Made by a program: the position numbers and the translations under genes. From an uncultured bacterium (lineage in GTDB: Bacteria > Cyanobacteriota > Vampirovibrionia > Gastranaerophilales > Gastranaerophilaceae), in assembly GCA_949284715.1 (NCBI GenBank), contig CASDWH010000004.1, positions 1-32,363 of the forward strand: a stretch of DNA of 32,363 nt, in the 5' to 3' direction. Below are positions 1 to 32,363 of the stretch, one piece after another. The notes beneath the pieces were generated by a model. It had not been told where the DNA came from, ran no database searches, and worked only from the letters and a program-made list of their open reading frames with translations. Numbering within the stretch: position 1 is the first letter of the stretch; the number at the start of each line of letters is the position of its first letter.

Positions 1-958
1 TATCATTTGGAATTTTCAGCCAAACAAAAAATTTCCCATCCGTATACTGTGTATCCTCTACTATCAGATTAGAATCAAGAAATGTTGAACCTATAGGATA
101 AGTATCGGATAAATCTGTCGTTCCGTACGGAAAAATTGCTACACTCCCGGCCTTTACAGTTACTGTCCCGTTATTAACCTCAATTTTTACACGCTCCGGT
201 AACTCTAAAATACAGTTCGTTATCTGCGTTTTGTTGAGTTTATTATCCAGTATCGCCTGACCCGCTGTGGATAGGTTGGATAAATCCTGATTGGATAATT
301 TTAATGACTCAATTTCACTTGCCGTCTGTCCTGCGTTTTGCGCAGAATTTGCAGCCTGTGACGCATAATGTTTTGCACTGTAATCAGTTCCATTAACCAG
401 TACATCAGAGGAAGCCCATTGCAGGGCAAGTAATGCACTTTCTGCCGCCTGAGAAGTTTTTTGTGTAACACTATCATGTAATTCTGCCACTTCTTCTGAG
501 ATAGAAACCAGAGAATTATTATATTGCTGCATTTCAGCCAAATAGCTTTCTGCAACAGTTTTAGATAATCCTACTATACTCATATCCACATTAAATTCAT
601 TTTTACTTATTGATACATCCATTTGGATAGACTGGTCAGAAACCTGAACAGAATTATTCATAACTCTTGTAATTACATTAAACGGAATTACCGTAGTTAC
701 AGTCCTAATTCTATCTTCAGTATCAATAAGTTTTAGTGTCCCGTACATTTTTCCGGTTTTTAATCTGGAAGTTACTTCATTTGATAAAATTATTTCAATA
801 TATTTAGCAGATAAATCAGGATAAATTAGTTCAATATTATCTAATTCAAATATAGCCTTAAATCCTGCCATATTAATATCGGTATTAAATTTTACAACTA
901 AATACTGATTATCTAAAAAATCCGTATCATCGCCTTTTACAATTGTTATATATCCCAT
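1..958 (-). CDS. phage tail fibre / baseplate-type protein, partial (C-terminus beyond window start)
   Basis: The minus-strand frame starting at ATG 958 stays open to base 1, giving about 319 residues with the C-terminus missing. A Shine-Dalgarno AAAGGA lies 6 nt before the ATG. The N-terminal ~100 residues (starting MGYITIVKGDDTDF) look like the beta-rich attachment domain found at the start of many tail fibre or baseplate proteins. Residues ~130-215 are Ala/Ser/Gln-rich and probably coiled coil, including a DYSAKHYASQAA segment of the kind common in phage tail fibres. A second beta-rich region follows (PERVKIEVNNGTVTVKAG). It is the most distal visible gene of the late block, where a host-recognition fibre is expected. 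The fibre role is inferred from composition, motif and position; receptor specificity cannot be seen. Confidence 0.6.
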   Translation of the reverse strand, partial: MGYITIVKGDDTDFLDNQYLVVKFNTDINMAGFKAIFELDNIELIYPDLSAKYIEIILSNEVTSRLKTGKMYGTLKLIDTEDRIRTVTTVIPFNVITRVMNNSVQVSDQSIQMDVSISKNEFNVDMSIVGLSKTVAESYLAEMQQYNNSLVSISEEVAELHDSVTQKTSQAAESALLALQWASSDVLVNGTDYSAKHYASQAANSAQNAGQTASEIESLKLSNQDLSNLSTAGQAILDNKLNKTQITNCILELPERVKIEVNNGTVTVKAGSVAIFPYGTTDLSDTYPIGSTFLDSNLIVEDTQYTDGKFFVWLKIPND

Positions 959-975
959 TTCTATTCCTTTCTAAC

Positions 976-1554
976 TTAATTTGTTTTACACATTCCGCAA
1001 ACGCGCCAATATACATTACCGCCGGAGCCGTCACGTCCAACCATAAGTTTAATTTTTGAAGTAGTGAGAATATTACCGGCGACAACACCTATATCCCAGT
1101 TACCATTAAAGTAAGCATTGGTTGAAGTTACGTAAATACAAGCATTTGTATCTGTTAATTCTTTGAAAAGAGTGACTTCTTTAGTTGCATTAGAACCGCC
1201 GACATTTACGCATCCGCCCTGCTCACACCAGCCGTCTGAATAAACCCGATACCAGTTTGCCCCTGAGCGGTAAGCATCGACCACATAAATTGCCTCCTCC
1301 AGAGTTGTGCTGAGTTCTGAAATATCTTCTGTTATATCATCTATACTTTCTTGTAATTCTGCATCAGCTTCTTCTGCTGAAGATTTATTAGTATTAACTA
1401 CAGAGGCTAACGAAGATATACTACTTGAAAGAGCTGTTGCATTTGTACTTAAGCTTTGTGATACAGATGAAATTTTATCATCCAGATACTGAAAATTGTT
1501 GTTAACAACTTCTGAAGAAGCAACTGAACCATATTCTATATTTGTTAAAGCCAT
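976..1554 (-). CDS. phage fibre-tip-like protein
   Basis: 192 residues, with SD AAAGGA 7 nt before ATG. Residues ~20-90 are Ser/Asp/Glu-rich heptad-like sequence (trimeric coiled coil likely). Residues ~94-114 carry YRSGANWYRVYSDGWCEQGG, a motif seen in the globular receptor-binding heads of many short phage tail proteins. The C-terminus ends in an aromatic, Cys-bearing strand (YWRVCGMCKTN). Five cysteines (110, 115, 139, 186, 189) are crowded into the C-terminal half, which is unusual for a virion protein. It lies 17 bp upstream of the fibre gene in the same operon, so a second fibre component or tip is likely. The exact role is inferred. Confidence 0.55.
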   Translation of the reverse strand: MALTNIEYGSVASSEVVNNNFQYLDDKISSVSQSLSTNATALSSSISSLASVVNTNKSSAEEADAELQESIDDITEDISELSTTLEEAIYVVDAYRSGANWYRVYSDGWCEQGGCVNVGGSNATKEVTLFKELTDTNACIYVTSTNAYFNGNWDIGVVAGNILTTSKIKLMVGRDGSGGNVYWRVCGMCKTN

Positions 1555-1574
1555 TTTTATCCTTTCTGGCAGAA

Positions 1575-1811
1575 TTATTCTCTGCCGTTCATTATTACAC
1601 CGTAGATTTTATCAATTTTAGATTGTATGTCTGTAAATTGTGCTTTCAAATCCCTGAAAGAACTCCAGGTTACATATTTCCGTTCAATACTCTCCAATAT
1701 TTCTCTGTGCTTCTTTTCCAACTGTTCCGGAGAAACCAGTAAATGCTGTTGTATCAGGAATATTACGGCACAAACAATTATAGGAGCATACTCAATAATC
1801 TTTTCTTCCAT
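1575..1811 (-). CDS. small one-TM phage protein, holin/spanin candidate
   Basis: 78 residues with SD GAGG 5 nt before ATG. After a short acidic/neutral N-terminus (MEEKIIEYAP) there is one hydrophobic segment at residues ~9-26 (APIIVCAVIFLIQQHLLV). A charged coiled-coil-like tail with many Lys/Glu and Ile/Leu repeats follows. A short membrane anchor plus coiled coil fits class III-type holins, i-spanin-like proteins or other phage membrane proteins. A lysozyme gene is present in the same block (4437-4910), so a membrane partner for lysis is plausible. There is no family-specific motif, so lysis is only a hypothesis. Confidence 0.5.
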   Translation of the reverse strand: MEEKIIEYAPIIVCAVIFLIQQHLLVSPEQLEKKHREILESIERKYVTWSSFRDLKAQFTDIQSKIDKIYGVIMNGRE

Positions 1812-1820
1812 AAAACCTCA

Positions 1821-2507
1821 TTACTTCGACTGAGAATTATTATTGGAGCCTAACAAACCTCCAGATGTAGCACTTTGGATGAGATTAACCACGCCTTGCG
1901 CCATATTTATATAATCCATTGCATTAGCGTTTTGTTTGGAAGTAGTTGTAGCTGTTCCATAGCTATCTTTTTGAGCATTTGCATTACTTGTACTTAATGA
2001 CTGTGATTGATTATTTGAAATAACATTATATCCGTTCAAATACAAACTCATAAGGTTAGACAGCATAGATGCTGCATTTTCTTGAGAAGAACCTAATAGC
2101 TCTATCGTATAATCTTCAAGACTATCATTTATATTTTCCTGCATTTGGTTATACATGTCTGTAGCCTGGCTGGAACGTATCATATTCCGATCAGATAGCG
2201 GGTTAATAATATTGTTTTCAAAACTTTTTTGAGATTCTTCATTAAGATTTTTAGTAAAGCTGCTAAGCTTTGCCTGACTAGTAGCATCATCAATTGACGG
2301 ATTTAAATAATTTTGCAAAAGTCCTGTTACATTATCATTCACAAAATTATTGAGCGTGTCAAACGCACTTCCCGGCGCAAACTCGGTAGCGGTACCGGAA
2401 TTTGTAGTAGTTGAGGTAACATACGGATTTGTGGTTGTTGTGTTACCAAGAGTTGTGTTTGTTTTTGTTTGTGTTGTTGCTGTTGAAGATGATGATTTGC
2501 CTCCCAT
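1821..2507 (-). CDS. Ser/Thr/Asn-rich phage virion-type protein (possible ejection protein)
   Basis: 228 residues with SD AGGAGA 6 nt before ATG. The N-terminal ~60 residues are almost only Ser, Thr, Asn and Gly (MGGKSSSSTATTQTKTNTTL), probably disordered. Residues ~65-160 form an amphipathic helical region rich in Asn/Gln/Ser, and residues ~165-195 are again Ser/Ala/Asn-rich. The C-terminus has a hydrophobic helix (DYINMAQGVVNLIQSATSGG) and a Gly/Asn-rich tail. No enzymatic motif is visible. It occupies the place of T7 gene 14 (internal virion/ejection protein), right after a GNAT-like gene-13-type protein. The function is inferred from position only. Confidence 0.45.
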   Translation of the reverse strand: MGGKSSSSTATTQTKTNTTLGNTTTTNPYVTSTTTNSGTATEFAPGSAFDTLNNFVNDNVTGLLQNYLNPSIDDATSQAKLSSFTKNLNEESQKSFENNIINPLSDRNMIRSSQATDMYNQMQENINDSLEDYTIELLGSSQENAASMLSNLMSLYLNGYNVISNNQSQSLSTSNANAQKDSYGTATTTSKQNANAMDYINMAQGVVNLIQSATSGGLLGSNNNSQSK

Positions 2508-2508
2508 G

Positions 2509-2889
2509 TTATTCTCCTTTCTTTTTTACATAGAGTTCACTATCAATCTGTTTAAACCCTGCCCGTTTTAGACAGAATTTTGCTGTTTTATGTTTGGTTC
2601 GCGCCCAGATATCGCAGTCAAACCATTTTTCGGCCATATTAAGGCATTCGATATTTTTAAGATGACAATTTCTGTTTGAGAACCCGTTTACAAAAAGTCT
2701 GTCACCCGTTTTGTAAAAGTAAAGACAACCTATGAATTTATTCTCATCTGTGATAAATGAGTAGAATAATGTTGAATTTATTATTTGGTCAAAATCTTCT
2801 ATATCACCTATAAGTTTTTGATATTTTTTATAAAGATTTTTACACTCAAAGTAATTAAAATCCTTGTTAAGCGGAATTAAAACTTTCAT
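2509..2889 (-). CDS. GNAT-fold-like phage protein
   Basis: 126 residues. Its ATG lies one base after the stop of the tail-tube B-like gene, indicating translational coupling. The layout fits a small acetyltransferase fold: N-terminal helix, then strands around residues ~48-70 (FIGCLYFYKTGDRLFVNGFS), a helix with AEKWF, a strand DIWARTKHK, and the typical closing segment AKFCLKRAGFKQIDSELYVK (helix, then GF, then a last strand). The acetyl-CoA pyrophosphate loop (Q/RxxGxG/A) is not evident, so catalysis is uncertain. T7-group phages keep an acetyltransferase-like internal virion protein (gp13) at this place, after the tail tube gene, so a structural or ejection role is an alternative to an enzyme. 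The call is partly pattern recognition. Confidence 0.5.
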   Translation of the reverse strand: MKVLIPLNKDFNYFECKNLYKKYQKLIGDIEDFDQIINSTLFYSFITDENKFIGCLYFYKTGDRLFVNGFSNRNCHLKNIECLNMAEKWFDCDIWARTKHKTAKFCLKRAGFKQIDSELYVKKKGE

Positions 2890-2890
2890 T

Positions 2891-4435
2891 CTACCTCTGC
2901 TTAACCTTTATTCTTGAGCATTCAAGGGTTTTAATACAGAATTCTTCGCCCGGCTGCCTGTTAAAAAACGATATTTCCATTGTGTTAAACATAGCCGGTG
3001 GAAGTTTCACTATTGAATTTAAAACCTTTGGCGGATAATGAGCCTCATCCCAGTGTCCTGTATCCCAATATAGAACATTTTTAATACTATCAGCGGCAAT
3101 ATATCTTATCTTTGCAGGTTTTAAAGTATCATAATTTTTCTGATATTTTACATAAAACCTGTTATCATACTCTAAATCCAGAGTAACCCGCGGAGGATAG
3201 TAGAAGATTTTGACCGTATTATCGGAGCCAAGGTTAACAGGAGAACAATAATAGTATGATTGTATAAATTCTCCGTTAAAATCAGCACCGCTGTATTCTT
3301 CATAAATATCTTCACCTGCCGAATAAAAGACTTCATTAATCATTGCGAAACAATTAATTTTCTGGGATTTTCTTTTAACCCAGGCTTCTCTTAAGCAGTC
3401 ATAAATCATTATTGTAGAATACATATCATCGTTACCCGGCAGCAAAAACCATATTTCATTTCTGTCCATAGTTACAACCGACGCCATTCTGCACTGTGAA
3501 ATCTTTGCAAGCGGTATTGATACAAGTTCCTCTTGAATTTCCAACGCAATATTTTTTCCGATAATTTTATTTCCTGCCATTTCCTGATTAAACGTATAAA
3601 TTGATTTTTTATTATGGTCATAAAAATAAAGTTTTACGCCGTGAAATACAAGAGATTTATCACTTGCACACCCTCCGGGTGATTCTTCTGTCATTGAAAA
3701 ACCATAATCAGGTGCAACGCTTACAAGTACCGAACTATCCGAGTGAAATACAGCAAGCGACCCAAGATAAGGATAGATTGCCGTAATAGGTTTAACAAAT
3801 TCAATATATCCGGCAGAAGTAATAACTTCCGCATCAGCAGTTGAAAAATCGTAAATATTTTCCTGTACAGAATACCAGAGTACTTTTTCGTTAAATACCC
3901 AGAGCCTGCCATCAAAATTTACAAGTCCCATGCCGGCTATAGAACGATTATCACGGTCTTTAAGCTCCATAGATATAACTTCATCCAATTCACCATCATC
4001 ATTTGTTTTGCCAAGCTCCACAGAAAGCATTTCCTTGGAATTTGAAAATACAAACAAATCAGACCATCCCTGCGCAAAGTCACACCCGCAGGATTTTCCT
4101 GTTACTGTTAAACCTGATTTTTTCAGTACGAGAATTTGTGCCGAAACATTAAATAAATATAACTTGCCTTCAGTTGAATTTTCAGTATGCACAAAAAAAT
4201 TATGAGTACCCTTTTGTACACTGTCAAAAATATTTATTACAATTTCACCCTCGGGAATAAGCCCGCAGACAGAGATATTGCCTTTTACTGTCCGGATACC
4301 GACACCTGAGTTTGAATCAGTACTAAACAGTTCAACATTCTGCATATCCGTTGCCGTAATCATTTTCGATGAAAACACGGATTCCTGCCGTTTTATTCCG
4401 CTAAAGGTATTACATATAAGAGATGTATAGTTCAT
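2891..4435 (-). CDS. phage tail tubular protein B / tail stabilisation-like protein
   Basis: 514 residues from ATG 4435. I chose this start over an upstream in-frame start because it has SD AGGCGG 6 nt away and sits 1 base after the lysozyme stop. The sequence is beta-rich throughout with recurring segments such as FDGRLWVFNEKVLWYS, LGSLAVFHSDSSVLVS, and HGVKLYFYDHNKKSIYTF. These look like successive blades of a beta-propeller, as in T7 gp12 and P22 gp10 tail proteins. Position downstream of a tail-tube A-like gene and upstream of a GNAT-like gene fits T7 gene 12. No signal peptide or enzymatic site is seen. It is shorter than T7 gp12 (~794 residues) and close to P22 gp10 (~470). Confidence 0.6.
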   Translation of the reverse strand: MNYTSLICNTFSGIKRQESVFSSKMITATDMQNVELFSTDSNSGVGIRTVKGNISVCGLIPEGEIVINIFDSVQKGTHNFFVHTENSTEGKLYLFNVSAQILVLKKSGLTVTGKSCGCDFAQGWSDLFVFSNSKEMLSVELGKTNDDGELDEVISMELKDRDNRSIAGMGLVNFDGRLWVFNEKVLWYSVQENIYDFSTADAEVITSAGYIEFVKPITAIYPYLGSLAVFHSDSSVLVSVAPDYGFSMTEESPGGCASDKSLVFHGVKLYFYDHNKKSIYTFNQEMAGNKIIGKNIALEIQEELVSIPLAKISQCRMASVVTMDRNEIWFLLPGNDDMYSTIMIYDCLREAWVKRKSQKINCFAMINEVFYSAGEDIYEEYSGADFNGEFIQSYYYCSPVNLGSDNTVKIFYYPPRVTLDLEYDNRFYVKYQKNYDTLKPAKIRYIAADSIKNVLYWDTGHWDEAHYPPKVLNSIVKLPPAMFNTMEISFFNRQPGEEFCIKTLECSRIKVKQR

Positions 4436-4436
4436 A

Positions 4437-4910
4437 TCAGACCGCCTCATAATTTTGTTTAATATAATTCTCAAGCCGTGCAAGCCTGTTAAGCCAGCCT
4501 TTTAGAAAAACTTTCTGGGAAGGATTAACCTTTGCAAACTCGATATATTTATCTCTGCGCAGTTTTAAATACTTATCCTTATTACCCTGCGACAAAGTAA
4601 GAAAACTTCCGGCTCTTGATATACCCATATTTACTGCTGTGTCAAAATGAATAAGCCCGAGCGGTTCATCATTCAATCTGTCCGCTCCCGAGGGAAGATA
4701 ATATTTTTTATAATAGATTTCCTCAACCTCATCTGATGTTATGTTCTTTATTGATTGAAGGGAAATATTTTTTGATTTCCGGTACATATCATAAACAGAT
4801 TTTGTAATTCCGAAATTTGTTTCGCCGCCAGAATCAGCAGGGTGGTTTACATACCCGCCTTCCATTAAAAGAACAAAATCAAGAGCTTTTTTAAATTTTT
4901 TATTTTCCAT
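4437..4910 (-). CDS. glycoside hydrolase family 108 lysozyme (endolysin or virion-associated)
   Basis: 157 residues with SD AAGGAG 7 nt before ATG. It cleaves the MurNAc-GlcNAc bonds of peptidoglycan. The diagnostic GH108 signature is complete: catalytic Glu17 in MEGGYVNHPAD (16-26) followed by SGGETNFGIT (27-36). Further family segments are FDTAVNMG (89-96) and FLKGWLNRL (135-143). There is no signal peptide or membrane segment, so cytoplasmic release would need a holin, or the protein is carried in the virion. Its position between the two tail-tube-like genes, rather than in a lysis cassette, supports the second possibility. The enzyme call is firm; the stage of action is inference. Confidence 0.9.
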   Translation of the reverse strand: MENKKFKKALDFVLLMEGGYVNHPADSGGETNFGITKSVYDMYRKSKNISLQSIKNITSDEVEEIYYKKYYLPSGADRLNDEPLGLIHFDTAVNMGISRAGSFLTLSQGNKDKYLKLRRDKYIEFAKVNPSQKVFLKGWLNRLARLENYIKQNYEAV

Positions 4911-4925
4911 ATTTCGCTCCTTTTG

Positions 4926-5594
4926 TTAAAAAACTACTTTCCGTTCCGGAGTTATACCGGTTGTATATTTAAGCAAAAGTTTGTATGCTGTTTCAAATTG
5001 TTTTCTATAACTTGAATAATTTTCATCATGCTCCGATGCTATTGCATAAAGCATCGTTTTGGTGATTAATGCATTTTTGAATAACTCTTCAAGTTTTTCA
5101 GGGACATCAATTGTATCTGTATCATTTTTTAGAGAATATATAGATTTCCCTGTTTCATCCGTTCCAACGGCAAGTGTGTAATATTCCGTTTTAATCTCAT
5201 AAAATTTATCCGGTACAGGGTAAAAATAAATATTCTGGTTATCAATTCTAAAATATTTTGGAGTACCTTTCTCATCGGAAATTTTTGGAATTCTGTCCAC
5301 ATATTCAAGATATTTATCATTAATTGATACGTAGTATCCTTTTTTACCATCAATATTTCTTTCTGCAAGATTCCCATCCGGAAGCGGATATCCCTGTTCT
5401 CCGCCCATTATAAGCAGGTATTCTGTTCTGCGCCTGAACGGAAAATCAGTAGAACACCATAAATCCGAAAGGGCCTTATTAATAGAGGAAATAAGTACAT
5501 TTTCAAACTCTGCTTTTGTATCAACTTCATCATCAAACATAGACCACGCTTGTGATGCGACACTATTATATATATCTAAAAGAGTAAGCGGCAT
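4926..5594 (-). CDS. phage tail tubular protein A / head-tail adaptor-like protein
   Basis: 222 residues. The start overlaps the preceding stop by one base (TAATG), with SD AAAGGAGG inside the preceding gene. The N-terminal region (residues 1-60) is helical and resembles gp4/gp11-type adaptors: LLDIYNSVASQAW, then a helix with NKALSDLWCSTDFPFRRR. The middle (about 60-150) is beta-rich (YPLPDGNLAERN, KYFRIDNQNIYFYPVPDKFYEIKTEYYTLA). The C-terminal part (160-215) is helical again. This helix-beta-helix layout with the PFRRRTEYLL segment is shared by many podovirus adaptor proteins, which join portal and tail. Length is close to T7 gp11 (196). Family assignment is by pattern and place in the gene order. 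Confidence 0.55.
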   Translation of the reverse strand: MPLTLLDIYNSVASQAWSMFDDEVDTKAEFENVLISSINKALSDLWCSTDFPFRRRTEYLLIMGGEQGYPLPDGNLAERNIDGKKGYYVSINDKYLEYVDRIPKISDEKGTPKYFRIDNQNIYFYPVPDKFYEIKTEYYTLAVGTDETGKSIYSLKNDTDTIDVPEKLEELFKNALITKTMLYAIASEHDENYSSYRKQFETAYKLLLKYTTGITPERKVVF

Positions 5595-5881
5595 TATTTT
5601 GCCTCCTTTCTTTTAGTCAGTTGTTTTCCCGGCTTCTTTTTCACTGTCCCTGTTTTTTGTATTCTAATATTAGAAATGTCGTCATCGTCGCACTCTTCGA
5701 CAACAATACTGTAAATATCCTTAATCTCGGACAAATCCTGTTTAATATTTGATGATATAAAATCTTTATCCAAACCGGAAATAATTTCATAAACTTCCGG
5801 AGCCTGAGAGATAATTTCTACAGCCTTATCTTCCGGAAGGGTAAATATATGTTTTGTTAAAATATTCTTAAATTTAACCAT
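5594..5881 (-). CDS. small basic phage protein, unknown function
   Basis: 95 residues from ATG 5881, chosen because a full SD (AGGAGG) lies 7 nt upstream; the longer in-frame reading starts inside a terminator hairpin. The N-terminal half is MVKFKNILTKHIFTLPEDKA followed by amphipathic helix. A central Asp/Glu run (EECDDDD) follows, then a Lys/Arg-rich tail (KKKPGKQLTKRKEAK). The basic tail could touch DNA or the portal. It is coupled to the adaptor-like gene by a one-base stop/start overlap, so the two products are likely made in similar amounts. I do not recognise the family. Confidence 0.6.
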   Translation of the reverse strand: MVKFKNILTKHIFTLPEDKAVEIISQAPEVYEIISGLDKDFISSNIKQDLSEIKDIYSIVVEECDDDDISNIRIQKTGTVKKKPGKQLTKRKEAK

Positions 5882-5895
5882 TATAAAACCTCCTG

Positions 5896-5956
5896 AAAAA
5901 AAAGCGGAACGGAGCATAAACAAATGAAGGAAGAGAGAGTAACAAATCCGTTCCGC
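5896..5956 (-). terminator. intrinsic terminator-like hairpin after the capsid/decoration genes
   Basis: A perfect 10-bp inverted repeat, GCGGAACGGA (5904-5913) and TCCGTTCCGC (5947-5956), encloses a 33-nt loop. On the minus strand it is followed at once by eight T residues (5903-5896) and then by the SD of the next gene. Stem plus U8 is a classical intrinsic terminator apart from the long loop. It sits inside the phage late operon, so some read-through would be expected. Confidence 0.65.
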
Positions 5957-5969
5957 AAAATAACAAACT

Positions 5970-6362
5970 TTATTCTACAGGAGCAACACCGGCGCGTTTT
6001 GCTACTGCATAAATATTACCTGTAAACCCTGTTGAAAAATCAATATTGATAGAACCATCACGATTTTCAAATCTTGATAAATCCTGAATTTGACAAACTA
6101 TTGTTGATGAAGCGGCAACAGGAATATCCAAATCTCCTAACATTGAGTTAGGATAAGTATCACCGGCAGCAAATGTTACTGTTGATTCAGAAGCTGCTGT
6201 ATTTTCTATTACAATTGCTAATGAATTATTTTTATTTTTTGCTGCTTCTTTAATTTGAATACCATTAGCAACCGTAACTGCTTTATTTGTAACCGTTTCA
6301 GTTGCAATAGACTGGGAAGATTCTACTTCCGGTAAAATTACATTAATTATATCTCTAGCCAT
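5970..6362 (-). CDS. phage head decoration-like protein
   Basis: 130 residues with SD AAGGAG before ATG, directly downstream of the capsid gene. The sequence is Ala/Thr/Val/Ile-rich with almost no aromatic or Cys residues and reads as a small beta-sandwich: SLAIVIENTAASESTVTFAAG, YPNSMLGDLDIPVAASSTI, IDFSTGFTGNIYAVAKRAG. Such small beta proteins encoded beside the major capsid gene usually decorate the head. The strong hairpin just downstream would favour high expression of capsid plus this protein over the genes that follow. Decoration is inferred from composition and location. Confidence 0.6.
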   Translation of the reverse strand: MARDIINVILPEVESSQSIATETVTNKAVTVANGIQIKEAAKNKNNSLAIVIENTAASESTVTFAAGDTYPNSMLGDLDIPVAASSTIVCQIQDLSRFENRDGSINIDFSTGFTGNIYAVAKRAGVAPVE

Positions 6363-6393
6363 ATCTTTAATTCTCCTTTTTTATAAATACTAA

Positions 6394-7290
6394 CTATGCG
6401 GCAGCAGACAGTGACAACGGCGCCTTAACTTTTACGGTGCCTAAGAAATCTGCACGCGGCGCACCAACACCGTACAGTCCATAACCTTTGTATGTAGAGT
6501 TGAAATTCTTTTCCGGTATATAGAACTGGGTTGACATATCAGCAGAAATGCCGCCAGCAAGAGTTTTTCCGGCAATACCAAACATCGGATAAAATACACC
6601 TTCTTCAGGCTGGGCAATATTATTAGAAGTATAAATATCCCAGCCGCAGAGTTTTCCGATGTGGCCTTTTTCCATTTTTTTGTGGCCTGATTCAACATAT
6701 TTTAAATCTTCTAACTGTCCCAGATAAAATTGAAATTCAGGCGGAACAATACAAATCATAGAACCATCAACCCAGTTTGTATGACCTTTGCCATCACCTC
6801 TCTGGAATTTCGCCTGCATTATTGCAAGAATTTCCTTTGCATATTGAGATGTAAGAGTAATAGCAGAGCCATTATCATCCAAATAATGTCCTGCTCTTGT
6901 ATACAGATTACCGAACGCCGTATCTACCGCTGCTGCAAATTGCTTAATCGCATCTTCACAGTAGCTGCGTGCTAAATTCCACTGAGCGTCTTTTGTTTCA
7001 GTTTCTTCGATTTGCTTTTCTTCTACTGCTGATAATTCAAAGTGAAAAGCTTTACCTTTATCGAGTTTTACTTTTGTAATAGAAAGTCCTGCTTCCTCAG
7101 CATCTTTTAAATCTCCGCCGTCATAATCGAACATTGCCACAGAAGCCGGCATAATAATATCTATTTCATCACCTCTGCGAACATTTGCTCTGGTTTCAGT
7201 ATGTGCAAGCCGGCCTATTACTAATTCATTGTAAAAATACTTTTCTACTGATTTGTTAAAAATAGATTGAATAATTTGTTGAACTGACAT
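6394..7290 (-). CDS. phage major capsid protein
   Basis: 298 residues with SD AAAGGA before ATG. Features fit an HK97-fold coat protein. The N-terminal helix is MSVQQIIQSIFNKSVEKYFY. A segment RANVRRGDEIDIIMPASVAMFDYDGGD resembles the E-loop/P-domain entry of podovirus coats. A spine-like helix contains EDAIKQFAAAVDTAFGNLYTRAG. WVDGSMICIVPPEFQFYLGQ is typical of the A-domain region ('D..r.vvv.P..y..L'). GWDIYTSNNIAQPEEGVFYPMFGIAGKTLAGG resembles the tail-end strands. It follows the scaffold gene by 29 bp and precedes the decoration gene, the canonical order. Slightly shorter than T7 gp10A (345). Confidence 0.8.
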   Translation of the reverse strand: MSVQQIIQSIFNKSVEKYFYNELVIGRLAHTETRANVRRGDEIDIIMPASVAMFDYDGGDLKDAEEAGLSITKVKLDKGKAFHFELSAVEEKQIEETETKDAQWNLARSYCEDAIKQFAAAVDTAFGNLYTRAGHYLDDNGSAITLTSQYAKEILAIMQAKFQRGDGKGHTNWVDGSMICIVPPEFQFYLGQLEDLKYVESGHKKMEKGHIGKLCGWDIYTSNNIAQPEEGVFYPMFGIAGKTLAGGISADMSTQFYIPEKNFNSTYKGYGLYGVGAPRADFLGTVKVKAPLSLSAAA

Positions 7291-7319
7291 TTTTCATTCC
7301 TTTCTTTTTAAAATACTAA

Positions 7320-7964
7320 CTACATTAATTCATCAAGTGCTTTATCAAGTTCTTCCGGAGTCATATCTGTAAGTTTTTTCCCTTTGGTTTTAAACTTGGA
7401 CTGATTATTGGAATAAGCAAGCATATCCGTAGCTTTATCCGATTCTGATTTCAAAGCATCCGCTCTTTGTATTTGTGCCATCCTTGAATTGAGGTAATTT
7501 TCAACAAGCCTTACCATTGAATCAACGTCAAGCTTGTTGCCGTAACCATCATAAGCGGCTTTAAGCAGTTCTCTAAATTCGCGGTTTTGAAGATAAGCTT
7601 CTGTGTTATATTTACTGCCCATTCCATCTACCAGAAGTTTAAATTCCTCCAGTTGTTTTCTACCGGCTTTACAACGGGCCAGATGGGCTTCGTATTCCTG
7701 CGCTATTTTACGAAGTTCTCCAGTTTCTCTGGCTAGCTGCCCGAACTTCTTTTGAAGTTCAAGATAAGCTTTTGATAAATCTTCTACTGATTTAAATTTT
7801 CCAAGGATAGAATTTTTATCCAATGGATGCGGAACTTTTTCATCCGCCGGCGCATCATCAGAGCCGGATTCTACAGAGATTGAATTTTCTTCACCATATA
7901 AAGGTTCTCCCTCTGAAAAAAATTCCGGGTTGTCTGTAATTGTTCTGTTGTTTTTTCTAAACAT
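7320..7964 (-). CDS. phage capsid scaffold protein
   Basis: 214 residues with SD AAAGGAG before ATG. The N-terminal 50 residues are acidic and Ser/Pro-rich (probably disordered). Next comes ILGKFKSVEDLSKAYLELQKKFG at about residues 53-75, a segment found in many podovirus/siphovirus scaffold proteins. A long predicted coiled coil follows (75-115), then helices. The C-terminus is basic then acidic (KTKGKKLTDMTPEELDKALDELM), consistent with a capsid-binding helix-loop-helix end. It lies between portal and capsid genes, the standard scaffold position. It should act only in procapsid assembly and then leave. Confidence 0.75.
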   Translation of the reverse strand: MFRKNNRTITDNPEFFSEGEPLYGEENSISVESGSDDAPADEKVPHPLDKNSILGKFKSVEDLSKAYLELQKKFGQLARETGELRKIAQEYEAHLARCKAGRKQLEEFKLLVDGMGSKYNTEAYLQNREFRELLKAAYDGYGNKLDVDSMVRLVENYLNSRMAQIQRADALKSESDKATDMLAYSNNQSKFKTKGKKLTDMTPEELDKALDELM

Positions 7965-8012
7965 AAAAATCTCCTTTCTAAAATTTCTTTAATTCCCGTT
8001 TAGCTATGTTCA

Positions 8013-9971
8013 TTACTTTTTATCAGCCGTACCATCACCTCCTGACTTTTCAGGAGCTTTTACGGAATACGTTTCTTTAGCCGTTTTTTGAACAGCATTT
8101 TTAGCCGGTTTAATAACCTGATTTGCTGCAGGATTTTGGGCTGCCTGACCGGCAAGTTTCTGAATTTGTTCATTAATCTGTTTCATAACCTGCGGGTTAT
8201 TCATAAGATTCTGCATAACTGCGGCCGCCTGATTTTGCTGAAGCTGCTCTTTTGCCAGAAAACGTTCCGGATTTTCTACTCCTTTTTGTTCAAAATACCA
8301 GGTGAATATCTCCCTTATATCCAGCGGGATTGATTGAGCAAAACGTTCTATTACGCCTACAACCATATCTGCGCGCTGCGATTTTTCAACAATCCCAGAA
8401 CGATCAGAGTAAGTATATCTGTAATCGCCCTGACGAATTTGGTCATCAATAACTACTACATCACTTTGATTATTGTTATTCAGATAAACTCTTTCCGTAC
8501 CAGTCTTAAAATCAGCGCAAAGTTTTGCAACATTTTTAACATCCGGAATTATCAAGTACTGGTTAATAATATCCAGCATCATAGATAACCTGGTTAACTG
8601 CCCCTGCGTTTTTGTTGTAATTTCTGTTGCAGTCTTAGTCGTTTCTTCATTGTTTCCTACCATATTAGGATAAATCCCGCTTACTTCAGACATCAGGTCA
8701 TCTATAAAAGAAATATCATTCAGGAACACATTTACGTTAAAATCCAACTGTTTAAACAGATTATTTGGAGAAATATTATCACCATATTCAATAATTTTGC
8801 CAGGATAGAGTTCTATTTCTTCCTTATCAAAAAAGCCTTCCGGCGCAAGAATCGGCGGATTTTCCGCAAGCGACTGCATATCACAGGTTCTGTTTAAGAG
8901 GTTTTCCTGTACAAGCGCCAGATTCAAAATAGAATACAAAGGACTTATTCCTCGTCTTGTTTCCGGATCAACAACAAACGCACCGTAAGTAAACGGATTT
9001 ATTATACGCTCATTTTTAGAAAATTTAACAAGATATTTTCTTGCCACTACAACCGCATGCCAGTTTTTAAGTAGTGTACCGTCAGACATTCTAAAATCTC
9101 CCCAATGTTCAAGCACTTCTACAGTTGACCCGTTAACCACTTCTCTGTATAACCGGCGTCTGGACTGATTAGAAAGATCAGTTGTTGAGGGAGGATTTAT
9201 TAATTGTTTAATTTCTTCAGCTTCTTCTTTTGTGAGAGTATAAAGATTGTTATTTATTATTTCGTGGGGCGTTCTAAAACTCTTATAAATTTTAGGACAA
9301 TCATCCCAGTTTGAAAGCTGGGTTACATCAAATACTAAATCAGCAGGATTAACAGGATAAATGTATGGATTATCGTATACTTTTTTTGTATCAGTCCAGA
9401 AATTTTGGCCTTTTGAAACGGCATCTAATATTTGCGGAAGCTTGCTGACATCATTCTTAAAAACATTTTTGAAAAAGTTGATTGGACGTCTGTATTCCTC
9501 ATAGTGCTTTTTCCAGGCTGTAAATGATATCATTTCACCATATAAAAGTGCATTATCAAGAATCGTATCACATGTTTTTTGATAATCCATTTTTTCAAAA
9601 ATATCAACTAGGATAGCTTTTTGGCGATTTGCAAAATTATCACTTTCATGGTTTTCACCGGATACATCAAACATTGAATTTACGTTAGAGTAAATATTTT
9701 TCCAGATAAACGCTTTTAAAGTTTGATAAAACATAAACAATTTACACATTTTAACCTTCGATTTCCATTTTTTATGCTTATCGCCCTCCGTTGAATAGTT
9801 ATTCTTAAAGAAAACTTCGCTAATCAAAGCATCTGACTTGGCAAGATTAGAAGAACGCGCATCATTGTACGTATCAAAAGTGTTTACAATTTTGTTAACA
9901 ATAGCGGTTCTTTCAGCATCAGTTAATTTAACTTTCCCGTTTTCTGTTTGAATAATGTAATTTTGTGTCAT
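8013..9971 (-). CDS. phage portal protein (podovirus-like)
   Basis: 652 residues with SD AAAGGA before ATG. This would form the dodecameric DNA-packaging vertex. The first ~120 residues are helical with Lys-rich stretches. The central part carries wing/stem features typical of portals: YVNPADLVFDVTQ-like sequence (IYPVNPADLVFD), LEHWGDFRM strands, then the conserved portal core PFTYGAFVVDPETRRGISPLYSILNLALVQENLLNRTCDMQSLAENPPILAP. A tunnel-loop/stem region with NNEETTKTATEITTKTQGQ follows. The C-terminal ~100 residues are Gln/Ala/Asn-rich helix (barrel-like) ending in a disordered Lys/Gly tail. Length is between T7 gp8 (536) and P22 gp1 (725). The gene is followed by scaffold and capsid. Confidence 0.8.
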   Translation of the reverse strand: MTQNYIIQTENGKVKLTDAERTAIVNKIVNTFDTYNDARSSNLAKSDALISEVFFKNNYSTEGDKHKKWKSKVKMCKLFMFYQTLKAFIWKNIYSNVNSMFDVSGENHESDNFANRQKAILVDIFEKMDYQKTCDTILDNALLYGEMISFTAWKKHYEEYRRPINFFKNVFKNDVSKLPQILDAVSKGQNFWTDTKKVYDNPYIYPVNPADLVFDVTQLSNWDDCPKIYKSFRTPHEIINNNLYTLTKEEAEEIKQLINPPSTTDLSNQSRRRLYREVVNGSTVEVLEHWGDFRMSDGTLLKNWHAVVVARKYLVKFSKNERIINPFTYGAFVVDPETRRGISPLYSILNLALVQENLLNRTCDMQSLAENPPILAPEGFFDKEEIELYPGKIIEYGDNISPNNLFKQLDFNVNVFLNDISFIDDLMSEVSGIYPNMVGNNEETTKTATEITTKTQGQLTRLSMMLDIINQYLIIPDVKNVAKLCADFKTGTERVYLNNNNQSDVVVIDDQIRQGDYRYTYSDRSGIVEKSQRADMVVGVIERFAQSIPLDIREIFTWYFEQKGVENPERFLAKEQLQQNQAAAVMQNLMNNPQVMKQINEQIQKLAGQAAQNPAANQVIKPAKNAVQKTAKETYSVKAPEKSGGDGTADKK

Positions 9972-10004
9972 ATTTATTTCCTTTCTTAATTAGTTTTAGA
10001 GAAA

Positions 10005-10025
10005 GAACCCGTAAAAACAGGGTTC
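10005..10025 (-). repeat. short inverted repeat (hairpin) before the portal gene
   Basis: GAACCC (10005-10010) and GGGTTC (10020-10025) form a perfect 6-bp stem with a 9-nt loop. It lies in the 79-bp gap between the small terminase-like gene and the portal. On the minus strand it is followed by TTTCTCT, too poor in T for a confident terminator. It could be a weak attenuator or an RNA processing site. Confidence 0.4.
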
Positions 10026-10050
10026 ATAGAGAGAAGGGGATTCAATTAGT

Positions 10051-10359
10051 CTAAATCTTTTTAAAATCCACTCCCTGAATAAAAGTGATTTTGGGTTCAC
10101 TTTCTTCTTCCGGAAGGTCATCATCAAGCCCCAGAGCAATACGATGTCCTTTTTGGATTTTCACGACAGAAGCTACCAGAAAATCAAGAGTTGAAATTGC
10201 AGATTTAGGAACTTCAGTAAATTCATATTCAACATTTGGAATTCCTTTGGAAAAACCTTCCAGAAGATACTCTATGTTATCCAGCAGCTTGTCGTAAATT
10301 TTTATATGGCGTTCATTAACACCTGATTTTATTTTTTCCTTTTTAGATTTTCTTGGCAT
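10051..10359 (-). CDS. small phage protein, terminase small subunit-like
   Basis: 102 residues from ATG 10359, chosen because SD AAGGA lies 7 nt upstream; longer in-frame starts lack an SD. The N-terminus is strongly basic (MPRKSKKEKIKSG), suggesting DNA contact. A helical middle follows (HIKIYDKLLDNIEYLLEGF). Then comes ISTLDFLVASVVKIQKGHRIALGLDDD, which resembles the C-terminal oligomerisation segment of several phage small terminases. The end is acidic then ITFIQGVDFKKI. It is the first gene of the visible late block, where a small terminase belongs. However, no large terminase follows. The call rests on a short resemblance and position; a generic DNA-binding phage protein is the alternative. 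Confidence 0.4.
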   Translation of the reverse strand: MPRKSKKEKIKSGVNERHIKIYDKLLDNIEYLLEGFSKGIPNVEYEFTEVPKSAISTLDFLVASVVKIQKGHRIALGLDDDLPEEESEPKITFIQGVDFKKI

Positions 10360-10700
10360 AAGTTTATCCTTTTTTGTTTCTTTATAATTATTCATATGTA
10401 CCGGATTATTGCGGTATGCGGTTAAAAAAAAACGGAGTAAATGTATTGCTAACACATAACTAGCACACCCATAACGCCCTGTGTTTTTTATTATTTATTC
10501 ATATTTACTAAAAATTTGCACAACAATATATCCTCATTTTAAAAGGTCACACTATCCCTGTATTCCAATAGGGGCTTTATTTAATCCAACAGCGATTAAA
10601 CAAATTTAAGTACTGTTTTATATTACACTTTTTTAACGAAAAAACCCAAGAAATATTACAAAAACTTTACATCTTATCTAGGACTCTTTCAGGACAATGC

Positions 10701-10726
10701 ATTGAGGCAGAAAAAATTGCCTCAAT
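10701..10726. repeat. 9-bp perfect inverted repeat, operator-like
   Basis: ATTGAGGCA (10701-10709) and TGCCTCAAT (10718-10726) are separated by 8 nt. No T-run follows on either strand, so it is not a terminator. It overlaps the predicted start point of the candidate leftward promoter, a typical operator position for a phage repressor. The repressor itself is not in the window. Confidence 0.45.
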
Positions 10727-10728
10727 AC

Positions 10729-10757
10729 AAGATATATTCCGCTCAAATTTAATTCAA
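10729..10757 (-). promoter_or_regulatory. candidate leftward promoter for the phage late block
   Basis: On the minus strand TTGAAT (10757-10752), a 17-nt spacer, and TATCTT (10734-10729) form a fair sigma70-type promoter. The predicted start is near 10722, inside the inverted repeat. It would give a leader of about 360 nt before the first phage gene. The -10 is imperfect and AT-rich DNA produces such matches by chance. Confidence 0.3.
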
Positions 10758-10964
10758 ATCGCTGTATTATTTACAAATAAATCATTACAGGTGTATTTTT
10801 TATGTTTTTATACCATTAATCGTCAGAATTTACAAACATTTTAGAAATTTAAAACTGTATTTTACCCCCTTAACACCTGTATCTTATTTTGTTTTGCTTA
10901 GTATCATATTTGTAATGCTGCCAGAAATAATAATTCTCATAAAAAAAACGAAAAAGATGTTAAA

Positions 10965-10996
10965 CAAAAAAAGCAGGTAAAATTAAACTTTTACTT
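10965..10996 (-). terminator. weak terminator after the oxidoreductase operon
   Basis: On the minus strand a GTAAAA/TTTTAC stem (positions 10994-10977, extended by a G-T and an A-T pair) with a 6-nt loop is followed by GC and seven T residues. It lies 55-85 bp after the stop of the last oxidoreductase gene. The stem is AT-rich, so strength is doubtful. Confidence 0.35.
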
Positions 10997-11050
10997 TGTT
11001 TGGTTTTTAGGTTCAGTTCAAATATATACCGGCTTTTTACTAACAATTAT

Positions 11051-11596
11051 TTATCCCGCAACAGCAAGCGCATCGAATCCGGACTTTAAAGCTTCAAGAT
11101 TCAGCGGGAGCAAATATTTTCTATGTGCGGGCAGCACATATTCCAGCGCTTTATGCAGACTTTCTGTTGTAAGCTGATGACAGGCAGATGCCAGTACTCC
11201 CAAAGCAACAATATTTGCAGTCTTAATCTCACCCAGCTTTTGTGCCATTTCTGTTATCGGAGCAAAAATGTACTTAATATCGCTGCGGGGCTTTAAAATT
11301 TTTACAAGTGAAGAGTTTGCGATAATAGTACCGCCGGCTTTAACTCTTGAAATAAACTTATCAAAAGATAACTGATTAAGCACAATAGCAAAATCTGTAT
11401 CCTTTTTATGTACAGAACTTACTTCATCATTACTTACAACAATTTCACAATTAACGGTTCCTCCGCGCATTTCTGCGCCATAACACGGATACCAGGTAAC
11501 ATTTTTGCCTTCAAGCATAAAGGCATTGGCAAGAATTTTGCCTGCCAGCAATACACCTTGTCCGCCAAAACCTGCGAATATAAAATTTTCTTCCAT
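11051..11596 (-). CDS. 2-oxoacid:ferredoxin oxidoreductase, gamma subunit
   Basis: 181 residues, the usual length for the separate gamma subunit. It begins MEENFIFAGFGGQGVLLAGK; the GFGGQGV loop (residues 9-15) is the family signature. YGAEMRGGTVNCEIVVSNDEV follows, also typical. The gamma chain forms part of the CoA-binding side of the enzyme, which oxidatively decarboxylates a 2-oxoacid to acyl-CoA, reducing ferredoxin in the cytoplasm. The gene is last in the operon, 6 bp after the beta subunit stop, with SD AGAGGA in the beta gene end. Substrate (branched-chain 2-oxoacid versus 2-oxoglutarate) cannot be fixed from this chain. Confidence 0.9.
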   Translation of the reverse strand: MEENFIFAGFGGQGVLLAGKILANAFMLEGKNVTWYPCYGAEMRGGTVNCEIVVSNDEVSSVHKKDTDFAIVLNQLSFDKFISRVKAGGTIIANSSLVKILKPRSDIKYIFAPITEMAQKLGEIKTANIVALGVLASACHQLTTESLHKALEYVLPAHRKYLLPLNLEALKSGFDALAVAG

Positions 11597-11602
11597 TATT
11601 CT

Positions 11603-12346
11603 TTATTCCTCTGTAACATCTTTATATATCCCGGGAGGGAAAACCTTCATCATTTCATTTCTGACACGCTCATGAGCCTGTTCCGGTGTCATATTCCAGT
11701 TAGTCGGACAGGTGGAAAGAATCTCGACAAAACCTGTACCAAGCCCTTTTAACTGGACTTCAAATGCTTTTTTAATTGCAGCCTTAGCTTTTTTAATATT
11801 CGGAACAGTATCAAGAGAAACTCTTGCACTGTATGCGGTTCCATCACATAAAGCAATTTGTTCCGCAATTCTTATAGGATATCCATAATACTCACGGTTT
11901 CTGCCGTTTGGTGAAGTTGTTGTAACCTGCCCCATAAGAGTCGTAGGGCCAAGCTGTCCGCCGGTCATACCATAAGTAGTATTATTAATACATATTGCGG
12001 TAACATTTTCACCGCGGAGAGCCGCGTGCATTGATTCTGCAAGCCCGATTGATGCAAAATCACCATCGCCCTGATATGTCAGGACAAACTTATCTGGTTT
12101 TGCACGTTTTACGCCTGTTGCAACTGCCATAGCCCTGCCGTGCGGGGCCTCTATACAATCCAAATCCAGAAAATCATACATGGTAACAGAACAGCCGATT
12201 GATGTAGTAAGAATAGTATTACCTTTAAGCCCCATCTCATCAATTAGTTCTGCAATAAGCCTGATTGCAACTCCGTGATCACAACCTTTGCAAAAAGAAT
12301 ATTTAAAATCTTTTTTAAATGATTTAGGCGTTTCAAATACCAGCAT
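11603..12346 (-). CDS. 2-oxoacid:ferredoxin oxidoreductase, beta subunit (TPP-binding)
   Basis: 247 residues. This chain carries thiamine diphosphate and one [4Fe-4S] cluster. Four candidate cluster ligands are present: Cys19 and Cys22 (FCKGCDHG), Cys52 (SIGCSV) and Cys213 (STCPTNW). The TPP/Mg motif is GDGDFASIGLAESMHAA from residue 93 with the closing Asn pair INN at 120-122. TTYGMTGGQLGPTTLMGQ (123-140) is the segment shared by Kor/Vor type enzymes rather than pyruvate oxidoreductases. The start overlaps the alpha gene by 14 bp, with SD CGGAG. In the sequence context this is one of the four separate chains of a VorABCD/KorABCD enzyme. Confidence 0.9.
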   Translation of the reverse strand: MLVFETPKSFKKDFKYSFCKGCDHGVAIRLIAELIDEMGLKGNTILTTSIGCSVTMYDFLDLDCIEAPHGRAMAVATGVKRAKPDKFVLTYQGDGDFASIGLAESMHAALRGENVTAICINNTTYGMTGGQLGPTTLMGQVTTTSPNGRNREYYGYPIRIAEQIALCDGTAYSARVSLDTVPNIKKAKAAIKKAFEVQLKGLGTGFVEILSTCPTNWNMTPEQAHERVRNEMMKVFPPGIYKDVTEE

Positions 12347-13403
12347 ATATTTTCTCCGTAGATTTTTCTACCGCTTCTGTAATTTCTTCCACGCTCATCC
12401 ACTCACCAGCCGGACGAAGATTAAGAAGTGTTGTTTTTGTTTTACCGTTAACGGCGAGACGAACATCTGTATACATTTGCCCCATATTCATTTCAACAGT
12501 CATAACTTCGCGGCAGCGGTCAGCAAGTTCATTGAGTCTTTTTTCCGGGAACGGGAACAGGGTTATGGGGCGGAACATGCCTGCCTTAATACCTTTTGTC
12601 CGTAATACTTTTACAGAAGCTTTCAGGTGTCTTGCAATACTGCCGAAACCAACTAATAAAAAGTCAGCATCGTCTGTCATATACTCTTCATACATAACCT
12701 CACGCTCTGCAATCAATTTGTATTTTTCAAACAAATCTTTCACATGCTGAATATGTTTAGCTTCATCAGGGCCGTATGAACAAATCTTTTTACCTGCTCT
12801 GCCGTTAGCGCCGCACAATGCCCAGCTTGAATTATCAACCGGCGGATAAGAATACTGAGTGAATTCAGCAGGTTCCATCATTTGTCCCAGTACACCATCT
12901 GCAAGCAAAATTACCGGAGTTCTGTATTTATGCGCGGTATAAAAAGTCTTATAAGTAAGCTCTATACATTCCTGCACATTAGACGGGGCGTATACAACCA
13001 TTCTATAGTCGCCGTTTCCGCCGCCATACACTGATTGATAATAATCCCCCTGAGCCGGATATATAGAACCCAGCCCCGGGCCTGCCCTCATAACATTCAC
13101 CAGCACAACCGGCAATTCATCAGACGCTGCATAAGACAACGCTTCCTGCATAAGTGAAACAGCACAGGAAGAGGAAGTTGTCATTGCTCTTGCGCCTGTT
13201 GAGCATGCACCAAGAACCATATTTATCGCAGCAATTTCACTTTCTGCACTTACATAAGCAAGTCCCGCCTCAGGCATTTTCAAACTCAAATACTCCCCAA
13301 TTTCCGTCTGCGGAGTAATAGGATACCCGAAATAACATTCACAACCTGCATTCAATGCGGCCTGTGCGATTGCATAATTACCTTTGATTAATTCTTTTGC
13401 CAT
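12333..13403 (-). CDS. vorB: 2-oxoacid:ferredoxin oxidoreductase, alpha subunit (VorB/KorA type)
   Basis: 356 residues, standard for this chain. The N-terminus MAKELIKGNYAIAQAALNAG, then CYFGYPITPQTEIGEYLS, matches the alpha (pyrimidine-binding) domain of 2-oxoacid:acceptor oxidoreductases and is closest in style to proteins named VorB (3-methyl-2-oxobutanoate dehydrogenase). Other family segments: TTSSSCAVSLMQEALSYAA, NVMRAGPGLGS, and QGDYYQSVYGGGNGDYR. It begins one base after the ferredoxin gene stop, with SD AGAGGTG. The enzyme makes acyl-CoA and reduced ferredoxin, linking amino-acid or 2-oxoacid fermentation to electron disposal. Whether the natural substrate is 2-oxoisovalerate or 2-oxoglutarate is not decided by sequence reading. 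Confidence 0.85.
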   Translation of the reverse strand: MAKELIKGNYAIAQAALNAGCECYFGYPITPQTEIGEYLSLKMPEAGLAYVSAESEIAAINMVLGACSTGARAMTTSSSCAVSLMQEALSYAASDELPVVLVNVMRAGPGLGSIYPAQGDYYQSVYGGGNGDYRMVVYAPSNVQECIELTYKTFYTAHKYRTPVILLADGVLGQMMEPAEFTQYSYPPVDNSSWALCGANGRAGKKICSYGPDEAKHIQHVKDLFEKYKLIAEREVMYEEYMTDDADFLLVGFGSIARHLKASVKVLRTKGIKAGMFRPITLFPFPEKRLNELADRCREVMTVEMNMGQMYTDVRLAVNGKTKTTLLNLRPAGEWMSVEEITEAVEKSTEKIYAGI

Positions 13404-13404
13404 A

Positions 13405-13614
13405 TTACTTATGCACCTCTGTTATCGCTAAGTCGGGGCAGCGTGTTGCACACATTGCACATCCGACACATTCATTGTTTGGGTCACAAAACTCTACAGC
13501 ATACTCGCCCAAATTGTTAATGTGTGTACTTTTTTTTATTAATCCTTTGGGACATACTGCCATACATAAATAACAGGATTTACATCTGTTTTCATCAATA
13601 ACTATATGAGCCAT
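13405..13614 (-). CDS. 2-oxoacid:ferredoxin oxidoreductase, delta subunit (2[4Fe-4S] ferredoxin)
   Basis: 69 residues. Two complete CxxCxxCxxxCP cluster motifs are present: Cys11-14-17-21 and Cys49-52-55-59. It carries electrons from the TPP/FeS core to soluble ferredoxin. It is the first gene of the operon, with SD GGAG 7 nt upstream of the ATG, and a promoter/palindrome directly upstream. Having the ferredoxin-like chain first, followed by alpha, beta and gamma, is the usual delta-alpha-beta-gamma order for Vor/Kor operons. Confidence 0.9.
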   Translation of the reverse strand: MAHIVIDENRCKSCYLCMAVCPKGLIKKSTHINNLGEYAVEFCDPNNECVGCAMCATRCPDLAITEVHK

Positions 13615-13625
13615 AATTTACTCCA

Positions 13626-13641
13626 TATAATACGTATTATA
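13626..13641. promoter_or_regulatory. 16-bp perfect palindrome over the -10 of the oxidoreductase operon
   Basis: TATAATACGTATTATA is a perfect 16-bp palindrome located 12-27 bp upstream of the ferredoxin start codon. Its leftward-reading half supplies a consensus TATAAT -10, although the -35 region (around TTTTAA) is poor. A poor -35 plus a symmetric site at -10 suggests a regulated promoter. It lies between the second WYL regulator gene and the operon. Confidence 0.45.
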
Positions 13642-13665
13642 CTACAAGCAAATTTAAATTAAAAA

Positions 13666-14523
13666 CTATTTTCCATAATTTGCAAGAGTATTATCTATTA
13701 AGCTTTTCATTTCTTTTTTATATGCCCGCGGAGAAACCAACTCACACATTGAATCATATTTTAAAAGCCTGTTTAAAAGAGATTGTTTGTCCTCCGTTTT
13801 ATTGAGAACGGTAATTGAGCCGTCATCATCAATACCCACTACTTTTTCATCAGGGCGTAATGTATATCTTCTTGCAAGAGTATTACGCAGCCTGAAAATT
13901 ACTGATGTGGATAAAATATTTCCAGACGACTTTATATCTGATACTGAAATAGATACAACATCATCATACAGTATTTTAGTCCGCTCGCCGTTAAGATTTA
14001 CAATAATAACGAGTTTATCGCCATCGCAGGAAAGCTCAAGCGGCTCACAGAGGATTGAAGTTTCTTTTCCGTCTGAAACAAGCTTCATATTAATTTTCCA
14101 GCCATTTTCTATTGCAAATTCAAACGCCTGAATATTTTTATCATCCGCCGGCGGTTCAATTTTTGCGTAATAGCGGTCAGAGCGTTTATTTATTTTTGAA
14201 AGAAGAGAATTATACGCTCTTATATTTTTTCCTAAACGCATATTAGCTGAGTACTGTTTTATTTCATCAAACAAGCTTAATACATCGTCTGAGAACTCCA
14301 TTCCGAACGGGAGCTTTAATAAAGTATATTTACCATCGATTTTTTGAATATCAATGCCGCAGAATCTACAGGTATTAATATACTTGCTGACAAGGAAATT
14401 AGAGCAGCGTTCATTCGACACTTTACTGAGCGCCGCCATAAGTTCATTCATTGTATAATCTTTTTCAAATAACAATTGCAGCATTTGCAAAACGCGTAAA
14501 GATGATATATTAACTTTAAGCAT
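13666..14523 (-). CDS. WYL-domain transcriptional regulator (second of a pair)
   Basis: 285 residues. The N-terminal ~75 residues form a winged helix-turn-helix-like region (SSLRVLQMLQLLFEKDYTMNELMAAL). The middle is helical. The WYL-type region spans about residues 130-210: FAIENGWKINMKLVSDGKE, LCEPLELSCDGDKLVIIVNL, ILYDDVVSISVSD. The strict W-Y-L triplet is degenerate. The C-terminus has the family-typical SPRAYKKEMKSLIDNTLANYGK. It overlaps the first WYL gene by 8 bp, so the two are co-translated and may form a heteromer. WYL domains usually sense nucleic-acid or nucleotide ligands. The oxidoreductase operon is 52 bp downstream and a possible target. Confidence 0.7.
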   Translation of the reverse strand: MLKVNISSLRVLQMLQLLFEKDYTMNELMAALSKVSNERCSNFLVSKYINTCRFCGIDIQKIDGKYTLLKLPFGMEFSDDVLSLFDEIKQYSANMRLGKNIRAYNSLLSKINKRSDRYYAKIEPPADDKNIQAFEFAIENGWKINMKLVSDGKETSILCEPLELSCDGDKLVIIVNLNGERTKILYDDVVSISVSDIKSSGNILSTSVIFRLRNTLARRYTLRPDEKVVGIDDDGSITVLNKTEDKQSLLNRLLKYDSMCELVSPRAYKKEMKSLIDNTLANYGK

Positions 14524-15439
14524 ATATTTTTCTTAACTCCATAAGTTTAGCTATAACTTCATCTCTAATATTTTGAGGTTCAAGAACAGTACAGTCAGCA
14601 CCGAGAGATAGAATATGCTGCACGGCAAAAAATTTGTTTGTAAACTCCATCTCTACAGTTGCAACATTATGTTCAACTTTTTCAACACGCACATCATCAT
14701 CTATCGGATGATGGTCGTAATTCTTCAGCAGATATTTGACTTTATACACTTCGGGTTTATATTCTGCATCGCACGGCAGGGAACTTATAACTTCCCGAAT
14801 CCTCGACAAATTATAACATACTGTTTTCTTCGTTTCTAAATCATATCCTTCAACATAAAGCTTGTTGCTTTTCAGGAATATACGACCAAATACAAACTTT
14901 TTTTCACTCAGTTTTTTGGCAGGATTAGCATAAATAATAGAAAGAATATTATTTTTGCCTTCTTCCTTTAAAATCGCTTCATAAACAGCAGGCTCTATCT
15001 TATGGAAAGACGTAATATTTCTCAACTCGCCTGCCGTTTCACGATTAAAGGTATGTTCAGCAAGAGTATTAAACAATTCATTAAATTTCACTGCAATCTT
15101 ATAGTCTGAGCCGCGGGTCATATTGGCATATAGACTTTTAAGAGCAGCAATTTCTTCCTCTGATATAGACAGAGCAAACGGATGAGAGATTAGTTTATAT
15201 TTAAACCCGGTAGCTTTGCAGGGTCTAGATATAACACAACCTGCTGCTTTCAAAGTAGAAAGAGCAATTCTTATAGTATCATTTGAATAATTTTTATCAA
15301 CCAAACCGCATTCAGAAATAAGAGTATTCAAATCATTTAAATCACGCGGGGCAACCATTAAAGCACCTAGAATAACTATCAATCTGGCACCGGTTAATGA
15401 AATTTGAGTCACTTCTGCTTTTGTTTGAAAAGTGTACAT
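14516..15439 (-). CDS. WYL-domain transcriptional regulator (first of a pair)
   Basis: 307 residues from ATG 15439, chosen for its SD GGGAG 6 nt upstream; the longer in-frame reading runs into engB. Residues ~10-75 form a helix-turn-helix-like domain (ARLIVILGALMVAPRDLNDLNTLISECG, then NDTIRIALSTLKAAGCVISR). Next is GFKYKLISHPFALSISEEEIAALKSLY, the linker typical of HTH-WYL proteins. The ligand domain lies around 170-225 (NILSIIYANPAKK, VFGRIFLKSNKLYVEGYDLETKKTVCYNLSRIREV). The C-terminal extension (WCX-like) ends AVQHILSLGADCTVLEPQNIRDEVIAKLMELRKIY. Likely a DNA-binding regulator acting together with the overlapping downstream paralogue. Confidence 0.8.
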   Translation of the reverse strand: MYTFQTKAEVTQISLTGARLIVILGALMVAPRDLNDLNTLISECGLVDKNYSNDTIRIALSTLKAAGCVISRPCKATGFKYKLISHPFALSISEEEIAALKSLYANMTRGSDYKIAVKFNELFNTLAEHTFNRETAGELRNITSFHKIEPAVYEAILKEEGKNNILSIIYANPAKKLSEKKFVFGRIFLKSNKLYVEGYDLETKKTVCYNLSRIREVISSLPCDAEYKPEVYKVKYLLKNYDHHPIDDDVRVEKVEHNVATVEMEFTNKFFAVQHILSLGADCTVLEPQNIRDEVIAKLMELRKIYA

Positions 15440-15482
15440 ATTATTCTCCCTTAACATCTCAGTTTTAATATACCATAAAAAA

Positions 15483-16061
15483 CTAAAAACCACACAGTTT
15501 AAACATAAAATCTGTTACATTATCTACATAAAAATTATCATTAGAACTAAAAGGCAGAACTTCACCGCCAAATTCTTTTTTTATACTCTGAATCTTTTTA
15601 TTAATCTCAGCCCTGCTGATATAATCGGATTTTGTCATTACGGTAAAAACAGGAAGTCCTTTGATATTAATCCACTCCCGCATTTGAATATCATTTTTCT
15701 GGATATCATGACGGGCGTCAATAAACTGAATAAGAGAAACTATTTCGCGGCGGTTAAGCAGGTATTCTTCGAGATTTTTTTGCCATGCCTCCTGCGCAGC
15801 GCGCGAAACTTTTGCATAACCATATCCCGGCAAATCTGCGATAATCAGCTTATTTGACATATTAAAGAAATTAATCAGCCTTGTTTTTCCCGGCGTATTT
15901 GAAGTTTTGGCAAGCTTTTTGTTATTAGCCAATTTATTAATAAAACTCGATTTGCCGACATTTGAGCGCCCGACCAAGGCAAATTCCGGCAGGTTAAGCC
16001 CGGGACACTGGGAGAGCTTTTCAGCACTTACGATAAATCTTCCGGATAGAAAATTAACCAT
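15483..16061 (-). CDS. engB: ribosome assembly GTPase EngB (YihA/YsxC)
   Basis: 192 residues, normal length. The GTP-binding motifs are in order: G1 GRSNVGKS (31-38), G2 region TPGKTR (56-61), G3 DLPGYG (76-81), G4 TKSD (143-146) and a G5-like SSN near 175. The GRSNVGKSS and DLPGYGYAKV wording is diagnostic for EngB. It assists late 50S ribosomal subunit assembly in the cytoplasm and is normally essential. The start overlaps the end of the upstream 98-aa gene by 8 bp, so expression is coupled with the TPR protein transcript. Confidence 0.95.
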   Translation of the reverse strand: MVNFLSGRFIVSAEKLSQCPGLNLPEFALVGRSNVGKSSFINKLANNKKLAKTSNTPGKTRLINFFNMSNKLIIADLPGYGYAKVSRAAQEAWQKNLEEYLLNRREIVSLIQFIDARHDIQKNDIQMREWINIKGLPVFTVMTKSDYISRAEINKKIQSIKKEFGGEVLPFSSNDNFYVDNVTDFMFKLCGF

Positions 16062-16350
16062 GCTGTTTCCTCACACTCATTGATAATTGTAAAAATTCCG
16101 GCTTTTTAGTTTTTAAATTCCGCTGTTCAACTCTTTTTTCATTGCGTGCAGTTGCCATACTCAGCAGATTAAAAAGTTTAACGTTATTAAACACTGTGAT
16201 CTGCGTTTTATGCTTTGTAAAATTAACCTGTACAGAAGAGTCTTTTGCAAAAAAATTTTCTGCTTCTATCCCAACTATTTGGATTAAGCTATTTTTGAGA
16301 ATACTCAATGGCTCTCTGAAAAAAACTTCAAAAGACTCAAATATATTCAT
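16054..16350 (-). CDS. 98-aa protein of unknown function (weak DciA/DUF721 resemblance)
   Basis: 98 residues with SD AAAGG located in the last codons of the upstream TPR gene (4 bp gap). It has an N-terminal helix (MNIFESFEVFF), then SLIQIVGIEAENFFAKDSSVQVNFTKHKTQITVFNNVKLFNLLSMA, which has the helix - short strand - strand - helix rhythm of DciA/DUF721 proteins ('W..ivG..l...s....v....L.v.v.s....nel'). The end is basic and probably disordered. The key Trp of that family is missing, so this is only a hint. If right, it would concern replicative helicase loading. Confidence 0.5.
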   Translation of the reverse strand: MNIFESFEVFFREPLSILKNSLIQIVGIEAENFFAKDSSVQVNFTKHKTQITVFNNVKLFNLLSMATARNEKRVEQRNLKTKKPEFLQLSMSVRKQHG

Positions 16351-16354
16351 ACTT

Positions 16355-18238
16355 TTACCTTTGCCCGAACAATCTTGTCCATAAACTTTCGTTATTCTGT
16401 ACGCGTTTTATTTTTTTCTCCAGCTTAGCAATTTTTTTAGTATATTTTTTTATATCGCGTTCATTTACTGAAGCTGCCAAAATCTGTTTATAACAAGCAC
16501 ATTCCGCTTTTAAATTTTTATTCTTTTTGTAATATTTTGCAAGAAGTTTGTTAGCTTCAATATTGGATGGATTTTCTTCAACAGCACGTTTTAAATACTT
16601 ATTCGAGAAGAACTTATCCCCTTCTTTTTTGAAATACACTGCATCTTTGTAGTATTCATCGGACTTGGCAAGTTTTTTATTTACATACACCCTGTTATCA
16701 AGAACCTGCTTATCCAGCGGATTGAGTAATTCTGCTTTGTTCAAAGCCTCTAGCGCCAGTTCATAATTTTTATTAAATGTAAAAAACTCGGCCAGATACT
16801 TATATTCGTCAATATTTGCTGCTTTATTCAGAGCTTTCCGGTACTCGTCTTTTGCTGACAGGTATTCGCCCTCAACTGCAAGAGCCTCACCTTTTACAAC
16901 GTATTCTGCAACAGTTTGCGGATTGGACTCAATTATTGTTTGTAACTCTTTTTCAGTACGTTCAATACCCATAATCCTTTCAAGTTTAAGTTTTGCAAGA
17001 CGCAGCTCTACATCGGAAGGATTTAGTTCTATTGCAGAATCCAACTTCTCGCGAGCCTGATATAATTTTTCTGAGGAAATAACGGAGCTGTTTGAGATAA
17101 TTTCTTTTGCCTCCGCCCAATACGTATCAGCAAGTCCTTTTAGTGCCTCTGAATAATAAGCTGAATCCTTTCCAATAAGTGAATAATATTTTTCTGCCTG
17201 TGCATAACTGCCTTTTGCAAGTTCAATATCACCAATTTTCAGACAAATAGCCTCTGCATTTTTATCAAGTCCTGCGATAGTTTTAAGGCTTTCTAAAGCG
17301 AACTCATTATCAGCCCTGTTTTCATATAGTTTTGCAAGGTTTAAATATGGAGTTGTAAACTCTGGCAATAGGTCAATCGCCTTTTTATAGTTAACAATTG
17401 CAGCAGCCTCATTTTGCTGTCTGGCGTATATTTCGCCTGCAAGATTGTACGCATACGCAAACGACGGGTTAATAAGAAGCGCTTTTTCCAATAAATCCAA
17501 CGCCGTTGTATACTCGCCAGATTTAGTACTTAATCTTGCCAGATGGTAATAAGCAGTATAGCAGTATGGATTTCTTGCTACGGCCTCGTTGAAACGATTT
17601 TCAGCAATTTCGTAATTTCCCTGCTGATAATAAAGTGTCCCGAGATTATCGTACGCTGTAGCATAGTCTGTATTTAATTTTATCGCTTCTTTAAATTTTT
17701 CCTCGGCCGATTCATAATTCCCTGCTGATAAAAGCGCAACTCCGAGAGCATTGTACGCTCTGTAATTATTCTTATTTAACTCTATTGCTTTATTAAGTTC
17801 AGCAACACCATTTTCATAATAATAATCAGAGTTTTTTCTGTAATTCATATCCGATGAATCAGGGCGCTTAAGATATACAAGCCCTTGCAGGAAATGCAAA
17901 TCAGAATTATCAGGATTTTTTTGTAAAAGTTCATCAAGGTTATCCTGTGCTTCATTTAATCTGGAGGCATTTATCAAAAATGTATTATAATAGATATTTG
18001 TGTCTAAATCGTTTGCATTTTTAGCAAGCAGTTCTTCTATAACCGGCTGTGCTTCATTATACCTTAAATTTTCTAAAAGATATGCTGCCTGTTCTTTTTT
18101 ATTATTAACAGCATCGGATTTTTTCTTTTGAATCTCCACATTTTTTGTTAGTTTAATTTGTTTCTTTACCGGCGCAGCCGTAATAACTCCTCCGGCAAGG
18201 AAAAGCAGCACCAACGCAGCTATTATTCTTTTATCCAT
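16355..18238 (-). CDS. exported tetratricopeptide-repeat protein
   Basis: 627 residues with SD GGAG 9 nt before ATG. The N-terminus MDKRIIAALVLLFLAGGVITAAP is a Sec signal peptide (positive start, hydrophobic core, small-residue cleavage site near 21-22). The rest is tandem TPR units. The clearest are at about residues 155-330, each with the A-Y-x-x-L-G / G-x-x-x-x-A / P-like pattern: AYNALGVALLSAGNYESAEE, AYDNLGTLYYQQGNYEIAEN, AYYHLARLSTKSGEYTTALD, AYNLAGEIYARQQNEAAAIV. The C-terminus is Lys-rich. It probably acts as a scaffold in the periplasm. It heads the run with the 98-aa gene, engB and the WYL genes, without telling which process it serves. Confidence 0.85.
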   Translation of the reverse strand: MDKRIIAALVLLFLAGGVITAAPVKKQIKLTKNVEIQKKKSDAVNNKKEQAAYLLENLRYNEAQPVIEELLAKNANDLDTNIYYNTFLINASRLNEAQDNLDELLQKNPDNSDLHFLQGLVYLKRPDSSDMNYRKNSDYYYENGVAELNKAIELNKNNYRAYNALGVALLSAGNYESAEEKFKEAIKLNTDYATAYDNLGTLYYQQGNYEIAENRFNEAVARNPYCYTAYYHLARLSTKSGEYTTALDLLEKALLINPSFAYAYNLAGEIYARQQNEAAAIVNYKKAIDLLPEFTTPYLNLAKLYENRADNEFALESLKTIAGLDKNAEAICLKIGDIELAKGSYAQAEKYYSLIGKDSAYYSEALKGLADTYWAEAKEIISNSSVISSEKLYQAREKLDSAIELNPSDVELRLAKLKLERIMGIERTEKELQTIIESNPQTVAEYVVKGEALAVEGEYLSAKDEYRKALNKAANIDEYKYLAEFFTFNKNYELALEALNKAELLNPLDKQVLDNRVYVNKKLAKSDEYYKDAVYFKKEGDKFFSNKYLKRAVEENPSNIEANKLLAKYYKKNKNLKAECACYKQILAASVNERDIKKYTKKIAKLEKKIKRVQNNESLWTRLFGQR

Positions 18239-18324
18239 TAAACATACTCCACTTTTTAATAAACATATTTTAGTATATACTTTTTAAAATTGCAAAAAAG
18301 AGAAGTTTACAAACGTTAAAAATC

Positions 18325-18353
18325 TTGAACAAAGTACTTGTATCACGTAATAT
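18325..18353 (+). promoter_or_regulatory. promoter of the Xer recombinase gene
   Basis: TTGAAC (18325-18330), a 17-nt spacer and TAATAT (18348-18353) form a good sigma70-type promoter. The start point would be near 18360, leaving a ~17-nt leader before ATG 18377. It lies in the divergent gap between the TPR gene and the recombinase. Confidence 0.55.
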
Positions 18354-18376
18354 TAAAGAAGAAAGTAACTTTTACA

Positions 18377-19282
18377 ATGCTTAACAGTTCAAAGGAATTA
18401 CTAGAGGATTTTAAAACATATCTTGATGTGGAGCGGAATTTTTCCGAACATACAACACGTGCTTATATATCTGATATATTAAGTTTTCTTCTGTGGCTGG
18501 ACAATACACCGCCGCAGGAGGCTGATTTTAATAAACTAAGAGAATATATTTATTTTATACAACGGTTTGAATATCAAAAAACAACTCTTGCAAGAAAAAT
18601 TGCCGCAATAAGAACCTTTTACAAATATCTGTACAGAGAACGGCTGATTGATACAAATCCTGCAATATCGCTCAATGCTCCCAAACGGCCGAAGCCTTTG
18701 CCTAAATTTCTTTCTACAGAAGAAATAGAAAATATTCTAAACCACGTAAAAATTGATACGCCTGCGGGATTTAGAAACAGAGTAATACTGGAATTACTAT
18801 GGGCAACAGGTATGCGGGTATCGGAATTAAGCGGATTAAATTTTGGCGATCTTAATATCGAAAATAACGAAATAAAAGTTATGGGCAAAGGTGCAAAAGA
18901 AAGGATTGTCCTTATTTCTGACCGTGCAAAAAATTATCTAATACAGTACCTTAATACAGCCAGAAGCCTTATTGCACCGGGATTTAATGTATCCAGTGAT
19001 GAAGAAGCACCGGTTTTTATTAACAGCACAGGTTTCAGACTCCAGAATAAAAGTATAAGAAATGCCATTAAAGAAACTGTTAGAGAACTTGAATTACAAA
19101 AAAAAGTCACCCCGCACGTATTCAGGCACAGTTTTGCAACAAGGCTTATAGAAAACGGCGCAGACCTAAGAGTTGTACAGGAACTTTTAGGGCATGCCGG
19201 CATCTCAAATACCCAGATTTATACCCACGTTTCAACCAAACACTTAAAAGAAGTTTATGACAAGGCACACCCGCACGCTTAA
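18377..19282 (+). CDS. xerD: tyrosine recombinase XerC/XerD
   Basis: 301 residues from ATG 18377; the in-frame TTG at 18338 overlaps the promoter and is unlikely. The N-terminal SAM-like core-binding domain covers residues ~5-90 (FKTYLDVERNFSEHTTRAYISDI). All catalytic residues are in place: Arg147 (TGMRVSEL), Lys171 (GKGAKER), His247 and Arg250 (HVFRHSFAT), His273 (LLGHAG), and nucleophile Tyr282 (TQIYTH). Length and motifs fit the chromosome-dimer-resolving Xer proteins rather than phage integrases, which usually have an extra arm-binding domain. It is in a housekeeping context away from the prophage. XerC versus XerD is not settled by reading; the symbol is provisional. Confidence 0.9.
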   Translation: MLNSSKELLEDFKTYLDVERNFSEHTTRAYISDILSFLLWLDNTPPQEADFNKLREYIYFIQRFEYQKTTLARKIAAIRTFYKYLYRERLIDTNPAISLNAPKRPKPLPKFLSTEEIENILNHVKIDTPAGFRNRVILELLWATGMRVSELSGLNFGDLNIENNEIKVMGKGAKERIVLISDRAKNYLIQYLNTARSLIAPGFNVSSDEEAPVFINSTGFRLQNKSIRNAIKETVRELELQKKVTPHVFRHSFATRLIENGADLRVVQELLGHAGISNTQIYTHVSTKHLKEVYDKAHPHA

Positions 19283-19289
19283 ATTATAT

Positions 19290-19318
19290 TTGACATATTT
19301 ATTGAGTTGCGAAATAAT
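19290..19318 (+). promoter_or_regulatory. promoter of trkA, placing the start at the ATG
   Basis: TTGACA (19290-19295) with a 17-nt spacer and AATAAT (19313-19318). The -35 is consensus. Transcription would start about 7 nt after the -10, at or near 19325, which is the A of the trkA start codon. Confidence 0.5.
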
Positions 19319-19324
19319 TTAGGA

Positions 19325-20662
19325 ATGAAAATAATAATCTATGGTGCGAACGAAATCGGATGTATTATAGCCGCAGAGTTTTTTGAAGACCACGACATCA
19401 TTATAATTGATCAGGAAAAAAACAGAACTGATGCTTTTAATAAACTTGATATCGGATTTGTAGCCGGCAACGGTTCATGCCTGCCGACACTTAAGAAAGC
19501 ACAAATTGAAGACGCCGATGTTTTTATTGCCTGCACGGATTACGACGAGGCAAATATCGTAGCCTGCCTTACGGCAAAGAAAATAAGCGATGTAAAAACA
19601 ATTTGTTTTATATCAAAGGAAGAATACCATACATCAATCGGATGTAAACGAGGAGCAGAGTATTTTTGCGACCTTGATTTAGATTATATAATCTGGCCGG
19701 AAGAGCTTTTAATGCAGGAAATTTTCAGAATCGTAACCGTTGCCAAAGCTCTTGATGCAGAACATTTTGCTGAAGGGAAAGCAAGGCTGCTGGAATACAA
19801 AATACAAGAGAATTCGCTTCTTGAAAATAAAAAGGTTAAAAATTGCAATTTTCCGGAAGACTCGCTTCTTGTCGGCGTAACACGCCAGGGGGAATTATTT
19901 ATACCCAATGGCGATACTGAATTACTCAAAGATGATAAAGTTATATGTATGGGAACCCCCTCCTCGCTTGATATATTAGCAGGACAATTTTTCCATGAAA
20001 AAGAACTTGTCAGAAATGCAGCAATCATCGGCGGCGGAACTGTAGGGATGATGCTTGCTAAAAACCTTGAAAAATTAAAAATAAGAACAAAAATTTTTGA
20101 AAAAAGCGAAAAGCGTTGTGAATATCTCGCTTCCGAACTCCAAAATACACTCATAATCAATGGCGACGGCACAAATATTCAATTGTTAAACGAAGAAGGA
20201 ATTGAAGATTGCGATGTTGTAATAAGCGTAACAAACAATGATGAAAAAAATCTTTTATGTTCTCTGCTTGCAAAACAGACCGGTGTAAAACGTGTCGTTA
20301 CAAGAGTTTCAACGAATACAAATGTCCAGTTGTTTGAAAAAGTCGGCATAGATGTTGCTATTTCCTCTAATATCGCAGTCATAAAAGAAATAAGAAATGA
20401 CCTTAATGAAAATGATGTAGATATTCTTGCAACCGTGGAGCAGGGAAAAGGTGAAGTGCTGGAACTTGATGCTCCCGAAAAATTTCACAGCAAAAAAGTC
20501 ATGGATTTAAAACTCCCAACAGGCGCAATAATAGGAATAATTCAAAGAAAAAATAAAATTCTGATACCCAAGGGCAGCACCCTTATTATGAAAGGGGATT
20601 CGTTAATAATCTTCACTACAAGAAGCAACTCACAAGAGTTAAAAAAATTTTTTAAGGTTTAA
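19325..20662 (+). CDS. trkA: Trk potassium uptake regulatory subunit TrkA
   Basis: 445 residues from ATG 19325, chosen because MKIIIYGANEIG is the canonical TrkA start; the in-frame TTG at 19307 falls inside the promoter. Two tandem RCK units are visible. Each has a Rossmann NAD(H)-binding start: MKIIIYGANEIGCIIAAEFF at residue 1 and NAAIIGGGTVGMMLAKNL near 234. Each is followed by an acidic strand end and a TrkA_C domain (residues ~140-225 and ~365-445, the latter with LELDAPEKFHSKKVMDLKLP). It is a cytoplasmic gating ring for the membrane K+ channel TrkH, whose gene begins 3 bp after the stop. Double-RCK length is standard. Confidence 0.95.
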   Translation: MKIIIYGANEIGCIIAAEFFEDHDIIIIDQEKNRTDAFNKLDIGFVAGNGSCLPTLKKAQIEDADVFIACTDYDEANIVACLTAKKISDVKTICFISKEEYHTSIGCKRGAEYFCDLDLDYIIWPEELLMQEIFRIVTVAKALDAEHFAEGKARLLEYKIQENSLLENKKVKNCNFPEDSLLVGVTRQGELFIPNGDTELLKDDKVICMGTPSSLDILAGQFFHEKELVRNAAIIGGGTVGMMLAKNLEKLKIRTKIFEKSEKRCEYLASELQNTLIINGDGTNIQLLNEEGIEDCDVVISVTNNDEKNLLCSLLAKQTGVKRVVTRVSTNTNVQLFEKVGIDVAISSNIAVIKEIRNDLNENDVDILATVEQGKGEVLELDAPEKFHSKKVMDLKLPTGAIIGIIQRKNKILIPKGSTLIMKGDSLIIFTTRSNSQELKKFFKV

Positions 20663-20665
20663 TAT

Positions 20666-22099
20666 ATGAGATTTGATTATTTAGCTTTCGTACTAAAAAA
20701 AATACTAAAACTTTCAGCGCTTATCTCTGTATTACCGATGCTTGTTGCTTTGTACTACAAAGAATATCCATCTTTGTACCCGTTTTTATATACAGGAATC
20801 ATTGCACTGATTATTAACCTGTTTTTAACAAAAGCCTCGGGTAACATCAAGAACCTTAATGATATACGAAAAACTAACTGCTTTGGAATTGTTGTAACAA
20901 GCTGGTTTATAACAACAATAGTTTTAGCAATACCTTTTTTATTTTTCGGAATTTCGCCAATAGATGCACTTTATGAAAGCACCTCCGGAATTACAACAAC
21001 AGGCTCGACAATATTTACACATTACAATTACCCTCACGCACTTCTGTTCTGGCGGGCGTTATCCCAGGGAATCGGCGGTTTAGGAATTCTGGTAATCTTC
21101 ATAGCAATCTTACCGCAATTTGCGGTTGCCGGACGCCAGATGTTTTTTGCTGAAACCCCAGGCCCCGGAGAAGAAATGCTCACGCCGAGAATCCGTTCGA
21201 CAGCCAGTGCTATGTGTAAAATTTATCTGACCCTTACCATCTTACTTGCAATTCTATTGAAAATTACAGGGATGAACTGGTTTGATAGTATTTGCACCTC
21301 AATGTCAACCCTATCCTGCGGCGGGTTTATTACAAAAGAAAACTTGTTTATACACGCATCAAGCCTTACTTTATGGATTATAACTATTTTCATGGTTATA
21401 AGCGGAACGAACTTTAACTTACTATGGCGGTGTTTTGCTAAACGAAATCTTAAAACACTGATAAAAGATGAAGAATTTAGAGTTTACATTTATATTTTCC
21501 TGTTATTAAGCGCTGCTGCTGCTCTCTGCGGATATATTAACATGAATTACACAATTACCGATGTCATACGTGATGGTGCTTTTAGTATTATTTCTATTAT
21601 GACTTCCAACGGATTTGCAATAGATAGTTATGCAAGCTGGCCATTAAGCGCACAGGTATTTTTATTTATAGCAATGTTTACAGGTGCAAGCGCAAGTTCT
21701 ACCAGCGGCGGTATTAAGATTATACGCTGGGTTTTAGTATTTAAATTCCTAAAAACAGAAATAACCAGAGTCTTTCACCCTAACGCTGTAATCAATATAA
21801 AAACAAATAACCAGATTGTTCCCAAAGATGTAATCGGACAAGTTTTAATTTTCATGTTCTTTTATTTTTTAATTTTCATATTTTCCGCAATAATCATTAC
21901 TATTATCGAACATAACGCAGAAGCTGGAATACTCAGTGCAATAAACGCTCTGGGAAATATAGGTTTTGCGCCCGACGGCATAAGCAGCTTTAGTCCTGTA
22001 ACAAAATTGATTCTTATATTTGATATGCTCATAGGGCGTCTGGAAATTATTCCGTTCCTTGTTCTTTTACAGCCTGAATTCTGGGAAACAAGGAAATAA
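20666..22099 (+). CDS. trkH: Trk potassium uptake membrane subunit TrkH
   Basis: 477 residues, usual length, with an AAGG SD located in the end of trkA. Multiple transmembrane segments run throughout. The four selectivity-filter loops of the Trk/Ktr/HKT superfamily can be read: ITTTGS (109-114), STLSCGGF in the second repeat, IMTSNGFA in the third, and ALGNIGFAPDG in the fourth. Each has the central Gly that marks K+ permeation. SQGIGGLGILV (133-143) is also typical. It takes up K+ across the inner membrane, gated by TrkA from the upstream gene. The C-terminus ends after the last predicted helix as in other TrkH. Confidence 0.95.
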   Translation: MRFDYLAFVLKKILKLSALISVLPMLVALYYKEYPSLYPFLYTGIIALIINLFLTKASGNIKNLNDIRKTNCFGIVVTSWFITTIVLAIPFLFFGISPIDALYESTSGITTTGSTIFTHYNYPHALLFWRALSQGIGGLGILVIFIAILPQFAVAGRQMFFAETPGPGEEMLTPRIRSTASAMCKIYLTLTILLAILLKITGMNWFDSICTSMSTLSCGGFITKENLFIHASSLTLWIITIFMVISGTNFNLLWRCFAKRNLKTLIKDEEFRVYIYIFLLLSAAAALCGYINMNYTITDVIRDGAFSIISIMTSNGFAIDSYASWPLSAQVFLFIAMFTGASASSTSGGIKIIRWVLVFKFLKTEITRVFHPNAVINIKTNNQIVPKDVIGQVLIFMFFYFLIFIFSAIIITIIEHNAEAGILSAINALGNIGFAPDGISSFSPVTKLILIFDMLIGRLEIIPFLVLLQPEFWETRK

Positions 22100-22116
22100 T
22101 TTACCAGCCAAGCTGA

Positions 22117-22144
22117 TTGTTTTAAAACTTTTTCTGATTATAAT
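22117..22144 (+). promoter_or_regulatory. candidate promoter for the 408-aa protein gene
   Basis: TTGTTT (22117-22122), 16-nt spacer, consensus TATAAT (22139-22144). It would give a leader of roughly 68 nt before ATG 22219. It lies just after the trkH stop, so the gene can be expressed separately. Confidence 0.4.
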
Positions 22145-22218
22145 TAACTTTTGTAACAATTTAAATAAAATACAGCAATTCAGATTATTGACAGAACTTC
22201 TTAGCTGTGGAGAACATT

Positions 22219-23445
22219 ATGCGTATACAAGCTATTACAAATCACAGAAATTTATCTTTTATTTCTAAAAGAGATGAAACAAATGAGCAAAAACTTTCTA
22301 ATACTCAAAGTACGGGTATTCCTAAAGGTTTAAAGGCTGTACATTTCGGCCATAACATAATTCCGGGGGCAGCAGAGGCATTAATCAAAGATTACAAATG
22401 GTTTATAAATAATGATAAATTACCGGCAATAAATGCCTTACTAAAAATTAAGACAGATAAAACTGCCTTTGATTCATTGTTAAGAAGCATACTAAAAGAT
22501 GATGAACTGAGTTACGAATTAATCGACAGTATCATTAAACAGCCGCGAAATATGAAGTACTTTTTAAAAGATTTTGAAGAAAAATTACCTGTCGGCAGCG
22601 ACATGTTTTTAACCTTTATGCCGCACAATATTTATACAAAAGCGTATACAAAGTACATTGACAAACGTGTAGAAAACGCTAAATCCATCTCCGAACTTCT
22701 CGAAATAAGACCGGATTGGAAAGAAGATGTGTTATTAAGCAAACACTCTGATATATACAATAACAATGATTTTGAACTCGGTCATGTACCCGAAGCAATT
22801 AACCACGGCAAATTTGAAGAAATCGTTCATTATCTGCGGAAATATATGGATTACGGAATTAACAAAAGCGAAAAAGACATCCCAGCTATAACAATTAATG
22901 GAACAACTTTCAATTTCAGATACTTCACAGACGGAAAGACTGATAAGAATGTATTCGGGATATCAGACAACAATGGTGAAAGATTTATTATAAAAATAGC
23001 GCCAACAGAACGTAAAAGTCTTAACGATGCCTGCGCTCTCGGTACACTATGCAAAATTGACACTTATCTGACCAGAAATTATTGCAGGAATTCCGCACCG
23101 CTCAGATATTATAATCACAATTTAAATGCCTCCATCTATGATTTTATAGAACATCAAAAAGTTGATAAAAAAATCACACTTGAAGAAATACGGGAAAATA
23201 TTCCTGATTTCATTGATTTAAATCTAAAATACAATGATACTGCGGGGAAAAACAATTTTTTTATACTTGACCATACACAGCACAGGGTAAAAGGTATGAA
23301 CGATTACCATTATGGTGTAGAAAAATCTGAGTGGATTACGGTAGATAATGACCATGTTATATTTGAATCAAGATTTCAGCCGATTATAGATAAATACCAC
23401 CACGTACTGCCAAATACCATGGATATCTTTTGTAAATTTTTGTAA
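22219..23445 (+). CDS. lineage-type protein of unknown function with kinase-like C-terminal half
   Basis: 408 residues from ATG 22219, chosen for SD GGAGA 5-6 nt upstream. The short N-terminus MRIQAITNHRNLSF is of a kind I associate with many Gastranaerophilales proteins. Residues ~50-220 are helical with no recognised motif. The C-terminal half has the order of a protein-kinase-like fold. Strands with a Gly-bearing turn (DGKTDKNVFGISDNNGERFIIKIAP, 238-262) place Lys259 in a VAIK-like position. A hinge-like ASIYDFIEH (304-312) follows. Then comes NDTAGKNNFFILD (339-351) with Asp340 and Asn345 spaced as in HxDxxxxN, and ITVDND (373-378), which could stand for the metal-binding Asp. The His before the catalytic Asp is absent. 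Kinase assignment is inference and may be wrong. Confidence 0.6.
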   Translation: MRIQAITNHRNLSFISKRDETNEQKLSNTQSTGIPKGLKAVHFGHNIIPGAAEALIKDYKWFINNDKLPAINALLKIKTDKTAFDSLLRSILKDDELSYELIDSIIKQPRNMKYFLKDFEEKLPVGSDMFLTFMPHNIYTKAYTKYIDKRVENAKSISELLEIRPDWKEDVLLSKHSDIYNNNDFELGHVPEAINHGKFEEIVHYLRKYMDYGINKSEKDIPAITINGTTFNFRYFTDGKTDKNVFGISDNNGERFIIKIAPTERKSLNDACALGTLCKIDTYLTRNYCRNSAPLRYYNHNLNASIYDFIEHQKVDKKITLEEIRENIPDFIDLNLKYNDTAGKNNFFILDHTQHRVKGMNDYHYGVEKSEWITVDNDHVIFESRFQPIIDKYHHVLPNTMDIFCKFL

Positions 23446-23523
23446 AGATTCAAAGAAAAATATTAAAGTTTTTCAAAAATCTGCCGTTAACTATACTGTT
23501 GATATTTTTGGAGTATAGAAATT

Positions 23524-23655
23524 ATGTGCAGATATTACTGGCCGGGAACATACAGTTTCCAAGAAAATATTAAGCTTTACACACTCTGGATGAAGGATCA
23601 AATAGACAGTCTTTTATACAAAATATACGAAATCGAGAAAACTTTATCACTTTAA
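23524..23655 (+). CDS. 43-aa small ORF, unknown
   Basis: ATG 23524 with SD GGAG about 10 nt upstream. The peptide starts MCRYYWPGTYSF and continues as an amphipathic helix rich in Leu, Ile, Tyr and Lys (NIKLYTLWMKDQIDSLLYKI). It is closed by a strong terminator 36 bp after its stop. SD, length-spanning open frame and own terminator favour a real gene; the short length and lack of any known family count against. No signal peptide or clear transmembrane helix is seen. Confidence 0.4.
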   Translation: MCRYYWPGTYSFQENIKLYTLWMKDQIDSLLYKIYEIEKTLSL

Positions 23656-23690
23656 TAAGTGGTAAAAATTAAAATAACTCTCGGAATCTA

Positions 23691-23717
23691 AGCCCCTGGA
23701 CTGGGGGCTTTTTTTAT
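23691..23717 (+). terminator. intrinsic terminator after the 43-aa ORF
   Basis: AGCCCC and GGGGCT form a 6-bp GC-rich stem around a 7-nt loop (TGGACTG), followed by a run of seven T residues. It isolates the rplU-rpmA transcript from upstream genes. Confidence 0.8.
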
Positions 23718-23759
23718 TGTTAATTGTTACAGAATATTTGCCTAAAATTGCGCTTATAC

Positions 23760-23788
23760 TTGACAGTAAACTTTTAGCCAGTGATAAT
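23760..23788 (+). promoter_or_regulatory. strong promoter of rplU-rpmA
   Basis: TTGACA (23760-23765), an exact 17-nt spacer and GATAAT (23783-23788): near-consensus sigma70-type promoter. The start near 23795 gives a leader of about 74 nt before rplU, with no clear stable structure that I can see in it. Confidence 0.75.
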
Positions 23789-23868
23789 TAAAATAAATAG
23801 TATTGTAGATAGGTAAATCGTTTTTAAATCCATTCAGGATACGATTCCTCAAAAGAAAGGAAATTATT

Positions 23869-24228
23869 ATGTACGCAATAGTCGAAACAGGCGGAAAACA
23901 GTACAAAGTTGAAGAAGGCCGCTACGTTGATGTAGAACTTCTCGGTGCTGATAAAGATGCCAAAATAGTTTTTGATAAGGTTGTTATGCTGGTTAACGGC
24001 AAAAAATCAAAGGTTGGTCAGCCTTATGTAGATAATGCCTCTGTTGAAGGTGTTGTACTTAAAAATGACCGGGCTAAGAAAATTATTGTTTTCAAACAAA
24101 GACCTAAAAAAGGGTATAGAAGAAAACAAGGTCACAGACAAGGGTTTTGCAGAGTTATGATTAACAAAATCAGAACAACTGCACAAAAATCTAAATCAGC
24201 AGAAGCAGCAGAATCTGCGGAAGCATAG
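23869..24228 (+). CDS. rplU: 50S ribosomal protein L21
   Basis: 119 residues with SD AAAGGA 8 nt before ATG. The N-terminus [20 protein letters not shown] is the L21 signature. The C-terminal RNA-binding segment [15 protein letters not shown]-like sequence ([19 protein letters not shown]) is also diagnostic. A ~18-residue Ala/Glu/Ser tail ([11 protein letters not shown]) extends past the core L21 fold (about 103 residues) and is probably disordered. It binds 23S rRNA domain I. It is followed 24 bp later by rpmA, the near-universal pairing. Confidence 0.97.
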
Positions 24229-24252
24229 TTAAAAGTATAGGAGAATATAACA

Positions 24253-24507
24253 ATGGCACATAAAAAAGGTATGGGTTCTACCCGAAACGGAAGAGATTCC
24301 GAAGCCAAGCGCCTTGGTGTTAAAAAATTCGGCGGTGAACTCGTTAAGGCAGGAAATATTATTGTTCGCCAGAGAGGAACAAAATTCCACCCGGGTAATA
24401 ATGTAGGCATCGGCAGCGATGATACGTTATATGCATTAATTGACGGTCAGGTGAAATTTGAAACTCACAGACGCGATAGAAAACAGGTTAGCGTATACAG
24501 CGCATAA
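24253..24507 (+). CDS. rpmA: 50S ribosomal protein L27
   Basis: 84 residues with SD AGGAG 8 nt before ATG. The sequence begins [20 protein letters not shown], which is the mature-type N-terminus that reaches the peptidyl transferase centre. There is no N-terminal leader requiring cleavage of the kind found in many Firmicutes (which end in F before AHKKG), consistent with a non-Firmicute host. [22 protein letters not shown] is the family core. The obg/cgtA GTPase often found after rpmA is absent; instead a terminator follows. Confidence 0.97.
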
Positions 24508-24512
24508 ACACT

Positions 24513-24542
24513 AAAAAACCTCCTTTAAAAGGAGGTTTTTTA
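24513..24542. terminator. bidirectional terminator between rpmA and ftsQ
   Basis: AAAACCTCC and GGAGGTTTT form a 9-bp perfect stem with a short TTTAA-type loop, flanked by A-run on the left and T-run on the right. It can stop both the rightward rplU-rpmA transcript and the leftward murC-murB-ddl-ftsQ transcript, which converge here. Confidence 0.85.
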
Positions 24543-24546
24543 TAAA

Positions 24547-25410
24547 CTATTCATCAAGCTTTATATAATTTGTTTCTTCCCATCTAAGGTCTATATATTT
24601 AACTTTTTTATTGAGCATTTTCACCTGCGGCAGAAGAGAAGGCAGGCGTGCTATCCGGTTCATAGTAGTAGTTGAAATTTTACCAAGCCTTATATTAACA
24701 GTAGGGATTTTAATATAAATATCATCGGGATCTTTATAGTCAATATATTCAACCGGCTCCCCTGATAAATCTTCAACTGATTGTGCTATTGTCCTGAATA
24801 TTCTTACCTTTGATTCATCCCAGCTCCGATAATCATCTTTTGTACCATAGGTCAAAACCAACCAGGTTTTATAAGTAGTATCAAGCGGCATATATTCCCG
24901 GCCTATAAGAGTTCCGTCAACCGAGAAAAATGCAATCGGCGCAACATTAACCTCAGGAGAAATTGTCAAAATCGGTGTCCGTTCTATTATAATAATTTGC
25001 AGTCTGGCCGGAAACCAGAAGCGCCTGATATAAACATCTTGAACAGGTTCCAGATGCATAATACTTTCTTTCAAATTATCAGTTTTTACCATAAAAATCG
25101 GATCAGACGGTACCGGATTACACCTCAAAGCCGCAAGAATTTTATATGATGGAACTATTCTGTTGTTAATAATTTCAAGAGATGGATTGTCAACTTTATC
25201 AAAAGCATGCGGACTTAATTTCCACTGGGGAAGTTTTATTATTCCGTAGCAAAGTCCGATTAGCAGTACAACGATAATAAATTTCAAAAAAGCCCGTATT
25301 TTTTTTAGACGTTTCTTTTGATACTTAACTTTACGCTGCATTTGCGCTTGTTTTAAACGTCTTAGTTGATTTTCTTTGGTTATTTGAAATTCATCATCAC
25401 TTTTAGCCAT
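24547..25410 (-). CDS. ftsQ: cell division protein FtsQ/DivIB
   Basis: 287 residues. The cytoplasmic N-terminus is basic (residues 1-40, KRLKKIRA). One membrane segment lies at about 42-60 (LKFIIVVLLIGLCYGIIKL). A POTRA-type domain covers ~85-150 (YKILAALRCNPVPSDPIFMVKTDNL then VQDVYIRRFWFPARLQIIIIERTPIL), and a beta domain follows (FFSVDGTLIGREYM). These fit FtsQ/DivIB, the bitopic divisome scaffold that holds FtsL and FtsB at the septum. It begins with a one-base stop/start overlap with ddl. Conservation of this family is low, so the call rests on domain order and context, both clear. Confidence 0.9.
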   Translation of the reverse strand: MAKSDDEFQITKENQLRRLKQAQMQRKVKYQKKRLKKIRAFLKFIIVVLLIGLCYGIIKLPQWKLSPHAFDKVDNPSLEIINNRIVPSYKILAALRCNPVPSDPIFMVKTDNLKESIMHLEPVQDVYIRRFWFPARLQIIIIERTPILTISPEVNVAPIAFFSVDGTLIGREYMPLDTTYKTWLVLTYGTKDDYRSWDESKVRIFRTIAQSVEDLSGEPVEYIDYKDPDDIYIKIPTVNIRLGKISTTTMNRIARLPSLLPQVKMLNKKVKYIDLRWEETNYIKLDE

Positions 25411-26348
25411 TATTTACTAAGTCCTGCGCTATTTAAAATAAGTTCTACAAGTTCATCAAATCCTATACCGCAAGCCGCAGCCTGAGCCGGTAAATCGCTT
25501 GTATCCGTCATACCCGGACTGGTATTAATTTCTAATACATATGGTACACCATCTGATATTAAAAAGTCTACACGTGCAACTCCGCTGCAAGCGCAAGCTT
25601 CAAAAGCTTTTATCGTAATCTCCTTAATTTTCTTTGTGAGTTCTTCGCTTATTTGCGCCGGCAAAATAAATTCTGTCATACCTTTAGTATATTTTGCTTC
25701 ATAATCATACCATTCATTCTTAGGTCTGAATTCAAGAACTTCTGTTGCAAAAATTTTACCATCTTTTTCCAGAACACCAACTGTAGCACTTATACCTTCT
25801 TTGTATTCTTCAATTAAAATATCCGGATTATATTTTACAGCTTCCTCGCATGCCTTGATTAATTCTACCGGATTATTAACTTTATTCATTCCAAAGCTTG
25901 AACCTTCACTTACAGGCTTAACCATTAACGGATAATTAAGTTCAGCGACAGCATTGCGGACATCAATCTTACTATTAGCAGTCTGTAATATTGAATTAAT
26001 TAAAGGTATACCCGCATTTTTAAGCAATCTTTTAGTATATTCCTTATTCATACAAACTGCACTGGACATAACGCCGCAACCCGTATATGGTATTTTCATA
26101 ATCTCTAAAAGCCCCTGAATGCAGCCATCCTCTCCATATTTACCGTGAAGGGCATTATAAGCGTAATCATAACCTTTTAAAATTTGTGCAATATTATTAT
26201 CAACAATCACAAGCTGCGCGTTCACATATCCGAGACGTTTTAATGCTTCATAGCAATTTTTACCGGAACGCATTGAAACCTCTTTTTCTGTAGACATACC
26301 GCCGCAAAGAACCGCTATTTTAGCATTTTTGGATATAATACCCTGCAT
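25410..26348 (-). CDS. ddl: D-alanine--D-alanine ligase
   Basis: 312 residues, standard length, with SD GAGGA before ATG. It makes D-Ala-D-Ala for the peptidoglycan stem from two D-Ala and ATP. The first D-Ala site is near GGMSTEKEVSMRSG (16-29). The ATP-grasp core includes YPLMVKPVSEGSSFGM and the loop WYDYEAKYTKG. The YDYEAKY Tyr is typical of D-Ala-D-Ala enzymes rather than D-Ala-D-Lac ligases (VanA type). The Mg-binding end is VARVDFLISDG, PYVLEINTSPGMT. The start overlaps murB by 34 bp, so these two are translationally coupled. Confidence 0.96.
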   Translation of the reverse strand: MQGIISKNAKIAVLCGGMSTEKEVSMRSGKNCYEALKRLGYVNAQLVIVDNNIAQILKGYDYAYNALHGKYGEDGCIQGLLEIMKIPYTGCGVMSSAVCMNKEYTKRLLKNAGIPLINSILQTANSKIDVRNAVAELNYPLMVKPVSEGSSFGMNKVNNPVELIKACEEAVKYNPDILIEEYKEGISATVGVLEKDGKIFATEVLEFRPKNEWYDYEAKYTKGMTEFILPAQISEELTKKIKEITIKAFEACACSGVARVDFLISDGVPYVLEINTSPGMTDTSDLPAQAAACGIGFDELVELILNSAGLSK

Positions 26349-27229
26349 ATTTCTTCCTCTCTTTTAGTCATTTCTCCGGCATAAATTACCTCCGGAGCAA
26401 GTTCTATATTATAACATTCTTTTACTTTATTATACATCTTCAACATTAATTCAAGTACATCTAAACTTGAAGCATTGCCTTTATTAATTATAAAATTAGC
26501 ATGGGTTTCCCAGGTTTTGGCATTTCCGTCATCAAACCCTTTCATGCCGGCCTTATCAAGGAGCCTGCCCGCACTATCATTTTGCGGATTTTTAAATGAA
26601 CAGCCCGCATTAGGATAAGCCATAGAAGGCTGGGTCTGTTTTCTTGCAGAAAGATTGCGTTCCATAAGCTCTTTTATTTTTTCGGCATCTGCTCTTTTTA
26701 GTTCAAATACAGCATCCAGTAATACATACTGTCCGGTTTGGAGTAGTGATTGTTTATAAGCAAAATTCATATTCTCCTTATAAAGAGTCACAACCGATTT
26801 CGATTTTCTGTCAAAACACCTTGCAGAAACAAAACAGTCTGACGTAAACTGGCCGTGAGCCGAGGCGTTCATATAAACATTTCCTCCGATACTACCGGGG
26901 AAAGCTATAAAAAACTCAATTCCGCTCAAACCTTCTTTCAGGGCTAATTGTGATAAAAACGCTCCGGAAACACCGCATCCGGCAATGATTCTGTTCCCGT
27001 CAACAATGGACACTTTCATTTGCTTTGTACAGATAACACTGCCTTTTATCCCCTGCGAAGATATAAGCAGGTTAGAGCCTGAGCCAATAACAAAAGCTTC
27101 CGGATAAGTTTTTAAAACATCAATGAACTGATCTGTAGTTTCCGGAAAAAATATTTTATCGCATTTTCCACCAATTTTAAATGTAGTAAGCCGTGCAAGT
27201 TCAAAATTTTCATTTACTTTACAGACCAT
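26315..27229 (-). CDS. murB: UDP-N-acetylenolpyruvoylglucosamine reductase
   Basis: 304 residues (type II size) with SD GAGGA before ATG. It reduces UDP-GlcNAc-enolpyruvate to UDP-MurNAc with FAD and NADPH in the cytoplasm. FAD-binding motifs: IGSGSNLL (48-55), AFPGSIGGNVYMNAS (109-123). The FAYKQS segment (156-161) holds a substrate Tyr/Lys. In YPNAGCSFKNP (205-215) the proton donor position is Cys210 where E. coli has Ser, a known variant. SAGRLLDKAGMKG and HANFIIN follow, and Glu280 (APEVIYAG) is the final catalytic Glu. It overlaps murC by 16 bp. Confidence 0.96.
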   Translation of the reverse strand: MVCKVNENFELARLTTFKIGGKCDKIFFPETTDQFIDVLKTYPEAFVIGSGSNLLISSQGIKGSVICTKQMKVSIVDGNRIIAGCGVSGAFLSQLALKEGLSGIEFFIAFPGSIGGNVYMNASAHGQFTSDCFVSARCFDRKSKSVVTLYKENMNFAYKQSLLQTGQYVLLDAVFELKRADAEKIKELMERNLSARKQTQPSMAYPNAGCSFKNPQNDSAGRLLDKAGMKGFDDGNAKTWETHANFIINKGNASSLDVLELMLKMYNKVKECYNIELAPEVIYAGEMTKREEEICRVLYPKMLK

Positions 27230-28581
27230 ACTATTTCCTCGTTTGCTTTTAAAAGTTCTTTACCAAGAGTTGTTATAGTTCCGGCCCCCAGACCAACTAC
27301 TATATCTCCTGATTTTAATGTCGGAAGCAATTTTTTAGCAACTTCCCCGATTGTTCCAGAATAATTCTCAGCACCATCAAACCCTTTTACAAACTCGGCA
27401 GAATTAACTCCTTCAATTGCATCTTCTGAAGCAGAATATACATCAGTAACCACAACTCTTGAAGCTGACGGGAATGCTGTTTTAAACTCTTGCCAGAATG
27501 CTTTAAGCCTTGTATAACGGTGCGGCTGGAAAACTGCAACAATATTTTTATCGGGATTTGCAGTTCTAAGCGCACCGAGTGCGGCTTTAATTTCTGTAGG
27601 ATGGTGAGCATAATCATCATATACTGTTACACCGTTAATTTCACATATTTTCTGCAAACGTCTGCCCATGCCGGAAAATGTTTCAAAATACGGAATAAGC
27701 AGCTTAACATCTACACCGGCAGTAGTTAGAGCGGCAATAACAGAAAGCGCATTATAAATATTATGCCTGCCAGGAATAGTAAGTTTTACTGTATAAACAA
27801 ATTCTCCGTTATGATAAACATCAAAAATAGAATGTGTGTCACTGAATACAATATTTTTTGCCATAAAGTCAGCACTGCTGCTTAATCCGAAAGTCACACA
27901 CCTGTTTGTAAATTTCAAAGCGCTAACTCCATTATCATCTGAATTTGCTATTACAATGGTATTTTGAAGCTTTTTAAGATATGAATTAAAAGTTGTTAAA
28001 AGAGAACTTAATCCCTCTTTATAATAATCGAGGTGATCGGCTTCAAGATTATTGACTACAAGGATATCCGGCTGATACTTAACAATTGTGCCGTCGCTTT
28101 CATCAAGTTCAGCAATAAAGAAATCATCGGAAGAATAATGGGCGTTTGTTGAAATTTCAGGAATTATCCCGCCGACAACGTATGACGGATTCAATCCGCC
28201 TTTTGCCAGAACATAGGAAGCAAGTCCGCTTGTAGTAGTTTTTCCGTGTGTTCCAGAAAATCCAATAAATTTACCTTGTATGCGGGATAGTTTTTCTAAC
28301 AAATCCGAACGGTGTAAAATCTGCATCCCTTCTCTTTTTGCTTTAAGCAGTTCAGGGTTATTTTCCCTTATTGCAGAACTAACCACGACTATTGAATCCT
28401 GCGGCAAATTCTCTTCATTGTGACCGATATGAATATCTGCCCCCATATCTTTAAGTTTTGTTATATATTTACTTTCGCAGATATCGGAACCTGAAACCTT
28501 ACAGCCGGACTCAAGAAGATATTTTGCAAGTCCGCTCATTCCAATACCGCCAACAGCTATAAAATGATAATTCTTATCCAC
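27214..28581 (-). CDS. murC: UDP-N-acetylmuramate--L-alanine ligase
   Basis: 455 residues from GTG 28581. I chose this start because AGAGG lies 5 nt upstream and the product begins directly at the conserved KNYHFIAVGGIGMSGLA; an in-frame TTG 24 bp further up has no SD. It adds L-Ala to UDP-MurNAc using ATP. The Rossmann start is VGGIGMSGLAK (10-20), the ATP P-loop is FSGTHGKTTTS, ELDESDGT and NLEADHLDYY follow, and YDDYAHHPTEI is the MurC signature. It is the first gene of a four-gene operon: murC-murB-ddl-ftsQ. This is the first committed Mur ligase step, so the operon joins wall precursor synthesis with division. Confidence 0.96.
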   Translation of the reverse strand: MDKNYHFIAVGGIGMSGLAKYLLESGCKVSGSDICESKYITKLKDMGADIHIGHNEENLPQDSIVVVSSAIRENNPELLKAKREGMQILHRSDLLEKLSRIQGKFIGFSGTHGKTTTSGLASYVLAKGGLNPSYVVGGIIPEISTNAHYSSDDFFIAELDESDGTIVKYQPDILVVNNLEADHLDYYKEGLSSLLTTFNSYLKKLQNTIVIANSDDNGVSALKFTNRCVTFGLSSSADFMAKNIVFSDTHSIFDVYHNGEFVYTVKLTIPGRHNIYNALSVIAALTTAGVDVKLLIPYFETFSGMGRRLQKICEINGVTVYDDYAHHPTEIKAALGALRTANPDKNIVAVFQPHRYTRLKAFWQEFKTAFPSASRVVVTDVYSASEDAIEGVNSAEFVKGFDGAENYSGTIGEVAKKLLPTLKSGDIVVGLGAGTITTLGKELLKANEEIVWSVK

Positions 28582-28606
28582 GTTTACCTCTATAATACCA
28601 AACAAT

Positions 28607-28633
28607 ATTATAGTATAAAGACAGCGAGTGCAA
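28607..28633 (-). promoter_or_regulatory. candidate promoter of the murC operon
   Basis: On the minus strand TTGCAC (28633-28628) and TATAAT (28612-28607) with a 15-nt spacer. The -10 is consensus but the spacer is short, so activity may be low or need activation. It lies between murC and the convergent-reading end of the autotransporter gene. Confidence 0.35.
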
Positions 28634-28642
28634 CAGCATTAA

Positions 28643-31600
28643 TTAAAATCTGTATTCAAGTTCACCCTGGAATCCAATGCCGGCTCTGCCGACATTTCGT
28701 ATAATAACTTGTCCAAATAAAGACAACCTGTCTGTAAGTTCTTTGCTTACCCCAAACCCGTATTGCAGATAGCCCCTATCCATCCAAATTTCAGGAAGAT
28801 TAACACCGCCTGCATTGCCGGTAACACCGCCTACACAGTTATATACATAAGCAACCGTTGCAAACAAATTCCATGTTTCCTGCTGCCATATAAAATTAAC
28901 ACCGGGTGCAACATTTAATCCGTTGAGAGTACCTGTTGCCATACCGATTTGACCATAATTTGACTGCCAGCTTTGACCGCCGAAGAAGTTGTAAGAAACA
29001 GTGGCAGAAGGCTGAATAATTAAATGATCTTTAATCCGCCAATTATAAGCAGCTTTTATCGCTGTACCTGCATAATAATTTATATCCTGATCGGTATTCC
29101 CGCGGACACTCATATCCACATTATACAAACTTGCATAACCTAAAACAGATGCTATCCAGTTTTTGTTAAAGAAGGTACCCATGGCACCAATTTGACCGCC
29201 ATTTTCATACGCGCTTACACCTTCAAAAGACTGGTGAGCGCCGATATAACCCATATAAACTGTTGGTATCCAGCTCCATCCTTTTCCAATATCAAAAGTT
29301 CCCATATCAACGCCGACAAGAGAACCATAGGCACTGTTTTCAACATCCAAATCTTCGGACATTCTGAGTGTTTCAAAATTACCATAAGTTTTAACCCATA
29401 TACCGGAATCACGTCTTGTATATTCATATCCGGGCAAAGTCTTTGTATCTTCGATTGCTGTACGATTAGCAATCAATGAATTAGTAAGAGTTTGAGGAGT
29501 AAGAGTCACTCTGTCAAATAAAATATCATTAACAACTAACTGATTCATTAACTGTGATACAGAAACAACCTGCCCCCTAAAGGACTGCTTGTTATACCCT
29601 GTAACATTCAGTAAGTATGAACCGTCATTTGCATCTGATGCGAACAATCTGTATGTATTAACGGGTGTAACTAACTCATTTGCTGTCGTTGTAAATTTGA
29701 CATTTTCACCTATTTCATCCGCATCAAATATTTTTCCTAAATCAACTGTTTGTGAAGGAACTGTTGCATTAGGAAGGCTTTGAACCAAATTAAAATCGGA
29801 GATATTAATTATTGCTTCTTTAGATGTATCTGTTGATGCTATTGATGTAAAGTCAAATGAATCAGCTTCATATGTTCCATTAATGGCATCTTCATATATA
29901 TCTATTGTAAAATCGGCTCTGCCGTTTACGTTATCAACAATAAATCCGCCGAGAGTATTAACTTCTGCTGTATTATTTACTGATGAAATCAGGCCGGCTG
30001 ATTGGAGATTTATATTCTCATTGCCCCATGCTGAACCTAAATTCACTTTTGAACGATTATCAATTTTTATATCTCCGGATTTAAGGATATCATTTGTATC
30101 TTCATAGATAGTCAACACTGTATTTGCAAGAGATAGTGTTCCGCCGTTAACATCCAGATTATTTGATTTTATATTACCATCTGTTCCCAGACCTATTTCC
30201 GAATCAGAGAGAATCAGGTTTCCGGAATCAGAAAGATTAATTTTTCCATTCCATTTATCTGAAGATTCTGCTGTGCCTATACCGCCCAGATTCACTTTAC
30301 CTGATTCCAGATTAAGTCTGGTACCTGAAGCTATATTGACATTTGTAGAGGCTGCTATATTAGTATTGCCGGCTGTTGTTAGAGATGAATCATTTGTAAG
30401 GTTAAAATTAGAATTTCCGCTTGTTATTAATTCTGCGGTATGTTCCTGTCCGTTTGCAATCGTTAATGTTCCCTTATCGCCAAGCTGCACCGAAGAATTA
30501 CCGGTAATCGAACTCAGTTCATCATTCAGAGTTAATGCGCCTCCGTTGTTTATTGACAGAGTACCGCCTGTTTGAATATATGAACTTCCGTTTTCTGTTT
30601 CATGTATAAAATTATCAGTTAAAACAAAACTGCCGGAGTTCATAACTACATCGCCCGCCCACTCATCTGCTGATGATGTATTGGCATCAAAAGTAACATT
30701 ACCGCCTGAGATATTTAATGTTGATGATTCATCTATTATTGTAGTTACACCCTTATTTATTACAAGGTTTTCACCAAGGGTCGTATCTGAGCCTAAGATT
30801 TTCAAAGTTCCGGACTGGGCTTCAAAAGAACCCGCATCAGAAACATTATCAAGTATTAAAGTTCCGTTATCGAGAGCTATTTCCCCTTCCCAGATATCAG
30901 AGCCGTCAACTGTCACAATCGCATCATTATTTATATTTAAATCTCCGTAAATTCCAAGTTCCGTTTCTGATATAATTTCTCCGCCGACAAGCGTTAAACC
31001 GCTGCCGTTATTAATATCTATAGTATTTGCTGTTGTATCGGTTTGAATTGAGAGAGTATTATTTTTACCATTATCTAAAACTATTGATGATGAATTTCCA
31101 AGGTTTATATCAGCGTTAGCTATCGTACTGCTGCCTGAGGCTTCCAATCTTGAATTATCAAGGGAAACATCACCGCCTGTTATAGAAGAGCCGCTGTTAA
31201 GAGTCAAACTACTTCCGTTTATATTAAGATTACCGCCGGTTTGATTATATGTAGAATTTTGCGAAGTAATTTTATCAACTGAAAGATTTAAATTACCGCC
31301 GGCAATACTTAAATTTCCATTCCAGACATCATTTTCACCTATATTAACAACCGTGTCCTGACCGGTGACAGACAAATTCCCTGTAAAATCGAGGATTGAA
31401 TCATCAGCAATTGTTCCTCCCGTCAAATTAAGTGATGAACCTGAGTTTACACCAATCATCGAACCTGAGCCGGCAGTAATACTACCCTCGTTTTGTGAAT
31501 TATTATTAAACACCAGATTGCCGCCGGTAATATTAACTATGCTATCTCCGGTTATTGAACTGCCGTTATTTACTGTTAAATCGGCGTTTAAATCAAGAGT

Positions 31601-32363
31601 CCCGCCGGTTTGTACAAATCCGGAGTCTGTAGATGTTTCTTTATCGGCAGACAGAGCTAAATTTCCGCCCGATAATGAAACATCACCATTCCAGTTATCG
31701 CCTGAATCTATTTGAACATTACCGCCTGCAATAGTCATACCTGAACCGGCATTAATATTTATATTTGCCCCGGAAGTTATATCACCATTTGAAACAGTTA
31801 ATTCAGAATTGCTGCTTATAGTAATATTCCCGCCGGATATAAGGTCATTCCGGTTATTCAAATCAAAATCACCGGCAATGGTTATATCACCTGCGGTTTG
31901 GGTTAATGAACCTATTTTGTCAGTAATTTCGGACACTACCAGATTACCGCCTGATACACTCACATCACCGAGCCAGATATCGCCGTCATCAAGTGAAAGA
32001 TTACCGCCTGTAACTGAAATATCACCGTTAGTATTAATATTAACATCAGTATTTGCAGTAACTGTCCCCTGCGAAATAGTTAGTGTTCCATTCTGAATTT
32101 CAAGTTCGCCGCCGGATATCAAATCTGAAGTATTATTCAAATCAAAATTCCCTGCAACCACTGTTTTACCGCCGGTTTGGTTCAAAATTCCGTTCTTATT
32201 TGCACCATCTGCGATTAAATTACCGTCAGTAACTTCTATAAGTCCGTTCCAGATATCTCCGCCGTTTACTGTTACACTCCCGCCGTTTACTGTTATTTGA
32301 CCGTCTTCTGTTATATTTATATTATTCCCTGCTTCTATTCGACCCGATGATACACTTAAATCA
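28643..32363 (-). CDS. autotransporter-like repetitive surface protein, partial (N-terminus beyond window end)
   Basis: The frame is open from the window end to the stop at 28643, giving about 1,239 residues with the start and signal peptide missing. The passenger (up to ~29,950) is Gly/Asn/Ser/Thr/Asp-rich and contains no clear Cys. It is made of degenerate beta-strand repeats such as QTGGTLDLNADLTV and NNGSSITGG. A D-x-W-x-G module recurs seven times (near plus positions 32,250, 31,975, 31,690, 31,320, 30,890, 30,660, 30,255). The C-terminal ~270 residues (from RRDSGIWVKTYGNF) form an autotransporter beta-barrel with alternating strands and terminal Phe (ELEYRF). This predicts export across an outer membrane and surface display of a beta-helix. 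Function (adhesion or other) is unknown. Confidence 0.85.
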   Translation of the reverse strand, partial: DLSVSSGRIEAGNNINITEDGQITVNGGSVTVNGGDIWNGLIEVTDGNLIADGANKNGILNQTGGKTVVAGNFDLNNTSDLISGGELEIQNGTLTISQGTVTANTDVNINTNGDISVTGGNLSLDDGDIWLGDVSVSGGNLVVSEITDKIGSLTQTAGDITIAGDFDLNNRNDLISGGNITISSNSELTVSNGDITSGANININAGSGMTIAGGNVQIDSGDNWNGDVSLSGGNLALSADKETSTDSGFVQTGGTLDLNADLTVNNGSSITGDSIVNITGGNLVFNNNSQNEGSITAGSGSMIGVNSGSSLNLTGGTIADDSILDFTGNLSVTGQDTVVNIGENDVWNGNLSIAGGNLNLSVDKITSQNSTYNQTGGNLNINGSSLTLNSGSSITGGDVSLDNSRLEASGSSTIANADINLGNSSSIVLDNGKNNTLSIQTDTTANTIDINNGSGLTLVGGEIISETELGIYGDLNINNDAIVTVDGSDIWEGEIALDNGTLILDNVSDAGSFEAQSGTLKILGSDTTLGENLVINKGVTTIIDESSTLNISGGNVTFDANTSSADEWAGDVVMNSGSFVLTDNFIHETENGSSYIQTGGTLSINNGGALTLNDELSSITGNSSVQLGDKGTLTIANGQEHTAELITSGNSNFNLTNDSSLTTAGNTNIAASTNVNIASGTRLNLESGKVNLGGIGTAESSDKWNGKINLSDSGNLILSDSEIGLGTDGNIKSNNLDVNGGTLSLANTVLTIYEDTNDILKSGDIKIDNRSKVNLGSAWGNENINLQSAGLISSVNNTAEVNTLGGFIVDNVNGRADFTIDIYEDAINGTYEADSFDFTSIASTDTSKEAIINISDFNLVQSLPNATVPSQTVDLGKIFDADEIGENVKFTTTANELVTPVNTYRLFASDANDGSYLLNVTGYNKQSFRGQVVSVSQLMNQLVVNDILFDRVTLTPQTLTNSLIANRTAIEDTKTLPGYEYTRRDSGIWVKTYGNFETLRMSEDLDVENSAYGSLVGVDMGTFDIGKGWSWIPTVYMGYIGAHQSFEGVSAYENGGQIGAMGTFFNKNWIASVLGYASLYNVDMSVRGNTDQDINYYAGTAIKAAYNWRIKDHLIIQPSATVSYNFFGGQSWQSNYGQIGMATGTLNGLNVAPGVNFIWQQETWNLFATVAYVYNCVGGVTGNAGGVNLPEIWMDRGYLQYGFGVSKELTDRLSLFGQVIIRNVGRAGIGFQGELEYRF

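Follow-up and report, generated by a model that had tools for sequence, protein, structure and literature searches.

A new protein-kinase-like family, sampled so far only in the class of the Gastranaerophilales

The described kinases that come closest to the protein family reported here include the LPS core heptose(II) kinase RfaY (WaaY; NF007684), Bud32 (TIGR03724) and PRPK together with the RIO kinases, the APH family (PF01636), and the Hanks-type Ser/Thr kinases (PF00069). In active APH and lipid kinases the catalytic Asp usually stands without a preceding HR, and a YND motif in place of HRD, as well as Asp or Gly two positions after the metal-binding Asp, is tolerated in small-molecule kinases. 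Comparable surveys keep turning up unannotated kinase families (PMC9758233, PMC3281104). In Legionella, novel (pseudo)kinase families were described that are divergent, had previously escaped annotation, mostly keep the catalytic residues and in some cases carry extra helical domains (PMC9758233).

The window analyzed in this work, i.e. the whole stretch of 32,363 nucleotides, is one of the contigs of a genome of 2.0 Mb, and the nearest relatives of this genome that carry a name are Candidatus Gastranaerophilales MAGs. The gene of interest (22219-23445, plus strand) encodes 408 amino acids plus a stop codon when read from an ATG, and an alternative GTG start 12 bases upstream would give 412 amino acids. 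The ATG is favored by the upstream sequence gtGGAGaacattATG, judged by eye, and homologues begin at the equivalent ATG. A terminator-like stem-loop with a T run is located downstream of the gene (23690-23710, plus strand). The gene comes after trkA and trkH, which are on the same strand, and ahead of rplU (names read off the sequences without a search). An operon link to trkA-trkH was considered as a functional clue and rejected, since this neighborhood is common only to the same genus. Outside the genus, the gene has other neighbors and often stands alone; the genomic context is therefore uninformative on function, and no partner pointing to a substrate was found among the compared neighborhoods of the family genes. 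Elsewhere in the window, a run of phage-like structural genes (976-10455, minus strand) was recognized by eye as a probable prophage, including a portal-like protein of 652 aa (8013-9971), a capsid-like protein of 298 aa (6394-7290) and a lysozyme-like ORF (4437-4910). A repeat-rich protein of 1180 aa with an autotransporter-like C-terminus, also noted by eye, occupies positions 28643-32185 on the minus strand.

Searched as a single sequence, the protein matched no Pfam or NCBIfam family and gave nothing usable against PDB sequences; the family profile A1 gave only chance-like matches there (best, Transcription Factor E, E 0.0057). Relatives were identified by whole-genome searches in 31 of 146 near-relative genomes and by profile search in 60 of 382 genomes of the class. 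The resulting alignment A2 contains 68 sequences (the window protein and its homologues), all from the same bacterial class, with a mean column identity of 24%. Identity to the window protein is 36-76% in a close subfamily and 17-25% in distant branches. In the family tree, sequences from one genus mostly group together, although a few, among them L011 and L013, do not; such a pattern suggests that the family is old and has often been lost. With a best PADLOC value of 0.0041 and at most 3 of the 68 members matched by any one model, none of the anti-phage-defence families fits. In one genome the homologue is present as two ORFs of 259 and 165 aa (L038 and L044, G253:C12), reflecting either a degraded gene or an assembly error.

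The initial annotation had proposed, from the order of sequence motifs, that the C-terminal half of the protein adopts a protein-kinase-like fold, and structure prediction combined with fold searches bears this out for residues 210-408 (22846-23442, plus strand). AlphaFold2 models built with the family alignment predict a two-lobed kinase-like domain with confidence and reached pLDDT 89 and pTM 0.85 at full length, and pLDDT 89 and pTM 0.86 for residues 195-408 alone. In Foldseek searches of the PDB with the isolated domain, the best match was RIOK2 (E 1.8e-4, probability 1.00), 15 matches had E <= 0.001, and kinases accounted for 50 of 50 among the matches listed. The VIA search with the same domain placed APH(3')-IIIa on top (Z 10.5, rmsd 4.0, 151 residues aligned), followed by RIO1 (9.7), ULK4, PRPK (9.0) and the UbiB-like MSMEG_1954 (8.9); here, too, the matches listed were kinases throughout. 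Searches with the full-length model gave the same kinase picture at lower scores, and the BFVD search returned no more than weak kinase matches. Only 32 residues follow Asp376; in the full-length model they comprise a strand (380-382) and a short C-terminal helix, with no long helices, and the C-lobe is therefore minimal. An activation segment, an APE motif and large C-lobe helices are absent from the sequence and its predicted secondary structure.

Remote sequence comparisons point in the same direction. In HHalign, the domain profile scored 30.2 (probability 20%) against a Pkinase profile built from genomes of the class, above the highest values from 48 unrelated families (18.0) and from shuffled controls (22), and it aligned Lys259 with the VAIK Lys, Asp340 with HRD, Asn346 with the kinase Asn and Asp376 with DFG. 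The score against HipA (PF07804) was 18.1, and the same method also misses HipA when true kinases are compared. The NCBIfam model for RfaY matched across the domain in L095 (E 1.3e-7) and L094 (7.3e-7), two sequences that the A1 profile, built without them, finds at E about 1e-75. The Bud32 model matched eight members (best E 4.9e-4) and the Pkinase model five (best 4e-4), while relative to the curated Pfam Pkinase (PF00069) score of 31.7 bits the best member reached 20.3 and the window protein was unmatched. When 386 phylum genomes were searched with the A2 profile, the matches outside the class were all weak (E 4e-5 to 0.009) and nearly all fell in the hinge-to-DFG region, with G513 lying outside it. 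The subset of these matches that was read, G513 not being among them, consisted of cyanobacterial Ser/Thr kinases with HRDxKPxN and DFG motifs and one kinase-like protein of the HGD type, aligned in register. That the motifs resemble those of kinases by chance on an unrelated fold would agree with the missing family match of the window protein and the weak single-protein scores; however, the fold search, independent family models, the reverse genome search and residue conservation concur against this reading, and we regard it as extremely improbable.

The motifs are located where the initial annotation had placed them: FIIKI with Lys259, SIYDFIEH (residues 305-312), NDTAGKNN with Asp340, and VDND with Asp376. 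Of the four residues whose invariance it had proposed to check (Lys259, Asp340, Asn345 and Asp376), the three charged ones are nearly invariant in the 68-sequence alignment, and Asn345 is not. Lys259, the beta-3 (VAIK-type) lysine (22993-22995), is kept in 65 of 68 sequences (96%); Asp340, the equivalent of the catalytic base in a YND replacing HRD (23236-23238), in 66 (97%); and Asp376, the equivalent of the DFG Asp (23344-23346), in 67 (99%). Asn345 (23251-23253) is kept in 25% only; its neighbor Asn346 (23254-23256; 68/68, 100%) never varies and corresponds to the metal-binding Asn. Since the Asn stands at position 346, the catalytic loop of the subfamily is one residue longer, with the Asn at D+6 as opposed to D+5 in most distant members. 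Most of the distant branches have a catalytic loop resembling that of ordinary kinases, e.g. GIYYNDASPNNFVERDGKLIVIDIGESSF in L026 and VYYRDFNPENF in L030. The spacing from Asn to the last Asp, noted initially as longer than usual, is indeed 30 residues and is explained by an insertion specific to the subfamily (residues 350-371, 23266-23331) between the catalytic loop and the metal-binding Asp; in distant members it is much shorter. Three further elements were assigned: GKTDK (residues 239-243, 22933-22947), equivalent to the glycine loop and with the family pattern GxSxK, in which Lys243 is kept in 67 of 68 sequences; ASIYDFIEH (residues 304-312, 23128-23154), comprising beta-5 and the hinge, with Tyr307 in 66 of 68; and Asp281 (23059-23061; 58/68) in the helix following beta-3 (residues 274-286). 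Position 281 holds Asp or Glu in 60 of 68 sequences and Ser in seven, with Ser found in a sub-branch, and Asp281 may pair with Lys259, standing in for the alpha-C Glu. All of these features are on the plus strand. Set against the mean column identity of 24%, the conservation of the motif residues is more than chance.

The initial annotation had left the choice between a diverged kinase family and a pseudokinase, and the evidence favors the former, because the catalytic Lys, Asp and Asn and the metal-binding Asp are kept together. A pseudokinase that retains the fold but transfers no phosphate, serving as a scaffold or a nucleotide sensor, would account for the degenerate motifs of the window protein (YND for HRD and VDND for DFG-x, with neither the HRD His and Arg nor the DFG Gly) and for the replaced alpha-C Glu. 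It would also fit the losses seen in single members (D376N in L016, D340E in L021, D340Y in L080) and in the clade of L041, L102 and L104, where Thr occupies the position of Lys259 while Asp340, Asn346 and Asp376 are kept, and which may be a pseudokinase branch. However, these losses are confined to side branches, all four catalytic residues are present in the window protein, and their joint conservation at 96-100% is difficult to account for if no ATP-dependent chemistry takes place; the usual absence of HR before the Asp in active APH and lipid kinases also speaks against a pseudokinase, which we consider improbable for the family as a whole. The degenerate active site and the helical domain would likewise be compatible with a kinase-fold enzyme that moves a group other than the gamma-phosphate, such as AMP (as in SelO) or glutamate (as in SidJ), and AMPylating and glutamylating families of this fold have been listed (PMC9758233). 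The similarities found include none specific to SelO or SidJ, and the Lys and metal-binding residues occur in the usual order, leaving such a transfer very unlikely. Our preferred interpretation, held with good though not full confidence, is thus a divergent kinase that belongs to the protein-kinase-like superfamily, is catalytically competent and, in the genomes sampled, is confined to the class of the Gastranaerophilales; to judge from the conserved set of ATP-handling residues, it is probably an active phosphotransferase.

The region preceding the kinase-like domain consists of two parts. Residues 1-47 (MRIQAI...VHFG; 22219-22359, plus strand) are disordered and poorly conserved, with pLDDT of about 50 or less. 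Residues 48-209 (22360-22845, plus strand) form an all-helical domain that is conserved across the family, with Pro165 and Gly188 invariant and Tyr139, Trp167 and Pro191 nearly so. Because Pro165 and Gly188 are invariant too, the helical and kinase-like domains are, judged by conservation, one unit, and the full-length pTM of 0.85 fits a predicted fixed arrangement of both. An N-terminal signature M-x-I-x-x-I ... F-K/R/G-G/A was seen in the disordered segment (22219-22359) and in many family members, and also in otherwise unrelated proteins of the genome (e.g. L265:16668-18836 and L271:17502-18953). The pattern MxIxxI...FKG was considered as a conserved N-terminal tag, being suggestive by eye, and was set aside after a weak pattern test (5 of 330 genes). 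Some distant members have a hydrophobic N-terminal segment, noted by eye, that is probably membrane-spanning.

For the proposed kinase, a mechanism can be outlined in which Lys259 would position the ATP phosphates, Asn346 and Asp376 would hold Mg2+, Asp340 would activate the acceptor, and the adenine would be held by the hinge around Tyr307. Because almost no C-lobe follows Asp376, the helical N-terminal domain might take over substrate binding or stabilize the core. With the large C-lobe, the surface on which peptides usually dock is missing as well; the substrate would then be either small or bound by the helical domain. A more specific version, in which the C-lobe is cut to little beyond the catalytic and metal-binding loops, the helical domain replaces the C-lobe helices in binding the substrate and the target, in these gut relatives of the Cyanobacteria, is an envelope glycan or host-associated, is doubtful as a whole. 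With regard to the substrate, a small molecule, glycan or envelope component is our leading candidate, at somewhat less than even chances; a protein ranks below it, at roughly one chance in three or slightly less, and what is left falls to a regulatory role or to a different reaction, AMP transfer for example. One sub-branch consists of proteins of about 900 aa with a sugar-nucleotidyltransferase-like N-terminal domain (P0002: PF00483, E 1.9e-8), which precedes the helical and kinase-like domains. Such fused homologues are found at L106:2587-5286 (minus strand) and L105:2153-4963 (plus strand), and as L098, L101 and L107; another protein, P0006 (L097), has the same N-terminus without most of the sugar-nucleotidyltransferase-like region. 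Together with the RfaY link, this fusion would weakly favor a glycan or small-molecule substrate.

Further kinase-like proteins were observed in these bacteria. The same genome encodes a second unannotated one, L149 (G000:C32, about 23.1 kb), of 479 aa, with a similar N-terminus (MKINSI...FFNA) and a Pkinase match at E 2.2e-5 that is under the curated cut-off. L243-L249, from the same taxonomic family, are kinase-like proteins of 480-598 aa with loops of HRD, HGD or SD type and an FK, FQ or FG motif at their N-termini; L244 and L247 form an HHalign bridge from the new family to Pkinase.

In total, these results add to the protein-kinase-like superfamily a family confined, as far as sampled, to one lineage, the class of the Gastranaerophilales; it is a new unannotated family within a well-known superfamily and not a new kind of system. 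It is notable for its minimal architecture and its presence in gut bacteria, as Gastranaerophilales are common gut bacteria, mostly known from metagenomes, with many unnamed genes. The kinase superfamily gains a family that was missed by standard models and has an unusually short C-lobe, and an unnamed protein now represents an enzyme family that can be tested by mutating defined residues. The kinase assignment came from a reading of the raw sequence and was upheld with a one-residue correction.

Comparison with the known systems defines the position of the family. RfaY shares the Lys, Asp, Asn and Asp in the same order, and distant members match positions 19-177 of the 232 of its model; direct identity with RfaY was rejected, as the best member, at 31.5 bits, lies far under the cut-off of 248, the window protein is unmatched, and the model matched 0 of 117 genomes of the order at E <= 0.001. 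The new family also differs in adding the helical N-terminal domain and has no tie to LPS core genes. RIO kinases are the best Foldseek matches, PRPK is matched by VIA and the Bud32 model gives weak matches, whereas the best member reaches only 19.6 bits against the Bud32 equivalog cut-off of 125, no KEOPS or ribosome context was seen, and the C-lobe of the new family is shorter still; no result obtained here relates its helical domain to theirs. APH(3')-IIIa, the top structural match by VIA Z, shares a D-x4-N and an I-D motif and likewise lacks the HR of HRD, but the new family has no long drug-binding APH C-lobe, the HHalign score for APH (24.3) is below that for Pkinase, the Pfam APH model left the window protein unmatched, and APH is absent among the families listed for members. 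The Legionella (pseudo)kinase families likewise belong to host-associated bacteria, of a different lineage, and no sign of a secretion or effector role was seen here. While the new family differs from the Hanks-type kinases in having no HRD, DFG Gly, APE, activation segment or large C-lobe, these kinases gave the best HHalign score among the Pfam families tried, and in cyanobacterial genomes the family profile picks them up aligned in register.
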